64,000 bases of DNA, taken from Phyllobacterium myrsinacearum (GTDB lineage: Bacteria > Pseudomonadota > Alphaproteobacteria > Rhizobiales > Rhizobiaceae). The notes under the pieces were generated by a model. That model saw only the letters and a program-made list of their open reading frames with translations. It was not told the DNA's origin and did not search any database. Of this stretch, positions 1-64,000 are shown one piece after another. The position numbers were made by a program, and so were the translations under genes. The stretch is taken from positions 62,001 to 126,000 of the forward strand of contig NZ_PVBT01000001.1 of assembly GCF_002980555.1 (NCBI RefSeq), in the 5' to 3' direction. The first letter of the stretch is position 1; every line of letters starts with the position of its first letter.

Positions 1-68
1 TGATCCGCCTTGACGGCGGCAGCGCCGGACTTTGCGGAAGGCATGGGGTTCTTGATTTCGAAATTCAT
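1..68 (-). CDS. Possible 5' end of a gene running off the left edge
   Basis: An ATG on the minus strand at 66-68 opens a frame reading MNFEIKNPMPSAKSGAAAVK and beyond, which stays open to the window edge. The peptide is too short to assign a family. The start sits at the end of a 349-bp region with no other gene, which fits a divergent gene pair with the DUF882 gene. No strong ribosome binding site is visible, so the call is weak and could be a chance frame. Confidence 0.3.
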   Translation of the reverse strand, partial: MNFEIKNPMPSAKSGAAAVKAD

Positions 69-417
69 TTTGGCACCGTTTTTTGGCAATCGACCGCTTG
101 TTCAAACGCGAATCATGAGAGATAGTTTCGGCGAGCCAGATGTTAAAAGTCCATTGGCGATTGTTCCAGTTGCGTATTCCGCGTTTACAAAACGTGCGTG
201 TGTAAGACCTAAGAAGGGTGGATTCTGACGCCAAAAGGTCTTAATGGTGCTGTTAACCACCCGTTGACCATGTCTTGAATCAGCTTTTCGCGTCTGGGTT
301 TTTGCCATGCTCTCAACGTATTTGTTCTTCAATAAGTGACCATTAACCATTAAATCGGATAATCCAGATATTCGGGGACTGGAAAAAACGGTCAAGGTTG
401 GGACGACATTGTCAAAC
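69..417. other. Intergenic region before the DUF882 gene
   Basis: About 350 bases without a convincing gene. It is noticeably more AT-rich than its surroundings and holds several TTAA-type words (241-257 and around 350-358). It presumably carries the promoters of the genes on either side. Two short open frames cross it (10-228 plus, 102-419 minus), but neither has recognisable protein features or a good ribosome site. Confidence 0.5.
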
Positions 418-2385
418 ATGATTCATGCACAGAACGGCAAATCGACGGCAGGTTCTTTTGTACGCGCCAGCTGGTTTGTGTTCCTCATGGTCTTCGGCTC
501 GATGCTGTTCGCATCGGCACAGGCTTCCGCTGAGACACGCACGCTCAAGCTCTATTTCATTCACACCAAGGAACGCGCGGAAATCACGTTCAAGAAGAAT
601 GGACGCTATCAGCAGGACGGCCTGAACAAGCTCAACCGCTTCCTGCGCGACTGGCGCCGCAACGAACCGACGAACATGGATCCCCGCCTGTTCGATCTGG
701 TCTGGCAGGTCTATCAGGCCGTCGGCGGCTCCGATTACATCCATGTGGTTTCCGCCTACCGGTCTCCGGCCACCAATTCCATGCTGCGCTCGCGCAGCCG
801 CGGCGTCGCCCAGAAAAGCCAGCATATGCTGGGCAAGGCGATGGACTGGTATCTTCCCGGCGTGAAACTTTCGACCCTGCGCGTGACCGCGCTGAAATTC
901 CAGGCCGGCGGCGTCGGCTATTACCCGACATCCGGCTCGCCTTTCGTCCACACCGACGTCGGCAATGTCCGCATGTGGCCGCGCATGAGCCGCCGCGAAC
1001 TGCTGGCCGTCTTCCCCGACGGCAAGACGATGCACATCCCCGCGGATGGCAAGCCGCTGCCCGGTTATGAACAGGCTGTTGCCGCCTATGAATCGCGCAA
1101 GCGCAGCGGCGGTTCCGTGCAGGTCGCCAGCAATTCCTCCAGCTCCGGCCGTCGCGGCAAGACCCTGTTCGGCATGCTCTTTGGCGGCGGCGGTGCCGAC
1201 GACGAGGAGGATTCCAGCGAAGGCAGCGTCGCCGTGGCCTCCGCGCCGACCCCATCGCGCGGCGTAGCCCGCGTCGCAAGGCCGGCTGCATCGGATGATG
1301 ACGAAGGCGGCGGTGCAACATCGCTGCCGGGCGTGGCGGTCGGACAGTCCGCCCCTGCCGCAGCTCCGGCTGCGCCTGCCCTGCCAACCCGCAATGCGCC
1401 TGCGCCTTTGACAGCGCCGCGGCCTGAAACACCGGTCGAAGCCTCGCCGGAAGACAATGCCGCGCTCGCCTTTGCCGTTCCTGTGCCGCTGCGCCGTCCG
1501 GATTATGCGCCGGCTGCACCTGAAACAGGCGCTCCCGCCACGCTGAACGCGCTCGCCGAGGATCAGTCGACCGTTGTCGCAGCCCTGCCGACGCCGCGTC
1601 CCACCGACAGCGCCGGTGCCATCCGTGACATGATCGCCGCCAATGTGAACACTCCGGCCAACGAACCGGCACCGGCCGCTCAGCCGGAAATGGTCAATGC
1701 GCTGGTTCCCGTTCCCTTTGACAAGCCGCAGTCCGGTCCCAAGCGTACCGACATGATGGTGGCCTCGGTGGTGCCGAACCCGCGCCCGGCCATGCCGCCT
1801 GCGCAGGTACAGGTTGCCGCGGCATCCGAGCATGATGTCATCCCGGTCCCGAACGACGATCTGGAAACCATCATCAAGCAGTCCGATGCCGCCCATGCCA
1901 AGGCACCGGCCGTTGCATCGGCCCAGGCCATGCCGACAGTACCGGCAACCACGGGCGGCCGCGTCGTCCGCAACAAGCCGGCACCGGCCCAGAACACGCA
2001 GCTCGCATCGGCTGAGCCCCAGCCGTCGCTGCGCCGCACCATGCTGGATGCGGGCGGTTCGGCCGATCCGGTGGCCATGCTCGACAGCGGTGTGATCACC
2101 ACGGGCAAAACCTCGAAGCCGCGCCGCCAGACGGCCAAGAACCAGGGTGCCAAGGCTATCCAGGTTGCCTCGGAAGTGCCGGACCGGGCGCTGTCCAGCC
2201 AGCAGGTCGCCGAGACCTCGCCGAATGTCGAACCGGCCGTCCTGCGCAACGAAGCCATGCGCACTGCGCCGACGACCGTTTATACGGCAGGCTTCCAGCA
2301 GGCGCTGCCGGTGGCCGACACCAACAAGTTCACGGGCAAGGCTGTGACCTTCCTGTCGATTGCGAAGTTCACCGCAACCAACTGA
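418..2385 (+). CDS. DUF882 / peptidase M15-like exported protein with long low-complexity tail
   Basis: About 655 residues. A hydrophobic signal segment (about residues 18-38, ending Ala-Ser-Ala) predicts export. Residues 40-190 form the DUF882 domain, related to the M15 (VanY/YcbK-like) zinc peptidases. The likely metal ligands are His136 and Asp143 in SQHMLGKAMD and His178 in FVHTDVG, next to the SAYRSP motif at 112-117. From about residue 230 onward the protein is Ala/Pro/Val-rich low complexity with repeated short PVP and PRP-like blocks, probably a disordered periplasmic or cell-wall-spanning tail. The family is thought to act on peptidoglycan, but its substrate is unproven. A TTG nine bases upstream (409) is an alternative start; the ATG at 418 is preferred. 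A strong terminator follows the stop codon. Confidence 0.8.
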   Translation: MIHAQNGKSTAGSFVRASWFVFLMVFGSMLFASAQASAETRTLKLYFIHTKERAEITFKKNGRYQQDGLNKLNRFLRDWRRNEPTNMDPRLFDLVWQVYQAVGGSDYIHVVSAYRSPATNSMLRSRSRGVAQKSQHMLGKAMDWYLPGVKLSTLRVTALKFQAGGVGYYPTSGSPFVHTDVGNVRMWPRMSRRELLAVFPDGKTMHIPADGKPLPGYEQAVAAYESRKRSGGSVQVASNSSSSGRRGKTLFGMLFGGGGADDEEDSSEGSVAVASAPTPSRGVARVARPAASDDDEGGGATSLPGVAVGQSAPAAAPAAPALPTRNAPAPLTAPRPETPVEASPEDNAALAFAVPVPLRRPDYAPAAPETGAPATLNALAEDQSTVVAALPTPRPTDSAGAIRDMIAANVNTPANEPAPAAQPEMVNALVPVPFDKPQSGPKRTDMMVASVVPNPRPAMPPAQVQVAAASEHDVIPVPNDDLETIIKQSDAAHAKAPAVASAQAMPTVPATTGGRVVRNKPAPAQNTQLASAEPQPSLRRTMLDAGGSADPVAMLDSGVITTGKTSKPRRQTAKNQGAKAIQVASEVPDRALSSQQVAETSPNVEPAVLRNEAMRTAPTTVYTAGFQQALPVADTNKFTGKAVTFLSIAKFTATN

Positions 2386-2406
2386 TCACCCGTTCACGGG
2401 TCAAAC

Positions 2407-2439
2407 AAAAGGGCGGCTCCGAAACGGGCCGCCCTTTTT
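2407..2439. terminator. Bidirectional rho-independent terminator
   Basis: A GC-rich stem (GGGCGGC at 2411-2417 with GCCGCCC at 2428-2434) is flanked by AAAA on the left and a T-run on the right. It lies between the convergent DUF882 gene and the aldolase gene and can serve both. Confidence 0.9.
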
Positions 2440-2496
2440 CATGAATTCCGGTATCTGCTGCACCACACACCAAAAGGCATGCTTAAAAATACCGCT

Positions 2497-3138
2497 CTAT
2501 ACCTTCGCCAGCTTGGCGGCCTCGGCGGCAAGCCTGGTGATTTCATCCCAGTTTCCGGCCTGAACCAGATTTTCCGGAGCAACCCAGGAGCCGCCGACAC
2601 AGACAACGTTCGGCAGATCAAGATAGGTTTTTGCATTGCCCGCACCGATACCGCCGGTCGGGCAGAACTGGATACCGGCAAAGGGTGACGACAGGGATTT
2701 GAGGAAGGACGCTCCGCCTGCCTGCTCGGCCGGGAAGAATTTCAGCATTGTATAGCCTTCTTCGCGCAGCGCCATGATTTCCGCCGGTGTGATCGCACCG
2801 GGAAGCAGCGGCACCTTGCCGGTGCTCGCAGCCTTCAGCAGCTGCGGCGTGGCGCCGGGGCTGACGATGAAACGCGATCCGGCGGCGCTGGCCTCTTCAT
2901 ACTGGCGCGCATTGAGAATGGTTCCGGCACCGACGATGGCCTCGGGCACTTCATTGGCGACCGCGCGGATGGCGTCGAGCGCGGCGGGTGTGCGCAGGGT
3001 GATCTCGATGGCCGGAAGGCCACCGGCGGCCAGCGCACGGGCCAGCGGCACCGCATGGGCGACATCGTTGACGAGAATGACCGGGATAACCGGCTGGCCC
3101 TTCAGAACGGGTAATAGCAAATCGGTCTTCTGGGCCAT
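2497..3138 (-). CDS. eda: KDPG/KHG aldolase (2-dehydro-3-deoxy-phosphogluconate aldolase)
   Basis: About 213 residues, the normal length for this class I aldolase of the Entner-Doudoroff pathway. It splits 2-keto-3-deoxy-6-phosphogluconate into pyruvate and glyceraldehyde 3-phosphate and may also act on 4-hydroxy-2-oxoglutarate. From the start used here, Glu45, Arg49 (EITLRTPAAL) and the Schiff-base Lys133 (MLKFFPAE) fall exactly where the family's catalytic residues are expected. The start at 3138 has a GGAGAG ribosome site; an in-frame ATG at 3180 has no such support. The gene follows the muramidase on the same strand after 38 bp, without obvious functional linkage. Confidence 0.93.
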   Translation of the reverse strand: MAQKTDLLLPVLKGQPVIPVILVNDVAHAVPLARALAAGGLPAIEITLRTPAALDAIRAVANEVPEAIVGAGTILNARQYEEASAAGSRFIVSPGATPQLLKAASTGKVPLLPGAITPAEIMALREEGYTMLKFFPAEQAGGASFLKSLSSPFAGIQFCPTGGIGAGNAKTYLDLPNVVCVGGSWVAPENLVQAGNWDEITRLAAEAAKLAKV

Positions 3139-3176
3139 GTCAAACTCTCCGCTGTTGTTGGGTTCAATCGATTTAG

Positions 3177-3809
3177 TCATACCGGGCCGCTTTGTCCACC
3201 GCTTGCTGTGGTGCCGCGGGATTCGGCCGCGGCAAAACGGCGCCAGGCGAGGGCCAGTTTGGCATCATAGCGGTTCTGTGTGAACTTTGGACCATTATAG
3301 GCGCGGGCAAAGCTCTTCCAGTCATGCCGTGCCAGGGCAGGCATGAGGTTGTTGTGCGCGATGAAGCGGATCATCAGGCGCAGCTGCCCCTTGAGCGAAG
3401 CGCGCGCTTCGGCGGCCAGCGCCTCGACACTGTCATGGCCAAGGCATTTCCAGTGGGCGCCCATGACCTGCCCGATCCCCCAGGATACGGATTCAAGCGC
3501 TGCCGGCCGGTTGATGGCGATGGCTGCCTCCAGCAGCTGCCAGCGCGCCGCCTGCGATGCGGGATTGCGGACCGCACCGGCGGTCGGGCTGGCGAGACCC
3601 TTGCTGCGGGCGATCTGCCGCTGGCCGCCTGTCAGACGCTGGTCGAAATAGTGTCCCTCGAAGCGGATGGGCGGTTCGCTGTGCCCGTCGATCCGGTAAA
3701 GGCAGACGCCGCCGCTTTCCACCTCGACGACGGCCAGCAGCGCCGCCGGTTCGATTCCGGCCCGCTGCGCCTCGTCGCGGATGTCGCCCATATCCTGTTG
3801 TGAAAGCAT
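3177..3809 (-). CDS. N-acetylmuramidase domain protein (DUF3380)
   Basis: About 210 residues that resemble the N-acetylmuramidase (DUF3380) fold of phage-like endolysins. The segment includes a likely acidic catalytic region near the N terminus (AVVEVESGG), RFEGHYF, the WGIGQVMG helix and a C-terminal FARAYNGP motif. It would cleave glycan strands of peptidoglycan. No signal peptide is visible, so it could be a cytoplasmic endolysin-like protein that needs help to cross the membrane, or a domesticated prophage gene. No other phage genes are nearby. The start at 3809 is chosen for its GAGGG site about nine bases upstream; an in-frame ATG at 3842 would add 11 residues. Confidence 0.8.
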   Translation of the reverse strand: MLSQQDMGDIRDEAQRAGIEPAALLAVVEVESGGVCLYRIDGHSEPPIRFEGHYFDQRLTGGQRQIARSKGLASPTAGAVRNPASQAARWQLLEAAIAINRPAALESVSWGIGQVMGAHWKCLGHDSVEALAAEARASLKGQLRLMIRFIAHNNLMPALARHDWKSFARAYNGPKFTQNRYDAKLALAWRRFAAAESRGTTASGGQSGPV

Positions 3810-3934
3810 GTTCTCAGTCCCTCGGGAATTGTACCTGTTCACCAGGGATTATCGGGCGCTTTGGCGGGTGGTTGATAAGTTGGTGGTGTAAAACTCTTGA
3901 AATCATCGCCTGGGAGCAGTAGTTGCAGGGGATC

Positions 3935-4864
3935 ATGACCGATCACACAGCAAACTTGCCCTTCAAAGTGGCAGCACTCTACCGTTTTGCCCGGCTGGAA
4001 CACTACCAGTCGTTGCAGGAGCCGCTGGCGCAGCTGTGCTGCGGGGCGGGCATCAAGGGCACGCTGCTGCTGGCGGGCGAAGGCATCAACGGCACGGTGG
4101 CCGGTTCGGCTGAAGCCATCGACAGGCTGGTTGCATTTCTTGAAGCGGAGCCTGCCATTGCGGGCATGGAACTGAAATATTCCTACGCGAGCGACATGCC
4201 GTTCAAGCGCATGAAGGTGCGGTTGAAAAAGGAAATCGTCACCATGGGCGTCGAGGATATCGACCCGCTCCAGAGCGTCGGCACCTATGTGCCCGCGCAG
4301 GAGTGGAACGCGCTGATTTCCGACCCCGGCACGATCGTCATCGATACGCGCAATGATTATGAAACGGCGATCGGCACCTTTGCCAATGCGGTTGACCCGC
4401 AGACAAAGACGTTCCGCGAGTTCCCGCAATGGGTGGAAAACCACCGCGACGAACTGGAAGGCAAGAAGATCGCCATGTTCTGCACCGGCGGCATCCGCTG
4501 CGAGAAGGCGACGGCCTTCGTCAAGGGGCTGGGTTTTGACGATGTGTTCCATCTAAAGGGCGGCATCCTCAAATATCTCGAGGACGTGCCCGCCGCGGAA
4601 AGCCGCTGGGAAGGCGAGTGCTTTGTCTTCGACGAACGCGTCTCGGTCGGTCATGGACTGGTCGAGGGCGACGCGGAGCTGTGCCATGCCTGCCGCAATC
4701 CGATTGCGCCGGAGGACAAATTGTCCCCGCTGTTTGCCGAAGGCATTTCCTGCCCGAACTGCTATCACGAGCGGACGGATGCCGACCGCGCCCGCTTTGC
4801 CGAACGGCAAAAACAGGTGAAACTCGCCAAATTGCGCGGCGAAAAGCAGCATATCGGCTCCTGA
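3935..4864 (+). CDS. trhO: tRNA uridine(34) hydroxylase TrhO (rhodanese domain)
   Basis: About 309 residues. The N-terminal acylphosphatase-like UPF0176 domain (residues 8-105) is followed by a rhodanese domain (about 120-215) whose active-site loop reads CTGGIRCEK, with Cys183. It ends with a Cys-rich C-terminal region containing CHACRNP and CPNC. TrhO (YceA family) hydroxylates uridine 34 of some tRNAs using O2, the first step toward 5-methoxy- or carboxymethoxyuridine. The ATG at 3935 follows AGGGG; an in-frame TTG 12 bases upstream is less likely. Monocistronic as far as the sequence shows. Confidence 0.92.
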
Positions 4865-4901
4865 TCACAAAAAATCCATCGGTCATTGCAATGCCGCCAT
4901 G

Positions 4902-4920
4902 CCGACCCTAACTAGGTCGG
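4902..4920. other. Short hairpin after trhO
   Basis: CCGACC (4902-4907) pairs with GGTCGG (4915-4920) around a 7-base loop. There is no T-run, so this is at best a weak terminator or an mRNA-end stabiliser. Confidence 0.4.
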
Positions 4921-4951
4921 GACGCATCCGTGCAGCCATGAGGAGATTTGC

Positions 4952-5668
4952 ATGTTCGACCCGAAGAAGATTCTTGATGATTTTCTGGGAAGCAGTATTC
5001 CCGGAACTGGAACCTCCGTTCGAGATACGGCCGGCAAGGCAACACAGATGGCCAAGGACAATCCGCTGGCGGCCGGCGCTTTGGCTGCGGTGCTGCTGGG
5101 CACGGGCACGGGCCGCGACATCGCCGGCGGTGCGCTGAAGCTCGGCGGCCTCGCTGCCGTGGCCGGGCTCGCCTACAAGGCCTATCAGAGTTATCAGTCG
5201 GGCAATGCACCGGCCGAGACGGCGAAGACCGGGCAGCCGGACCTGCTGCCGCCGCCTGACGATTCAAGCTTCCATCCGGCGACGGCGCCGCAGGGCGAGC
5301 ACGCATTTGCGCTGGTGCTGGTGCGCGCCATGATTGCCGCTGCCCGCGCCGACGGCCATGTGGATGAGGCGGAACGGGCCCGCATCGTTGAAAAGCTCTC
5401 CCTGTCCGGCATGAACAGCGACGCGCAGGAATTCCTCGCCATGGAGCTGAATGCCCCCGTCAATGTCGACGCGCTGGTTGCCGCCGCTGTCACCGATGCG
5501 CAGAAGGTCGAGCTTTACACGGCGTCGCGCCTTGCCATCGAGGCCAAGACCCGCGCCGAACGCGGCTATCTCGATCTTCTGGCCGGACGCCTGAAACTGC
5601 CGGATAATCTCATCGATCATATCGAGGCCACCGTGGCCAATGTGAAAACGCCCGCGCCGCAGGCGTAG
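4952..5668 (+). CDS. DUF533 / TerB-like membrane-associated protein
   Basis: About 238 residues. The N-terminal half has a Gly/Ala-rich hydrophobic stretch (about residues 30-75) typical of DUF533 (YebE-type) inner-membrane proteins. The C-terminal half (about residues 110-235) is helical and resembles the TerB fold, with an acidic segment near DGHVDEAERARIVEKL. The function of the family is unknown; a role in membrane stress or metal response is guessed from the TerB relationship. A GAGG ribosome site precedes the ATG. A strong terminator closes the transcript. Confidence 0.75.
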   Translation: MFDPKKILDDFLGSSIPGTGTSVRDTAGKATQMAKDNPLAAGALAAVLLGTGTGRDIAGGALKLGGLAAVAGLAYKAYQSYQSGNAPAETAKTGQPDLLPPPDDSSFHPATAPQGEHAFALVLVRAMIAAARADGHVDEAERARIVEKLSLSGMNSDAQEFLAMELNAPVNVDALVAAAVTDAQKVELYTASRLAIEAKTRAERGYLDLLAGRLKLPDNLIDHIEATVANVKTPAPQA

Positions 5669-5688
5669 CGGCGAGCGAACCCGCATTG

Positions 5689-5718
5689 AAAACACCCGCC
5701 CCGCAAGGCGGGTGTTTT
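5689..5718 (+). terminator. Rho-independent terminator
   Basis: A perfect 12-bp stem: AAAACACCCGCC (5689-5700) with GGCGGGTGTTTT (5707-5718), 6-base loop. It closes the DUF533 gene and separates it from the molybdate operon. Confidence 0.92.
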
Positions 5719-5944
5719 GCTCTCGACAAGACAAACGACTCCAGTCTAGTTTGACGCGTTCTGACTCGGGGCCGAGGGTTCGTCAGGACATAAGGGCAGT
5801 GTCGATGGCTGCCATTGCGTCAAGGGTTTTGAGAGCGTCCGGGTCGCGCGCGCTTTGTTCGGACCCACCATCATGTCTGATGTATGCAACTGGATGCATG
5901 GCCGGTGTGAGACCGCCATGGATTCGTGGACAGGGGTGGACCTC

Positions 5945-6697
5945 ATGAAAAAAATTCTCATTCTGGGCTTTATGGTTCTGGCGGCGATGGCGGGTGCCAA
6001 CGGTGCCTCTGCCGCCGAAAAGGTAACGGTGTTTGCCGCGGCGAGCATGAAGGAAGTGGTCGAAACGGCGGCTGCGAAATTTGAAGCAAAGACCGGCACG
6101 AAAGTGACCTCCTCCTTTGCCGCATCGTCGGTGCTGGCCAAGCAGATCGAGCAGGGCGCGCCCGCGAACCTTTTCATTTCCGCCGATCTCGACTGGATGG
6201 ACTATCTCGAGCAGCGCAATCTCATCGACAAGCCGTCGCGCAAGATCGTTGCGGGCAATGCGCTTGTCATTCTGACCAAGGCTGACAAGGGCGATGCCGC
6301 GGCCATCCTGAAGGCCGGGCGCTTTGCCATGGGCGATCCCAGCAACGTGCCGGCGGGCAAGTATGGCAAGAGCGCGCTGGAGACATTGAAAGTCTGGGAC
6401 GACGTCGCCAAGAACGCCGTTTTCACCGAGAACGTGCGCGCGGCGCTGGAATTCGTGCGTCGCGGCGAGGCGAACTCCGCCATCGTCTACGCCTCGGACC
6501 ATACCGCTGCGCCGGAACTGATCGAAGCCTATCGTTTTGCCGGTTCGACGCACAAGCCCATCCTCTATCCGGCTGCGCTGGTCGGCAAGGAGCCTTCGGC
6601 CGAAGGCAAGTCGTTCCTCGATTTCCTCGCCAGCGATGAAGGCCAGGAGATCATCAAGTCGAAAGGCTTTGTCGGCGCATCTGACAAGGCAGGCTGA
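5945..6697 (+). CDS. modA: Molybdate ABC transporter substrate-binding protein ModA
   Basis: About 250 residues including a signal peptide of about 26 (MKKILILGFM... ending in ASAAE). The mature part begins VTVFAAASMKE, the usual ModA opening, with the Ser that contacts the oxyanion. It captures molybdate or tungstate in the periplasm and hands it to ModBC. The ATG at 5945 is chosen because it starts a clean signal peptide; an upstream in-frame ATG at 5855 would add an implausible 30 residues. It heads a tight operon: modB starts two bases after its stop. No clear ModE palindrome was found upstream. Confidence 0.93.
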   Translation: MKKILILGFMVLAAMAGANGASAAEKVTVFAAASMKEVVETAAAKFEAKTGTKVTSSFAASSVLAKQIEQGAPANLFISADLDWMDYLEQRNLIDKPSRKIVAGNALVILTKADKGDAAAILKAGRFAMGDPSNVPAGKYGKSALETLKVWDDVAKNAVFTENVRAALEFVRRGEANSAIVYASDHTAAPELIEAYRFAGSTHKPILYPAALVGKEPSAEGKSFLDFLASDEGQEIIKSKGFVGASDKAG

Positions 6698-6699
6698 TC

Positions 6700-7383
6700 G
6701 TGCCGGGTGAGACAGAATGGGCCATTGTTCTTCTGTCGCTGAGGGTCGCGCTGGTCGCGATCCTCGTCGCTCTGCCCTTTGCCTTCGTTTTCGCCTGGAT
6801 TCTGGCGCGCTTTTCCTTCTGGGGCAAAAGCCTGCTGCAGGCGCTCATCACCATGCCGCTGGTCATTCCGCCCGTCGTCACCGGCTATCTCCTGCTGGTG
6901 TGGTTCGGCGCGCGCGGCATGCTGGGCGGCTTATTCAATGACGTGTTCGGGCTGACCTTTTCGTTTCGCTGGACCGGCGCGGCGCTGGCGGCCGGTGTCA
7001 TGGCCTTTCCCCTGCTGGTGCGGCCGATGCGCCTTTCCATCGAAAGTCTCGATCGCGGCCTCGAGGAGGCGGCGCGCTCGCTTGGTGCGGGGCGCATCGT
7101 GGTGTTCCTGACGGTGACGCTGCCGCTGCTGCTGCCGGGTATTCTCGCCGGTGCGGTGCTGGGCTTTGCCAAGGCGCTGGGCGAATTCGGCGCGACGATC
7201 ACTTTCGTGTCCAATATTCCGGGCGAAACACAGACCCTGTCGCTTGCCATATATTCGCTGCTGCAGAGCCCGAATGGCGATGTGGCCGCGCTGCGGCTGA
7301 TTCTGGTTTCCGTGGTGATCTCGATCGTCGCGGTGGTGGCATCCGAATGGCTGCAGCGGCGGCTCAGCGGAGGGCGGACATGA
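6700..7383 (+). CDS. modB: Molybdate ABC transporter permease ModB
   Basis: About 227 residues with five hydrophobic segments and the BPD_transp_1 EAA loop (EEAARSLGAGRIVVFLTVTL). The protein forms the membrane channel of the molybdate importer. A GTG start at 6700 lies two bases after the modA stop. The 3' end overlaps the modC start by four bases (ATGA), which points to translational coupling. Confidence 0.93.
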   Translation: MPGETEWAIVLLSLRVALVAILVALPFAFVFAWILARFSFWGKSLLQALITMPLVIPPVVTGYLLLVWFGARGMLGGLFNDVFGLTFSFRWTGAALAAGVMAFPLLVRPMRLSIESLDRGLEEAARSLGAGRIVVFLTVTLPLLLPGILAGAVLGFAKALGEFGATITFVSNIPGETQTLSLAIYSLLQSPNGDVAALRLILVSVVISIVAVVASEWLQRRLSGGRT

Positions 7384-8456
7384 GCGATACGTTGTTCGTC
7401 TCGGTTGAGGGCCAGGTCGGGTCATTCCCCGTCACCGCCGCATTCACGGCAGGCGGCGGCGTCACCGCGCTGTTCGGCGAATCCGGTGCGGGCAAGACCA
7501 CGCTTCTGAAAATGATTGCCGGGGTCACGCGCCCGGCCAAGGGCCGGATCGCCATCCGCGACCACGTGCTGTTCGACAGCGCCAGGGGTATCCACCTTGC
7601 GCCGGAACAGCGCCGGATCGGCTATGTCTTCCAGGATGCGCGGCTGTTTCCGCATCTTTCGGTCAGGAACAACCTGACCTATGCGCGCTGGGCGGGGCGG
7701 CGCAGCGAAGGCCTGTCCTATGACCGGGTGGTGGCACTGCTCGGCCTTGAGCATCTGCAGCAGCGCGCCCCGGCGCTGCTGTCCGGCGGCGAGCGCCAGC
7801 GCGTGGCGATCGGGCGGGCGCTTCTGTCCAATCCGGCGCTGCTGCTGATGGACGAGCCGCTGTCGTCCCTCGATCATTCGCGCCGCCAGGAAATCCTGCC
7901 TTTCCTCGAAACCCTGCGCGATGAAACCGGATTGCCGATCCTCTATGTCAGCCACGAGATCGACGAGGTGGCGCGGCTCGCCGACGAGATCGTGCTGCTG
8001 CAGGGCGGCCGGGTCACGGCGAGCGGACCGGCCGAGGCGATCTTTTCGCGGCTCGGCAGCCATGACGATGCCGGTGCACTGGTGACGGGCGTGGTCACGG
8101 CAAGCGACGAGGCTTTCGGGCTGACATCCCTCGATATTGGCGGCCAGCCGTTCCAGATCGCCAGGCTCGGCTTTGCCGCCGGAACAAAGCTGCGGCTGCG
8201 GATAAGGGCGCGGGACGTTTCCATCGCCCGCGCCCTGCCGCAGGCGATCAGCGTGCGCAACATCCTGCCCGCGAAAATTACCGCCATCGCCGGCAATGAC
8301 GGTCCCGACTGCGACCTGACGCTCGACATTGGCGGCCAGACCATCGTTGCGCGGCTGACGCGCAAGTCGGCGAGCGAGCTTGCGCTCAAACAGGGCGAGG
8401 CGGTGTTCGCCCTGGTCAAGGCCGCATCGGTGGATCGCGGCGTGTTGCGCGGCTGA
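7380..8456 (+). CDS. modC: Molybdate ABC transporter ATP-binding protein ModC
   Basis: About 358 residues. The ATPase domain carries Walker A GESGAGKTT (about 33-41), the Q-loop region GYVFQDARLF, signature LSGGERQRV (about 134-142) and Walker B LLLMDEP (about 154-160). A C-terminal TOBE/MOP-like region (about 290-355) fits oxyanion sensing in ModC. It powers molybdate uptake. The ATG lies within the modB stop (ATGA overlap). The stop is four bases from the convergent aminotransferase stop, with no hairpin between them. Confidence 0.93.
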   Translation: MSDTLFVSVEGQVGSFPVTAAFTAGGGVTALFGESGAGKTTLLKMIAGVTRPAKGRIAIRDHVLFDSARGIHLAPEQRRIGYVFQDARLFPHLSVRNNLTYARWAGRRSEGLSYDRVVALLGLEHLQQRAPALLSGGERQRVAIGRALLSNPALLLMDEPLSSLDHSRRQEILPFLETLRDETGLPILYVSHEIDEVARLADEIVLLQGGRVTASGPAEAIFSRLGSHDDAGALVTGVVTASDEAFGLTSLDIGGQPFQIARLGFAAGTKLRLRIRARDVSIARALPQAISVRNILPAKITAIAGNDGPDCDLTLDIGGQTIVARLTRKSASELALKQGEAVFALVKAASVDRGVLRG

Positions 8457-8460
8457 TCCG

Positions 8461-9630
8461 TTACTTGGCGAGGAACCGCTCGATGCGCTCGATGGCGCGC
8501 AGGATGTTTTCCTCCGAATTGGCGTAGGAGAGGCGGATATAGCCCTCGCCGAGAATGCCGAAATCGGGACCGCCGATCAGCGCCACACCGGCTTCATCCA
8601 GCAGGGCCGCCGCCAGCTGCTTGGCCGGCCATCCCGTCTGCTTGATGTTGGGGAAGGCATAGAACGCGCCCTTCGGCGTGGCACAGCTGATGCCGGGCAG
8701 GCTGTTGAGGCCGTCGACGACGATCCTGCGGCGGCTGTCGAAGGCGCGGCACATCTTTTCCACATCGTCCTGCGGGCCGTCGATGGCGGCGATGCCGGCA
8801 TATTGGCTGGGGGCATTGACGCAGGACCAGCAATTGACGGCGAGCTTGCGCACCTTGTCGTAAAGACCGTCCGGCCAGATCGACCAGCCCATGCGCCAGC
8901 CTGTCATTGCCCATGTCTTGGACCAGCCGTTGAGCACGATCAGCCGGTCGCGGATCGACGGGAAGGTCAGGAGTGAGCAGTGCTCCTCGCCATCATAGGT
9001 TATCACATCATAGATCTCGTCGGACATGATGGCGACATGCGGATGCGCCTCCAGCCCCTTGACCAGCTTTTCAATCTCGGTCTTCGGGGTGACGCCGCCG
9101 GTCGGGTTGGCAGGTGAATTGAGGATCAGCAGCCGCGTCCTGGGCGTGACGAGCGCAAGCGTCTCCTCAGCCGAGAAGGCAAAGCCATTCTCCTCGCGGA
9201 CCGGCACGGGAACCGGCGTCGCGCCGGTGAATTCGATCATCGAGCGATAGATCGGGAAACCGGGATCAGGGTAAAGAATTTCCGCGCCCGGCTCACCGAA
9301 AATCAGGATGGCGGCAAACATGGTCACCTTGCCACCGGGAACGATGATGACATTCTCCGGCGAGACTTCCACACCCGTGGTGGTCAGCGTGCGGCGCACC
9401 ACGGCCTCGCGCGCGGCGAGCAGCCCCGTTGCCGGCGTATAGCCATGATGGCCGTCTCTGAGCGCCTTGATGGCGGCTTCGACGATATGGCCGGGCGTTT
9501 TGAAATCCGGCTGGCCGATGCCGAGATTGATGATGTCCTTGCCCTGGGCGGCGAGGGCGGTGGCGCGGGCGAGAACAGCGAAGGCATTTTCTTCACCGAT
9601 ACGGTCGAAACCGGAGATGGTACGCAGCAT
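8461..9630 (-). CDS. PLP-dependent aminotransferase, class I/II (aspartate aminotransferase family)
   Basis: 389 residues, fold type I. Visible family marks are NSPANPTGG (about 171-179), SDEIYD (about 203-208) and the PLP-binding Lys238 in NGWSKTWAMTGWRMGW. It transfers amino groups between an amino acid and a 2-oxo acid. Sequence alone does not settle whether aspartate, alanine or an aromatic amino acid is preferred. It is divergent from the GNAT gene at 9722. A spaced inverted repeat lies in the shared promoter region. Confidence 0.88.
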   Translation of the reverse strand: MLRTISGFDRIGEENAFAVLARATALAAQGKDIINLGIGQPDFKTPGHIVEAAIKALRDGHHGYTPATGLLAAREAVVRRTLTTTGVEVSPENVIIVPGGKVTMFAAILIFGEPGAEILYPDPGFPIYRSMIEFTGATPVPVPVREENGFAFSAEETLALVTPRTRLLILNSPANPTGGVTPKTEIEKLVKGLEAHPHVAIMSDEIYDVITYDGEEHCSLLTFPSIRDRLIVLNGWSKTWAMTGWRMGWSIWPDGLYDKVRKLAVNCWSCVNAPSQYAGIAAIDGPQDDVEKMCRAFDSRRRIVVDGLNSLPGISCATPKGAFYAFPNIKQTGWPAKQLAAALLDEAGVALIGGPDFGILGEGYIRLSYANSEENILRAIERIERFLAK

Positions 9631-9642
9631 TATCTTGTCTCA

Positions 9643-9685
9643 CATACAATTTATGTCTTCTGCTTTGTGCGGTTCCGATTGTATG
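9643..9685. promoter_or_regulatory. Widely spaced inverted repeat in a divergent promoter region
   Basis: CATACAAT (9643-9650) and ATTGTATG (9678-9685) are perfect 8-bp inverted copies 27 bases apart. They lie between the aminotransferase start and the acetyltransferase start. A dimeric regulator could bind here, but no regulator gene is adjacent. Confidence 0.35.
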
Positions 9686-9721
9686 GAGTCAAATACTCAT
9701 ATGCAAAACAGGTTTGGTAGC

Positions 9722-10396
9722 ATGACCGATCTCAAGGACTGGACACCGCGCCCTCTGCCCGCCCGCGAAGCCATCGAGGGGCGATACGTCACTCTGGAGC
9801 CGCTGGACGCCGCCAGGCATGGCGACGGGCTCTACGCGGCATCGAGCGTTGCGGACGCGGCCGACCGTTTCCGCTATCTGTTTGAAACGCCAGCGGGCGA
9901 CCGCCCGGCATTCGACGCGTGGCTGGAAAAGGTCTCGGCCAGCAAGGACCCGCTGTTCTTTGCCGTCATCGACAAGGCATCCGGTGAGGTAGCGGGACGG
10001 CAGACCCTGATGCGGATCGACCCGGCCTTCGGTGTCATTGAGATCGGCAACATCTACTGGGGGCCGCTGATCGCGCGCAAACCGGCGGCCACCGAGGCGC
10101 AGTATCTCTTTGCCTCCTATATCTTCGACACGCTCGGCTACCGCCGCTACGAGTGGAAATGCAACAATGCCAATGAGCCGTCCAAGCGGGCGGCCGAGCG
10201 GTTCGGCTTCACCTTTGAAGGCATCTTCCGTCAGCACATGGTGCAGAAGGGTGAGAACCGCGACACCGCCTGGTTCTCGATCATCGACAGCGAATGGCCG
10301 GCGCTGAAAGCCGCCTATCAGGCATGGCTGTCGCCGGATAATTTCGATGCTCAGGGCATGCAGATCAGGCGGCTTGAGGATTTGCGCGCGGGTTAG
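9722..10396 (+). CDS. GNAT acetyltransferase, RimJ/RimL-like
   Basis: About 224 residues. The Acetyltransf_3 (RimJ/RimL) pattern is visible: RYVTLEPLDAARH near the N terminus, IGNIYWGPLIARKPAATEA in the acetyl-CoA region and NANEPSKRAAERFGFTFEG near the end. It probably acetylates a small amine, an antibiotic-like compound or a protein N terminus; the substrate is unknown. ATG 9722 is used, and an in-frame ATG at 9701 would add seven residues. Neither has a strong ribosome site. Confidence 0.82.
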   Translation: MTDLKDWTPRPLPAREAIEGRYVTLEPLDAARHGDGLYAASSVADAADRFRYLFETPAGDRPAFDAWLEKVSASKDPLFFAVIDKASGEVAGRQTLMRIDPAFGVIEIGNIYWGPLIARKPAATEAQYLFASYIFDTLGYRRYEWKCNNANEPSKRAAERFGFTFEGIFRQHMVQKGENRDTAWFSIIDSEWPALKAAYQAWLSPDNFDAQGMQIRRLEDLRAG

Positions 10397-10456
10397 AGCT
10401 TGCGTTCGGGCGCAACGGGGCTAAAAAGGCTGCGACTGTTGTACCCAGGAAAGAGC

Positions 10457-10669
10457 ATGACCGTGAGTGATCCCAAAAGCCGCAATGCTGCCATCGCCGC
10501 AGCCTGTATCATGCTTGGTTTCGGAATTGCCGCATTCTACATGCCCACCATGATGATCGCGCTGGGTGCCCGCTCGCCGGTGCTGGCAGGCATTTTCGCC
10601 GCTGTCTTTGTGGTTGGTTTTTTTCTGGTGTTCTGGTTGCGCGGCAGGAGCCAGCGCCGCAGGGATTAA
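10457..10669 (+). CDS. Small two-helix membrane protein
   Basis: About 70 residues with two hydrophobic segments (about 13-34 and 40-60) and a basic C terminus (RGRSQRRRD). An AGGAAAG ribosome site precedes the ATG. It follows the acetyltransferase on the same strand after 60 bp. No family is recognised; it is a small hypothetical inner-membrane protein. Confidence 0.6.
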   Translation: MTVSDPKSRNAAIAAACIMLGFGIAAFYMPTMMIALGARSPVLAGIFAAVFVVGFFLVFWLRGRSQRRRD

Positions 10670-10728
10670 GGTGCTGTGGCGGTGTGCTTGTCGAACCACG
10701 CACCACAACGATGCAAAACGCACATTGT

Positions 10729-11838
10729 TTAAAAACGCAGCGCTGCCGTCAGCAGCAGCACGCCGACCAGCACGATGAACAGCGCACCGCCGACTTCGAT
10801 GGTGTTCTGAACGCGGGTTGAAAGCGCGCCGCCGCCGGAAATCCTCAGGGCGACATTCTTGGCCGTGACCGCCAGCGTCGCCAGCGCCGCCACGGTGATG
10901 AAGGTGCCGAAGGCCATGGCGAAAACCGAGAGCACGCCGCCGAGCATCAGCCCGTTCAGCAGCGAGAATGTCAGCACGATCAGCGCGCCGGAACAGGGGC
11001 GCAGGCCCACCGCAACGATGGCCGACCACGCGGTCTTCCAGTTGAACTCGCCGGCAAGCATCGCCGGATCAGGCGCATGGGAATGCCCGCAGGTGGCGCA
11101 GACTTCCCCCGCCGCATGATGGTGATCGTGATGATCATGCGTGTGGTGGGTGTGATCATGCGCATGCGCCGAGTGGCTGTGATCGTGATGGTCATGCCCG
11201 CAGCCGCCATCATCGTCATGGCTGTGATGATGATCGTGGTGGTGGTCGGTCAGGACAGAACCGTGATCGTGCTTTTCCGGCATGAGATGGGCAACGCGAG
11301 GGCTGAACAGGAGCGGCAGCTTGCGCCAGAGCAGGGACAGACCGAAGGCGATGATCAGGACGAAACTGGCGATCTCCATGTAGCGGGCCGCGTCGTTCAT
11401 CGACACGGTGGTGCCGCGCAGCACGAGCCAGGCCAGGCCGACGATGAACAGCGCGGTGATGGCCTGCAGCATGGACGAGGCGAAGGACAACAGGATGCCG
11501 CGCTTCAGCGTGGTCTCGTTGGCGAGCATGTAGGAGGAAATCACCGCCTTGCCATGTCCGGGGCCGACCGCATGCAGGATGCCGTAGAGGAAGGAGAGGC
11601 CAACAAGCACCGAGGCCTGCCAGGGGTCCTCGCGCATGGCTTTGAGCGCATGGGTCATGGCGAGGTAGAAATTGCGCTGCTGGATGTTGATCCAGAGGAT
11701 GATTTCAGCGAAAGGCCCGGTCGGCTGCATCGCCACCTCGTTCGAGCCGATGCCGAGCGAGGAGGTCTGCGCCCATGCGTGGCCGCCGGCCAGCGCTGCG
11801 AGAATAAGGGCACAAACAAGGGTTGTTTTCCGCATCAT
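10729..11838 (-). CDS. NicO-family nickel/cobalt permease with His-rich loop
   Basis: About 369 residues. A signal-like N terminus is followed by about six membrane helices. The motif VGPGHGKAVISSYML and the second LRPCSGALIVLTFSLLNG segment mark the NicO/RcnA-like family. A large loop (about residues 190-255) is very rich in His and Asp, a typical metal-chelating region. It could import or export Ni or Co; the family contains both. It is coupled to the DUF1007 gene: only one base separates that stop from this start. An alternative ATG lies three bases downstream. Confidence 0.85.
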   Translation of the reverse strand: MMRKTTLVCALILAALAGGHAWAQTSSLGIGSNEVAMQPTGPFAEIILWINIQQRNFYLAMTHALKAMREDPWQASVLVGLSFLYGILHAVGPGHGKAVISSYMLANETTLKRGILLSFASSMLQAITALFIVGLAWLVLRGTTVSMNDAARYMEIASFVLIIAFGLSLLWRKLPLLFSPRVAHLMPEKHDHGSVLTDHHHDHHHSHDDDGGCGHDHHDHSHSAHAHDHTHHTHDHHDHHHAAGEVCATCGHSHAPDPAMLAGEFNWKTAWSAIVAVGLRPCSGALIVLTFSLLNGLMLGGVLSVFAMAFGTFITVAALATLAVTAKNVALRISGGGALSTRVQNTIEVGGALFIVLVGVLLLTAALRF

Positions 11839-11839
11839 C

Positions 11840-12499
11840 TTATCCTTTTGCCGGGCAGTCGATTTCCAGCTTGGTCGCAAAGATTTTCGACATGTTGGTC
11901 CCGGATGGGTCGTTGAAGAACGAATCGGTCAGCGTTGCCTGATTGGCGGCAAGCGCTTCATCCGGATTGGGCCGCACCACCTTGGATTTGCAGTTGGCGG
12001 GCAGGCCGGTGACATGAATATCGCTGTCATTGACGTAATCGATCGCCGTGTAGAAGGTCGGATCATAGACGCCGAAACTGGCGACCTTGCCGAGCTTCAG
12101 CGGCTGTTTCGGCTTGCTCTCGAAGATGATCAGCAGCTGATTGTTCTGGAAATCGGCGATCAGGTGCTCCGGCGGCGCCATGACGACCTTCTTGTTGTCG
12201 AGCGTTACCGTCTGGAAATAGTCGAATTCGGAAATCGATGCATTGATGGTGTTTGCGAGATCGGTCAGTTCCTTCTCGTCCAGCTTCAGATCGCCGTTCT
12301 TGTCGAATTCGACGAGGACGGTGCTGGAGAAGAGATCGTCGAAACGCCAGACATGGCCGAGTTTCTGCACGGTTCCGTCGGGATTGATGGTGATATCGAG
12401 ACGCGCCTCGGCGAAGACGTGCGGATGCACATACGCCGGCGTGGCGATCATCAGGCCTGTTGCGAGGGTTGCGACGAAAATCGCGATTCGTTGATGCAT
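11840..12499 (-). CDS. DUF1007 family periplasmic protein, partner of NicO permease
   Basis: About 219 residues with an N-terminal signal segment (MHQRIAIFVATLATGLMIA...) followed by HPHVFAEARLDI, the conserved HPH start of mature DUF1007 proteins. An EF-hand-like acidic segment, EFDKNGDLKLDEKEL, follows. The family almost always sits beside NicO-type metal permeases, so it is probably a periplasmic metal-delivery or accessory subunit. Located one base upstream of the permease and 67 bp downstream of the LysR gene on the same strand. Confidence 0.82.
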   Translation of the reverse strand: MHQRIAIFVATLATGLMIATPAYVHPHVFAEARLDITINPDGTVQKLGHVWRFDDLFSSTVLVEFDKNGDLKLDEKELTDLANTINASISEFDYFQTVTLDNKKVVMAPPEHLIADFQNNQLLIIFESKPKQPLKLGKVASFGVYDPTFYTAIDYVNDSDIHVTGLPANCKSKVVRPNPDEALAANQATLTDSFFNDPSGTNMSKIFATKLEIDCPAKG

Positions 12500-12566
12500 T
12501 ATTCCGCCTGTAACATGAGCGCAAAGGACATTCCGAACGTGTCGAAATTGGGACGATATAACATAT

Positions 12567-13466
12567 TCACGCCCGGCGGTTGTCCTTGAACCATTTTGCC
12601 AGATAGTCAACAAGCACGCGCACTTTGGCCGGCAGATAGCGGCGGTGCGGGTAAACCGCATAAATCCCGCCATCGCGCAGCGAAAACTCCTCCAGCACGC
12701 TGACCAGCCTGCCGCTCTCGATATCGGGCCTGGCGATGAAATCCGGCATGGAACCGAACCCCAGCCCGGCCAGCACGGCACGGCGGGTGGACAGCGGGCT
12801 GTTGATTTCCATCCGGCCCGATACCTGCACGGAGATCGTCGGGCCGCTGTCGTTGAGAAACTGCCAATTGTTGCGCGAGCGGTTGTTGGTGTCGATGATG
12901 CAGGGCAGGGAGGCCAGCTGCTCGGGACGGGTCGGGCGGCCGACCCGCTCGATCAGTTCAGGCGAGGCGCATAGCAGCGTCCCGAAGGGAGCGATGCGCT
13001 TGGCGATGAGCGAGGAATCCTGCAGACGGGTGATGCGGATGGCGAGGTCGAAACCCTCTTCGACCAGGTCGACGAACCGGTCGTCCAGGCGCACATCGAG
13101 AATGATATCCGGCTGCTCGATGCAGAAGTCGATCAGGCATTGGCCGATATCCGCATCGGCGAAGGTGCGCGGCGCCGATATCTTGATGCGGCCCTTGATG
13201 TCGCTGCTCGATTCGCGCACCGTTTCCTGCAGGCTTTCCACCTCGCGCAGGATTTCGCTGGCGCGCTGGTAATAGGTGTGCCCGGCTTCGGTCAGCGAGA
13301 ATTGCCGGGTGGTGCGGTTGAGCAGCAGCGCGCCGAGCTCGTCCTCCAGCTCCCGCACATATTTGGACAATAGCGCCTTGGAGCGGCCGATCTTCCGGGC
13401 TGCGGCGGAAAACCCTTCCGCCTCCACCACGTCGATATAGGCCCGCATCCGGGTGAGTGTGTCCAT
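12567..13466 (-). CDS. LysR-family transcriptional regulator
   Basis: About 299 residues. The N-terminal winged helix-turn-helix (about residues 1-60, with GFSAAARKIGRSKALLSKYVRELE) and the C-terminal substrate-binding fold (about 90-295, beginning GRIKISAP) are typical LysR features. It is one base downstream of the amidase stop on the same strand. That is unusual, because LysR genes more often diverge from their targets. It may control the amidase or the downstream metal genes; the sequence does not decide. Confidence 0.88.
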   Translation of the reverse strand: MDTLTRMRAYIDVVEAEGFSAAARKIGRSKALLSKYVRELEDELGALLLNRTTRQFSLTEAGHTYYQRASEILREVESLQETVRESSSDIKGRIKISAPRTFADADIGQCLIDFCIEQPDIILDVRLDDRFVDLVEEGFDLAIRITRLQDSSLIAKRIAPFGTLLCASPELIERVGRPTRPEQLASLPCIIDTNNRSRNNWQFLNDSGPTISVQVSGRMEINSPLSTRRAVLAGLGFGSMPDFIARPDIESGRLVSVLEEFSLRDGGIYAVYPHRRYLPAKVRVLVDYLAKWFKDNRRA

Positions 13467-13467
13467 G

Positions 13468-14658
13468 TCAGTGGTTTCCTTCCGCGGCGGACAGAATGGC
13501 GCTGCCAAGCCGGATCAGGGCGCTGTCGCTGCCCTTGGGGCCAAGCAGGGAAATGCCGAAGGGTGCACCATGGACTTCGCCGAGCGGCAAGGTGATCTGC
13601 GGAAAGCCCGAAAGGACGGACAGGCAGAGGAGATGCAGGGCGCGTTCCCGGTAGGTCTGCAGGTCATCGAAGGGCGAGCTGACCAGCGGCGCGGCGCCCG
13701 GAACGGTCGGCAGCACCATGACGCCGTCATCCCCCAGCACATCGGCCAGTTCGCGGCGGAAGAGATCGCGCCGCCGGGTCTGTGCCTCATAGGTCTGCGC
13801 ATCGATGGCCGAACCATAGTCGAAACGGTCCTTGACGCCGGGGCCGAGGCCGCGCTCGCCTGCCGATATCCAGGCGCCATGGGAAGCCCAGGCCTCGAAG
13901 CCCTGAATCTGCCGGAAGCAGAGATAGAGATCGTCCATGGAGGCTGTGGACTGGCGGGCGGATTTGGCATGGCCGAGATGGGCGGCGACATGCCGGTACA
14001 TGGCGCGGAAGGCGGCGTCTTCCGCCTCGCCGAGCAGATAGTGCTCAAGCAGCGGAATGAACAGCGGGCGGTTGAGCTTGAAATCCTCCGCATCCGGTCC
14101 AAGCAGGACCGCGCCGACCTTTTCGTAGAGGTGCCTGTCGCGGGCGAACCAGCCGAACGTGTCGAGTGAGGGGGCAAGCGGCATGGTGCCGGCCAGCGAA
14201 ATGCGGCCATGCGTGGTGCGCAGGCCGATCAGTCCGCAGAAGCTTGCCGGGGCGCGGATCGAACCGCCGGTGTCGGACCCGGTGGCAATGTCGGCCAGCC
14301 CGCCGGCCACGGCGGAGGCGGAACCGGATGACGATCCGCCGGTGACCCGGTCCGGCGCCTTCGGGTTGACCGGAAAGGGGTAGTGGCTGTTCTGCCCCAT
14401 CAGCGAAAACGCCAGCTCATCCGTCTGCGTCTTGCCGATGAAACGGGCGCCTGAATCCAGCAATTTCTGCACCGATGGCGCGGTAATATGTGCGGCTGAT
14501 TCGTGATTTTTCCCAGGATTGCCACATTGCGTCGGCAAACCGGCCACATCGAAAATATCCTTGACGGCGAGCGTATAACCGCTCAGCGGGCCCTCCACCG
14601 GTGGAAAGGCCTGAAAAGGCAGATTCAGCAGGGCATTCAGCGGTGAAATCGTGCGCAT
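13468..14658 (-). CDS. Amidase signature enzyme
   Basis: 396 residues with the amidase signature GGSSSGSASAVAGGLADIA and DTGGSIRAPASFCGL. The Ser-cisSer-Lys triad fits Lys33 (AVKDIFD), Ser109 and nucleophile Ser133. It hydrolyses a carboxamide to acid and ammonia; the substrate is not evident. It lies upstream of the LysR gene on the same strand with one base between them, and diverges from the ornithine decarboxylase leader. Confidence 0.86.
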   Translation of the reverse strand: MRTISPLNALLNLPFQAFPPVEGPLSGYTLAVKDIFDVAGLPTQCGNPGKNHESAAHITAPSVQKLLDSGARFIGKTQTDELAFSLMGQNSHYPFPVNPKAPDRVTGGSSSGSASAVAGGLADIATGSDTGGSIRAPASFCGLIGLRTTHGRISLAGTMPLAPSLDTFGWFARDRHLYEKVGAVLLGPDAEDFKLNRPLFIPLLEHYLLGEAEDAAFRAMYRHVAAHLGHAKSARQSTASMDDLYLCFRQIQGFEAWASHGAWISAGERGLGPGVKDRFDYGSAIDAQTYEAQTRRRDLFRRELADVLGDDGVMVLPTVPGAAPLVSSPFDDLQTYRERALHLLCLSVLSGFPQITLPLGEVHGAPFGISLLGPKGSDSALIRLGSAILSAAEGNH

Positions 14659-14763
14659 CGTTCAATAATTCTATGTGATTTGGCCCCCTTTGTTCAATGA
14701 ATAAAAAAATTTCGCAGATGCGAGATTTGTCATTGATTGGACACAAGTTTGGACTTATATCGC

Positions 14764-15199
14764 CCTTGCCCAAAGTCGCACGTGCCCCATGGGTGTCCGC
14801 CGATCTTCATTATGGTGAAGAAACGGTATGGTACCTGGAACTAACCCCTCCAGTCAGTTTGACGGCCTACTGCCAAACTGAGGACATCTTGAAGCAACGA
14901 CGGTGCGGGCCTTTCTGGTGTCTTTCGGCTGTCCATAAGCCGGAATTACTGAAGAGGCACACCTTCATTGCCGGTAGTGCGGATGGCTTCATCCAAACCA
15001 AGGCAGACAAAGCGGATCAACGCTGGCTTAGCGTAGATCCATCGCCGCATGAACTTGTCCGTGTTTCCAGCATCTCCAAAGGCTGGCTTCGCGCGAGATG
15101 GATTCACGCACTTTGTCCTGGCGGTCATACGGGGGAGAAACCCCTGCGATCGCGACTTGTTGAGGCGGCCGGAAGTGCCGTCACGATTGGAGACCCAAG
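14764..15199 (+). ncRNA. speF-type leader RNA upstream of ornithine decarboxylase
   Basis: A 436-bp stretch between the amidase promoter region and the decarboxylase ATG has no convincing gene. Long conserved structured leaders of this size (the speF motif) are known upstream of this decarboxylase in Alphaproteobacteria. Hairpin material is visible, for example GGGG/CCCC around 15130-15146 and CAGTCAGTTTG...CAAACTG at 14851-14880. The assignment rests on gene context, length and position; a covariance-model search was not possible. It probably controls decarboxylase expression, perhaps in response to polyamine or ornithine. Promoter-like words lie around 14733-14760. Confidence 0.65.
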
Positions 15200-16333
15200 A
15201 TGGCTACACAGCGCATTCTCGATTTCATCAATACCCGACGCCCGAATGGCCCCTGCATGGTGCTCGACCTCGAAGTCGTGCGCGAAAATTTCCACAATTT
15301 CGAGATGGCCTTGCCGGACTCGAAGATTTTCTATGCCGTGAAGGCCAACCCCGCGCCGGAAATCCTGCGCCTCCTGGCTTCGCTTGGCTCGAATTTCGAC
15401 ACAGCGTCGGTTGCAGAAGTTGAAATGGCGCTCGATGCCGGTGCATCGGCCGACCGTATTTCCTTCGGCAACACCATCAAGAAGGAGCGCGACATTGCCC
15501 GCGCCTTCGAACTCGGCATCCGCCTGTTCGCCGTCGATTGCGTCGAAGAAGTCGAAAAGGTTGCCCGTGCCGCTCCCGGCGCCCGCGTGTTCTGCCGCGT
15601 CCTGACCGATGGTGCGGGCGCTGAATGGCCGCTGTCGCGCAAGTTCGGCTGCGTACCGGCCATGGCCGTCGACGTGCTGCGTGCAGCGCAGAAGCTCGGC
15701 CTCGAATCCTATGGCGTGTCGTTCCATGTCGGTTCGCAGCAGACGGACCTGGCTGCCTGGGACCGTGCCCTGGGCGATGCCAAGCAGGTTTTCGATGCGC
15801 TGGCCAAGGAAGGCATCACGCTGAAGATGGTCAATATGGGCGGCGGTTTCCCGACCCGTTACCTCAAGGACGTGCCGACCGCACAGGCCTATGGCCAGGC
15901 GATCTTCCAGTCGCTGAGCAAGCATTTCGGCAACCGCCTGCCCGAGACCATCATCGAGCCAGGCCGCGGCATGGTCGGCAATGCCGGTGTCATCAAGGCG
16001 GAAGTCGTGCTGGTGTCGAAGAAGGCCGACAATGACAATGTCCGCTGGGTCTATCTCGACATCGGCAAGTTCGGCGGCCTGGCAGAGACCATGGACGAAG
16101 CCATTCGCTACCAGATCACCACCCCGCGGGATGGCGATCGCAGCGAACCCTGCGTGCTGGCCGGTCCGACCTGCGATTCCGCCGACGTGATGTACGAAAA
16201 GAACCCCTATCCGCTCCCCATTTCGCTGACCATCGGCGATGAGGTGCTGATCGAGGGAACGGGCGCCTACACCACGACCTATTCCGCGGTGGCCTTCAAC
16301 GGCTTCGAACCACTCCGATCATACGTCATCTAA
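15200..16333 (+). CDS. speF: Ornithine (or lysine/ornithine) decarboxylase, alanine-racemase fold
   Basis: 377 residues of the fold type III PLP decarboxylases. PLP binds Lys48 in FYAVKANP. NMGGGFPTRY (about 212-221) binds the phosphate, and the C-terminal GPTCDSADV carries the Cys that completes the active site of the neighbouring subunit. It makes putrescine from ornithine, and some homologues also accept lysine. The ATG at 15200 sits at the end of the long leader. A GNAT gene follows after 84 bp, with two hairpins in the gap. Confidence 0.9.
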   Translation: MATQRILDFINTRRPNGPCMVLDLEVVRENFHNFEMALPDSKIFYAVKANPAPEILRLLASLGSNFDTASVAEVEMALDAGASADRISFGNTIKKERDIARAFELGIRLFAVDCVEEVEKVARAAPGARVFCRVLTDGAGAEWPLSRKFGCVPAMAVDVLRAAQKLGLESYGVSFHVGSQQTDLAAWDRALGDAKQVFDALAKEGITLKMVNMGGGFPTRYLKDVPTAQAYGQAIFQSLSKHFGNRLPETIIEPGRGMVGNAGVIKAEVVLVSKKADNDNVRWVYLDIGKFGGLAETMDEAIRYQITTPRDGDRSEPCVLAGPTCDSADVMYEKNPYPLPISLTIGDEVLIEGTGAYTTTYSAVAFNGFEPLRSYVI

Positions 16334-16382
16334 ACCGGCATTGAGCCCGGTTGAAACGTTCTGCCCGGCAACGCGCCGGGCA
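16333..16382 (+). other. Two hairpins between decarboxylase and GNAT genes
   Basis: AACCGG pairs with CCGGTT just after the decarboxylase stop. TGCCCGGC (16362-16369) then pairs perfectly with GCCGGGCA (16375-16382). There is no T-run, so these more likely protect or process the mRNA than end it. Confidence 0.5.
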
Positions 16383-16417
16383 GCGGTGACACGCACATGA
16401 GATGATTGGTCGAGACA

Positions 16418-17047
16418 ATGGACGCAGCAGAAAACATCGAACAGAACCTGGTACCCGACGGCCTGTATTTCGCCGGCGCGGGTGCCTATACCATCGTCAA
16501 TGAACTGCCGCAGGACGAGAAGGCGCGCGAAGATTTGCTCGACCGCGCCATGGGCGAGGGCCGCCGCCGCAAGTCGTCGGAAAAGCTGCGCCGCGGCCGC
16601 CTGCCGTCGGAAGGTCTTGCCTTCTCGGCACGCGGTGCTGGCGGCGCGCTGCTCGGTACGGTCCGGCTGTGGGACATCCAGGCCGGCCATGACGCCGCGG
16701 GCAAGGGCGTGCGCGCGCTGCTGCTCGGACCGCTTGCCGTCGATCCGGCATCGAAGGATCTCGGCATCGGTTCGGCGCTGATGCGCCATGCGGTCAAGGA
16801 AGCCGCCCGGCTCGGCCATGGCGCCATCATCCTGGTCGGCGATCCCGAATATTACGAGCGCTTCGGCTTTACCGGTGCGAAGACAGCGGGGCTTGCCATG
16901 CCGGGTCCGGTCGAACGCCGCCGCTTCCTCGCGCTGGAGCTGAAGCCGGGGCATCTGGATGGTGCCAAGGGCCTGCTGACGCCGAAAGGCCGCCGCTCCT
17001 CGCGGGCAATGCGGATCATTCCGGTCTCGCTGCGGTTCTCCGCCTGA
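16418..17047 (+). CDS. GNAT N-acetyltransferase (YhbS-like)
   Basis: About 209 residues. The acetyl-CoA-binding core reads LLGPLAVDPASKDLGIGSALMRHA, followed by ILVGDPEYYERFGF, typical of COG3153/YhbS acetyltransferases. Its position directly after ornithine decarboxylase suggests a role with polyamines, such as acetylation, but that is inference from gene order. ATG 16418 is preferred; an in-frame TTG 12 bases upstream is possible. A strong terminator follows. Confidence 0.82.
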   Translation: MDAAENIEQNLVPDGLYFAGAGAYTIVNELPQDEKAREDLLDRAMGEGRRRKSSEKLRRGRLPSEGLAFSARGAGGALLGTVRLWDIQAGHDAAGKGVRALLLGPLAVDPASKDLGIGSALMRHAVKEAARLGHGAIILVGDPEYYERFGFTGAKTAGLAMPGPVERRRFLALELKPGHLDGAKGLLTPKGRRSSRAMRIIPVSLRFSA

Positions 17048-17051
17048 ATGG

Positions 17052-17078
17052 AAAAGCCGGCCCTTTGGCCGGCTTTTT
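17052..17078. terminator. Bidirectional rho-independent terminator
   Basis: AAAAGCCGGCC (17052-17062) pairs perfectly with GGCCGGCTTTT (17067-17077) around a 4-base loop. It serves the GNAT gene and the convergent esterase gene that ends at 17081. Confidence 0.92.
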
Positions 17079-17080
17079 GT

Positions 17081-17689
17081 TTAGCGGGTCAGAAATTCCT
17101 GGATTGCGCCGATCTCGCTCTGCTGGATTTCGTGTCCGCCGGGATGCCAGGCAATACGCACATCCGTTCCCTGAGCCGCAAGATAATCCGCCAGCGCCTG
17201 TGTGCGGCCGGGCGGGCAGATCGGGTCACGCTGCCCGGCGGTGATGAGCACGCGCTTTCCCGCCAATTTTGGCTGGGGCGCCGGTGTCCACGGAATCAGC
17301 GGATGCATCAGGATGGCCGTGTCAAACAGCTCCGGTTGCTCCAGCATGACCGAGGCAAGAATGTTGGCGCCGTTGGAATAGCCAAGACCGACAACGCCGG
17401 ATGGATTGGCAGCGTCCTTATGGGCTTTGACAAAATCCGCCATGGCCTGCGTCCGCACGGCAAGATCGTCCATGTCGTAGACGCCTTCGGCGGTGCGGCG
17501 GAAAAAGCGCGCGGCGCCATGCTCCGAGACATCGCCGCGCGGCGAGACGATACCCGCAGACGGGATCAGGCGGCGGGCGAAATCAAAGAACTGGTTCTCG
17601 TCGCCGCCCGTTCCGTGAAAAACGAAGAAGAGGGGGCTGTTCGGGGTAAGCGCTGCATGGATGCGGTGCTGATAGGTGTTCGCAGACAT
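17081..17689 (-). CDS. Alpha/beta hydrolase, phospholipase/carboxylesterase family
   Basis: About 202 residues. FHGTGGDENQFFDF forms the oxyanion region, GLGYSNGANI holds the nucleophile Ser in GYSNG, and PICPPG and WHPGGHEI near the end hold the acid and His. This is the short esterase family related to YpfH and to acyl-protein thioesterases. The substrate is unknown. Start 17689 is used, because frames upstream run into the divergent promoter region. It diverges from the isochorismatase-like gene. Confidence 0.84.
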   Translation of the reverse strand: MSANTYQHRIHAALTPNSPLFFVFHGTGGDENQFFDFARRLIPSAGIVSPRGDVSEHGAARFFRRTAEGVYDMDDLAVRTQAMADFVKAHKDAANPSGVVGLGYSNGANILASVMLEQPELFDTAILMHPLIPWTPAPQPKLAGKRVLITAGQRDPICPPGRTQALADYLAAQGTDVRIAWHPGGHEIQQSEIGAIQEFLTR

Positions 17690-17852
17690 ATCCGTCCTTT
17701 CCGCCCGGCGCCTGGCACCGGGCTTCGTGATTGTGCGTGCTGCCTCACATATGGCGCGGCGGCGGCTGGCGTGAAAGCTGCCCGCCGCTTGATGGATTGT
17801 CTCCGTGGCGTAGACAGCGGGCGCGCATGGTTCTGAAATCTTTGACAACGCT

Positions 17853-17910
17853 TGCAATGGATGTACTCCATCAATCGATGTCCTTTTTTGTCCGCTTCCC
17901 GTCCATTGCA
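17853..17910. promoter_or_regulatory. Inverted repeat upstream of isochorismatase/GlxA operon
   Basis: TGCAATGGA (17853-17861) and TCCATTGCA (17902-17910) are perfect 9-bp inverted copies about 40 bases apart, in the 284-bp divergent region before the hydrolase/GlxA operon. AraC-type regulators often bind paired sites, so this is a candidate operator for the regulator encoded at 18534. Confidence 0.4.
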
Positions 17911-17973
17911 TGCGTATCAGCCGATTGCATCGCGTTGTATTGTTGGGCTATCAACACACAGGAGATGCCAGAA

Positions 17974-18537
17974 ATGTCCGCAGATACTGCTCTTATCGTC
18001 ATCGACGTGCAGGAATCCTTTCGCCAGCGCGGCTATTGGAACGAAGCCGAAGCGCAGCCTTTCATTGCCAACATCCAGCGCCTGATCGATGGCGCCAAGG
18101 CCGCCGGCCTGCCGGTCATCCAGATTTTCCATGTCGACGGCGACGGTCCGTTTGCGCTGGACTCCGGCTTCATCAAGCCGCTGGCACCGGTTTCGCTCGA
18201 GGCCGAGGTCGTGTTCCACAAGGCCCGGCATAGCGCGCTTGTCGGCAGCGGGCTTGATGTCTGGCTGACGGAGAACCGCATCCGCAAGCTGCTGGTATCG
18301 GGTATCCGCACCGAACAGTGCTGCGAAACCACGACGCGCCATGCGTCGGACCTCGGCTATACCGTCGATTACGTCTCCGAGGCCACGCTGACCTTCGCCA
18401 TGACCAATGCCGCCGGGCGCACCTTCAGCGCCGACGAGATCCGTGCCCGCACCGAACTGGTGCTGGACGGACGCTTTGCCCGCATCGTCACCGTCGACGA
18501 GGCGTTGAACGGGGCGGGGCAGGCGCTGGCCGCATGA
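17974..18537 (+). CDS. Isochorismatase-family cysteine hydrolase
   Basis: About 187 residues. The catalytic Asp lies in ALIVIDVQESF, a Lys in VVFHKARHSAL and the Cys in VSGIRTEQCCETT. Family members include nicotinamidase-, biuret- and N-carbamoyl-amide hydrolases, and the substrate here is unknown. Start 17974 lies nine bases after GGAG; an in-frame ATG at 17965 overlaps that site. The stop overlaps the start of the GlxA regulator (ATGA), so the two are co-translated. Confidence 0.85.
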   Translation: MSADTALIVIDVQESFRQRGYWNEAEAQPFIANIQRLIDGAKAAGLPVIQIFHVDGDGPFALDSGFIKPLAPVSLEAEVVFHKARHSALVGSGLDVWLTENRIRKLLVSGIRTEQCCETTTRHASDLGYTVDYVSEATLTFAMTNAAGRTFSADEIRARTELVLDGRFARIVTVDEALNGAGQALAA

Positions 18538-19532
18538 CGCTGGAGGAACGCCGGCACATCGATGTTCTGGTGGTGGTGCCCGCAAGGGCGCTGCTGCTGG
18601 ATATTGCCGGGCCGGTCGAGGTGCTGCGCAAGGCCAATCTGGAGCAGGACGCGGTGCATTTCGGCGTGCGCTATGTCGGCCCGCTGGCGAGCGTCACCAC
18701 ATCCATCGGCTTGACCATCAGCGGGATCGAGCCGCTGCCCCACCATGTGCCGGATGATGCGATGATCATGCTGGCGGGCGATACGACGATCCTTATGGAC
18801 ACGGCGGCGAGCCGCGGGGCGGAGGCGCATGGACACCGCGATAGGGAGATTGTCGCCTGGCTGAAGGCACATGTGGGGGAAAGCCAGACGCTGGTGACGA
18901 TCTGCTCCGGCGCGCTTCTCGCCGCGCGGGCCGGTCTGCTCGATGCATGCAGCTGCACCACCCATTTCGCCTCCGTTGACGATCTGCGCGCCCTGGCGCC
19001 GACGGCGCGGGTGCTGGACAACCGGCTCTACGTCGAGGACGGCAACCGTTTTTCCAGCGCGGGGATCACGGCGGGCATCGATCTGATGCTGCATCTGGTC
19101 AGCCAGATGGCCGGGCCGGCCTGCGCGGTGGCCGTCGCGCGCTATCTGGTGGTCTATCTCAGGCGCAGCGGCACCGATCCGCAATGGTCGCCATGGCTGG
19201 ACGGGCGCAACCACATCCACCCGGCGATCCACCGGGTGCAGGACCGGCTTGCCGCCGACCCGGCGCAACGCTGGACGCTGGAAAGCCTGGCGGATATCGC
19301 CGCAACCAGCCCGCGGCATCTGTCACGCCTGTTCAACGAACATGCGGGCATGAGCATTCCCGATTACCTCAACCGCCTGCGGGTGGCGCTGGCGCAGGAA
19401 ATCCTCAGCCATACGCGGCTTGACATGGAAGGTGTGGCGGAGCGCACGGGGTTCGCTTCGGCGCGGCAGCTGCGCCGCGCCTGGGGCCGCATCCACGCCA
19501 CCCCGCCAAGCGGGGCGCGGGGGATGCCGTGA
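18534..19532 (+). CDS. GlxA/FtrA-type AraC family regulator
   Basis: About 332 residues. The N-terminal DJ-1/PfpI-like domain (about residues 10-190) has ICSGALLAARAGLLD around the usual nucleophile-elbow Cys. Two AraC helix-turn-helix motifs occupy about 225-325 (LESLADIAATSPRHLSRLF and VAERTGFASARQLRRAW). It overlaps the hydrolase gene by four bases and probably regulates that operon. The stop abuts that of 6-phosphogluconate dehydrogenase with no space between. Confidence 0.88.
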   Translation: MTLEERRHIDVLVVVPARALLLDIAGPVEVLRKANLEQDAVHFGVRYVGPLASVTTSIGLTISGIEPLPHHVPDDAMIMLAGDTTILMDTAASRGAEAHGHRDREIVAWLKAHVGESQTLVTICSGALLAARAGLLDACSCTTHFASVDDLRALAPTARVLDNRLYVEDGNRFSSAGITAGIDLMLHLVSQMAGPACAVAVARYLVVYLRRSGTDPQWSPWLDGRNHIHPAIHRVQDRLAADPAQRWTLESLADIAATSPRHLSRLFNEHAGMSIPDYLNRLRVALAQEILSHTRLDMEGVAERTGFASARQLRRAWGRIHATPPSGARGMP

Positions 19533-20951
19533 TCAGCCGATATCCGACCACGGGCCGTGGAAATCGCCTTCCTTGTCCACGCGCTTGAAACCGTGGGCGC
19601 CGAAGAAGTCCCGCTGGGCCTGGATGAGATTGGCCGTGCCGCGTGCCTGCCGGTAACCATCGAAATAGCCGAGGGCGGCGGCCAGCGCCGGGGTCGGCAG
19701 ACCGGCGAGGGCCGCCTTGGCAACCACGTCGCGCAATGCCGTCGAGGCTGTCTTCATGCGTTCGACGAAGGATGGCGCCAGCAGCAGATTGTCCTGGCCG
19801 CCACCGGCGAACGCCGAGGCGATCTCGTCGAGGAACTGCGAACGGATGATGCAACCGGCGCGCCAGATTTTAGCCGTGGTGTCGAGCGGGATGTTCCAGC
19901 CATGCTCGGCCGAAGCGCCTGACATGACGGCAAAGCCTTGCGCATAGGCGGCAATCTTGCCAGCGAGAAGGCCCTGTTCGAGTGCGTCGATGAATGACTG
20001 ATCCGTGCCCGCAAGCTTGGGGGCGCCGAGCGAGGCATAGGCCTTGGCCGCCCTGGCGCGTTCGTCGCGCAGCGCCGAAATCGAGCGCGCGGCAACCGCC
20101 GCTTCAATCCCGGTTGCCGGAATGCCAAGCATCTGCGCCTCGATGGCGGCCCAGCGGCCGGTGCCCTTCTGGCCCGCGCTGTCGACGATGATCTCGACGG
20201 CCGGCTTGCCGGTTTCCGTGTCGGTGGCGGCGAGCACCTTGGCGGTGATTTCGATCAGGTAGGAATTGAGCGGGCCCTTGTTCCACGTGTCGAAAATCTT
20301 GCCGATTTCAACCGGCGACAGTGCGAGCCCATCGCGCAGGATGCCGTAGATTTCGGCGATCATCTGCATGTCGGCATATTCGATGCCGTTGTGGATCGTC
20401 TTGACGAAGTGACCGGCGCCATCGGGGCCGAGCAGTGCGGCGCAGGATTCGCCCTCATACTTCGCCGAAATGGCAGTCAGCACCGGTTCGATGCGCGCAT
20501 AGGATTCGGGCGTGCCGCCGACCATGATCGACGGGCCGTGGCGCGCGCCTTCTTCACCGCCGGAAACGCCCATGCCGACGAAGGTCGGATCATTGGCGCC
20601 GAGTTCCTTCAGGCGGCGGACCGTATCGTGGAAGTTGGCATTGCCCGCGTCGATGATGATGTCTTCCTTGGCAAGGAAGGGCTTCAGCGCTGCAATCTGC
20701 TCATCGACGGCTTCACCGGCCTTTACCATCAGGATGATCGGACGGGGTGCGCGGATATTTTTGGCCAGGTCTTCCAGCGTTTCGCAGGGAATGATCTTGT
20801 CTTTGAGGGCGCCCGCTTCCTGATGGAAGGCGTGGGTCTTTTCCACCGTCCTGTTGTAAACCGCGACGCGATAACCGTTTTCGGCAATATTGAGCGCGAG
20901 ATTGGCACCCATGACGCCAAGGCCGATCAATCCAATGTCAGCTTGCTGCAT
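19533..20951 (-). CDS. gnd: 6-phosphogluconate dehydrogenase, decarboxylating
   Basis: 472 residues, full length. The N terminus shows the NADP-binding GLGVMGANLALN. The substrate region includes GVSGGEEGARHGPSIM and KTIHNGIEYADMQMI, with the catalytic Lys and Asn. It converts 6-phosphogluconate to ribulose 5-phosphate, CO2 and NADPH in the oxidative pentose phosphate pathway. It lies about 90 bp downstream of the RpiR gene on the same strand. Confidence 0.95.
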   Translation of the reverse strand: MQQADIGLIGLGVMGANLALNIAENGYRVAVYNRTVEKTHAFHQEAGALKDKIIPCETLEDLAKNIRAPRPIILMVKAGEAVDEQIAALKPFLAKEDIIIDAGNANFHDTVRRLKELGANDPTFVGMGVSGGEEGARHGPSIMVGGTPESYARIEPVLTAISAKYEGESCAALLGPDGAGHFVKTIHNGIEYADMQMIAEIYGILRDGLALSPVEIGKIFDTWNKGPLNSYLIEITAKVLAATDTETGKPAVEIIVDSAGQKGTGRWAAIEAQMLGIPATGIEAAVAARSISALRDERARAAKAYASLGAPKLAGTDQSFIDALEQGLLAGKIAAYAQGFAVMSGASAEHGWNIPLDTTAKIWRAGCIIRSQFLDEIASAFAGGGQDNLLLAPSFVERMKTASTALRDVVAKAALAGLPTPALAAALGYFDGYRQARGTANLIQAQRDFFGAHGFKRVDKEGDFHGPWSDIG

Positions 20952-21041
20952 GATTATGTCCTTGCTTTATTCGATTCGAACGCAGGCCCAGAGCCCGGGT
21001 GAGCATTTGTATATCAATGTGCATTCCGGGCAATGACAATC

Positions 21042-21875
21042 TCAGCCGTCGCGCAGCTGTTCCATGTCACGGATGCGTTCGGCGCTGCTGTTCTGCAGCT
21101 TCTGCGTTACCCCGGCGATCAGGGTTTCCGCCATCAGGAAAAGCGTGGTGGAGGAGTCCCAGGGCGAAGGCACGGCGGTGCGCCCGGCAATGACATGGCG
21201 GGCAAAGCGGGCGATGGGTGAGAGCCACTGGTCGGTGACCAGCACGATCTCGACACCGCGCGCCTGTGCCTTCTCGGCGAAGCGGATGAGGCTGTCCTGA
21301 TAGCGGCGGATATCGAAGATGACGAGGACGTCCTTTTTGCCCATATCGATCAGCTGATCGCGCCAGTTGCTTTCCTGGCCGGTGAGATGGGTGACGCCGG
21401 AACGGATGATCTTCAGATGCGCGGCCATGTAGATGGCAATCGGATCGGTGAAGCGGCCGCCGAGCAGATAGACATGGGTGCGGGTGCGGCTGAGCGCTTC
21501 CGTCGCATCGTCGAGCTGCTGTGTCGAAAGATGGTGAAACGTTTCACGGATGTTCTCGATGGCTGCTTCCATCAGCGGGTAAGCGGTGCTGCTCTTGGAT
21601 GACTGAATGATCGTCGCGCGGTTGAGCGGCGACTGGATCTGGGCGGCGAGTTCCTGCTGCAGGGCCTGCTGGAACTCCGGATAGCCCTGAAAGCCGAGAC
21701 GCGAGACGAAACGCAGGATCGTCGGCGAACTGACCCCCGCCTGCGCCGAAAACTCCGCCACCGTGCGCAGGCCGATCAGCGGGTAGTTGGCGATGAGGGT
21801 CTGCGCGGCCTTGCGCTCCGACGTCGACATGGCATCGATTTTTTCGCTGATCAGTTCGGAAATGCTTGTTCCCAT
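21042..21875 (-). CDS. MurR/RpiR-family transcriptional regulator
   Basis: About 277 residues. The N-terminal HTH_6 domain (about residues 1-75, RTVAEFSAQAGVSSPTILRFVSRLGF) is followed by a SIS-like domain (about 120-255), although several SIS positions look unusual for a sugar-phosphate ligand. The ATG at 21875 begins MGTSISELI; upstream frames are AT-rich and promoter-like. It diverges from the amidohydrolase/permease/ligase operon at 22011-28557 and most likely controls it. Confidence 0.87.
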   Translation of the reverse strand: MGTSISELISEKIDAMSTSERKAAQTLIANYPLIGLRTVAEFSAQAGVSSPTILRFVSRLGFQGYPEFQQALQQELAAQIQSPLNRATIIQSSKSSTAYPLMEAAIENIRETFHHLSTQQLDDATEALSRTRTHVYLLGGRFTDPIAIYMAAHLKIIRSGVTHLTGQESNWRDQLIDMGKKDVLVIFDIRRYQDSLIRFAEKAQARGVEIVLVTDQWLSPIARFARHVIAGRTAVPSPWDSSTTLFLMAETLIAGVTQKLQNSSAERIRDMEQLRDG

Positions 21876-21917
21876 CAAACTTCTTTCGGTCAAAGTCAAG
21901 AAACGCAATTTTCGCAT

Positions 21918-21946
21918 TTGACAATTTTGTGACTTGTGTATCAAAT
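21918..21946 (+). promoter_or_regulatory. Candidate sigma-70 promoter for the gamma-glutamyl operon
   Basis: TTGACA (21918-21923), a 17-base spacer and TCAAAT (21941-21946). The operon's first ATG is at 22011. Downstream (about 21965-21993) the word TACAAA recurs, which could form regulator half-sites next to the RpiR gene. Confidence 0.45.
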
Positions 21947-22010
21947 CATACGTGAGTTGAAATAAAAATACAAAATGTAATACAAAGTACAAATTGCCGA
22001 AGAGGGCAAA

Positions 22011-22811
22011 ATGGGATTATCGCAGGCCACGCACAGTGTCTGGGAGCCGGTCCGGGTATCCAACCCCGATGGCGGTTCGCCGTTTGTCATTCTGTGCGAT
22101 CATGCTTCCAACCACATTCCCGCGCCCTATGGCCGTCTCGGCCTTGAGCCGGACGATCTGCAAAAGCATATCGCCTGGGACCCCGGCGCGCTGGGGGTCA
22201 GCCAGGGGATGGCTGCGCTGCTGGACGCGCCGCTGGTCGAATCCTGCATCTCGCGGCTGATCATCGATTGCAACCGGCCGCTCGATGCGCCCGATCTCAT
22301 CCCGGCCACGAGCGAATTGACCACGGTTCCCGCCAATACGGACCTCGATGCGCTGGAAAGGCAGCGGCGTATCGCACTGTCGCATCAGCCCTATCATGCG
22401 GCCATCGAAGAACTGGCAAGGGAGCGTGCGCGCAAGGGATTTCCGGCGCCGGTCTATGTGGCGGTGCATTCGTTCACGCCGGTCTATCGCGGGGTCGACC
22501 GGCCCTGGCACATCGGCATCATTCATGACGAATACGATCAGGTTGCCGCACCGCTGATCGCGGGCCTGCAGGCGCTCGATCAATACTGCGTCGGCATCAA
22601 TGAGCCCTATTCGCCCGCCGACCGGGTCTATTACACGCTTGACCGCCACGCATCGGCGCAAGGACTTGCCGCGGTGATGATCGAGATCCGCAACGATCTC
22701 ATCACCACGCCCAAAGAAGAAAAAGCATGGGCCGGGACACTCTCGGCCATTTTGAAGGAAATTGCCCAAGGGCCGCTTTCCACAACCAGGAAGGCTGCAA
22801 ACAGGATCTGA
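22011..22811 (+). CDS. N-formylglutamate amidohydrolase-family protein
   Basis: 266 residues of the FGase (HutG-like) metal hydrolase family. Family marks include CDHASNHIP, SRLIIDCNRP, VHSFTPVYRG and a C-terminal MIEIRNDLI. Classical members cleave N-formylglutamate to glutamate and formate. No histidine-degradation gene is nearby, and the operon instead encodes a glutamine-synthetase-like ligase and two dehydrogenases. Here it may hydrolyse a gamma-glutamyl amide, though this is inference. GAGGG precedes the ATG. Confidence 0.86.
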   Translation: MGLSQATHSVWEPVRVSNPDGGSPFVILCDHASNHIPAPYGRLGLEPDDLQKHIAWDPGALGVSQGMAALLDAPLVESCISRLIIDCNRPLDAPDLIPATSELTTVPANTDLDALERQRRIALSHQPYHAAIEELARERARKGFPAPVYVAVHSFTPVYRGVDRPWHIGIIHDEYDQVAAPLIAGLQALDQYCVGINEPYSPADRVYYTLDRHASAQGLAAVMIEIRNDLITTPKEEKAWAGTLSAILKEIAQGPLSTTRKAANRI

Positions 22812-22859
22812 GGAAGACTGGTATCTGACGTTAGAAATCTCTCAAGAATAACGGGGAAC

Positions 22860-24449
22860 GTGAGTACGATGACACACCAAGATTATACCGACGTGGATAA
22901 ATCGGAGGACATCAAAGTTCTCCACGGCATGGGCTATGCCCAGGAACTGGAGCGGCGCATGAGCCGCTTCTCCAACTTCGCCATTTCATTTTCGATCATC
23001 TGCATCCTGTCCGGCGGCATCAACTCGCTGGGACAGGCGACGGCTGGCGCCGGCGGTGCGGCCATCGGCATCGGCTGGCCGCTCGGTTGCCTCGTGTCGG
23101 CGGTCTTCGCCATCGCCATGGCGCAGATCAGCTCGGCTTACCCGACCGCAGGCGGCCTCTATCACTGGGGATCGATCCTCGGCAATCGCGGCACGGGCTG
23201 GCTGACGGCCTGGTTCAACCTGCTCGGCCTGATCACCGTGCTCGGTGCCATCAATGTCGGCACCTATTATTTCTTCATCGGCGCCTTCGGCACCTATCTC
23301 GGGATCACGGATTCCACCACGGTGCAGATCATCTTCCTGATCATCCTGACCGGCATCCAGGCCCTGGTCAACCATATGGGCATCGGCCTCACCGCCAAGC
23401 TGACCGACTTTTCCGGCTATCTGATTTTCGCCACGGCGATTGCCCTGTCGGTGGTCTGCCTCGCTTCGGCCAAGTCGTTCGAATTCAGCCGCCTGTTCAC
23501 CTTCGCCAACTATTCCGGCATGCCGACACCGGCGGCGGACGGATCGATGACCGGCAGCCCGGTCTGGCCGACAAGCTCAAGCCTGTGGGTGTTCCTGCTC
23601 GGCCTGCTGCTGCCGATCTACACGATCACCGGCTATGACGCATCCGCCCATACATCCGAAGAAACCGTCAAGGCGGCGCATTCCGTACCGCGCGGCATGG
23701 TTTCGTCGGTGCTCTGGTCGGCCGTCTTTGGCTATATCATGCTGTGCTCGTTCGTGCTGATGCTGCCAAGCATGGATGCGGCGGCGGCACAGGGCTGGAA
23801 TGTCTTCTTCTGGGCGATGGGCGAACAGGTCAATCCTGTCGTCAAGAACATTCTCTACTTCCTGATCTTCATCAGCCAGTTCCTCTGCGGCCTGGCGACG
23901 GTCACCTCGGTCTCGCGCATGATTTTCGCCTTCGCCCGCGACAAGGGCCTGCCGGGATCGAGCCTGTTGTCGAAGGTCAGCCCGCAATACCGCACGCCTG
24001 TCGCCGCCATCTGGACGGGCGCCACCCTGGCGGTGCTGTTCGTCTGGGGTTCGAACATGGTGTCCATCGGTGACACGCCGGTCTATTCGGTGGTGGTTTC
24101 CTGCACGGTCATCTTCCTGTTCTTCTCCTTCGCCATTCCGATTGCACTGGGCTTTTTCGCCTGGGGCACGCCGAAATGGAACCGGATGGGGCCATGGAAT
24201 CTCGGCGAAGGCATGTTCAAGCTGTTCGCCATCCTGTCGATCCTCGCCATGGCGCTGATCTTCATCATCGGCATCCAGCCGCCGAATGAATGGGCGCTGT
24301 ACATCACCGTCGGCTTCCTGGTGGTGACGGCTCTTGTCTGGTTCGGTTTCGAACGCCGCCGCTTCCAGGGCCCGCCCATCGGCGATGCCGTGGCCAAGCG
24401 TGCCGCCGATATTGCTGCCGCTGAAAAGGCCGTCGGCGAACGCGGCTGA
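22860..24449 (+). CDS. APC-family amino acid/amine permease
   Basis: About 529 residues with about 12 membrane segments. The N-terminal GYAQELERRMSRFSNFAISFSI is typical of the amino acid-choline transporter (ACT) branch of APC permeases, which includes GABA, choline and amine transporters. Its place between the amidohydrolase and the ligase suggests it imports the pathway substrate. A GTG at 22860 or an ATG at 22869 could start it. Confidence 0.88.
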   Translation: MSTMTHQDYTDVDKSEDIKVLHGMGYAQELERRMSRFSNFAISFSIICILSGGINSLGQATAGAGGAAIGIGWPLGCLVSAVFAIAMAQISSAYPTAGGLYHWGSILGNRGTGWLTAWFNLLGLITVLGAINVGTYYFFIGAFGTYLGITDSTTVQIIFLIILTGIQALVNHMGIGLTAKLTDFSGYLIFATAIALSVVCLASAKSFEFSRLFTFANYSGMPTPAADGSMTGSPVWPTSSSLWVFLLGLLLPIYTITGYDASAHTSEETVKAAHSVPRGMVSSVLWSAVFGYIMLCSFVLMLPSMDAAAAQGWNVFFWAMGEQVNPVVKNILYFLIFISQFLCGLATVTSVSRMIFAFARDKGLPGSSLLSKVSPQYRTPVAAIWTGATLAVLFVWGSNMVSIGDTPVYSVVVSCTVIFLFFSFAIPIALGFFAWGTPKWNRMGPWNLGEGMFKLFAILSILAMALIFIIGIQPPNEWALYITVGFLVVTALVWFGFERRRFQGPPIGDAVAKRAADIAAAEKAVGERG

Positions 24450-24461
24450 TTGCAAAAACGG

Positions 24462-24487
24462 GGGCGGCCGGCTTGAGCCCGCCGCCC
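24462..24487 (+). other. Intra-operon hairpin with following T-rich tract
   Basis: GGGCGG (24462-24467) pairs with CCGCCC (24482-24487), with further pairing inside. It is followed by TGTCTTTT. It lies between permease and ligase and could be a partial terminator that lowers downstream expression or protects the permease mRNA. Confidence 0.6.
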
Positions 24488-24531
24488 TGTCTTTTGACCC
24501 AATCCAAATTCTGTTTGAGGATAGACACGAA

Positions 24532-25902
24532 ATGCCCGGACATTGGAGTTTCGACGAATTAAAGCGCCATGTAACCAATGGCGAGATTGACACGGTGCTG
24601 GCCTGCTTCGTCGACATGCAGGGCCGCCTGATCGGCAAGCGCTTTCATGCCAGCTTCTTCGTCGACTCCGCCCATGACGAGACCCATGGCTGCAACTATC
24701 TCTTGGCCAATGACATCGATATGGAGCCGGTGCCCGGCTACAAGGCCGCCAGCTGGAAACAGGGCTATGGCGATTTCGTCATCAAGCCTGACCTTTCCAC
24801 CATCCGCCATATCCCGTGGCTGGAAAAATGCGCGCTGGTCCTGTGCGATATTCTCGACCATCACCATCACGAGGATCTCACGCATTCGCCGCGCGCCATC
24901 CTGAAGCGCCAGCTGGCGCGGCTGAAGGAGCGCGGCTATCTCGCCTACTTCGCCTCGGAACTGGAATTCTACCTGTTCGACGAGACCTATGAGAGTGCGC
25001 GTGCAAAGCACTGGAAGGGCATGACCACTGCATCGCCCTACATCCAGGACTATGTGATCCAGATGACCACCAAGGAAGACGCCGTCATGCGCGCCATCCG
25101 CAACGGTCTGTTCGATGCGGGCATTCCCGTGGAAAACTCCAAGGGTGAGTGGGGTCCGGGCCAGGAGGAAATCAATGTGCGCTATGCCGAAGCGCTTGAA
25201 ATGGCCGACCGGCATGTGATCATGAAGAACGGCTGCAAGGAAATCGCCACCCAGATGGGCAAGGCGATTACCTTCATGGCGAAGTATGATTATGCGCTCG
25301 CCGGCAGTTCCAGCCACGTGCACAACTCGCTGTGGAGCGCCGATGGCAAGACGCCGCTGTTCTATGACAAGAACGCCGAATACACCATGTCGCCGCTGAT
25401 GCGCCAGTGGGTGGCGGGGCAGCTGAAATATGCCGATGATTTCACCTTCTTCCTCGCGCCCTACATCAACTCCTACAAGCGCTTCCAGGCGGGCACCTTC
25501 GCGCCGACGAAGAATGTCTGGAGCCTCGACAACCGGACGGCGGGCTTCCGCCTGTGCGGCGAAGGCACCAAGGGCATCCGCATCGAATGCCGCATTGGCG
25601 GGGCTGATCTCAATCCCTATCTCGCCTTTGCCGGTCTGATCGCGTCGGGTCTGGCGGGTATCGACGAGAAGCTGGAACTCGACAAGCCGTTCCAGGGCGA
25701 CGCCTATGGCGGGGCGCGGTTGCGCGAAATCCCCAAGACCCTGCGCGAGGCGACCGAAACGCTGGCGAAGTCGAAAATGCTGAAGACGGCGCTCGGCGAC
25801 GAGGTGGTCGAGCATTACGTGCACACCGCCCGGTGGGAGCAGTTCGAATATGACCGCCGCGTCACCGATTGGGAGTTGCATCGCGGTTTCGAACGGTATT
25901 GA
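24532..25902 (+). CDS. Glutamine-synthetase-family ligase (gamma-glutamylamine synthetase type)
   Basis: About 456 residues. Glutamine-synthetase marks are present: VDMQGRLIGKRF near the N terminus, YFASELEFYLF with the metal Glu pair, LAGSSSHVHNSLW and RIECRIGGADLNPYLA. The adenylylation-loop Tyr motif of true nitrogen-assimilating GS I was not found. The operon also carries a permease, two dehydrogenases and an amidohydrolase. It therefore more likely makes a gamma-glutamyl derivative of an amine or amino alcohol (compare PuuA, IpuC and GlnA4-type enzymes). The ATG at 24532 was chosen because the upstream frame has no ligase-like sequence. Confidence 0.87.
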   Translation: MPGHWSFDELKRHVTNGEIDTVLACFVDMQGRLIGKRFHASFFVDSAHDETHGCNYLLANDIDMEPVPGYKAASWKQGYGDFVIKPDLSTIRHIPWLEKCALVLCDILDHHHHEDLTHSPRAILKRQLARLKERGYLAYFASELEFYLFDETYESARAKHWKGMTTASPYIQDYVIQMTTKEDAVMRAIRNGLFDAGIPVENSKGEWGPGQEEINVRYAEALEMADRHVIMKNGCKEIATQMGKAITFMAKYDYALAGSSSHVHNSLWSADGKTPLFYDKNAEYTMSPLMRQWVAGQLKYADDFTFFLAPYINSYKRFQAGTFAPTKNVWSLDNRTAGFRLCGEGTKGIRIECRIGGADLNPYLAFAGLIASGLAGIDEKLELDKPFQGDAYGGARLREIPKTLREATETLAKSKMLKTALGDEVVEHYVHTARWEQFEYDRRVTDWELHRGFERY

Positions 25903-25915
25903 AGATCACGGCAAA

Positions 25916-25958
25916 GGCCTGTCCCGCGGCAAGCATTTGCGGGGCAGGGCCAGTTTTT
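25916..25958 (+). other. Intra-operon terminator-like hairpin
   Basis: A stem of about 12 bp (25916-25927 with 25939-25951, one bulge) is followed by TTTTT at 25954-25958, between ligase and aldehyde dehydrogenase. It looks like a real terminator placed inside an operon, so it probably gives partial termination or 3'-end protection. Confidence 0.6.
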
Positions 25959-25984
25959 GGAAAACACAGGCTAGAGGTTTACCC

Positions 25985-27370
25985 ATGACCGAGACGGTCA
26001 AACTGATCACCCCCATTGACGGCTCCGTCTACGCGGAGCGTCCCGTTGCAACGGACAAGGCCATCGACGCGGCCGTGGAAGCGGCAAGGCAGGCGCAGGC
26101 CGGCTGGTCGCAGACCAGCATCGCTGAACGCGGCCGGCTTTGCCTTGCGGCGCTGGATGCGCTGCTTGCCATGAATGACGCGATCATGCCGGAGATCGCC
26201 TGGCAGATGGGCCGCCCCGTGCGCTATGGCGGGGAAAAGGGCGGCGTGGAGGAACGCACCCGCTACATGGTCGCGATTGCCGAACGGGCGCTTGCGCCTG
26301 TTATCGAAAATGACAAGCCGGGCTTCCGCCGTTACATCCGGCACGTGCCGCTGGGTGTCGTCATGGTCATCGCGCCATGGAACTATCCGTACCTGACCGC
26401 CGTCAACACGATCATCCCGGCGCTGATGGCTGGCAACACCGTCATCCTCAAGCATGCGGCGCAGACGCTGCTTGTCGGCGAGCGTTTCGCCCAGGCTTTT
26501 GCTGCGGCCGGGCTGCCGAAGGGCGTTTTCCAGAACATCGTGCTGAACCATGCCCAGACCGAGAAACTGCTGGGGTCGGGCCTGATCGACCACGTCAACT
26601 TCACCGGCTCGGTCGGTGGCGGCCGCGCCATCGAAAAGGCGGCGGCGGGCACCTTCATGTCGCTCGGGCTGGAGCTTGGCGGCAAGGACCCGGCCTATGT
26701 GCTGCCTGATGTCAATCTCGACCATGCGGTGGCCAATCTGGTCGACGGCGCCTTCTTCAACTCCGGCCAGTGCTGCTGCGGCATCGAGCGCATCTATGTG
26801 CATGCGGATGTCTATGACCGTTTTGTCGACGGCTTTGTCGACCTGACGAAGCAGTATGTGGTCGGCAATCCGCTCGATGCGGCCACCACGATGGGCCCGA
26901 TGGCGCAGACACGCTTTGCCGAACTCATCCGCGAACAGAAGGCGGAAGCCCTGCGCAAGGGCGCCAAGGCGCATGTCAATATGCGCGTTGCCAATGACGC
27001 GGCCGGATCGCCCTATCTTGCGCCCGAAGTGCTGACCGGCGTCGACCACCAGATGAGCGTCATGCGCGAGGAAAGCTTTGGCCCCATTGTCGGCATCATG
27101 AAGGTGCGCAATGACGAGGAAGCCCTCGCGCTGATGAATGACAGCCAGTATGGCTTGACGGCGTCGCTGTGGACCACCGATACGGACCGGGCCGCTGCCA
27201 TTGGCGAGCGGATCGAAACCGGTACGGTGTTCATGAACCGCTGCGATTATATCGATCCGGCGCTGGTGTGGACCGGCGTCAAGGAAACCGGCAAGGGCGC
27301 CGCCATGTCGGCCATCGGTTACGGCAACCTGACCCGTCCCAAATCCTTCCACCTGCGTGAAGCGATCTGA
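25985..27370 (+). CDS. Aldehyde dehydrogenase
   Basis: About 461 residues. Visible marks: IAPWNYP (about 129-135), FTGSVGGGR (about 206-214), general base Glu230 in LELGGKDP and the nucleophile Cys264 in NSGQCCCG. It oxidises an aldehyde to the acid with NAD(P)+. In this operon it may act on the aldehyde produced by the next gene. The ATG at 25985 gives a normal family N terminus; an upstream in-frame extension to 25850 runs through the hairpin and is unlikely. Confidence 0.9.
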   Translation: MTETVKLITPIDGSVYAERPVATDKAIDAAVEAARQAQAGWSQTSIAERGRLCLAALDALLAMNDAIMPEIAWQMGRPVRYGGEKGGVEERTRYMVAIAERALAPVIENDKPGFRRYIRHVPLGVVMVIAPWNYPYLTAVNTIIPALMAGNTVILKHAAQTLLVGERFAQAFAAAGLPKGVFQNIVLNHAQTEKLLGSGLIDHVNFTGSVGGGRAIEKAAAGTFMSLGLELGGKDPAYVLPDVNLDHAVANLVDGAFFNSGQCCCGIERIYVHADVYDRFVDGFVDLTKQYVVGNPLDAATTMGPMAQTRFAELIREQKAEALRKGAKAHVNMRVANDAAGSPYLAPEVLTGVDHQMSVMREESFGPIVGIMKVRNDEEALALMNDSQYGLTASLWTTDTDRAAAIGERIETGTVFMNRCDYIDPALVWTGVKETGKGAAMSAIGYGNLTRPKSFHLREAI

Positions 27371-27387
27371 TTTTCTGAAAGAGACAC

Positions 27388-28557
27388 ATGATGAGCAAGC
27401 TGATCTCCAAATGGAATTACCCGACCACCGTTCGCTTCGGTGCGGGCCGTATCAAGGAACTGCCCGAGGTTCTCGAGGCGACCGGCATCAAGAGGCCGCT
27501 GTTCGTCACCGATCCCGGCCTCGCCAAGCTGCCGGTGGTGGCGAGCACGCTGAAAATCCTCGATGATGCCAAAGTTCCCTACGGCGTTTTCTCCGAGGTG
27601 AAACCCAACCCGGTCGAATCCAACCTCACCGCCGGCATTGCCGTATTCAAGAAGGGCAAGCACGACGGCGTCATCGCCTTTGGCGGCGGCTCGGCGCTCG
27701 ACCTTGGCAAGCTCATCGCCTTCCAGGCGGGCCAGACCCGGCCGGTCTGGGATTTCGAGGATGTGGGCGACTGGTGGACGCGCGCCAACAGCGATGTCAT
27801 CGCGCCGATCATCGCCGTGCCGACCACGGCGGGGACGGGTTCGGAAGTGGGCCGCGCGGGTGTCATCACCAATGAAGAGACCCACACCAAGAAGGTCATC
27901 TTCCATCCAAAACTTCTCCCGGCAATCGTCATCGCCGATCCGGAATTGTCGGTCGGTATGCCCGCCTTCATCACCGCCGGTACCGGCATGGACGCGCTGG
28001 CGCATTGCCTCGAGGCCTATTGTGCGCCGGGCTATCACCCGATGGCCGACGGCATCGCGGTCGAAGGCATCCGGCTTGTGTTCGAAAACCTGCCCAAGGC
28101 CTATGCCAATGGCAAGGACCTGACGGCGCGCGCCCATATGATGAGCGCCGCGGCCATGGGCGCCACCGCCTTCCAGAAGGGCCTCGGCGCGATCCATTCG
28201 CTGTCGCATCCCATCGGCGCGCTGTACGACACCCACCACGGCATGACCAATGCGGTGTTCATGCCCTATGTGCTGGCGTTCAACCGCGATGCGGTGGAAG
28301 AGCGCATTGCGCGGCTGGCCAGCTATATCGGCATCAAGGGCGGGTTCGACGGTTTTGCCAAGGCGATCCTCAAGCTGCGCAAGGAGTTGAAGGTGCCGCA
28401 TGCGCTGCCCGGTCTGATCAAGGATCTGAACATGAGCAAGAAGCAGAAGGAACTGATCGCCGACATGGCGATTGTCGATCCGACCGCCGGCGGCAATCCG
28501 GTCAAACTGACAAAGAAAGCAGCGCTCAAGCTGCTGGACGAAGCGATTGAAGGATAG
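27388..28557 (+). CDS. Iron-containing alcohol dehydrogenase
   Basis: About 389 residues of the group III alcohol dehydrogenase family. FGGGSALDLGK binds the nucleotide. The likely metal ligands sit in AGTGMDALAHCLEAY (Asp and His), IHSLSHPIGALYDTHHG (two His) and nearby. It probably oxidises an alcohol to the aldehyde. A second ATG follows at 27391. Last gene of the operon; a strong terminator follows. Confidence 0.9.
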   Translation: MMSKLISKWNYPTTVRFGAGRIKELPEVLEATGIKRPLFVTDPGLAKLPVVASTLKILDDAKVPYGVFSEVKPNPVESNLTAGIAVFKKGKHDGVIAFGGGSALDLGKLIAFQAGQTRPVWDFEDVGDWWTRANSDVIAPIIAVPTTAGTGSEVGRAGVITNEETHTKKVIFHPKLLPAIVIADPELSVGMPAFITAGTGMDALAHCLEAYCAPGYHPMADGIAVEGIRLVFENLPKAYANGKDLTARAHMMSAAAMGATAFQKGLGAIHSLSHPIGALYDTHHGMTNAVFMPYVLAFNRDAVEERIARLASYIGIKGGFDGFAKAILKLRKELKVPHALPGLIKDLNMSKKQKELIADMAIVDPTAGGNPVKLTKKAALKLLDEAIEG

Positions 28558-28585
28558 GCTCCGGCCCGCTTCAATCGTCAAATTG

Positions 28586-28611
28586 AAAGGCGCTGGAAAC
28601 AGCGCCTTTTT
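28586..28611 (+). terminator. Rho-independent terminator of the gamma-glutamyl operon
   Basis: AAAGGCGCTG (28586-28595) pairs perfectly with CAGCGCCTTT (28600-28609), GAAA tetraloop, followed by more T residues. Confidence 0.94.
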
Positions 28612-28623
28612 GCTGGGCTCTGG

Positions 28624-29013
28624 TCAAGCAGGAATGACGAGTGTCGGGTGATAGCGCCAAAGCTTCGCGTCCGCTGTCAGGAGTGGCATCGCTTCATGCA
28701 GAGCTTGGGCAATCATGATGCGATCAAATGGGTCCGCATGATCCGGGTATTGGGCCAGCGAAGTAAGCGCTAACGTGTGGTCGACACTGATTGGCAGTTC
28801 GGTCATTCCTGTCTGATGAAACGATGATCTGGCCTCAAGCGGGTGAAGAGCCAACTGTCCCTTGCCATGCTTGATCGCGATTTCCCATATGACCGCGCTG
28901 CTGATGAACAACGAATTTTCAGGATCGTCAGCAATATCCTTGATTTTCCGCGAAGCGCTGGGATTGCCCGCAGCAATCCAGATCGCGATGTGCGTATCGA
29001 GCAGGATTTTCAT
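28624..29013 (-). CDS. PIN-domain toxin (VapC-like)
   Basis: 129 residues. The PIN ribonuclease acidic residues fit LLDTHIAIW at the N terminus, the mid-protein SAVIWEIAIKHGKG (Glu) and HADPFDRIMIAQA (Asp residues). It is predicted to cleave RNA when not held by its antitoxin. The start overlaps the antitoxin stop by four bases (ATGA), the usual antitoxin-first arrangement. Confidence 0.9.
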   Translation of the reverse strand: MKILLDTHIAIWIAAGNPSASRKIKDIADDPENSLFISSAVIWEIAIKHGKGQLALHPLEARSSFHQTGMTELPISVDHTLALTSLAQYPDHADPFDRIMIAQALHEAMPLLTADAKLWRYHPTLVIPA

Positions 29014-29279
29014 GGAAAAATGTCTTGCTCGCCACTCGCTGCAAAATCTGCTGCTATCTCGGTATCGCCTGCGTTGAACGCTTCCACCGTTTCAGGAAGG
29101 TTCAAGCCTGCAAGAATATGCTGTGCCGCGCCGAAGCGTTTCGGAGCGCTATAGGGCACAAGTCTGGCAACAGGTTTGCCATTACGCGCCAGAACTATCT
29201 CGTTCTCGCGGCCAGATTCCAAGCCCTCGACCAGACTTGAAAGTTTGGTTTTCGCATCGTGCATATTCACGGTGACCAT
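29010..29279 (-). CDS. Phd/YefM-type antitoxin
   Basis: 89 residues. MVTVNMHDAKTKLSSLVE followed by ARNGKPVARLVP is the standard Phd/YefM DNA-binding fold, with a flexible acidic C terminus for toxin binding. It is expected to neutralise the PIN toxin and repress the pair through the palindrome just upstream. Confidence 0.9.
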   Translation of the reverse strand: MVTVNMHDAKTKLSSLVEGLESGRENEIVLARNGKPVARLVPYSAPKRFGAAQHILAGLNLPETVEAFNAGDTEIAADFAASGEQDIFP

Positions 29280-29288
29280 GACAATATC

Positions 29289-29316
29289 CTATTAGCTAAG
29301 ATAGTCTAGCTAATAG
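29289..29316. promoter_or_regulatory. Palindromic operator of the toxin-antitoxin pair
   Basis: CTATTAGCTA (29289-29298) and TAGCTAATAG (29307-29316) are perfect 10-bp inverted arms around 8 bases. They sit directly upstream of the antitoxin ATG, where an autoregulatory Phd-type repressor would bind. Confidence 0.75.
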
Positions 29317-29347
29317 CATGATTGCCGATTGCAAGCAATACCGGCCT

Positions 29348-30415
29348 TCAATGCTCCAGAACCAGCAGGTCCTTGGCGGCAAGGCTGACCTTGACATCTT
29401 CGCCGGGCACCGGCGGCGGTGCACTTGGATCGTTAAACGTGTCGAAGGACACGGTGTTCTGGCCGAGCGAGGCGCGGATGCGGATGACCGAGCCAAGGAA
29501 ATGCACGCTGTTGATCTTGCCGTCCAGCGTCGTCTCGCGGTTGCCGGTCGCGTCGCCGAGGCTCACGGCCTCCGGGCGCACGGCCAGGGAAATCTTGTCG
29601 CCTGTTTTGTGGCCGTTGAGGCGCTTCAGGCCGATCGAAACATCCTTGCCGTCGACGGTGATGGTGCCGGTGGCCGCATCGCGCACAACCGCATCCAGCG
29701 TGTTGAGCGTGCCGACAAAGGACGCGACGAACCGCGACGAGGGCTGGTTGTAAATCTCGAATGGCGCGCCGACCTGCTCGGCCTTGCCCTCATACATGAC
29801 GACGATGCGGTCGGAAATCGACAGGGCCTCTTCCTGATCGTGGGTGACGAAAATCGTGGTGATGCCAAGCTTGCGCTGGATCGCCCTGATCTCTTCACGC
29901 AGCGACACGCGGATCTTGGCATCGAGCGCTGACAACGGCTCGTCGAGCAGGAGAACCTGCGGCTTGGTGGCAAGGGCGCGGGCAAGCGCCACGCGCTGCT
30001 GCTGGCCGCCGGAGAGCTGGTAGGGGAAACGCTCGGCCAGATGGTCGAGCTTGATCAGCGACAGCATCTCATGCACCGTCGCGTTGATCTCCGCCTGCGG
30101 CTTCTTGGCAACCTTCAGGCCGAAGGCGACATTCTGCGCCACGGTCATGTTGGGGAAAAGCGCATAGGCCTGGAACACCATGCCGATATTGCGCTGGTTG
30201 GGCTTGAGGTTGACGACGTCCTTGCCGCCGATGCTGATCGTGCCCGACGTCGGTGTTTCAAAGCCCGCCACCATGCGCAGCACCGTCGTCTTGCCGCAAC
30301 CGCTGGGGCCGAGGAAGGAGATGAATTCGCCCTTCTCGATGTCCAGATTGAAATCGTGAACGACCGTCGTGGGTCCAAAACTTTTTTTCAAATGGCTGAT
30401 GGTGAGAAATGACAT
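29348..30415 (-). CDS. ABC transporter ATP-binding protein (PotA/FbpC-like)
   Basis: About 355 residues. Walker A GPSGCGKTT, Q-loop GMVFQAYALFPNMTV, signature LSGGQQQRVALARAL, Walker B LLLDEPLSALD and a C-terminal TOBE_2-type regulatory region. Energises the importer made with the next three genes. ATG 30415 is used; 30421 is an in-frame alternative. Last gene of the set on the minus strand. Confidence 0.9.
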   Translation of the reverse strand: MSFLTISHLKKSFGPTTVVHDFNLDIEKGEFISFLGPSGCGKTTVLRMVAGFETPTSGTISIGGKDVVNLKPNQRNIGMVFQAYALFPNMTVAQNVAFGLKVAKKPQAEINATVHEMLSLIKLDHLAERFPYQLSGGQQQRVALARALATKPQVLLLDEPLSALDAKIRVSLREEIRAIQRKLGITTIFVTHDQEEALSISDRIVVMYEGKAEQVGAPFEIYNQPSSRFVASFVGTLNTLDAVVRDAATGTITVDGKDVSIGLKRLNGHKTGDKISLAVRPEAVSLGDATGNRETTLDGKINSVHFLGSVIRIRASLGQNTVSFDTFNDPSAPPPVPGEDVKVSLAAKDLLVLEH

Positions 30416-30430
30416 TGGCAAGGTTCCCGA

Positions 30431-31222
30431 TTATCGCTTGGTTGCAGCGAGGGATTTGTTGAAACGGGTGACGACCTGGATAAGCCCCATACAAACCCAG
30501 GTGATGGCAAAGGCGATGACGGAAAGTGCCGCCGGTTCATAGGCGCGGTTGGCGCCAAGCAGCTGCAGGAACGGCCCGAATGCCGGACGGTTCAGGAGGG
30601 CGGCCATGGTGAATTCGCCGATGACGATGGCGAAGGTCAGGAACGCACCCGACAGCACCGCAATCAGCACATTGGGCAGGATGATGCGTGCCATGATGGT
30701 TATCCGGCTTGCGCCCAGGCTTTCGGCGGCTTCCGTCATGGTGCGGATATCGATGGCGCCAAGGCCGGTATCGACCGCGCGGTACATGTAGGGCAGCGCC
30801 AGGGTCGTGTAGCCGAAGCATAAAAGGATGTTGGTGCCCATGGCCGAACCGGTCAGCGGCAGGATCGATGACGTGTTGTACAGCCTGATATAGCCGAACA
30901 CGATGACAATCGCCGGAATGACCAGCGGCAGCAGCGTGATGAACTCGATGAACGGCCGCCAGCCCGGCAGGCGCAGGCGTACCCAATAGGCGGTGGGAAC
31001 GATGAGCAGCACGCCGACGAAAATGGTGGCGATGGCCATGACGACGGAATAGGCGAACGTCGCCTGGAAGCCGGGATCGCTCAGCACGACCCAATAGGCA
31101 TCAAGCGAATAGACCCCGCGCCGCATGCGCAGCGAAAACTCAAACAGGCCGATCAGCGGCAGGGCGAAATAGAGGATGCCGAAGGCGAGGGCGACCCAGG
31201 ACCAGAAACGGTTTTTCTTCAT
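30431..31222 (-). CDS. ABC transporter permease, PotC-like
   Basis: About 263 residues, six membrane segments and the EAA loop TEAAESLGASRITIMARIILP. It forms half of the importer channel. The start overlaps the stop of the partner permease by four bases (ATGA). Confidence 0.9.
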   Translation of the reverse strand: MKKNRFWSWVALAFGILYFALPLIGLFEFSLRMRRGVYSLDAYWVVLSDPGFQATFAYSVVMAIATIFVGVLLIVPTAYWVRLRLPGWRPFIEFITLLPLVIPAIVIVFGYIRLYNTSSILPLTGSAMGTNILLCFGYTTLALPYMYRAVDTGLGAIDIRTMTEAAESLGASRITIMARIILPNVLIAVLSGAFLTFAIVIGEFTMAALLNRPAFGPFLQLLGANRAYEPAALSVIAFAITWVCMGLIQVVTRFNKSLAATKR

Positions 31223-32124
31223 TTGAGCCACCGTTCACTGCGGGCGCGCATCCAGATGTAGATGCCGTTGGAAATACCGGTGATGACGATCATGCCGAAG
31301 GCCAGGGCATAGCCGAGCTGCGGGTCCTGCAGGACGTCACCGCGAATCTGCGCGTAGAGGACGATCGGCACGATGCTCAGCGATGAGCCGGTCAGCGCAT
31401 AGGCCGTGGCGATGGCACCGAAGGAATTGGCGAAAAGCAGCAGAATGGTGCCAAGCAGGGCCGGCCACAGGATCGGGAAGGCGACCATGCGCCAGTATTG
31501 CGGCCCGGTTGCGCCGAGAATGAGCGCGGCTTCCTTCCATTCCCGCTTCAGCCCGTCCAGCGCCGGTGTGATGATCAGCACCATCAGCGGAATCTGGAAG
31601 TAGAGATAGGTGATGGTCAGGCCCCAGAAACTGAGGAGATTGAAACCGTGGGCGTAGAGATTGAACCCGAAGACGTTGACCAGAAGGTACGTGACGAGGC
31701 CGGTGCGTCCGAGTGTGAACAGAAAGGCGTAGGCAAGCGGAACGCCGGCGAAATTCGAGGCAACGCCCGAGAATGTCATCATCGGTGCGCGGATCCAGCT
31801 CGGCAGGCCGCCCAAAGTGATCGCAGCAGCAATGCTGAAGCCGATGAATGCGCCAAGCAGCGCCGATGTCAGCGAAATCTTGATCGATATCACATATGCA
31901 TCGATGATGGACGGCTGGAACAGGTTGACCAGATTGGCGAAAGTCAGATTGCCCTGCGCATCCTGAAACGCGCCGGCGACGAGATAGATCGTCGGCAAAA
32001 CCAGGAACATTACGGCAAACAGGAAGAACGGCATGACGCCGAGCCAGTCAAGCGACAAGCGCTTGCGCTCCTGGGTGGCGGCAGGTGGGATGGAGGAGGT
32101 GCTTGCTTCTGAAATCGCACTCAT
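31219..32124 (-). CDS. ABC transporter permease, PotB-like
   Basis: About 301 residues with six membrane segments and the EAA loop KEAALILGATGPQYWRMVAFPIL. It forms the other half of the channel. ATG 32124 is preferred; an upstream in-frame ATG at 32154 would add ten polar residues. A hairpin separates it from the binding-protein gene. Confidence 0.9.
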   Translation of the reverse strand: MSAISEASTSSIPPAATQERKRLSLDWLGVMPFFLFAVMFLVLPTIYLVAGAFQDAQGNLTFANLVNLFQPSIIDAYVISIKISLTSALLGAFIGFSIAAAITLGGLPSWIRAPMMTFSGVASNFAGVPLAYAFLFTLGRTGLVTYLLVNVFGFNLYAHGFNLLSFWGLTITYLYFQIPLMVLIITPALDGLKREWKEAALILGATGPQYWRMVAFPILWPALLGTILLLFANSFGAIATAYALTGSSLSIVPIVLYAQIRGDVLQDPQLGYALAFGMIVITGISNGIYIWMRARSERWLK

Positions 32125-32247
32125 GGATTTTGAAGACCGCTTTCTGAGCTGCATTATAGCCGCTGCCGCATCATTTGCGAAGCGAACAAACTGGCCGCCG
32201 GTTCAAGCCGAGGGCGCGCCGGGACGTCCTGTCTCTGAAAAGGGGAA

Positions 32248-32271
32248 TCCCCGCGGATGTTTCCACGGGGA
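32248..32271 (-). other. Stem-loop between binding protein and permease genes
   Basis: A 9-bp stem: on the plus strand TCCCCGCGG (32248-32256) with CCACGGGGA (32263-32271), one G-U pair in the transcript, six-base loop. In the minus-strand transcript it is followed by UUCCCCUUUU. Such loops commonly protect binding-protein mRNA or partially terminate. Confidence 0.65.
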
Positions 32272-32286
32272 CCCGATAGGCAGAGA

Positions 32287-33390
32287 TTACTTGACGTTGG
32301 CGCCGACAACCTTGTCCCAGCCCTTGGTGATGGCTTCCTTGGCGGCAGCCTGTTCATCAAGCGTCGGGAAGAAGGCCTTTTCGTAGGCAGCAGCCGGGGG
32401 CAGCTTGTCGAGGACTTCCTTCGGTACCTTGTTGTTCTTCACCAGATCCTTGAAGCGGGTCGGGTGGCAATAGCCCTTGAGGTAACCGATCTGGCCTTCA
32501 TCGGAATAGATATATTCCATCCAGAGCTTGGCGGCATTGGGATGCGGTGCGTAGGCGCTGATGGCCTGAACATACACACCGGCAAGAACGCCCGATGCGG
32601 GCACAACGACTTCAACCGGCGGGTTGCCCTTGAGTGTGTCGCGGCCGGCAAGCGCATTGTAGTCCCAGTTGATGATGATCGGGGTTGCACCCTGGGCGAG
32701 CGTACCGGATTTGCCGATAACCGGAACGAAATTGCCTGCCTTGTTGAGGTCGGCAAAATACTTCAGGCCGGCTTCAGCGGCAGCGGCACCGGGCTTGGCA
32801 CCGGTCGATGCGCCGGCAGCCTGGACGGCGAGAATCGCCTGGTTGGAAGCGCGCGGATCACCGGCAAGCGCAACGGTATTGGCATATTCCGGCTTGAGCA
32901 GGTCAGCCCAATCCTTCGGAACGTTCTTGACGATGTCGGTGTTCACTTCGAACGACATGACGCCGTAATAGTCGCCATACCAATGGCCGTCGGCATCCTT
33001 CAGTTCGGCCGGGATCGAATCCCAGGTGGAAACCTTGTAAGGCAGTGTCAGGCCGTCTTTCTTGGCATCGGGGCCAAAGGAAAGACCGACGTCGATGACG
33101 TCAGGCGCCTGCGGGCCCTTGTTGTCCTTGTTGGCCTTGATCGCTTCGACTTCGTCCTTCGATCCGGCATCCGGATTGAGTTCGTTGACGGTCAGGCCAT
33201 ACTTTGCCTTGAAGCCGGCAATGATGTCGCCGTAACCACACCAGTCGTGCGGCAATGCGATCGTCGTCAGCGACCCTTCCTTTTTCGCGGCGGCAACCAA
33301 ATCGGCTGGTGCGTCCGCGAACGAAAGCGTGGTGCTTGCGAACAGCAGCGCTGTCGATAGAGAGAGCAAGCGTTTTGAAGAAACAACCAT
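32287..33390 (-). CDS. ABC transporter periplasmic substrate-binding protein
   Basis: 367 residues with an N-terminal signal peptide ending near SFADAPAD. The fold matches the extracellular solute-binding families used by Fe(III), polyamine and 2-aminoethylphosphonate importers. The ligand cannot be decided from the sequence. It is first in the minus-strand operon (binding protein, two permeases, ATPase), and AGGGGTG precedes the ATG. Confidence 0.87.
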   Translation of the reverse strand: MVVSSKRLLSLSTALLFASTTLSFADAPADLVAAAKKEGSLTTIALPHDWCGYGDIIAGFKAKYGLTVNELNPDAGSKDEVEAIKANKDNKGPQAPDVIDVGLSFGPDAKKDGLTLPYKVSTWDSIPAELKDADGHWYGDYYGVMSFEVNTDIVKNVPKDWADLLKPEYANTVALAGDPRASNQAILAVQAAGASTGAKPGAAAAEAGLKYFADLNKAGNFVPVIGKSGTLAQGATPIIINWDYNALAGRDTLKGNPPVEVVVPASGVLAGVYVQAISAYAPHPNAAKLWMEYIYSDEGQIGYLKGYCHPTRFKDLVKNNKVPKEVLDKLPPAAAYEKAFFPTLDEQAAAKEAITKGWDKVVGANVK

Positions 33391-33850
33391 TTTAACACCC
33401 CTGTTTAAGCGACAAACGTCATTGGCTCTTTTTCGACGTTCCTGCCTCCCGATATAGGGCTCTCATGTCAGTTAGATGACAGGCCCGCGAACGTCTTTTC
33501 CTGAGCAGTGGAAAGAAGTGAAACATTTTTTTGGTGGCTTAGCAATTCGCTCGCGCGAGAATTATGACAGTGTCTGGACAGGGCGCGGAATTGCTCCCAT
33601 AACGACAAAAAGATTGGCGTGAGCGTCACTTAGCCGAATAATGAATGTCGCATTTGATTTCCTGCGACATGCTCGTCCACAAGGACCGGCGGGGGCTCGA
33701 AAAATCCGCTTAGCGGACTAACATTATTTTGCAAAAATTCGGGGATCTGCCGCGTCTGGCGGATACCGCGGCACCACCGTTTTCCGGTGGAATCGCGGTG
33801 CTGGATTCGGGTCGCAATTCGGCGCAAATCCTGCTAGAAAACCGGGCATC
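33391..33850. other. Divergent intergenic region with inverted repeats
   Basis: 460 bases with no convincing gene. They hold an 8-bp perfect inverted repeat (ATGTCGCA at 33645-33652, TGCGACAT at 33663-33670), a short hairpin TCCGC/GCGGA around 33707-33719, and CCACCG/CGGTGG around 33774-33790. They presumably include the promoters of the ABC operon and the MOSC gene. Confidence 0.5.
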
Positions 33851-34549
33851 ATGACGATCAAAGATTGTACAATCGCACTGCTGACCGGTGCCCTCGCGCC
33901 GCTCGGCGACAAAAAAATACCGAGCGGGATCGCAAAAAAGCCGGTCAACGGGCGGCTCTGGCTTGGCGAGACCGGTTTTGAGGGGGATGCGCAGGGCGAT
34001 CCCGTGCGCCATGGCGGCATCGAGAAGGCCGTCCACCACTATCCCTACGATCACTATGACAAATGGGTTGCCGATATCGGGGCAATCCCCCTCCTCGAAC
34101 AGGCCGGGGCCTTCGGCGAGAATATATCGACCACCGGGCTTGATGAGACCACGGTGGCACTCGGTGATGTGTTCCAGCTGGGCGGGGCGCGTGTCGAGGT
34201 CTCGCAGGGACGCCAGCCCTGCTGGAAGCTGACCGCACGTTTCGGCGTCGCCGACATGTCCATGCGGGTGCAGAAAACGGGACGGACCGGCTGGTATTAC
34301 CGGGTTCTGCAAAGCGGCTATGTCGCGCCCGGTGACACGCTGGCGCTCATTGACCGGACTTCGCCCGAGTGGACTATCCACCGGCTGTGGCGCACGCTGT
34401 ACGTGGACACCATGAACCTCGATGAATTGGCGCAGATGGCCGCGCTGGAACGGCTTCCCGATGGATGGCGCCGTTATGCCGAGCGCCGTCTGGCCACCGG
34501 CAAGGTCGAGGACTGGTCAAGCCGCCTCAAGGGCGAACAGGCGGGTTAG
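33851..34549 (+). CDS. MOSC-domain protein, YiiM-like
   Basis: 232 residues. The MOSC core (about residues 30-165) has GFEGDAQGDPVRHGGIEKAVHHYP, GAFGENI and the likely Mo-cofactor Cys in SQGRQPCWKL. A C-terminal helical extension (about 170-230) matches the YiiM family, which takes part in molybdenum-cofactor-dependent reduction of N-hydroxylated bases. The stop overlaps the stop of the convergent MFS transporter gene. Confidence 0.88.
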   Translation: MTIKDCTIALLTGALAPLGDKKIPSGIAKKPVNGRLWLGETGFEGDAQGDPVRHGGIEKAVHHYPYDHYDKWVADIGAIPLLEQAGAFGENISTTGLDETTVALGDVFQLGGARVEVSQGRQPCWKLTARFGVADMSMRVQKTGRTGWYYRVLQSGYVAPGDTLALIDRTSPEWTIHRLWRTLYVDTMNLDELAQMAALERLPDGWRRYAERRLATGKVEDWSSRLKGEQAG

Positions 34550-36138
34550 TGCCCGCCGCCTCCGCCGCCCGAGGCAGCGGGTGCCGGTTTGCGCATGAGC
34601 ACGGCAAAGAGGGCGAGCGTGGCGAACAGCATCGTCAGGATATAGAAGACGTCCATGAACGACATCAGCGAGGCCTGCTGGTGCACCATGCCGGAAATCC
34701 GGCTGAGCGCGGCGCTTGAGCCGTCAATGCCGCGGGACTGGAAATTCTTGGCCATGCTGGCCATCAGATTCTCGGCTTCCGGATTGCCCCAGCGCACTTT
34801 TTCGGACAGCTGGGCATAATGCTTGACGCCGCGATCCGTCAAAATCGTGTTGATGACGGCAAGGCCCACGGCGCCGCCGAGGTTGCGCGTCAGGTTGAAA
34901 AGGCCCGAAGCGTTCTTGAGGCGGGACAGCGGCAGGGTGCCGAGCGCCAGATTGTTGATCGGCACCATGCACAGCATCAGCGAGCAGCCGCGCAGGATCT
35001 GCGGCAGCAGCAATTCGTAGAAATCCCAGTCGGCGGTGAGGCCAGTCATGGTCCAGGTGCCCGCGGCAAAACCGATGAAGCCGATCATCATCATCAGGCG
35101 CGGATCCATGCGGTTGGACAGGAAACCGGCGACGGGCGCGGTCATGAACATGGCCAGGCCGCTGACGAACAGGGCTTCGCCGATCATCAGCGCATCATAG
35201 CCCCGGATGCGGCCGAGATAGAGCGGATAGAGATAGGTCAGGCCGTAGAGGCCGACGCCCATGATGAAGGAGAATACCGAGCCGAAGGCGAAATTGAGGT
35301 TTTTGAAGGCGCGCAGATCGACGATCGGTTCCTCGGCGGTGAAGGCACGGTAGAAGAACAGCAGCGCACCGATGACGAGAACGATGGCGAAGAAGAAGAT
35401 GGTGCTGTCCTGCAGCCAGTCATTGCGCGGGCCCTCCTCGAGCACATATTCGAGCGAGCCGAGGAACGCGCCCATGCCGGCCAGGCCCCACCAGTCGAAC
35501 TTGCTGAACAGTGACTTGTCGCCCTTGTCGAAGTCGATGAGGTTCCATGCGGCAAAGGCAACGATAATGCCGGGAATGACGTTGACGAGGAACAGCCAGT
35601 GCCAGGAAAAGGCGTGGCTGAGATAGCCGCCGACAGTCGGTCCGATGGTCGGCGCCAGCGTTGCCACGAGGCCGATGATGGGCGAGACGATCGAGCGCTT
35701 GGAAGGCGGGAAGATGGTGAAGGCTGCCGCGAACACGCTGGGGATCATGCCGCCGCCGATGAAACCCTGGATGGCGCGGTAGACGATCATCTGGTCGATG
35801 TTGGAGGCGGTGGCGCACAGAATGCTGGCCGCGGTGAAACCCGCCGCGGAAATGGTGAACAGGACGCGCGTCGACAGGAGCCGGCCGAGGAAGCCGGACA
35901 GCGGGATCATGATGACTTCGGCGATGAGATAGGAGGTCTGGACCCAGGAAATCTCGTCGGAGCTTGCGCTCAGACCCGCCTGAATTTCGGCAAGCGACGC
36001 CGACACGATCTGGATGTCGAGAATGGCCATGAACATGCCGAAGACCATCGCCACGAAGGCGATGGCTTTCTTCGGATCGATATGGTCGGACGGCACGGCC
36101 GGTGCCGCTGGCTTTCCGCTGATGGTCGTGCTCGACAT
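34546..36138 (-). CDS. MFS drug efflux transporter, DHA2/EmrB type
   Basis: 530 residues, about 14 membrane segments. MAILDIQIVSASLAEIQAGLS at the start and GWRW-type region replaced by SHAFSWHWLFLVNVIPGI are typical of EmrB/QacA pumps. It exports hydrophobic toxic compounds by proton antiport, working with the membrane fusion protein encoded just upstream. It lies 26 bp after that gene on the same strand. Confidence 0.9.
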   Translation of the reverse strand: MSSTTISGKPAAPAVPSDHIDPKKAIAFVAMVFGMFMAILDIQIVSASLAEIQAGLSASSDEISWVQTSYLIAEVIMIPLSGFLGRLLSTRVLFTISAAGFTAASILCATASNIDQMIVYRAIQGFIGGGMIPSVFAAAFTIFPPSKRSIVSPIIGLVATLAPTIGPTVGGYLSHAFSWHWLFLVNVIPGIIVAFAAWNLIDFDKGDKSLFSKFDWWGLAGMGAFLGSLEYVLEEGPRNDWLQDSTIFFFAIVLVIGALLFFYRAFTAEEPIVDLRAFKNLNFAFGSVFSFIMGVGLYGLTYLYPLYLGRIRGYDALMIGEALFVSGLAMFMTAPVAGFLSNRMDPRLMMMIGFIGFAAGTWTMTGLTADWDFYELLLPQILRGCSLMLCMVPINNLALGTLPLSRLKNASGLFNLTRNLGGAVGLAVINTILTDRGVKHYAQLSEKVRWGNPEAENLMASMAKNFQSRGIDGSSAALSRISGMVHQQASLMSFMDVFYILTMLFATLALFAVLMRKPAPAASGGGGGGH

Positions 36139-36164
36139 GATCCGGGTTCCGCTGCTGGGGACGC

Positions 36165-37343
36165 TTACTTGGCCGGTGCCGTGCGGGTATCGACGTCAAC
36201 GATGACGCTCAGGCCCGCCTGAAGCCTGCCGGATGCCAGAATGTCAGCGGGCAGGGCGATGCGAACCGGCACGCGCTGGACAACCTTGGTGAAGTTGCCC
36301 GTGGCATTTTCGGCCGGGAGCAGCGAGAAGACGGCGCCCGATGCCGGAGCAATCGAGGCGACGGTGCCTTCAAACGTGTCACCGGAGAGCGCATCGACCC
36401 GTACCCGCACCTTTTCGCCCGGCACGATGTCACGCAGCTGCGTTTCCTTGTAGTTCGCGTCGATATAGAGCGCATTGACGGGAACAAGCGCGGCAAGCCG
36501 CTGGCCTGGAGTGACGAGATCGCCCTTCTTGGCCGAGAGATTGCCGACGACGCCATCGAGAGGCGCGCGGATGACGGTGAAGGAGAGGTCGCGGGCGGCC
36601 TTGTCCTTGCTCAGCTGCAGCGAGGCGATGGAACCCTCGGCTTCCTTGTACTGGGCTTCGAGCACACCGACATTGGCAACCGCCGCAGCGATCTGGGCGT
36701 CGGCGGAAACGAGGTTCGCCTTGGCCTGGTCAAGCGCGGCGGTGGCGTCGTCGAGCTGGGACTGGGAGGCAAAACGCGTCGCATGCAGCTGGCCGGCGCG
36801 GGTTGCGGCGGCTTCCGCATTGGTCAGAACCGCCTGTGCGGCGACCTTGCCGGCTTCGACCTGCTTGACGGATGCCTTGGCAGCTTCCGTCTGGGCCTGG
36901 ATGCGCAGAAGCGTCAGGCGCTGTGTCGCGATCTGCGCCTCGGCCTGTTCTTCCGCGATGGTATAGTCGCCATTGTCGAGTGTGATCAGCGGATCGCCCG
37001 CCTTGACGCGCTGGTTGGCAACGACGTTGATCGTATCGATATAGCCGGTGATCTTCGGCGCAATGGCCGTGATGTCGCCCTGGATGTAGGCGTCGTCGGT
37101 CGAGACCATGAAGCGGCCCGTTGTCCACCATTCATGGCCATACCAGGCACCGGCGCCGACGGCAGCGACAATGATGACGGGCAATATGAAGCGCTTCACC
37201 GAGCGTTTTGGCGGTGCCGGGGTCGTGGCGGCCACCTCATGCTGCGGGGCTTCACTTTTCGCCGGTGCTTCCACCTTGGAAGCAGGGGCAGGTGCAGGGA
37301 ACTGACGAATCTCAGCCTCGTTGGTGGATTTCGGCGCGGACAT
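36165..37343 (-). CDS. Membrane fusion protein, EmrA/HlyD type
   Basis: 392 residues. A Pro/Ala-rich cytoplasmic N terminus precedes one membrane helix (about residues 50-72). The periplasmic part has the lipoyl-like half GDITAIAPKITGYIDTI, a long alpha-hairpin (about 125-240) and the barrel region. It couples the EmrB-type pump to an outer-membrane channel. First gene of the pump operon, facing the TetR gene across two operators. Confidence 0.9.
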   Translation of the reverse strand: MSAPKSTNEAEIRQFPAPAPASKVEAPAKSEAPQHEVAATTPAPPKRSVKRFILPVIIVAAVGAGAWYGHEWWTTGRFMVSTDDAYIQGDITAIAPKITGYIDTINVVANQRVKAGDPLITLDNGDYTIAEEQAEAQIATQRLTLLRIQAQTEAAKASVKQVEAGKVAAQAVLTNAEAAATRAGQLHATRFASQSQLDDATAALDQAKANLVSADAQIAAAVANVGVLEAQYKEAEGSIASLQLSKDKAARDLSFTVIRAPLDGVVGNLSAKKGDLVTPGQRLAALVPVNALYIDANYKETQLRDIVPGEKVRVRVDALSGDTFEGTVASIAPASGAVFSLLPAENATGNFTKVVQRVPVRIALPADILASGRLQAGLSVIVDVDTRTAPAK

Positions 37344-37381
37344 AGAGGGCTCTTTCTACAGATGTTCAATCTGAAAACTGA

Positions 37382-37456
37382 TTGAACCAATCGGTTCGAT
37401 CGTTGACATAGCGCAAATGAGAGCGCATATCAAGGGGATCGAACCGCTTGGTTCGA
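37382..37456. promoter_or_regulatory. Two palindromic operators between efflux operon and TetR gene
   Basis: Site 1: GAACC (37384-37388) and GGTTC (37393-37397), 4-base spacer. Site 2: TCGAACC (37439-37445) and GGTTCGA (37450-37456), 4-base spacer, a perfect 18-bp palindrome. Centres are 57 bp apart. The placement is right for the TetR repressor to control both divergent units. Confidence 0.75.
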
Positions 37457-37488
37457 AAAAGAATCAAAAATGAGGAAACTTGACTAAT

Positions 37489-38163
37489 ATGTCGTCTACC
37501 AAGGCATCCGTTGTGGACCCAGGCATGACCGCTTCCGAACGCCCCGGCCGTCTGGCCGCAGGGCAGGACCCCGTCAAACGGCAGCAGATACTGGATGGGG
37601 CCAATCGCGTCTTCTCGCAGATGGGCTTCGATGCGGCCAGCATGAATGACATCACCCGCGAGGCGGGCGTGTCCAAGGGCACGATCTATGTCTATTTCAA
37701 CAACAAGGAAGAGCTGTTCATCGACCTGTGCCAGCAATACAAGGCGGCGCTGTTCGACGGCATCTACCAGGCACTGGAGAGCAATAACAGCGACCTGCGC
37801 GAAGCCTTGATCCAGTTCGGCATCTCACTGTCGACGCTGATTACATCGAATGCCGGTATCCGGGCGCAGCGCGTCATCATCGGCGTGGCGGAGCGCATGC
37901 CCTCCATGAGTTCCAGCTTTTACGAAAAGGGGCCGAAAAAGGGTCTTGCCCTGATGCGCGCGCTTTTGGACAAACATGTCGCTGCCGGATCTCTCGCGAT
38001 CGAGGATACGGAGTTGGCAGCCTATCAGCTTTCAGACCTTTTCCATTCGGGCCTGCTGCGCCGCCGCCTGTTCGGCCAGATGGAGCTGGAACCGGAGCCG
38101 GAGCAGATCCGCAAGACCGTGACGGCGGGCGTCGACCTGTTTCTCAAGGCCTACAAGGCCTGA
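37489..38163 (+). CDS. TetR-family repressor
   Basis: About 224 residues. The N-terminal helix-turn-helix (about residues 20-70) includes MNDITREAGVSKGTIYVYFNNKEELF. The C-terminal ligand domain resembles the TetR_C_7 (AefR-like) group. It diverges from the EmrAB-type operon and most likely represses it. ATG 37489 has a GAGGA site 12 bases upstream; a TTG at 37480 is an alternative. The stop abuts the convergent zur stop. Confidence 0.88.
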   Translation: MSSTKASVVDPGMTASERPGRLAAGQDPVKRQQILDGANRVFSQMGFDAASMNDITREAGVSKGTIYVYFNNKEELFIDLCQQYKAALFDGIYQALESNNSDLREALIQFGISLSTLITSNAGIRAQRVIIGVAERMPSMSSSFYEKGPKKGLALMRALLDKHVAAGSLAIEDTELAAYQLSDLFHSGLLRRRLFGQMELEPEPEQIRKTVTAGVDLFLKAYKA

Positions 38164-38568
38164 TCAGGCGGTGCCGCAAGCGGCGCAGACGCCGCGGATT
38201 TCGATTGTCGTCTTGGTCTGTTTGAACCCGTTCTGGGAGGTCCATTCCCGGACCCTCTGGGTGATGACATCGTCGGAAAATTCCGAGACCTGCCCGCATT
38301 TCTCGCAGATGGCGAAGGCGATCATGCCATGATTGTGGCTGTGATTGTGGGGATGCGCGCAGGCGACGAAGGCATTGATGCTTTCGAGACGGTGGACCAT
38401 GCCGTAGTCGAGCAGTTTTTCCAGGGCGCGGTAGACCTGCAGCGGTGCACGGAAACCGTCGCCGCGCAGCTGGTCGAGGATGGTGTAGGCGCTCAAGGGG
38501 CCTTCGGCGCGCGACAACGTATTGAACACCAGCGCCTGGTTCTTCGTCAGCTCATGGGCGGTTGTCAT
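38164..38568 (-). CDS. zur: Fur-family zinc uptake regulator Zur
   Basis: 134 residues. The winged-helix N terminus is followed by AHPHNHSHNHG and two CxxC pairs (Cys88/Cys91 in CEKC, Cys128/Cys131 in CAAC) that form the structural zinc site. Zn-bound Zur represses zinc uptake genes. It is divergent from aztA with a Zur-box-like palindrome in between. Confidence 0.92.
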   Translation of the reverse strand: MTTAHELTKNQALVFNTLSRAEGPLSAYTILDQLRGDGFRAPLQVYRALEKLLDYGMVHRLESINAFVACAHPHNHSHNHGMIAFAICEKCGQVSEFSDDVITQRVREWTSQNGFKQTKTTIEIRGVCAACGTA

Positions 38569-38731
38569 TGCCTTCGGGTCTCCTGAAAGTGCACTTCCAA
38601 GCAGCTATCGCGTGAAACAGCGGCAAACAAGTCTCTTTTCGCAAAATCTGCTCTCTTTAAGATAGGTGGCGGCGCCGTTGACTGCCAGTGGATAAATTAT
38701 TTGTCCCGTTCTCAAAATCGCCATTGTTGAC

Positions 38732-38747
38732 TAATGTAATAACATCA
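38732..38747. promoter_or_regulatory. Zur-box-like palindrome upstream of aztABC
   Basis: TAATGTAATAACATCA matches the reverse complement of the site before aztD (TAATGTTATTACATTA) at all but one position. It lies in the 255-bp region between zur and aztA and could control both. Confidence 0.72.
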
Positions 38748-38823
38748 CATATCGAGACGTCAAGAAAACACGTGATGGGTGTGAGCCGTTGAACTTCCCT
38801 TATCGCGTGCATACGGATGTATC

Positions 38824-39639
38824 ATGACCGACCAATGCCTGACCTTTCGTGACCTTACCCTTGGCTATCGCAGCCATCCGGCCGTTCATCACCTGAGCGG
38901 CGTGGTGGAACGCGGGTCGCTGACCGCCGTCGTGGGGGCGAACGGTTCGGGCAAGTCGACGCTCATGAAGGGTATCGTCGGTGTTCTCAAGCCGATGTCG
39001 GGTTCCGTCGTGGTCGAGAAGGACATCCGTGTCGCCTATCTGCCGCAGCAATCGGAGCTGGACCGCTCGTTTCCGGCACGGGTCATCGATCTCGTTTCGC
39101 TGGGGCTCTGGCCCAAGCGCGGCCTGCTCGGCCGCTTTACCGCTGGAGATCGCGAGCAGGTTTCAAGGGCATTGATGGGGGTCGGGCTGGGCGGCTTTGA
39201 AAAGCGCCCCATCGACAGTCTTTCCGGCGGGCAATTGCAGCGTGCCTTGTTTGCCCGGGTGCTGGTGCAGGATGCCGATTTGATCCTGCTCGATGAACCG
39301 TTCAATGCCATCGATGCCAAGACGGTTGGCGATCTCATTGCGCTGATCAAGCGCTGGCACGGCGAAAAGCGCACCATCATGGTCGTGGTCCACGATCTCG
39401 ACCTGGTGCGGGAGCATTTCCCCGAAACCCTGCTTCTGGCGCGCAAGCCCATTGCCTGGGGTGCCTCGCGGGAGACGCTTCGTCCGGAAAACCTGCTGCA
39501 TGCCCGCCAGTTCCATGAGGCCTGGGCCGAGAGTGCGCCCTGGTGCGAGGATGACGCGCAATCGTCTGCCGGCGGCGGTCACAATCATGATCATCCGCAC
39601 CATGCCCATCATGATGGCCACAGCCGGGCAGGGGCCTGA
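38824..39639 (+). CDS. aztA: Zinc ABC transporter ATP-binding protein
   Basis: 271 residues. Walker A GANGSGKST (about 38-46), signature LSGGQLQRALFAR, Walker B LILLDEPFNAID, and a His-rich C-terminal tail (HNHDHPHHAHHDGH). Energises zinc import with the permease encoded five bases downstream. The presence of aztD makes the aztA name preferable to znuC. Confidence 0.9.
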   Translation: MTDQCLTFRDLTLGYRSHPAVHHLSGVVERGSLTAVVGANGSGKSTLMKGIVGVLKPMSGSVVVEKDIRVAYLPQQSELDRSFPARVIDLVSLGLWPKRGLLGRFTAGDREQVSRALMGVGLGGFEKRPIDSLSGGQLQRALFARVLVQDADLILLDEPFNAIDAKTVGDLIALIKRWHGEKRTIMVVVHDLDLVREHFPETLLLARKPIAWGASRETLRPENLLHARQFHEAWAESAPWCEDDAQSSAGGGHNHDHPHHAHHDGHSRAGA

Positions 39640-39644
39640 TCCGG

Positions 39645-40511
39645 ATGTATGATTTCCTCATCGCACCCTTCGTCGACTACAGCTTCATGCAGCGCGCCCT
39701 GCTCGGTTCGCTGGCGCTGTCGCTCAGTTCCTGTCCCGTCGGCGTGTTCCTGATGCTGCGGCGGATGAGCCTGACCGGCGATGCCATGTCGCATGCCATC
39801 CTGCCGGGTGCTGCCGCCGGTTTCCTGCTCTACGGATTGCAGATCGTGCCGATGACCATTGGCGGGCTGATCGCCGGGGTGATCGTGGCGCTTGGCGCCG
39901 GGGCGGTGTCCCGCTTCACCATCCAGAAGGAGGATGCCTCGATGGCTGCCTTCTACCTGATATCCCTCGCGCTGGGGGTGATGATCGTTTCGCTGCGCGG
40001 CTCTAATGTCGACCTGATGCATGTGCTGTTCGGCACGGTCCTTGCCCTCAACAACGAAGCGCTGAGCCTGATCGGCCTGATCTGCGGCGTCAGCATCGTG
40101 ACCCTCGCCATTTTCTGGCGCGGCCTGGTGGCCGAGTGCCTTGATCCCCTGTTCCTGCGCTCGGTCAGCCGCATCGGCACGCCCGTGCATTTCATCTTCC
40201 TGGCGCTGGTGGTGCTCAATCTCGTCGGCGGCTTCCAGGCGCTCGGGACGCTGCTGTCGGTCGGCCTGATGATGCTGCCTGCCGCCGGCGCGCGCTTCTG
40301 GACGACCCGTGTCGGCCCGATGTGCGCCGTCGCCATTCTTATCGGGGTCATATCCTGCGTCGCGGGCCTGCTGATCTCCTATCATTTTGCCCTGCCGTCC
40401 GGCCCGGCGATCATCCTTTCCGCTGGCGCGATGTATATCGCCTCCATTCTTGCCGGCTCACGCGGCGTTCTCAGCAGCCGCATGCGTTCCCACCGCCACA
40501 GAACCGCCTAA
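39645..40511 (+). CDS. aztB: Zinc ABC transporter permease
   Basis: 288 residues, about eight membrane segments of the ABC-3 family. SLALSLSSCPVGVFLMLRRMSLTGDAMSHAILPG is the conserved start (only key parts listed: RRMSLTGDAMSHA). It forms the zinc channel. AGGGG-containing sequence precedes the ATG. Confidence 0.9.
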   Translation: MYDFLIAPFVDYSFMQRALLGSLALSLSSCPVGVFLMLRRMSLTGDAMSHAILPGAAAGFLLYGLQIVPMTIGGLIAGVIVALGAGAVSRFTIQKEDASMAAFYLISLALGVMIVSLRGSNVDLMHVLFGTVLALNNEALSLIGLICGVSIVTLAIFWRGLVAECLDPLFLRSVSRIGTPVHFIFLALVVLNLVGGFQALGTLLSVGLMMLPAAGARFWTTRVGPMCAVAILIGVISCVAGLLISYHFALPSGPAIILSAGAMYIASILAGSRGVLSSRMRSHRHRTA

Positions 40512-40533
40512 ACCCAGATAAAGGAGACTATCA

Positions 40534-41469
40534 ATGCACAAGGCTTTCACATTCGCCACGGCTTTAAACGTTATACTATTACTTGGTGCGGGTTCTTCCA
40601 CGGCCTTTGCTGCCGAGTTGAAGGTTGTTTCCAGCTTTTCCATTATCGAGGATTTTGCCAAGAATGTCGGCGGCGACAAGATTTCCCTGACCAACCTCGT
40701 CGGCCCGAACGGCGACAGCCATGTCTATGAGCCCAAGCCTTCCGATGCGGCGGCACTGGCAAAGGCCGATGTCGTTCTGGTCAATGGCCTGGGGTTTGAA
40801 GGCTTCCTGCCGCGGCTGGTCGAGGCCAGCGGCACCAAGGCGCCCATTGTCGAATTGACCAAGGGTGTCGAACCGCTCAAGGCGCAGGAAGAAGAGGAAG
40901 GGCATGCGGAGGCCGGCGGCGAACATCACCACCACGGTGCATTCGACCCGCATGCGTTCCAGTCGATTGCCAATGCCAAGATCTATGTGAAGAACATCGT
41001 CGATGCCTTCTGCAATGCCGACAAGGCGAATTGCGACACCTACAAGAAGAATGGTGCGGACTATACGAAGAAGCTGGATCAGACCGAGATCGACGTGAAG
41101 GCCGGTATTGCCGCCATTCCGGAGGCCAAGCGCCTGATCATCACCTCCCACGATGCATTCGGTTATTTCGAGCATGCCTATGGTCTGAAGTTCCTGGCAC
41201 CGGAAGGCCTGTCGACCGATGCGGAGCCGTCGGCGGCCGACGTGGTGGCGCTGATCAAGCAGGTCAAGGAAGACAAGGCCTCGGCGATCTTCGTCGAGAA
41301 CATCACCAATCCGCGCCTGATCGAACAGATCGCCAGCGAGACCAAGCTGAAAGTCGGCGGCACGCTGTTCTCCGATGCCCTGTCGGAACCGGGCGAAGGC
41401 GCCAGCACCTATATCGACATGATGCACCACAATATCAGTGCGTTCAAAAAGGCCATTCTCGGCAGCTGA
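40534..41469 (+). CDS. aztC: Zinc ABC transporter substrate-binding protein
   Basis: 311 residues, signal peptide ending near FAAEL. Cluster A-I fold: zinc ligands are expected from HVYEPKPSD, the HHHHGAFDPHAF segment, SHDAFGYFEHAYG and the C-terminal FSDALSEPG. An acidic and His-rich loop (about residues 118-135) may help capture zinc. The periplasmic partner of AztD. A terminator follows. Confidence 0.9.
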   Translation: MHKAFTFATALNVILLLGAGSSTAFAAELKVVSSFSIIEDFAKNVGGDKISLTNLVGPNGDSHVYEPKPSDAAALAKADVVLVNGLGFEGFLPRLVEASGTKAPIVELTKGVEPLKAQEEEEGHAEAGGEHHHHGAFDPHAFQSIANAKIYVKNIVDAFCNADKANCDTYKKNGADYTKKLDQTEIDVKAGIAAIPEAKRLIITSHDAFGYFEHAYGLKFLAPEGLSTDAEPSAADVVALIKQVKEDKASAIFVENITNPRLIEQIASETKLKVGGTLFSDALSEPGEGASTYIDMMHHNISAFKKAILGS

Positions 41470-41482
41470 TCGGCTGCGCCGG

Positions 41483-41510
41483 AAAAAGCGGGGGATGACT
41501 CCGCTTTTTT
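41483..41510 (+). terminator. Terminator between aztC and aztD
   Basis: AAAAAGCGG (41483-41491) pairs with CCGCTTTTT (41501-41509), followed by another T. It ends the aztABC message, so aztD has its own promoter and Zur site. Confidence 0.88.
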
Positions 41511-41524
41511 CATTGGCACAAATG

Positions 41525-41540
41525 TAATGTTATTACATTA
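41525..41540. promoter_or_regulatory. Zur-box-like palindrome upstream of aztD
   Basis: TAATGTTATTACATTA, with an overlapping larger palindrome AATGTAAT-GTT-ATTACATT (41521-41539). It lies 37 bp before the aztD start. Near-identical to the site at 38732. Confidence 0.8.
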
Positions 41541-41577
41541 TACCAGCAGGACTCCCACGACACATAAAGGAACAAGC

Positions 41578-42783
41578 ATGTCACGACATCTGAAGAAAGC
41601 ACTGCCCCTCGCCATGGCCTTCGGCTTTGCCGCCTTGCCCGCACTGGCCAATGAGCAGACCGCCTGGCGCATTTTCGTCTCGGATCATGCGGAGCCGACC
41701 ATCCGCGTGCTCGATCCGCGGACCGGTGGGATCATCGATACGTTCACGGTGAAGGCACCGGCCGGCCTGTCGCTGTCCGACAGCGGAAAAACGATTTTTG
41801 CCGTGCAGCGCGACGGCGGCGAGGTTGCGGTCCTGTCGACCGGAATTGCCGTGGAGGACCATGGCGCCCATGGCGATCTCAAGGTCGAGGCGCCAAAACT
41901 GCTTGATCTGAAGCTGGAAGGCCAGCGGCCTTCGCACTTCGTCGATCACAATGGCAACATTGCCCAGTTCTTCGACGGCGATGGGGTGGTCAAGATCGTC
42001 AGGGAAAAGGATGTGCTGGCCGGAAAAGCCGATGCGCGCAGCATCAAGCTGGCCTCGCCGCATCACGGCGTTGCCATCTCCTATGGCGGCACGGTTCTGG
42101 TGACGGAACCGCATCCGGAAAAGCCGGTGGATGAACTGCCCGTCGGCATCAAGGTTCTCGGCGGGGATGGGTTCCCGGTCGGTTCGCTGCATGCATGCCC
42201 CGATCTGCATGGGGAAGCATCGTCAGGCAATATTCTGGCCATCGCCTGCAAGACCGGGCTGCTCCTGGTCAAATCCGGCGCGGATGCGCCCGAGATCAGC
42301 CATCTCGCCTATGCGGCATCGCTGCCTGATGGCAAGATCACCACGCTCCTCGGCGGCAAGGGTCTGCAATATTTCCTCGGCAATTACGGTCCGCAGGCGG
42401 TGGTGCTGGTGGAGCCGGGCGATACCGAACCGTTCCGCCGGGTCGAACTGCCGGCCCGCCGCGTGCATTTTGCCGTGGATTCAGCCCGGCCGCAATTTGC
42501 CTACATCTTCACCGAGGACGGCCAGCTGCACCAGCTGAATGTCATTACCGCCACAATCGAAAAATCGCTCAAGCTGACCGAACCCTACAGCATGGACGGC
42601 CACTGGAGCCTGCCGCGGCCGCGCATTGCCGTTGCCGGCGACGAGATCATCGTCAGCGATCCCCTGAAAAGCCGCCTGCACGTGATCAAGGCGGCCGCCT
42701 TCGCGAAAGACCGCGAGATCGCGCTCGACGGCAAGCCTTTCAATGTCGTGGCCGCCGGCGGCTCCGGCGAGGTTCACGATTGA
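41578..42783 (+). CDS. aztD: Periplasmic zinc metallochaperone AztD
   Basis: About 401 residues with a signal peptide ([20 protein letters not shown]..., cleavage near LANEQ). The rest is a beta-propeller-like repeat protein. Conserved His and Cys positions occur in [33 protein letters not shown] and [10 protein letters not shown], which fit the AztD metal sites. AztD passes zinc to AztC in the periplasm. It has its own Zur box. The stop is 56 bp before the COG0523 GTPase. Confidence 0.85.
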
Positions 42784-42839
42784 TGTTATCCGGCCTGCAG
42801 CGATCCCCCGCGGCAGGCCATTTCTTGAGGGCAATAGCC

Positions 42840-44060
42840 ATGCACAACACAGCCATACCCAGCCGCCTTCCGGTCACGGTTCTCTCGGGGTTCCTCGGAG
42901 CCGGCAAGACGACCCTGCTCAATCATATTCTCAACAACCGCGAGGGGCGGCGCGTTGCCGTCATCGTCAACGATATGAGCGAGGTGAATATCGATGCCGC
43001 GCTTGTACGTGACGGCGGCGCCAACCTGTCGCGCACGGATGAGCAATTGGTCGAAATGACCAATGGCTGCATCTGCTGCACCCTGCGCGATGATCTGCTG
43101 CAGGAGGTGGAAGCCTTGGCCAGACAGGATCGCTTCGACTACCTCCTGATCGAATCGACCGGCATTTCCGAACCCTTGCCCGTGGCGTCGACCTTCGATT
43201 TCCGCGACGAGAACGGCCGCAGCCTCTCCGATGTGGCAAAACTCGACACCATGGTGACCGTGGTCGATGCGGCCAATCTCCTGAAGGACTACGCCTCGGC
43301 GGATTTCCTGAAGGACCGGGGTGAATCGCTCGGCGATGCGGACAACCGGACGCTGGTGGACCTGCTGGTCGACCAGATCGAATTCGCCGATGTCATCATC
43401 CTCAACAAGATTTCCGACTCGTCCCTGTATGACCGCGATCTGGCGCGCAAAATCATCCGGGCACTCAACCCCGATGCCAAGCTGATCGAGACGGATTTCG
43501 CCGACGTGCCGCTGGGCGAGGTGCTCAATACCGGCCTGTTCGACTTTGACAGGGCGCAGGAGCACCCGCTCTGGTTCAAGGAACTGAACGGCTTTGCCGA
43601 TCATGTGCCGGAGACCGAGGAATATGGCGTCCGCTCCTTCGTCTATCGCGAGAGGCGCCCGTTCGATCCGCAGAAATTCCAGGCCTTTCTCGACAAGAAC
43701 TGGCCCGGCGTCATCCGATCGAAGGGATTCTTCTGGCTGGCGACGCGGCCGGATTACGTCGGCGAACTGAGCCAGGCGGGTGCGCTGGTGCGTGCGGAAA
43801 AACGCGGCCTGTGGTGGTCGTCGATCCCGCGCAACCGCTGGCCGGAGCATCCGAAATGGCTGAAATCCATGAAACCCTACCTGCACAAGGTCTGGGGCGA
43901 CCGGCGGCAGGAGATTGTCTTCATCGGAGTCGATCCGATGAACGAAGTGCATCTGCGGGCGCAACTGGACGCGTGCCTGGTGGATGCGGAGGCGTTCACG
44001 CCGGGTAAATGGGAGGACCTGTTCGACCCATTTCCCAGCTGGGCGCGGCAGGCCGCCTGA
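42840..44060 (+). CDS. COG0523/CobW-family GTPase, zinc-responsive type
   Basis: About 406 residues. Walker [11 protein letters not shown] (about 16-25), NDMSEVNID, the metal motif [10 protein letters not shown] with Cys77-Cys80 region, and a C-terminal CobW_C domain. Members near zinc genes are zinc metallochaperones active under zinc starvation. It follows aztD on the same strand, within the same Zur-controlled unit by inference. Confidence 0.9.
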
Positions 44061-44171
44061 TTTTGGCCGGATTGATCGGGTTATCGCTTGCGCGTCGCAC
44101 GATAAACACGACGATCACACCGTTGGGACCATTGGCCAAATCCATCGCGTCGTGTTGACGGGCGATGCCTC

Positions 44172-44209
44172 ATTCCCGTCCCGGGGTCAGCCGGGGCGGG
44201 AATATTTTT
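44172..44209 (+). terminator. Terminator of the aztD-GTPase unit
   Basis: A 13-bp stem: ATTCCCGTCCCGG (44172-44184) with CCGGGGCGGGAAT (44191-44203), one T-G pair, followed by ATTTTT. Confidence 0.9.
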
Positions 44210-44217
44210 GGGCAGGA

Positions 44218-45783
44218 TCAAATATAAGCCGCCGTCTCCGTGGGCGAAATCCGCACCTTGCCGATGTTGCGGCCGTCCATCTCGACGATTTCATACGCGT
44301 AATCATCGACTTTCAGCTTTTCGCCCTGGGCCGGGATGTGGCCGAGATTCCACAGGATGTAACCGGCCAGCGTCGTGTAGCGGTCGCCGTCATCGACGAG
44401 ATCGCGTTCGATCAGACCGCCGAGGCGGCGGATGTCGATATAGGCGTCCACCACCATGCTGCCGTCTTCCGACCGCTCGAGGATCGGGCTTTCCTCGCCT
44501 TCGTCCGGGAAGTCGCCGGCAATGGCCTCAAGAATGTCTGTTGGCGTGACGACGCCCTCGAATGAGCCATGTTCGTCGAGAACAATCGCCATCTGCACCG
44601 TCGTGCCGCGCAACTGCTCCATGACGCGCAGGACATTGGCATTTTCATGCAGGATCAGCGGCTGGCGGGTGACCTTGTCCCAGTCGATCTTGCCGCCGTC
44701 GAGAATGGCGAACAGCAGGTCCTTGGTCAGGGCGACGCCGACAAATTCATCGACCCGTCCCCGGGCGAGGACCACGCGGCTATGGGAGAGCGTGCGGATT
44801 TCCGCCAGCAGTTCCTCGTTGGTTTCATCAAGATCAAGCCATTCGACCTCGTTGCGCGGCGACATGATGGAGCGCACCGGACGCTCCACCAGGTCGAGTA
44901 CGCCGCGGATCATTTCCTTTTCTTCCGGATGGAAGACTTCGCCGGCGGCTGTCTGCTCGGCAATCACATCCAGCGCATCCGAGTGGTGGCTGGCATCGCC
45001 GGTCCGGCCGCCGCCCAGAAGGCGCAGCACCGCGCCTGCCGTGCGGTCACGCAGATCCATCGTGGTGATGCGCTTGTCGCGGTTATGCCGTCCAACCTGA
45101 TTGGCAGCTTCGATGAGCACGGAGAAGCCGATGGCGGCGTAGAGATAGCCCTTCGGAATATGGAAGCCGAAGCCTTCGACGATCAGGCTGAAGCCGATCA
45201 TCATGAGGAAGCCGAGACAGAGGATCACAACGGTCGGATGACGGCTGACGAAGGCCATCAGCGGCTTGGAGGCCAGCATCATCACGCCCACGGCGATGAC
45301 GACGGCGATCATCATGACTTCCAGATATTTCACCATGCCGACGGCGGTAATCACGCTGTCGAGCGAGAAGACGGCGTCGAGCACGACAATCTGGGCGATG
45401 ACCTGCCAGAAGACCGCATGGACACCATTGGATTCCTTGGCGGACATATGGCCTTCAAGGCGCTCGTGCAGCTCCATGGTGCCCTTGAACAGCAGGAACA
45501 GGCCGCCGACAATCAGGATGAGGTCGCGCCCCGAGAAACCGAAACCCGCCACGCTGAAAAGCGGCGTGGTCAACGTGACCACCCAGGAGATGGAAGCGAG
45601 CAGTGCCAGGCGCATGATGAGGGCGAGGGACAGGCCGACGATGCGCGCGCGGTTGCGCTGGCTCGGCGGCAGCTTGTCCGCAAGGATGGCGATAAAGACG
45701 AGGTTGTCGATCCCGAGTACGATCTCGAGCACGATCAGCGTGGCGAGACCAATCCAGGCATTGGGGTCGGCAATCCATTCCAT
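44218..45783 (-). CDS. TerC-type membrane protein with CBS and CorC domains
   Basis: About 521 residues. The N-terminal TerC membrane domain (about residues 1-230) has [15 protein letters not shown] and [14 protein letters not shown], the two acidic membrane motifs. A CBS pair lies at about 310-430. A CorC_HlyC domain occupies about 440-515. The family (YoaE/YegH-like) is linked to metal-ion export, for example Mn loading of exported proteins in TerC homologues. The exact ion here is unknown. ATG 45783 is used; upstream frames run through the leader hairpin. Confidence 0.88.
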
Positions 45784-46126
45784 TGGGAAGTCGGTTCCTT
45801 CTAAGAGATACGGGTCAGTGCGCGGCATGGCGTGCGGATGCGGCTGGGAAAGCCAGCGCACATCCGCCCGCAACGCAGGCCAAATCGAATTTTAGGGAGA
45901 TAAACGGGAGTTGTTGCTGACGCTGCACGGGCAGAGTCAGCTTGCTTCGCAAGTCCGGACTTGGAGGCTCTTCAGATTGTTCGTCCGGCATCGAGGCGCG
46001 GTCAGTCCCTGTTTGACTGGCGTCATTGGTGAAATTTACGGGTGCCAGGTGCGCTTATAATGGCAGTCTGCACGGCTGCGTTCAAGAGGATGTGGCGAAA
46101 ATTCGGCAGCGGGGCAGGAAATCCGC
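45784..46126 (-). other. Leader/intergenic region upstream of the TerC gene
   Basis: 343 bases without a gene. They hold a long hairpin at 45834-45867 (GCGGATG with CATCCGC outside, GCTGG with CCAGC inside) and the 14-bp palindrome CAAGTCCGGACTTG at 45950-45963. The known Mn-sensing yybP-ykoY riboswitch sequence could not be recognised here. It probably contains the TerC promoter and leader. Confidence 0.5.
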
Positions 46127-46678
46127 CTACCCGGCAAAGCCGCCCGCATCGAGGAAAGTCTGTTCTTCCGGCGTGGATTTCCGCCCGAGAATGGCGTTGC
46201 GGTGGGGAAACCGGCCAAACCGGCGGATGATATTGTAATGATCTTCGGCCCATTCGAGCTGGCTCGGGGCCGATGCGGTGTAAAGCTTCACGCAGCGCAA
46301 TTGCTCATTGATATCTTCCGAATGCATGAAGGGCAGATAGAGAAAGCCGCGCACGGACGGCTCGAGGGCAAGATCGTGGCCTCTTTCCAGCGCCTCTCCG
46401 GCGTAATGGCGTGCCAGCGAGTCCGTTGCATACATATGACCGGTGCCGCGAAAGCAATTGCGCGGGAACTGGTCAAGCAGGATCATCAATGCCAGCGCGC
46501 CATCGGCGGTCTCGATCCAGTGATCGTAGTCGCGCCGGGCGGCGGCGAAATGCCTGTCGAGAAAGGTCTGGCGGAAGGTTTCGTCAAACGCCGCGTCCTT
46601 CTTGAACCAAGCGTCGGCACCGGCCTTGCGCCAGAAGCCGACAATACCGTCGATGATCGCCTGATCGGTTTCAGCCAT
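46127..46678 (-). CDS. DUF924 family protein
   Basis: About 183 residues of the DUF924 (TPR-like helical) family: GFWRKAGADAWFKKDAAFD at the start, LILLDQFPRN-like segment MILLDQFPRNCFRGT, and GRFPHRNAILGR near the end. The function is unknown. ATG 46678 is preferred to 46693. It lies 26 bp downstream of the antiporter gene on the same strand. Confidence 0.85.
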   Translation of the reverse strand: MAETDQAIIDGIVGFWRKAGADAWFKKDAAFDETFRQTFLDRHFAAARRDYDHWIETADGALALMILLDQFPRNCFRGTGHMYATDSLARHYAGEALERGHDLALEPSVRGFLYLPFMHSEDINEQLRCVKLYTASAPSQLEWAEDHYNIIRRFGRFPHRNAILGRKSTPEEQTFLDAGGFAG

Positions 46679-46704
46679 TGCTTGTCCTTCCATGGTGGTT
46701 GCAA

Positions 46705-48549
46705 TCAGTTTGCACTGTCGGCGGTTTGCGCCGCCGGCAGCACGCGGGCGGTTTCTTCGCTCAGAGCCCGGCCGGATTGCCGTGGCTTGACCAAGGGTCC
46801 TGGAACCGGTGCATTGCCCTTCATCAGGTCATTGCCGGCATGGATGCCGCCGGCAAGCTGCAGGTCGAGGCGTTCGGCATCACGCTGGCGCACGTCGCCG
46901 ATGATCTCCGCCGCTTCCTCTGGCGCGACGCCGAGGCCGATCAGCGTGTTCTCGCCAAATGACAAAGCGGACTCGAAGGTTTCGCGGATCTGATACTCGA
47001 CGCCGGCCTTGATCAGCGCCAGCGTGTTGCCGCGGTCGAAGGAGCGGGCATAGACCTGCACAAGCGGATATTCCGCCTTGATATGCTCGGCGATGGCGAG
47101 AATGGTGTCAGGCTTGTCGACGCAGATGAGGACGGCCTGCGCGCGGCCTGCACCGGCGGCATGCAGGATATCGAGACGCGTGCCGTCGCCGTAATAGACC
47201 TTGAAGCCGAATTCGGCTGCCGCCTGGATCATTTCGATGTCATTGTCGATGATCGAGACATCGACGCCGCGCATCAGCAGAGGCTGGCTGGCGATCTGGC
47301 CGAACCGGCCAAAGCCGATGACGAGGACACTGCCCGACAGGCCTTCCGCGACATCGACGCCATCGAGCGACTGTTTTTCGCGCGGCAGGATATAGCGCAG
47401 GCCGATGATGGCGATCGGGGTGAGCACCATGGAGATGATGATGATGGCCGTCAGCATGGCATTGGCGCGGCCATCGAGAATGCCGACCGAGGTGGCGGTG
47501 GAATAGAGCACGAAGGCAAATTCGCCGCCCTGCGCCATCACGACGGCGCGCTCCAGCGCTTCCGTGTGGGACGAGCGCATCAGGCGGGCGACGATATAGA
47601 TCGCGATGCCCTTCACCACCATGAAGGCGGCGACGTAGAACAGCACGCTGCGCCAGTTGGCGGTGACGACGCTCAGGTCCAGCGACATGCCGACGGCGAG
47701 AAAGAACAGGCCGAGCAGGATGCCGCGGAACGGTTCGACATCGGCTTCAAGCTGATGCCGGAAGGTGGATTCGGACAGGAGCACACCGGCAAGAAAAGCG
47801 CCCATCGCCATGGAGAGGCCACTGACCTGCATGACGAGCGCGGCGCCGAGCACGACGAGGAGCGCGGCGGCGGTCATGACCTCGCGTGCCCGCGACTGGG
47901 CAAGGAAACGGAAGAGGGGATTGAGCAGGTAACGGCCGGCGACGATGAGGCCGACGACCGCGCCGACACCAATGCCGATATCCATCCAGCGCAGGCCAGA
48001 CGGCGGCGCATCGGTGGCGGCGATGGGCGCGAGGAAGGCGACGAGCGCGAGAAGCGGCACGATGGCAAGGTCTTCCAGCAGCAGGATCGAGACCATGCGC
48101 TGGCCCTTGGTGCTCGATATCTCGCCGCGCTCTTCCAGCAGCTGCATGACGATGGCCGTCGACGTCAGGACGAAACCGGCACCGGCGACGAAGGATATGG
48201 CGACGGGAAAGCCGGTGGCGATGCCAACCCCGGTGAGCAGGAGTGCACAAACGCCGACCTGCAGGGCGCCAAGGCCGAAAATCTCCTTGCGCAAGCCCCA
48301 GAGCCGGGAGGGCTGCATCTCAAGGCCGATGATGAAGAGGAACATGACGACGCCAAGTTCGGCGACGTGCAGGATCGTCTGCGGGTCCGAGAAGAATTTA
48401 AGGCCGAAAGGCCCGATCACCAGACCGGCGGCGAGATAGCCGAGGACGGAGCCAAGTCCCAGCCGCTTGAAAACGGGCACGGCGACAACGCCTGCTCCCA
48501 AAAGCACGACGGCACTGAGAAGGTCTGGTCCGTGAAGCTCCGCTGCCAT
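46705..48549 (-). CDS. Kef-type monovalent cation:proton antiporter (CPA2) with TrkA-N domain
   Basis: About 614 residues. Twelve or so membrane segments (about residues 5-385) carry LGYLAAGLVIGPFGLKF and the acidic helices of CPA2 antiporters. A TrkA-N/RCK domain follows (about 405-520) with IGFGRFGQIAS, ready to bind NAD(H). It probably exchanges K+ for protons. GGGAG precedes the ATG at 48549; an upstream ATG at 48564 lacks this site. Confidence 0.9.
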   Translation of the reverse strand: MAAELHGPDLLSAVVLLGAGVVAVPVFKRLGLGSVLGYLAAGLVIGPFGLKFFSDPQTILHVAELGVVMFLFIIGLEMQPSRLWGLRKEIFGLGALQVGVCALLLTGVGIATGFPVAISFVAGAGFVLTSTAIVMQLLEERGEISSTKGQRMVSILLLEDLAIVPLLALVAFLAPIAATDAPPSGLRWMDIGIGVGAVVGLIVAGRYLLNPLFRFLAQSRAREVMTAAALLVVLGAALVMQVSGLSMAMGAFLAGVLLSESTFRHQLEADVEPFRGILLGLFFLAVGMSLDLSVVTANWRSVLFYVAAFMVVKGIAIYIVARLMRSSHTEALERAVVMAQGGEFAFVLYSTATSVGILDGRANAMLTAIIIISMVLTPIAIIGLRYILPREKQSLDGVDVAEGLSGSVLVIGFGRFGQIASQPLLMRGVDVSIIDNDIEMIQAAAEFGFKVYYGDGTRLDILHAAGAGRAQAVLICVDKPDTILAIAEHIKAEYPLVQVYARSFDRGNTLALIKAGVEYQIRETFESALSFGENTLIGLGVAPEEAAEIIGDVRQRDAERLDLQLAGGIHAGNDLMKGNAPVPGPLVKPRQSGRALSEETARVLPAAQTADSAN

Positions 48550-48639
48550 TGTATCTCCCGCCATTGGTTGTGCTGCTGGTGACCAGAGGTAAAGCGCCGG
48601 GGCCTGGCAGGCAAGGGATTTGAGCTTGCGGATGGTTTA

Positions 48640-48670
48640 TCACCCCCCTCTGCCCTGCCAGAGGGGGTGA
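48640..48670. repeat. Collapsed remnant of the 159-bp palindromic element
   Basis: TCACCCCCCTCTG (48640-48652) and CAGAGGGGGTGA (48659-48670) are inverted copies joined by six bases. They equal the outer ends of the two complete elements at 51853 and 56411 with the interior lost. The hairpin may also terminate the minus-strand lactonase gene that ends at 48685. Confidence 0.65.
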
Positions 48671-48684
48671 AGGTGAACCAACGC

Positions 48685-49518
48685 CTAAAGCGTCCACACC
48701 CGCTCGGCATTACCGGAAAACAGTTTGGTCTTTTCGCTTTCGCTGCATCCCGAAACCAGTGCGTGCGTGGCGGCGATCCATGTGGCAAGGCCGCCGCCCA
48801 GCGTGCAGACCGGCCAGTCGCTGCCCCAGACAATCCGGTCCCAGCCGAAACTGCCGATGACGTGGTGCACATAGGGTTTGAGCGTTTCCGCCTGCCATTG
48901 CGCATCGGCATAGGCAACGATGCCGGAAATCTTGGCGATGACATTGGGGCGTTTGGCGATCTCGGTGATCCCGCCGCGCCAGACGGCGAAATCATCGCCC
49001 TTGATGTCAGGCACGCCGCAATGATCGAGGATGAAGGTCACATCGGGAGCAAGATCAACCAGTGTGATCGCCCGGTCCGTCTGGCGCGGCAGCACGCACA
49101 GATCGAAGGTCAGGCCCGATCCGCCCATACGCCGGATATTGTCGCGGAAGAGGGAACTCTCCGACAGATCGTCCGGCATGGTGTGCAGGATGCGGCGAAA
49201 GCCTTTGACGAACGGGTTGGCCCGCTGGCGTTCAAGGTAGGCGGAAAAACCGGCCTCTTCCGGGCGGCAGGCGGCAATCGCCCCGGCAATCAGGCTGCCT
49301 TCACCCTTCGAAAGGCCCGCGACGTAGTCAATTTCGGTCTGGATTTCGGATGGGGTCACATCCACTTCCATGTGCAGCGCCCGGGTAATTCCGGCCCGCT
49401 GCGCCTGCAGCGCATATTCGCCGTAGAGAAAATCCCGGTTGAGTGCCTCGACACCGGCAAGCCAAGGATAATGCAGGGCCGACTGGTCGATGAGATGAAG
49501 GTGTGTATCGATGAACAT
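48685..49518 (-). CDS. Amidohydrolase-family lactonase (L-fuconolactonase-like)
   Basis: About 277 residues of the amidohydrolase_2 TIM-barrel family. MFIDTHLHLID, HMEVDVTP, FILDHCGVPD and VWGSDWPVC hold the expected metal and catalytic His and Asp residues. In the sugar locus it most likely opens the lactone made by sugar oxidation. ATG 49518 is preferred to 49539. It follows the IclR gene by 17 bp on the same strand. Confidence 0.87.
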   Translation of the reverse strand: MFIDTHLHLIDQSALHYPWLAGVEALNRDFLYGEYALQAQRAGITRALHMEVDVTPSEIQTEIDYVAGLSKGEGSLIAGAIAACRPEEAGFSAYLERQRANPFVKGFRRILHTMPDDLSESSLFRDNIRRMGGSGLTFDLCVLPRQTDRAITLVDLAPDVTFILDHCGVPDIKGDDFAVWRGGITEIAKRPNVIAKISGIVAYADAQWQAETLKPYVHHVIGSFGWDRIVWGSDWPVCTLGGGLATWIAATHALVSGCSESEKTKLFSGNAERVWTL

Positions 49519-49535
49519 GCCTGATCTGCTCCCGT

Positions 49536-50339
49536 TCACGCGTGGCGCACAACGCTGGAATGGATGACATCCGCGCCCGCAAGCTCGGAGAGTTTGTGTG
49601 CTGTCGTCACCAGCATTTCGCGCGCCTGATCAACGTCCGGCGCGTCGGGGATGTTCAGGAGCTTGATATAGGGGCAGGTCAGGGCCGCGATGGACCGCCC
49701 ATCGGGTCCCAGGATTGGCGCGGATATATTGTAGACGCCTGCGGTCTGGGCGCTGGGCATGATCTCATAGCCGCGCGCACGGATATGGTCGAGCCGCTCG
49801 CGAAAATCCGCCGGCTGGGCAATGTCGTCGGCATGTTTTTCATATTCGGCAATCATCATGGCGCGTTCCTCATCCGAGCGGAACGCCAGAAGCACATGAC
49901 CGGAGCCGGTGTTGAAGAGGCTGATATGCGAGCCGACGCGGATGGAAATGCCCCAATAATCCGGTGCCTCCTGCTGGGCAATGACGACGGCCGCGCCGCG
50001 GTCAAACACACTGAGCTGGTTGGCCTGCTTGGTCAGGACCGCAAGATCGCGCATCAGCGGCGTGGCATAGGAGGCGAGCCGGCGAACCGGGGCATGCAGC
50101 TGAGCAAGTCCGAAGAGTTTCAGGGTCAGGGAATAGCGGTCGCCCTCGAGCCGGGTGACATAGCCGCGCCGGACCAGCCGGTCGAGCATGCGGTAGAACT
50201 CATTGGGACTGCGGCCAAGATGCTTGGCAATTTCCGCCTGGGTGAGGCCGCCATCAATGCCCGAAAGCAGCTCGAGAATGTCCAGTCCCTTGTCGAGTGC
50301 CGGGGCGCGATACCGGTCGCTGTCGTCTTCTTCCAACAT
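49536..50339 (-). CDS. IclR-family transcriptional regulator
   Basis: 267 residues. The N-terminal winged helix (about residues 15-80, GGLTQAEIAKHLGRSPNEFYRMLDRLVRRGY) is followed by the IclR effector domain (about 90-255). It is divergent from the sugar ABC/catabolic operon and in line with the lactonase gene, so it is the likely regulator of the whole locus. Confidence 0.9.
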   Translation of the reverse strand: MLEEDDSDRYRAPALDKGLDILELLSGIDGGLTQAEIAKHLGRSPNEFYRMLDRLVRRGYVTRLEGDRYSLTLKLFGLAQLHAPVRRLASYATPLMRDLAVLTKQANQLSVFDRGAAVVIAQQEAPDYWGISIRVGSHISLFNTGSGHVLLAFRSDEERAMMIAEYEKHADDIAQPADFRERLDHIRARGYEIMPSAQTAGVYNISAPILGPDGRSIAALTCPYIKLLNIPDAPDVDQAREMLVTTAHKLSELAGADVIHSSVVRHA

Positions 50340-50372
50340 GGTTATCCCCTCATTTCACCCAATGCATATACG

Positions 50373-50457
50373 AAGATTATCTTCATAGGAAAGCGTTTCC
50401 GCGCTTGACGGTCAAGTCTGTAAATGTTTGTATATGAATGACACGCCCATATATGGG
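50373..50457. promoter_or_regulatory. Operator/promoter region between IclR gene and sugar ABC operon
   Basis: Several palindromes: GAAGATTATCTTC (50373-50385), GGAAAGCGTTTCC (about 50389-50401), TTGACGGTCAA and CCCATATATGGG (50446-50457). A possible promoter has TTGACG at 50405-50410 and TGTATA at 50429-50434, 18-base spacer. Any of the palindromes may be the IclR site. Confidence 0.5.
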
Positions 50458-50505
50458 TGAAGAAAAGTGCCGGGAGGCGGCACTCTGGATGTTGGGAGGA
50501 ACTGC

Positions 50506-51822
50506 ATGAAAAACCTGCTAGCCAGTGTTTCGGCCGGCGCTATTGCGCTTTTGAGCACAAGCCTTGCCTTTGGCGCCGAGCTGCCGGGCAAGTTCGCGGG
50601 CGTCACCATCGACGCCAAACTGATCGGCGGCCAGCAATATGAGCCGCTGTATGAGCGTATCGGCGAATGGGAGAAGCTGACCGGCGCCAAGGTCAACATC
50701 CTGTCCAAGAAGAATCACTTCGAACTCGACAAGGAGATCAAGTCGGATATCGCTTCGGGCAGCCTGAAGTGGTGCGTCGGTTCGAACCATTCATCCTTTG
50801 CGCCGCAATATCCGGGCATCTATACGGATCTGACACCGCTGATACCGGCGGCGGAAGTCGCTGCTTTCGTGCCGGCCAACATCAAGGCCTCGACCCTCGA
50901 CGGCAAGCTGGTGATGCTGCCGCGCGCGCAGTTCGACGTTTCCGCGCTGTACTACCAGAAGAGCATTTATGCCGACGAAGCCAACAAGACGGCCTTCAAG
51001 GCCAAGTATGGCTATGAGCTGACACCGCCCGATACCTGGCAGCAGGTGACGGATCAGGCGCTGTTCTTCACCAAGGCGCCGGATTTCTACGGCACGCAAT
51101 TTGCCGGCAAGGAAGAGGCGATCAATGGCCGCTTCTATGAAATGCTGGTTGCCGAGGGCGGCGAGTACATCGACAAGGACGGCAAGCCCGCCTTCAATTC
51201 GGCCGCGGGCATCAAGGCGCTCGACTGGTTCGTCAATCTCTACAAGGCCAAGGCCGTTCCCGCCGGTACAACCAACTATCTGTGGGACGATCTCGGCCAG
51301 GGCTTTGCCTCCGGCTCCATCGCCATCAATCTGGATTGGCCGGGCTGGGCAAGCTTCTTCAATGATCCGAAGTCCTCAAAGGTTGCCGGCAATGTCGGCG
51401 TCAAGGTTCAACCGGCGGGATCGTCGGGCAAGCGCACCGGCTGGTCCGGCAGCCACGGCTTCTCGGTCACGGAAGCCTGCGCCAACAAGGACGCCGCCGC
51501 GTCGCTCGTCTGGTGGCTGACCAATGAAGACAGCCAGAAGCTGGAAGCCAAGGCCGGACCGTTGCCGACCCGCACGGCGGTCTGGGCCTGGGATATCGAT
51601 CAGGCCAAGAGCGATCCGTACAAGACGGAGGTTCTGGCGGCTTTCCAGGAAGCGGCGAAGAATGCCTTCCCGGTTCCGCCGCTGGCCGAATGGATCGAGA
51701 TTTCCAACGCGGTCTATCCGGAGCTGCAGGCCGCCATCCTTGGCGACAAGACCTCCAAGGAAGCGCTCGACACCGCTGCCCAGAAGGCAACCGATATTCT
51801 CAAGGATGCCGGCAAGCTTTGA
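50506..51822 (+). CDS. Sugar ABC transporter substrate-binding protein (family 1)
   Basis: About 438 residues with a signal peptide (MKNLLASVSAGAIALLSTSL..., cleavage near FGAEL). The rest matches sugar-binding family 1 proteins of CUT1 importers. It captures the sugar for the permeases and ATPase downstream. GGGAGGA precedes the ATG. The 159-bp palindromic element separates it from the permease gene. Confidence 0.9.
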   Translation: MKNLLASVSAGAIALLSTSLAFGAELPGKFAGVTIDAKLIGGQQYEPLYERIGEWEKLTGAKVNILSKKNHFELDKEIKSDIASGSLKWCVGSNHSSFAPQYPGIYTDLTPLIPAAEVAAFVPANIKASTLDGKLVMLPRAQFDVSALYYQKSIYADEANKTAFKAKYGYELTPPDTWQQVTDQALFFTKAPDFYGTQFAGKEEAINGRFYEMLVAEGGEYIDKDGKPAFNSAAGIKALDWFVNLYKAKAVPAGTTNYLWDDLGQGFASGSIAINLDWPGWASFFNDPKSSKVAGNVGVKVQPAGSSGKRTGWSGSHGFSVTEACANKDAAASLVWWLTNEDSQKLEAKAGPLPTRTAVWAWDIDQAKSDPYKTEVLAAFQEAAKNAFPVPPLAEWIEISNAVYPELQAAILGDKTSKEALDTAAQKATDILKDAGKL

Positions 51823-51852
51823 TGCGGTTGGGAGGCGGGGCATTGAATATCT

Positions 51853-52011
51853 ACCCCCCTCTGTCCTACCGGACATCTCCCCCACAAGGGGGGAGATCAG
51901 CCTTCACCGTGGTTTCGAATAGTCCTGAGATGTTGCAATAAAAGCGAAAGTGTTGATGTCGATGTGATCTCCCCCCTTGTGGGGGAGATGGGCGACAGCC
52001 CAGAGGGGGGT
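51853..52011. repeat. 159-bp palindromic intergenic element, copy 1
   Basis: Terminal inverted repeats of about 47 bp begin ACCCCCCTCTG and include the inner palindrome TCTCCCCCACAAGGGGGGAGA-like core at each end (key parts only). Within the arms a variable 10-mer is TCCTACCGGA on the left and, inverted, GGCTGTCGCC on the right. No coding capacity. Copy 2 at 56411 is the same length. It looks like a rhizobial MITE-like mobile repeat. Confidence 0.85.
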
Positions 52012-52060
52012 GATGCATGACACTTACCCGAGAGCAGAGATTAAAAGGCCCATATTCCAG

Positions 52061-52957
52061 ATGAAATTTCCCAAATTATCAGCGCCGACGCTCCTGCTGC
52101 TGCCCGCCATTATCGTTCTGGCTGCCGTCATCGTCCTGCCCCTGCTGTTTTCGCTCTACTCCAGCTTCACGCCGTTCCGGCTGACGAAACCCGAGACGAT
52201 CTGGGTTGTCATCGGCTTCCGCAACTATGTGAGCGCGCTGACCAGCCTGGAATTCTGGACGGCGTTCGGGCGGACGGTTCTGCTTTTGACCATCGCTCTG
52301 AATGCTGAAATGTTCCTGGGTCTCGGTCTTGCCATGCTGGTCAACAAGGCCACGCGCGGCCAGCGTCTGTTGCGCACGCTGATGATGTTCCCGATGATGT
52401 TCTCACCGGTGCTCGTCGGCTTTCAGTTCAAATTCCTGTTCAATGACAATATCGGCTTCGTCAACAATGTGCTGCAGTCGCTGGGGATAACCACATCGGC
52501 CATCCCGTGGCTGATCGACGGCAATCTGGCGCTGTTCTCGATCATTGTCGCGGAAATCTGGTCTTCGACCTCGGTCTTCGCGATCCTGATCCTGGCGGGC
52601 CTGCTCGCCATGCCGCAGGAGCCCGTGGAAGCCGCGCGTGTCGATGGCTGCACGCCGTGGCAGACCTTCCGCTATGTCACCTGGCCTTACCTCATGCCCT
52701 TCGCCATGATCGCCATGACCATCCGCTCGCTCGACGTGGCGCGCGCCTATGACATCGTCAAGATCATGACCGATGGCGGCCCGGCCAAGCGCACGGAACT
52801 GTTGTGGACGCTGGTCGGCCGCACCGCCTACAGTGATGCGCGCATGGGCATGGCCAATGCCATGGCCTATATTTCGATCCTGCTCTCCATCCTGTTCACC
52901 GTGTATTTCTTCAGAAAGCTCGCCGCGGCGCGCCAGCAGATCGGAGCGGAGTGGTAA
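52061..52957 (+). CDS. Sugar ABC transporter permease, MalF-like
   Basis: About 298 residues with six membrane segments and the EAA loop VEAARVDGCTPWQTFRYVTWPYL. CUT1-type permease. ATG 52061 gives a normal N terminus; an in-frame ATG at 52013 lies immediately after the palindromic element and would add 16 residues. Confidence 0.9.
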   Translation: MKFPKLSAPTLLLLPAIIVLAAVIVLPLLFSLYSSFTPFRLTKPETIWVVIGFRNYVSALTSLEFWTAFGRTVLLLTIALNAEMFLGLGLAMLVNKATRGQRLLRTLMMFPMMFSPVLVGFQFKFLFNDNIGFVNNVLQSLGITTSAIPWLIDGNLALFSIIVAEIWSSTSVFAILILAGLLAMPQEPVEAARVDGCTPWQTFRYVTWPYLMPFAMIAMTIRSLDVARAYDIVKIMTDGGPAKRTELLWTLVGRTAYSDARMGMANAMAYISILLSILFTVYFFRKLAAARQQIGAEW

Positions 52958-52958
52958 G

Positions 52959-53825
52959 ATGGATCAGAACAACGCACATCGTCTCAAGCGCCGCGGCCTG
53001 AAAGTCCTGCATCTCGTCGGCCTGTTCCTGGCCATGCTGGTCATCTGCCTGCCGGGCCTGTGGATCGTCCTCAATTCGCTCCGCCCGACCGTCGAGATCA
53101 TGGCCAAGCCGCCCGTGTGGATTCCGCAGGATATTTCGCTCGATGCCTACCGCGCCATGTTCGGCGGCGCCGGGCAGGGCGGCATTCCGGTCTGGGAGTA
53201 TTTCCGCAATTCGCTGATCATTTCGATCACCTCGACCATCATTGCGCTCATTATCGGCATGGCGGGCGGCTACGCCTTTGCCCGCTACAAGTTCAAGGGC
53301 AAGTCGGCGGTCTTCCTCGGCTTCATGCTGACGCGCGCGGTTCCCGGCATCGCGCTGTCGCTGCCGCTGTTCATGATCTTTGCCCGGCTCGGCATCATCG
53401 ATACGCATTTTTCCATGATCCTGATCTATGTGGCGCTCAACGTGCCCTTCACCATCTGGCTGATCGACGGGTTCTTCCGCCAGGTGCCGAAGGATCTGGC
53501 CGAGGCCGCGCAGATCGACGGCTGCACGCGCTGGCAGGCATTCTGGCAGGTGGAGTTTCCGCTGGCGGGTCCGGGTATCGCCTCGGCAGGCATTTTCGCC
53601 TTCCTGACCTCGTGGAACGAATATGCGCTGGCCTCGCAGATCACCCGCTCGGTCAATTCGAAGACGCTGCCTGTCGGGCTGCTCGATTACACGTCGGAAT
53701 TCACCATTGACTGGCGCGGCATGTGCGCGCTCGCCGTGGTCATGATCGTGCCGGCGCTGACACTCACATTCATCATTCAAAAGCATCTGGTGTCCGGACT
53801 GACGTTCGGCGCGGTGAAAGGTTAA
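52959..53825 (+). CDS. Sugar ABC transporter permease, MalG-like
   Basis: About 288 residues, six membrane segments and the EAA loop AEAAQIDGCTRWQAFWQVEFPL. Partner of the preceding permease; its start is one base past that stop. Confidence 0.9.
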   Translation: MDQNNAHRLKRRGLKVLHLVGLFLAMLVICLPGLWIVLNSLRPTVEIMAKPPVWIPQDISLDAYRAMFGGAGQGGIPVWEYFRNSLIISITSTIIALIIGMAGGYAFARYKFKGKSAVFLGFMLTRAVPGIALSLPLFMIFARLGIIDTHFSMILIYVALNVPFTIWLIDGFFRQVPKDLAEAAQIDGCTRWQAFWQVEFPLAGPGIASAGIFAFLTSWNEYALASQITRSVNSKTLPVGLLDYTSEFTIDWRGMCALAVVMIVPALTLTFIIQKHLVSGLTFGAVKG

Positions 53826-53836
53826 AGGCTCTCCCA

Positions 53837-54934
<1,098 letters not shown>

Positions 54935-54936
54935 CC

Positions 54937-56049
54937 ATGGCCAGAATCGAACGTGTCGAATTGCGGATGGTCGACCTGCCGCCGAAAGTGCTGCGGACCG
55001 ATGCCATCCAGAGCTTTGTTTCGCAGGAAACGCCGATTGTCACCATCACCGACAGCGATGGCGCTACCGGCACCGGCTACAGCTATACGATCGGCACCGG
55101 CGGCTCCTCGGTGATGCGGCTTTTGTCGGATCATCTGGTGCCGCGCCTGCTCGGCAGGGATGCGGACCAGATCGAGGCGATCTGGCGCGAGCTTGAATTT
55201 GCAACCCACGCGACAACCATTGGGGCGATCACCGCGATTGCGCTCGCCGCTATCGATATCGCTTTGTGGGATCTACGGGCGAAGAAGCAGAACCTGCCTT
55301 TGTGGAAACTGGCGGGCGGGGCAAAAGACCGCTGCCCGCTCTACACAACCGAAGGCGGCTGGCTGCACATTGAAAAACAGGCGCTGGTGGATGATGCCTT
55401 GCAGGCGAAAGCCAAGGGTTTCAAGGGTGCCAAGGTGAAGATCGGCCGTCCGCACGGCTCTGAAGACCTCGACCGGCTGTCGGCGGTGCGCGCTGCGGTG
55501 GGTGCGGGTTTCGAGATCATGACCGATGCCAATCAGGGTTTTACGCTGGATGAGGCCATCAGGCGCTCGCAGGTGCTGCGCGATATCGACCTCGCCTGGC
55601 TGGAAGAGCCGCTGCCGGCTGACGATATCGACGGCCATGTGCGCCTGTCCGCGGCGACGCAGACGCCGGTTGCCGTCGGCGAATCGCTCTATTCGATCCG
55701 GCATTTCCGCGAATATATGCAGAAGCGCGCCTGTTCCATCGTGCAGGTGGATGTGGGCCGTATCGGCGGGATCACACCCTGGCTGAAAGTGGCGCATACG
55801 GCGGAAAGTTTTGACATGCCGGTCTGCCCGCACTTCCTGATGGAGCTGCATGTCAGCCTCACCTGCGCGGTCCAGAACGGCAGGTATGTCGAATATATCC
55901 CGCAGCTGGATGATCTGACACAGACACAGATGCGTATCGAAGACGGCCATGCCATTGCGCCGTCCGAACCCGGCATCGGCATCGATTGGGACTGGGATGC
56001 GGTGAAGGCACGCAGCATTGATGAATTCACCACGGAAATCCGGAGCTAG
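54937..56049 (+). CDS. Enolase-superfamily (mandelate racemase/muconate lactonizing) enzyme
   Basis: 370 residues. The KxK motif GAKVKIG (Lys166, Lys168), metal ligands Asp197 (MTDANQ), Glu223 (WLEEP) and Glu249 (AVGES), and the His of VCPHFLMELH place it in the mandelate-racemase subgroup, probably an acid-sugar dehydratase. It begins two bases after the ATPase stop. It is a different protein from the L-fuconate dehydratase at 59942. Confidence 0.87.
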   Translation: MARIERVELRMVDLPPKVLRTDAIQSFVSQETPIVTITDSDGATGTGYSYTIGTGGSSVMRLLSDHLVPRLLGRDADQIEAIWRELEFATHATTIGAITAIALAAIDIALWDLRAKKQNLPLWKLAGGAKDRCPLYTTEGGWLHIEKQALVDDALQAKAKGFKGAKVKIGRPHGSEDLDRLSAVRAAVGAGFEIMTDANQGFTLDEAIRRSQVLRDIDLAWLEEPLPADDIDGHVRLSAATQTPVAVGESLYSIRHFREYMQKRACSIVQVDVGRIGGITPWLKVAHTAESFDMPVCPHFLMELHVSLTCAVQNGRYVEYIPQLDDLTQTQMRIEDGHAIAPSEPGIGIDWDWDAVKARSIDEFTTEIRS

Positions 56050-56053
56050 GCTG

Positions 56054-56383
56054 ATGCAGCGCATGGGCATGATGATCGGACTGAACGGTGACAGGGTGGC
56101 GGAATACAAGCGCCTGCACGCGGCCGTCTGGCCGGAAATCCTGGCGCTCATCTCAAGCTGCAATATCCGCAATTACACGATCTTTCTGCGCGAGCCGGAG
56201 AATATCCTGTTCGGCACGTGGGAATATCACGGCACGGATTTTGCGGCTGACATGGCCCGTATGGCTGCCGATCCCAAAAACAAGGAATGGTGGGCTGTCT
56301 GCATGCCGTGCCAGGTGCCGCTGGCAACGCGGGCGCCGGGCGAATGGTGGGCGATGATGGATGAAGTCTTCCATCTGGATTGA
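56054..56383 (+). CDS. L-rhamnose/L-fucose mutarotase family protein
   Basis: About 109 residues, the normal length of the RhaM family. MMIGLNGDRVAEYKRLHAAVWPEI and WWAVCMPCQ (His and Trp-rich site) are the family marks. It interconverts sugar anomers, feeding the dehydrogenase step. It lies four bases past the preceding stop. Confidence 0.88.
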   Translation: MQRMGMMIGLNGDRVAEYKRLHAAVWPEILALISSCNIRNYTIFLREPENILFGTWEYHGTDFAADMARMAADPKNKEWWAVCMPCQVPLATRAPGEWWAMMDEVFHLD

Positions 56384-56410
56384 GGAATATAAATGAACAA
56401 GCCTCCTTTC

Positions 56411-56569
56411 ACCCCCCTCTGGGCTGCCGCCCATCTCCCCCACAAGGGGGGAGATCAGCCTGCATTGCCGTCTTCGCAAAAATTGAAACATGTCCTGTTG
56501 TGCAAAAGTGTTCATGCCGATGTGATCTCCCCCCTTGTGGGGGAGATGTCCGGCAGGACAGAGGGGGGT
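56411..56569. repeat. 159-bp palindromic intergenic element, copy 2
   Basis: Same length and ends as copy 1 at 51853. The arm-internal 10-mers are swapped: GGCTGCCGCC on the left, TCCTGCCGGA (inverted) on the right. The central parts (for example AGTGTTSATGYCGATGTGATC-like end, key residues only) keep the same orientation. Between the mutarotase and Gfo/Idh genes. Confidence 0.85.
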
Positions 56570-56578
56570 ATCTGAAGC

Positions 56579-57667
56579 GTGCAAACACCTGCAAAACCCT
56601 TCAATCCATCCACCCTGCAGCAGAGTTGGCCGCTTCCGGCGAAGCCGCGCCCCATCGTGACCTTCGGTGCGGGCAGCATCGTCGGCGATGCGCATTATCC
56701 GGCCTACCGGAAAGGCGGCTTTCCCATCGCCGGTCTGTTCGATCCCGATCAGGCGAAGGCGGCGAAAATCGCCGCTGAATGGAATGTGGCTGCCTATGCA
56801 TCGCTGGCGGAAGCCACGGCCGTGGAAAATGCCATCTACGATCTGGCCACGCCGCCTGCACGCCATGCGGATGTGCTGAAAGCCCTGCCGGAGGGTTCCT
56901 TCGCCCTGATCCAGAAACCGATGGGCAGCGATCTTGCCCAGGCCACGGAAATTCTTAGGATCTGCCGGGAGCGCAACATCACCGCCGCCGTCAATTTCCA
57001 GCTGCGGTTCGCCCCGATGATGCTGGCGCTGAAAGATGCGATCGCACAGGGCTGGCTGGGCGAGGTCATCGATTTCGATGCCTGGCTGGCGCTGGACACG
57101 CCATGGTCGCTATGGCCGTTTCTCAACGGTCTGCCGCGTGTCGAGATCGCCATGCATTCGATCCACTACATCGATGTGATCCGCGCGATTCTCGGCAATC
57201 CGCTGGGCGTGCACGCGAAGACACTGGGGCACCCCGGCCATGCGGTGGCGCAGACACGCACGAGCGCCATTCTCGACTATGGCGATCGGGTGCGCTGCTC
57301 GCTGTCGATCAATCATGACCACAAATTCGGGCGCAGGTTTCAGGCCTGCGAGTTCCGCATCAGCGGCACCGAAGGCGCTGCCTATGTCAAGCTCGGGGTC
57401 AATCTCGACTATCCGCGCGGGGAGCCGGACGAATTGATGATCTATCCGAAGGGCGGCTCCGATTGGATCAATGTTCCGCTGCAGGGCGCATGGTTCCCCG
57501 ATGCCTTTGTCGGACGCATGGCCAATCTGCAGCGCTTCGCCAGCGGCGAGGACACCGCGCTGGTCAGTTCGGTCGAAGACGCCTGGCATACCATGGCGCT
57601 GGTCGAGGCCGCCTATCAATCAAGTGCGGCGCCGGCAACGCCGCTGGCGCAAAAGCCGGAGGCGTGA
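56579..57667 (+). CDS. Gfo/Idh/MocA-family oxidoreductase
   Basis: 362 residues with GTG start. N-terminal nucleotide-binding fold: VTFGAGSIVGDAHYPAYRKGGF; the QKPMGSDL segment corresponds to the EKP motif of the family. Likely oxidises a sugar or sugar derivative with NAD(P)+. It could supply the missing sugar dehydrogenase of the fucose route. The next gene starts on the base after its stop. Confidence 0.85.
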   Translation: MQTPAKPFNPSTLQQSWPLPAKPRPIVTFGAGSIVGDAHYPAYRKGGFPIAGLFDPDQAKAAKIAAEWNVAAYASLAEATAVENAIYDLATPPARHADVLKALPEGSFALIQKPMGSDLAQATEILRICRERNITAAVNFQLRFAPMMLALKDAIAQGWLGEVIDFDAWLALDTPWSLWPFLNGLPRVEIAMHSIHYIDVIRAILGNPLGVHAKTLGHPGHAVAQTRTSAILDYGDRVRCSLSINHDHKFGRRFQACEFRISGTEGAAYVKLGVNLDYPRGEPDELMIYPKGGSDWINVPLQGAWFPDAFVGRMANLQRFASGEDTALVSSVEDAWHTMALVEAAYQSSAAPATPLAQKPEA

Positions 57668-58117
57668 ATGTCGGAACAGGCCATCTATTTCGAGGATTAT
57701 GCCATCGGCCACGTGCGCACCACGACGGGCCGCACGATCACCGAAACCGATTTCGTCGTGCATGCGGGTCACACCGGCGATTTCTTCCCGCACCATATGG
57801 ATGTCGAATTTGCCAAGACCACGCCGTTCGGCCAGCGGGTTGCGCATGGGACAATGATCTTTTCCATCGGTGTCGGCCTCACCGCCAGCCTGATCAATCC
57901 GGTGGCGTTCTCCTACGGCTATGACCGCCTGCGTTTCGTGCGGCCTGTTTTTATCGGCGACACCATCCGCACGCGCGTGACCATCAGCGCCAAGGAAGAC
58001 GATCCGAAACGCCCGGGAAGCGGGCGCGTGGTCGAGCGCTGCGAGGTTCTCAACCAACGCGATGAAGTCGTGCTCGCAGCCGACCATATCTTGATCGCCG
58101 AGCGCAGAACAAATTGA
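57668..58117 (+). CDS. MaoC-family hot-dog dehydratase
   Basis: 149 residues. MaoC hydratase marks: [21 protein letters not shown] with the Asp and His, and [14 protein letters not shown]. Normally acts on enoyl-thioesters. Its position between Gfo/Idh and SDR genes of a sugar route is unusual; the reaction here is unknown. Confidence 0.85.
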
Positions 58118-58155
58118 TATGACGGGCACCTCAATGTGCCAAATGGAGGTTTGAA

Positions 58156-58890
58156 ATGACAGGTAAGCTTGCAGGCAAGCGGGTTTTGATCACAGCGGCA
58201 GGGCAGGGCATCGGCCGCGCATCGGTGCTGGCTTTTGCGCGCGAAGGCGCAATCGTCCATGCCACTGACATCAACCAGCAATTGCTCGATGCGCTGCCGA
58301 AAGAGGCGGGGATCAAACCACGCAAGCTGGATGTGCTGAAAACCGAAGAGGTCAATCAGGTTGCCGGAGAGATCGGTCCGATTGACGTGCTCTTCAACTG
58401 TGCCGGTTTCGTGCATGGCGGCTCGATCCTTGAAATGCCCGATGCAGATCTGGATTTCGCCCTCGATCTCAATGTCCGGGCGATGATCCGGACGATCCGC
58501 GCCGTGCTGCCCGGCATGATCGAACGCGGCGATGGCGCGATCATCAACATGTCGTCGGTTGCCAGCAGCGTGAAGGGCGTACCGAACCGTTTCGCCTATG
58601 GAGTTACCAAGGCGGCGGTGCTCGGCCTGACCAAATCGGTGGCGGCCGAATACATCACGCAGGGCATCCGCTGCAACGCGATCTGCCCCGGCACGGTGGA
58701 AAGCCCGTCGCTGGAACAACGCATGCGGGCGGGCGGCGACTATGAGGCCGCACGCGCGGCTTTCATTGCCCGCCAGCCGATGGGCCGTCTTGGCCTGCCG
58801 GAGGAAATTGCCGACCTTGCCGTCTATCTCGCCGGTGCGACCTACACGACGGGGCAGGCCTACAACATCGATGGCGGCTGGACCGTCTAG
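58156..58890 (+). CDS. Short-chain dehydrogenase, 2-keto-3-deoxy-L-fuconate dehydrogenase type
   Basis: 244 residues. NAD-binding AAGQGIGRA (about 14-22), NCAG, active-site Ser134, Tyr148 and Lys152 (FAYGVTK), and C-terminal YNIDGGWTV. In the L-fucose route it would oxidise 2-keto-3-deoxy-L-fuconate to the 2,4-diketo acid. A palindrome lies in the gap to the next gene. Confidence 0.87.
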   Translation: MTGKLAGKRVLITAAGQGIGRASVLAFAREGAIVHATDINQQLLDALPKEAGIKPRKLDVLKTEEVNQVAGEIGPIDVLFNCAGFVHGGSILEMPDADLDFALDLNVRAMIRTIRAVLPGMIERGDGAIINMSSVASSVKGVPNRFAYGVTKAAVLGLTKSVAAEYITQGIRCNAICPGTVESPSLEQRMRAGGDYEAARAAFIARQPMGRLGLPEEIADLAVYLAGATYTTGQAYNIDGGWTV

Positions 58891-58905
58891 GAGACTTTGC
58901 CAATC

Positions 58906-59013
58906 CACCCTGATGGGCATCTGATGCGATTTTCTGCGCTTCCGGTGCTCATGGACGAAAATGTCCACTGCGCTCCGGTTCTCGAAAACCGCACCAGCTT
59001 CCTCATCAGGATG
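58906..59013. repeat. Nested palindromic intergenic repeat
   Basis: CACCCTGATG (58906-58915) and CATCAGGATG (59004-59013) match in inverted form at nine of ten bases. Inside, GTCCA-type arms around GGACGAAAATGTCC and imperfect CCGG arms fold into a second stem. It resembles rhizobial palindromic intergenic repeats, but no second copy is in the window. Confidence 0.45.
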
Positions 59014-59056
59014 AATTGTCAGAAGCCTCCTCCCATGCAATCGGAAGGAACAGACG

Positions 59057-59902
59057 ATGAAATTTCTACGTTATGGCGAACCGGGACAGGAAAAGCCCGG
59101 CGTGCTGGATGCCAAGGGGCACATCCGCGATCTTTCAGGCGTGGTGAGCGATCTTGCCGGGGCCGTGCTCGACCCGGAAGCGCTGGCAAAATTGTCGGCG
59201 CTGGATTTAGAGAGCCTGCCTGCCGTTGGCGGCAATCCGCGCCTCGGCCCCTGCGTTGCCGGAACCGGAAAATTCATCTGCATCGGTCTGAATTATGCGG
59301 ATCATGCGGCGGAATCCGGCATGGCCGTGCCGCCGGAGCCGGTCATTTTCATGAAAGCCACATCGGCCATATCAGGCCCGAATGACGACCTGGTCATTCC
59401 GCGCGGTTCGGAAAAGACCGACTGGGAAGTCGAGCTTGGCATCGTCATCGGCCGCACGGCAAAATATGTTGATGAAGCCGAGGCGCTGGATTACGTCGCC
59501 GGTTACTGCACCGTGCACGATGTCAGCGAGCGCGCCTTCCAGACGGAGCGGGCAGGGCAATGGACCAAGGGCAAATCCTGCGACACGTTCGGGCCGACAG
59601 GCCCGTGGCTGGTGACCAAGGACGAGGTGGCCGACCCGCAAAATCTTGGCATGTGGCTGAAGGTCAATGGCGAGACCATGCAGAACGGTTCCACGAAAAC
59701 CATGGTCTACGGCGCTGCCTTCCTCGTCTCCTATCTCAGCCAGTTCATGTCGCTGCATCCCGGCGACATCATCTCGACCGGAACACCGCCCGGTGTCGGC
59801 ATGGGCATGAAGCCGCCGCGCTACCTCAAGGCGGGCGACGTGATCGAGCTGGGCATTGACGGTCTTGGCACCCAGAAACAGGTGGCACGCGCCGACATTT
59901 GA
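59057..59902 (+). CDS. Fumarylacetoacetase-family hydrolase (2,4-diketo-3-deoxy-L-fuconate hydrolase type)
   Basis: 281 residues. The FAH metal ligands are Glu124 and Glu126 in WEVELGIVIG and Asp155 in CTVHDVSERAF; GLNYADHA and STGTPPGVGMG are family signatures. It would split the 2,4-diketo acid into pyruvate and lactate. It closes the fucose route with the SDR and FucD genes. Confidence 0.88.
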   Translation: MKFLRYGEPGQEKPGVLDAKGHIRDLSGVVSDLAGAVLDPEALAKLSALDLESLPAVGGNPRLGPCVAGTGKFICIGLNYADHAAESGMAVPPEPVIFMKATSAISGPNDDLVIPRGSEKTDWEVELGIVIGRTAKYVDEAEALDYVAGYCTVHDVSERAFQTERAGQWTKGKSCDTFGPTGPWLVTKDEVADPQNLGMWLKVNGETMQNGSTKTMVYGAAFLVSYLSQFMSLHPGDIISTGTPPGVGMGMKPPRYLKAGDVIELGIDGLGTQKQVARADI

Positions 59903-59941
59903 GTTGGCGTCTGGCCCGCAACATCAATCAAGAGGCATATT

Positions 59942-61219
59942 GTGACCCGCATTACCGATCTTCGCGTCTTTGACGTCCGCTTTCCCACCTCGCAGAGCCT
60001 GGATGGATCGGACGCCATGAACCCGGACCCGGATTATTCCGCCGCCTATGTCATCCTCGATACGGACAACACGGCTTTGTCCGGGCATGGGCTGACCTTC
60101 ACCATCGGCCGCGGCAATGAAATCTGCTGCCTGGCGATTGAAGCGATGAAGCATCTCGTCGTCGGGCTGGAACTGGACTGGGTGAAGGAAAATCCCGGCC
60201 GTTTCTGGCACTTCATCACCGGCGACAGCCAGTTGCGCTGGATCGGGCCGGACAAGGGCGCGATGCATCTGGCAACGGGCGCAGTGGTCAATGCGGTCTG
60301 GGACTTGCTTGCCAAGGAAGCGGGCAAGCCGGTCTGGCAGCTGGTTGGCGAAATGACGCCGGAAGAAATCGTCGATATCGTCGACTTCCGCTACCTCACT
60401 GACGTGCTGACGCGCGAGGACGCACTCGCCATCCTGCGCAAGGCGGAGAGCGGCAAGAAGGAACGGATCGCCACACTGCAGGCGGAAGGTTATCCCTGCT
60501 ACACCACCTCGGCAGGCTGGCTCGGCTATTCCGATGAAAAGCTGCGCCGCCTCTGCCAGGAAGCGGTCGATGCCGGTTTCAATCACATCAAGATGAAGGT
60601 CGGCCGCGATCTTGAAGACGATATCCGCCGCCTGACCATTGCCCGCGAGGTGATCGGGCCGGACCGTATCCTGATGATCGATGCCAATCAGGTCTGGGAA
60701 GTGGGCGAGGCCATCGACTGGGTCAACAAGCTTGCCTTCGTCAAGCCGTTCTTCATCGAGGAGCCGACCAGCCCGGATGACGTGGCGGGCCACCGCAAGA
60801 TCCGGCAGGCGATCAAGCCTGTGAAGGTCGCGACCGGCGAGATGTGCCAGAACCGCATCATGTTCAAGCAGTTCATTGCCGAAGGCGCCATCGATGTGGT
60901 GCAGATCGATTCGTGCCGGATGGGCGGCCTCAATGAAGTGCTGGCCGTGCTGCTGATTGCCGCCAAATATGAACTGCCCGTCTGGCCGCATGCGGGCGGT
61001 GTCGGCCTTTGCGAATATGTGCAGCATCTGTCGATGATCGATTACATCGCCGTGTCAGGCACGAAGGAGGGCCGGGTGATCGAATATGTCGATCATCTGC
61101 ATGAGCATTTTGTCGATCCCTGCCACATCCGGGATGCCGCCTATATGCCGCCGTCGCTGCCGGGTTTCTCGATTGAAATGAAACAGGCGTCGATCGAGGA
61201 ATATCTCTACCGGCCATAG
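59942..61219 (+). CDS. fucD: L-fuconate dehydratase
   Basis: 425 residues with GTG start, the length of L-fuconate dehydratases (ENOSF1-like). HIKMKVG (Lys217, Lys219), Asp247 (MIDANQ), Glu273 (FIEEP), ATGEM and the WPHAGGVGL His are in place. It dehydrates L-fuconate to 2-keto-3-deoxy-L-fuconate. Confidence 0.92.
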   Translation: MTRITDLRVFDVRFPTSQSLDGSDAMNPDPDYSAAYVILDTDNTALSGHGLTFTIGRGNEICCLAIEAMKHLVVGLELDWVKENPGRFWHFITGDSQLRWIGPDKGAMHLATGAVVNAVWDLLAKEAGKPVWQLVGEMTPEEIVDIVDFRYLTDVLTREDALAILRKAESGKKERIATLQAEGYPCYTTSAGWLGYSDEKLRRLCQEAVDAGFNHIKMKVGRDLEDDIRRLTIAREVIGPDRILMIDANQVWEVGEAIDWVNKLAFVKPFFIEEPTSPDDVAGHRKIRQAIKPVKVATGEMCQNRIMFKQFIAEGAIDVVQIDSCRMGGLNEVLAVLLIAAKYELPVWPHAGGVGLCEYVQHLSMIDYIAVSGTKEGRVIEYVDHLHEHFVDPCHIRDAAYMPPSLPGFSIEMKQASIEEYLYRP

Positions 61220-61300
61220 CAAAATGGGCGGGGGCTTCATCTGCCTGACAAAGAGCTGTCCTATGGCGATTGCATTGTCGTCTCTCGTCACGGAGTTCCC

Positions 61301-62011
61301 ATGCTCGATCTGATCAAGCCTTCGCTTGCCCGCTTTGCCGCCAGCCTGCACACGGAACCGCCAGTGCATCTCGGCAGGCGCTACAACAGTGCGGGCGTCT
61401 TTCAGCCGGAACCCGGCAATACGGTGGTCTGCCATCTGGTGAAGGGTTCTGAGTCGGAAGCCTCGGTCATTGCGGTGCGCGAACGGATGCTGGCAATGCC
61501 CGATGCCGGGCAGCTGGCCTTTACCCCCGTCTCCAGCCTGCACATGACGCTGTTTCAGGGGATTATAGAATATCGCCGCCGCCCGTCCTACTGGCCCGAT
61601 GACGTTCCGCTGGAGACAAGCATCGACGAGATGACGCGGCTTTACGTGGATCGCCTGCAGGATTTCGAGGGCTGCGGACCGTTCAACGTCGAGGTGATCG
61701 ACGTGACGCCCGCCGGCCTCACCGTGGCGGGAGCGAGCGAATATGACGAGCGCATCATGCGCGCCTGGCGCGACGAACTGGCCGTGCCGTTCGGTTACCG
61801 GCATCCTGATCACGACACCTATGTCTTCCATGTCACGCTGGCCTATCCCATCGCGCGTTTTCCCGATGAGAGGCTCGGGGCCTGGCAGGAACTTCTGGAT
61901 GATTGCCTAGCATTCATCCGGCGTGAATCGCCGGTCATTGCACTCAATCCGCCGGCATTCTGCAGTTTCGCCGATATGAATCATTTCGAGGAACTGGTGG
62001 TTCTGGATTGA
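61301..62011 (+). CDS. DUF1868 protein, 2H phosphoesterase-like
   Basis: 236 residues. Two HxT motifs, SLHMTLFQG and FHVTLAYPI, are the marks of 2H phosphoesterases. They may act on cyclic phosphates of nucleotides or RNA. It follows fucD after 81 bp. The role in the locus is not evident; it may be a separate unit. Confidence 0.82.
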   Translation: MLDLIKPSLARFAASLHTEPPVHLGRRYNSAGVFQPEPGNTVVCHLVKGSESEASVIAVRERMLAMPDAGQLAFTPVSSLHMTLFQGIIEYRRRPSYWPDDVPLETSIDEMTRLYVDRLQDFEGCGPFNVEVIDVTPAGLTVAGASEYDERIMRAWRDELAVPFGYRHPDHDTYVFHVTLAYPIARFPDERLGAWQELLDDCLAFIRRESPVIALNPPAFCSFADMNHFEELVVLD

Positions 62012-62137
62012 ACCAGTGGCCGTTTGATCGCCAATCTGCGACATAGTGTACAGGCACCCTACGTGTCGTCTTACGTAAATGCGATGTCGTTTCCGCACCT
62101 ATTCTTTTTGGGTGGCGGATGCTTTTATCGGGGCACT

Positions 62138-62308
62138 TGAGGTGCCGCTTTTCTAGGGAAGCGGAGAATTGGGAAGCCGGTCGGAAACCCGGCGCTGCCC
62201 CCGCAACGGTAGTGGAGTGAAACACGGCATAACAGCCACTGGGCCACAATCCGGGAAGGCGTCGTGACAGCCGATACGGCAACTCCAGAGCCCGGAAACC
62301 AGCCTCGG
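62138..62308 (+). ncRNA. Cobalamin (adenosylcobalamin-class) riboswitch
   Basis: Conserved blocks appear in the correct order: GGTGCC near 62141, GGGAAGCCGGT, the core GCTGCCCCCGCAACGG, CCACTGGG, GGGAAGGCG, and the B12 box AGCCCGGAAACCAGCC (about 62289-62304). It lies 140 bases before the Rieske oxygenase gene on the same strand. It should lower expression when B12 is plentiful. Confidence 0.93.
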
Positions 62309-62323
62309 GACATGAAAACCGAC

Positions 62324-62400
62324 TGATCGCGGTGGGCGATCAAGGAGCATGATTCTGCACGGGTATCGGCCGGTGGCCGGCCGCGCAGGCGTTCTTCCTC
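62324..62400 (+). promoter_or_regulatory. Expression-platform hairpins after the riboswitch
   Basis: TGATCGC (62324-62330) pairs with GCGATCA (62336-62342). CGGCCGG (62367-62373) pairs with CCGGCCG (62377-62383). A CTTCCTCC tract (about 62393-62400) could pair with the GAGGCGAGGA ribosome site before the ATG. No T-run is seen, so control is probably at translation. Confidence 0.5.
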
Positions 62401-62447
62401 CGTCACCACCAGTCAGTTCTTTCGCAACATCGAGGCGAGGACACGAC

Positions 62448-63692
62448 ATGGATATACGCAACGAACTGCTCCGGGACCTGAGAAACCGGAAACCGGGCTA
62501 CGGCCTTGAACAGGCCTTCTACTCCGATCCGGATTATTTCCGGCTGGACATGGAGAACATCTTTTATCGCGACTGGCTGTTCATCGGCCATGATTGCGAA
62601 GTCGCCAAGCCGGGCAATTTTTTCACGGTGCAGGTCGGCGACTATCCCGTTGTCATTGTGCGTGACCGCCAGGGCCAGATCCGGGCTTTCCACAATTCCT
62701 GCCGCCATCGCGGCTCGCGCGTCTGTTCGGCCGAGCGCGGTACGTCGGCAAAGCTCGTCTGCCCCTATCACCAGTGGACCTACGAGCTTGACGGGCGCCT
62801 GCTGTTCGCCCGCCAGATGGGCGATGATTTCGACGCCAGCCAGCACAGCTTGAAACCGGTGCCGTGCGAAAGCGTCGGCGGTTACATCTTCATCTGCCTG
62901 GCGCAGAATCCTGTCGATTTCAGCGCGGCGCGCGCACTGATCGAACCCTATCTCGCACCGCACCACCTCACCGAAACCAAGGTCGCCTTTCAGAGCACCA
63001 TCGTCGAGAAGGGTAACTGGAAGCTGGTCTGGGAAAACAACCGCGAATGCTACCACTGCGTGGCCAATCATCCTGAACTGTGCAAGACCTTCCCGGAAGC
63101 GCCGAGCGTGAGCGGTGTCCAGGGCGCCGCCGACGATCCGGAAATCGCCGCCCATTGGCAGCGTTGCGAAGCGGCAGGCCTCCCAAGCGCGTTCCGCATG
63201 TCGGATGACGGCCAGTACCGCGCCACCCGCGTGCCGCTTCTGCGTGATGCGGAAAGCTATACGATGAGCGGGCGCCGCGCCGTCGGCCGTCAGCTCAGCA
63301 ACAGCGTCAACGAGAAGCAGATCGGCTCGCTGCTGCTGTTCCACTATCCGACCACATGGAACCATGTGCTCGGCGACCATGCCATTTCCTTCCGCGTGCT
63401 GCCGCTCAGCCCGGATGAAACGCAGGTCACCACCAAATGGCTGGTGCACAAGGATGCGGTCGAGGGTGTGGACTACACCATCGAAGAACTGACGCATGTC
63501 TGGCTTGAGACCAATGACCAGGACCGCCGCATCGTTGAGGAAAACGCCTTCGGCATCCGCTCGCCCGCCTATGAGCCCGGACCCTATTCGCCCGAGCATG
63601 AAGGCGGCGTGCTGCAATTCCTCGAATGGTACTGCAGGTTCATGGAAGAGCGTCTTTCCGGCGGCGATACGCGGCTCAGCAAGGTAGCATAG
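62448..63692 (+). CDS. gbcA: Rieske non-heme iron oxygenase, glycine-betaine demethylase (GbcA) type
   Basis: 414 residues. Rieske ligands are Cys85, His87, Cys105 and His108 (SCRHRGSRVC, CPYHQW). The mononuclear iron uses His203 and His208 (NNRECYHCVANHPE) and a later Asp. It would remove one methyl of glycine betaine as formaldehyde. Homologues also act on stachydrine or carnitine, so the substrate is likely but not certain. The paired reductase starts seven bases after its stop. Confidence 0.82.
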   Translation: MDIRNELLRDLRNRKPGYGLEQAFYSDPDYFRLDMENIFYRDWLFIGHDCEVAKPGNFFTVQVGDYPVVIVRDRQGQIRAFHNSCRHRGSRVCSAERGTSAKLVCPYHQWTYELDGRLLFARQMGDDFDASQHSLKPVPCESVGGYIFICLAQNPVDFSAARALIEPYLAPHHLTETKVAFQSTIVEKGNWKLVWENNRECYHCVANHPELCKTFPEAPSVSGVQGAADDPEIAAHWQRCEAAGLPSAFRMSDDGQYRATRVPLLRDAESYTMSGRRAVGRQLSNSVNEKQIGSLLLFHYPTTWNHVLGDHAISFRVLPLSPDETQVTTKWLVHKDAVEGVDYTIEELTHVWLETNDQDRRIVEENAFGIRSPAYEPGPYSPEHEGGVLQFLEWYCRFMEERLSGGDTRLSKVA

Positions 63693-63699
63693 GTACACA

Positions 63700-64000
63700 A
63701 TGAACATGGGCGTTCCTCAGTCTTACCCGCACCTCGACCAGATGCAGCCGTGGAATGACCGGCTGCATCTGCTGGAGTGTCTGTCGATCATCGAGGAAGC
63801 GCCGAATGTGAAGACCTTCACATTCCGTTCCGACAATCAGAACTGGTTCCGCTACGAGCCGGGCCAGTTCATGACCTTCGAGCTGCCGGTGCAGCCCGAA
63901 GCCGTCCTGCGCACCTATACGCTGTCCTCCAGCCCGTCACGGCCCTTCACCATTGCCGTGACGGTCAAGGCGCAGGAGAACAGCATCGGCACCCGCTGGA
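63700..64000 (+). CDS. gbcB: Oxygenase reductase subunit, GbcB type (cut by window end)
   Basis: The first 100 residues of a ferredoxin-NADP-reductase-like protein. After a short N-terminal extension comes WNDRLHLLECLSIIEEAPNVK, with the FAD-binding LRTYTLSSSPS and FTIAVTVK. It supplies electrons to the Rieske oxygenase. The right end continues beyond the window; a second ATG lies six bases downstream. Confidence 0.85.
   Translation, partial: MNMGVPQSYPHLDQMQPWNDRLHLLECLSIIEEAPNVKTFTFRSDNQNWFRYEPGQFMTFELPVQPEAVLRTYTLSSSPSRPFTIAVTVKAQENSIGTRW

Follow-up and report, generated by a model that had tools for sequence, protein, structure and literature searches.

The window analysed here is a 64,000-nucleotide stretch of the Phyllobacterium myrsinacearum genome (contig NZ_PVBT01000001.1, positions 62,001 to 126,000), and near its end lies a cobalamin riboswitch followed by genes for a Rieske oxygenase and a reductase. 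The initial annotation had proposed that a well-formed B12 riboswitch precedes a GbcAB-like operon, and this is confirmed. A cmscan search recovers the RF00174 aptamer with a score of 104.2 bits (gathering score 31.5; E = 5.1e-25), aligned to the full model (1-189) with no truncation. The riboswitch had been placed correctly, except that the start given for it, 62138, falls 15 bases inside the aptamer. The features, in window coordinates, are as follows.

62123-62321, plus strand: cobalamin riboswitch aptamer RF00174 (cmscan)
62324-62330 / 62336-62342, plus strand: stem of the P13 hairpin of the expression platform, with loop GGTGG at 62331-62335 (covariation among leaders)
within 62322-62417, plus strand: alternative (anti-sequestering) helix, predicted by folding of the window leader and shared by relatives
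62432-62443, plus strand: gbcA ribosome-binding region GAGGCGAGGACA (sequence; leaders compared side by side)
62448-63692, plus strand: gbcA-like group Vb Rieske oxygenase gene, 414 aa (Pfam Rieske and Ring_hydroxyl_A; NCBIfam GbcA)
63700-64000, plus strand: gbcB-like FAD/2Fe-2S reductase gene, continuing past the window end to C1:126791 (L008 3701-4792) (NCBIfam GbcB)

The aptamer is complete, with CCCCCG as its L5 loop and GCCACTG..GGGAAGG as its B12 box. The gbcA-like gene is the next gene after it on the plus strand. Its likely start is ATG 62448, because matches to homologues begin there and the purine-rich stretch ahead of it is shared among leaders. An earlier ATG at 62349, which would give a 447-aa frame, was rejected as not conserved: 17 of 55 leaders, including the window's, have an in-frame ATG within 130 bases, but the window alone has one at -99 and the 16 others lie at different distances. 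The best NCBIfam model for the product is GbcA (NF058607 equivalog; 522 bits, E = 7e-157), below the curated cut-off of 670, and we therefore call the protein GbcA-like rather than GbcA. That cut-off may be narrow, since a Paracoccus orthologue whose neighbours are fdhA and a BCCT transporter gene misses it too (535 bits). The protein carries Rieske ligands C85-H87-C105-H108, N198, a bridging E200, the Cys pair C201/C204 and iron ligands H203/H208, and the checked residues of the group Vb motif NNRECYHC..H do not vary across all 81 rows of the alignment. Extracts of PMC7948474 and PMC10952381 define group Vb by an Asn in place of CntA Tyr203, a Cys-x-x-Cys at the iron site and the Rieske ligands, all of which the window protein has.

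The genes downstream, to which the initial annotation had pointed, include the reductase gene gbcB, which crosses the window end. Its best NCBIfam model is GbcB at 379 bits, below the cut-off of 500. The pairing of oxygenase and reductase behind a B12 riboswitch is borne out well beyond this organism: the riboswitch lies upstream of a gbcA homologue in 54 of 80 named loci, and a script check finds gbcB directly after gbcA, starting within 250 bases, in all 54. The reductase gene also adjoins gbcA in 11 of the 26 named loci that lack the riboswitch, and no match to it was found within 3 kb in the other 15. A shared operon logic with the convergent downstream genes (purU, a PanB-like gene, a MocE-type ferredoxin and others) was considered and rejected, because tblastn at 1e-10 matched none of the six neighbours other than gbcB in any of the 80 named loci, each of which spans up to 3 kb on either side.

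Downstream of the aptamer, the leader can form the P13 hairpin, whose GGTGG loop is complementary, as judged by eye, to L5 and may form a kissing loop with it (L5, L13 and P13 are names that we take to apply to these leader elements). The six inner pairs of P13 are kept, with compensatory changes, in 50 of the 52 leaders scored, the deviants being L087, with one mismatch, and L043, with three broken pairs; leaders L046, L051 and L054 lay beyond the distance limit and were left out of this scoring. The P13 loop reads GGYGG in most leaders. Mutually exclusive with P13 is the alternative helix, in which ACTGA 62322-62326 pairs with TCAGT 62413-62417 and GGTGG 62331-62335 with CCACC 62406-62410. 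The minimum free energy fold of the window leader contains P13 and the centroid fold contains the alternative helix. The downstream element of this helix is found in 31 of 35 leaders of the window's type and is missing from four. When the alternative helices were enforced, in just the 31 leaders that hold them and with other P13 sequences left out, the ribosome-binding region was predicted to be more open in the alternative fold in 30 of 31 (0.58 vs 0.26). A first folding test, in which P13 was banned or masked, had left access to the ribosome-binding site unchanged (0.33 vs 0.32, p = 0.43), which we attribute to a base-pair ban that probably did not act; in the same test, shuffling the linkers made the region more accessible (0.43, against 0.32 unshuffled; p = 1e-6). 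The window leader is not more stable than its shuffles (z = -0.30 and -0.34). A scan of 61950-62500 detected no sigma-70-like promoter; this is weak evidence, because it also failed to detect one ahead of the riboswitch. That interval has a single terminator-like site on the plus strand, 62132-62146, within the aptamer.

The 5.44-Mb genome holds seven RF00174 sites, and three B12-independent enzymes are preceded by one: metE, nrdAB and gbcAB. The metE and nrdAB products exceed their NCBIfam cut-offs, as do the B12-dependent counterparts MetH and NrdJ, both encoded in the genome. In metE/metH and nrdAB/nrdJ the riboswitch precedes the B12-independent member, with the B12-dependent member present in the same genome, an arrangement that gbcAB and the MtgBCD-type proteins would share if they act on the same substrate. 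Also behind riboswitches are cobP-cobW-cobN and, at the C8 site, an ABC importer that reaches no cut-off. Two MttB-family proteins are encoded; their family, PF06253, presumably spans several betaine and amine methyltransferases. The same region encodes a corrinoid protein (217 bits on the MtgC model, cut-off 370), a methyl-H4F methyltransferase and MetF-like, RACo-type activator and MtgE-like proteins, and an ATPase of the betaine/proline/choline transporter family, over its cut-off, is encoded near the second MttB gene. These MtgBCD-type genes lie near cob genes, an arrangement that extracts of PMC12478193 also report for the mtg-type genes of S. meliloti.

Across genomes, the riboswitch goes with the proposed B12-dependent partner. 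An MttB/MtgB-family protein is found in 53 of the 54 named genomes with the riboswitch and in none of the 26 without it (Fisher p = 3.5e-20, kinship ignored); this search covered all 80 named genomes. Among the 50 named genomes searched for MtgC and cobN, a close MtgC is present in 23 of 23 with an intact riboswitch and in none of the 27 in which it is lacking (26) or decayed (1). The sole named exception to the rule that the riboswitch occurs only where the partner does is L043 (Rhizobium sp. Leaf371), which has no MttB and whose riboswitch, at 57.9 bits, is decayed: the B12-box motif was not found, L5 is changed and P13 is broken as described above. Riboswitch and MttB are both gone from its sister row, L018. 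In an order-wide sample, all 18 genomes with a riboswitch-bearing gbcA have MttB. For this sample, 60 of 81 non-window places were fetched and the best 40 were tabulated together with the window; the 20 fetched places outside the table have no riboswitch over threshold, and the 21 left out are at most 48% identical. Some genomes occur in both sets (the L080 and L172 proteins, for example, are identical). The reverse rule fails, as seven more distant gbcA-family places (L185, L189, L191, L196, L198, L199 and L200) lack a riboswitch despite MttB, with none found beside the gbcA-family copies of their genomes. Two of these, L191 and L199, fall in the clade of the stachydrine demethylase Stc2, which leaves five that go against the rule with no such explanation.

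On the tree of the named gbcA genes, riboswitch and MttB each change five times, concordantly except in one row, and a Pagel-type test supports their correlated evolution (LR 24.2, p ~7e-5). An independent-pairs test gives 4-0 or 3-0 (p = 0.125-0.25), with too few pairs to reach significance; with the order sample added the median p is 0.125, and on the combined tree a single clade takes in two of the five losses.

We consider it likely that gbcAB is a B12-independent stand-in, repressed by B12, for the B12-dependent betaine methyltransferase MtgBCD. GbcAB most likely takes a methyl group off betaine; it would be an O2-dependent, B12-independent demethylase of glycine betaine or a close relative, glycine betaine being the probable substrate. 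In the usual route, MtgB would pass the methyl group to the corrinoid protein MtgC, and MtgD would pass it on to tetrahydrofolate. Ruegeria mtgC and mtgD mutants do not grow on glycine betaine, according to extracts of PMC12478193. We infer that the riboswitch responds to its ligand and that it acts at translation, and the folding predictions suggest that expression falls when B12 is plentiful. Plentiful adenosylcobalamin would bind the leader, and the L5-L13 contact would hold P13, sequester the gbcA ribosome-binding site and keep gbcAB off, leaving betaine to MtgBCD. When B12 runs short, P13 would open and its 5' strand would pair further downstream, freeing the ribosome-binding site; GbcAB would then take over, with the methyl group leaving as formaldehyde.

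A purely historical account of this pattern, in which riboswitch-gbcAB and the MttB genes were inherited or transferred together with no functional coupling, draws on the small number of independent contrasts (4-5) and on the clustering of both traits on the tree. It has to contend with lineages that separately lost riboswitch and MttB together while retaining gbcA, with a leader, L043, caught in decay, and with both states among the Rhizobium records (eight with riboswitch and MttB, 15 with neither, and one without MttB whose riboswitch is decayed). In P. myrsinacearum, moreover, about 0.43 Mb of one contig separates the MttB genes from riboswitch-gbcAB (C1:551 k vs C1:124 k), so close physical linkage is no explanation there. 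We regard shared history without coupling as improbable. Glycine is a precursor of the B12 tetrapyrrole, and the initial annotation had suggested that a shortage of B12 triggers betaine breakdown so as to provide it. In keeping with that idea, the riboswitch is of the B12 type and genes for B12 synthesis (cobP-cobW-cobN) are present, but cobN occurs in all 27 genomes whose riboswitch is absent or decayed and in 21 of the 23 with an intact one, no match being found in the other two. Since cobN occurs with and without the riboswitch, B12 synthesis was rejected as its determinant; MttB/MtgC presence predicts the riboswitch and B12 synthesis does not. Glycine release for B12 synthesis is accordingly not supported, and we give it very little credence.

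The other suggestion made at the outset was that methyl groups are spared or redirected when B12-dependent methionine synthesis fails. Extracts of PMC12478193 lend it something, in that betaine demethylation and methionine synthesis in Ruegeria both draw on MtgC and MtgD, and an MtgE-like protein is encoded in the corresponding region here. The riboswitch-preceded metE, however, takes care of methionine when B12 is low, and GbcAB yields formaldehyde, which is no methyl donor (Pseudomonas and Chromohalobacter; same extracts). The failing step does appear to be B12-dependent, as had been supposed, but the one that predicts the riboswitch is the betaine methyltransferase MttB/MtgB-MtgC rather than methionine synthase. 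As the reason for the control, methyl sparing seems unlikely, and it may be a side effect of the stand-in role. The broader suspicion of an unusual metabolic link has held up: the link is metabolic, and the unit is widely conserved. A closer variant keeps the same switch and changes the substrate, with GbcAB demethylating stachydrine, carnitine or a further quaternary amine and standing in for another MttB-family enzyme. Stc2 (S. meliloti 1021, PDB 3vca), also of group Vb, shares 57.5% identity with the window protein and, at 550 bits, is one of its two nearest relatives of solved structure; on the GbcA model it scores 494 bits against 522 for the window protein; MttB-family proteins, moreover, number two here and up to 12 in relatives. 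The window protein nevertheless falls outside the Stc2 clade, which has 100/100 support. At the position of Stc2 Ala223, a residue that extracts of PMC10952381 place at the bound proline, 79 of 81 close homologues have Thr and two have Ser, whereas the Stc2-clade rows L191 and L199 keep Ala. Orthologues adjoin fdhA and a BCCT transporter (Paracoccus) or fdhA (an Agrobacterium plasmid). None of the evidence from clade, Ala223 and neighbouring genes is decisive, and a different amine as substrate is a possibility to which we give a minor but real share. The S. meliloti pSymA protein L212 is Stc2, identical over 394 residues, and a motif search upstream of stc2 on pSymA did not find the riboswitch motif pair.

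With gbcAB as the stand-in for MtgBCD, the genome would have a third pair of B12-dependent and B12-independent functions under B12 riboswitches, in addition to those of metE and nrdAB, which were already known. Extracts of PMC2211319 describe B12 riboswitches before the B12-independent member of an enzyme pair, and those of PMC3766115 use the regulon category 'isozymes of B12-dependent enzymes'; the main text of the latter contains neither 'betaine' nor 'oxygenase'. Unlike metE/metH and nrdAB/nrdJ, the gbcAB/Mtg pair is catabolic, and its chemistries are unrelated, an oxygenase that yields formaldehyde and a corrinoid methyltransferase that yields methyl-tetrahydrofolate. For the proposed partner MtgBCDE of Ruegeria pomeroyi, similar genes are present here; bacteria named in extracts of PMC12478193 have GbcAB and lack MtgBCDE, whereas P. 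myrsinacearum has both. The main text of that paper uses 'riboswitch' once, within a cited title that concerns a glycine riboswitch. Among the literature matches listed, judged by title and beginning of abstract, none describes a B12 riboswitch before gbcA or a Rieske oxygenase, a scope that leaves supplements, subscription papers and regulon databases outside.

On balance we lean slightly towards a wider picture, in which the vitamin sets the betaine chemistry of many alphaproteobacteria: with B12, a corrinoid methyltransferase would deliver methyl groups to tetrahydrofolate and may feed methionine; without it, an oxygenase induced through the riboswitch would release formaldehyde. The genes metE, nrdAB and gbcAB would then form one programme for living without B12, and microbial B12 exchange would steer betaine carbon. 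If so, the methyl carbon of betaine, a major osmolyte, would take a different route in soil and plant-associated bacteria according to the B12 available, a cell that has both GbcAB and MtgBCD would have a use for what looks redundant, and cells without MtgC should fail on betaine only when B12 is present. The window pair shares with the glycine betaine monooxygenase GbcAB/BmoAB of Pseudomonas and Chromohalobacter the oxygenase and reductase, the group Vb motif and the best NCBIfam models, and differs from it in falling below the curated cut-offs (522/670 and 379/500) and in being preceded by a riboswitch. Pseudomonas gbcAB is controlled by GbdR, and in the Paracoccus relative a gene for a GlxA-family regulator adjoins gbcA.

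The initial annotation had placed a B12 riboswitch ahead of a GbcAB-like oxygenase and reductase, and both the covariance-model scan and the gene order confirm this arrangement:

62123-62321, + strand: cobalamin riboswitch (RF00174), complete; covariance-model scan, 104 bits, E 5e-25
62448-63692, + strand: gbcA-like gene; Rieske and catalytic domains in the product
first 301 bases inside the window, + strand: gbcB-like gene; remainder read from the same contig

The GbcA-like product carries the group Vb signature (PMC7948474 and PMC10952381), with Asn in place of the CntA tyrosine and with the Cys-x-x-Cys pair and iron ligands present; these residues are invariant in 81/81 close sequences. Its top curated model is glycine betaine monooxygenase, at 522 bits under a cut-off of 670, and the nearest solved structures are 3n0q (562 bits, a putative oxygenase) and 3vca (550 bits, the stachydrine demethylase Stc2). 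Because of its domains, signature, sub-cut-off model score and nearest structures, the protein is predicted to be a GbcA-like betaine demethylase. Glycine betaine is favored as its substrate by the best curated model, by placement outside the Stc2 clade, by Thr/Ser at the Stc2 Ala223 position in 81/81 close homologues, and by the neighbors of two orthologues: a GlxA-type regulator, fdhA and a BCCT transporter in Paracoccus, and fdhA on an Agrobacterium plasmid. Against certainty, every score is under cut-off, and Stc2 itself reaches 494 on the GbcA model. The only further GbcA-model match in the genome is far weaker (288 bits). Immediately 5′ of the riboswitch on the same strand lies a 2H-phosphodiesterase-like gene (PF08975/DUF1868, 61301-62011); a search next to gbcA in the 80 named loci described below gave no match to it.

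The named set comprises the best 80 named homologues, out of more than 80, from a search of genome contigs. A covariance-model scan found RF00174 directly 5′ of gbcA in 54 of these loci (among them Mesorhizobium, Sinorhizobium/Ensifer, Shinella, Ciceribacter, Aminobacter, Pannonibacter and Inquilinus) and did not find it there in 26, which include the Rhizobium phaseoli/ruizarguesonis/mongolense group, Agrobacterium, Brucella-genus species, Sphingomonas and Xaviernesmea. In all 54 riboswitch-bearing loci, the start of gbcB lies no more than 250 bases 3′ of gbcA, and gbcB follows gbcA in 11/26 of the others. For the remaining 15, from the R. phaseoli/ruizarguesonis/mongolense group, the search gave nothing gbcB-like up to 3 kb away, so that their oxygenase must depend on a reductase gene at another site. 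Mesorhizobium zhangyense has a second cobalamin riboswitch about 1.5 kb 3′ of gbcA (L028 5769-5975, 120.6 bits). Extra matches cut by stretch ends (L123 569-661 in genome G230; L128 1-117 in G141) lie on the opposite strand upstream of two riboswitch-bearing gbcA genes, and perhaps mark divergent B12-controlled neighbors. In S. meliloti USDA1021 and Ak57 (L210, L211), the riboswitch motif pair and a gbcA orthologue sit on pSymB, and the best match listed for a plasmid of strain 1021 is Stc2 on pSymA; from these plasmids, the riboswitch-gbcA unit is perhaps an accessory trait within the species.

PMC12478193 demonstrates glycine betaine demethylation by MtgB-MtgC-MtgD in Ruegeria and terms this system cobalamin-dependent. 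The MttB/MtgB family (PF06253), searched in all 80 named genomes, is present in 53/54 riboswitch-bearing and 0/26 riboswitch-free genomes (Fisher p 3.5e-20, kinship ignored). Close relatives of the MtgC of our genome (82-95% identical) occur in 23/23 tested intact-riboswitch genomes, and none was found at E 1e-30 in the 26 riboswitch-free genomes plus Rhizobium sp. Leaf371 (L043); the control cobN is present in 27/27 of the latter and 21/23 of the former. A second, independent sample covered 297 genomes from the order, 64 of them with a match at E 1e-100. Together with the window, its 40 top-ranked places gave 19 with riboswitch and MttB, 0 with riboswitch alone, 7 with MttB alone and 15 with neither; at 20 further places, which bring the coverage to 60 of the 81 outside the window, no riboswitch exceeded threshold. 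Because of the seven MttB-positive, riboswitch-free places, the rule in distant relatives is one-way: the riboswitch implies MttB, but the reverse fails. Their genomes carry no riboswitch next to the gene concerned, and in G334 one stands next to the other gbcA-family copy. Two of the seven fall in the Stc2 clade, whose members likely act on another substrate, and five are without explanation.

On the named-set gbcA tree, riboswitch and MttB each change five times, concordantly save in L043. An independent-pairs test gave 4-0 or 3-0, significance being out of reach with so few pairs, and a Pagel-type likelihood test written here for the named tree only gave LR 24.2 (p 7e-5). Adding 40 sequences raises the counts to 8 and 9 trait changes, and in the enlarged tree a single event may account for the losses in Agrobacterium and Rhizobium. 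All of these are gene trees, which may differ from species trees. The discordant locus bears the following feature:

L043 2642-2833: decayed cobalamin riboswitch ahead of gbcA, Rhizobium sp. Leaf371

It scores 57.9 bits versus 79-117 for the other 53 loci, a search for the B12-box motif did not find it, and its loop reads CGCCC instead of CCCCC. No MttB or MtgC match was found in this genome. Neither riboswitch nor MttB was found in its tree sister, Xaviernesmea (L018; support 100/98 in one tree, weaker in two others). Such a state would be expected from relaxed selection once the B12-dependent enzyme had been lost, and L043 is a natural record of riboswitch loss.

Our own genome encodes two MttB-family proteins. 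The first (C1:551078, on the window's contig) adjoins a corrinoid protein, in a stretch with methyl-tetrahydrofolate methyltransferase, MetF-like, RACo-type activator and MtgE-like proteins. Beside the second (C1:562710) are a protein that reads as dimethylglycine-dehydrogenase-like, with model matches only of GcvT/sarcosine-oxidase type, and a transporter with an ATPase over the betaine/proline/choline-family cut-off; cobP-cobW-cobN, all over cut-offs, come next, after their own riboswitch. Seven RF00174 sites precede nrdAB, an ABC importer of siderophore/cobalamin type (under the cut-off of every model), metE, gbcAB, bluB, cobP-cobW-cobN and cbtA (a weak site, 32 bits). MetE, NrdA, NrdB and BluB exceed NCBIfam cut-offs and CbtA its Pfam cut-off; MetH and NrdJ are also encoded, each over cut-off. 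Three of the seven sites thus precede B12-independent enzymes with B12-dependent counterparts (metE/MetH, nrdAB/NrdJ and gbcAB, whose counterpart is proposed). If gbcAB serves as the B12-independent substitute for MtgBCD, a riboswitch in this position is as logical as the one ahead of metE. Repression of B12-independent isozymes by B12 riboswitches is established (PMC2211319, PMC3766115), and gbcAB would be a further case of this known kind. Among the literature matches listed, no report of gbcAB as such an isozyme was found; unlike the known examples, the proposed gbcAB/MtgBCD pair is catabolic and chemically unrelated, which is unusual.

Past the aptamer lies a hairpin (P13) with a loop that complements L5. 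Across 52 leaders aligned by the P13 core, compensating substitutions preserve this hairpin (GATC/GGTC, GGTT/AGCC, GGCT/GGCC, GACC/GGTC). Only L043 is clearly broken, at three pairs; L087 shows a single mismatch, and some leaders leave the outermost pair open. In 31/35 window-type leaders, the P13 5′ strand and loop can instead pair with downstream CCACC and TCAGT. With each state enforced, 30/31 leaders had a more accessible ribosome-binding region in this alternative fold (mean 0.58 versus 0.26), although these leaders are related and hence not 31 independent cases; a first form of the test, which was flawed, gave no effect on this access. The P13 state is ∼3 kcal/mol better on average. For the window leader, the MFE structure is P13, the centroid is the alternative helix, and stability is not unusual. 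No plus-strand terminator-like site was found between aptamer and gbcA in the window, which, taken with the leader folds, makes it likely that B12 would repress gbcAB at translation.

Elsewhere in the window, at 14768-15065, an ar45 sRNA and a speF leader (141.7 and 101 bits, respectively) lie in direct tandem with 8 bases between them. Downstream of and convergent with gbcAB (L008 5018-19901; C1:127017-141900) are purU, PanB-like, ferredoxin reductase, MocE-family ferredoxin (over its model cut-off) and desaturase-like genes, followed by a LacI-type regulator and sugar-isomerase-like, ABC transporter and IolG/IolC-like genes read from sequence. This stretch resembles a moc- or iol-type region for the breakdown of rhizopine or inositol, including a putative MocDEF-type demethylase.
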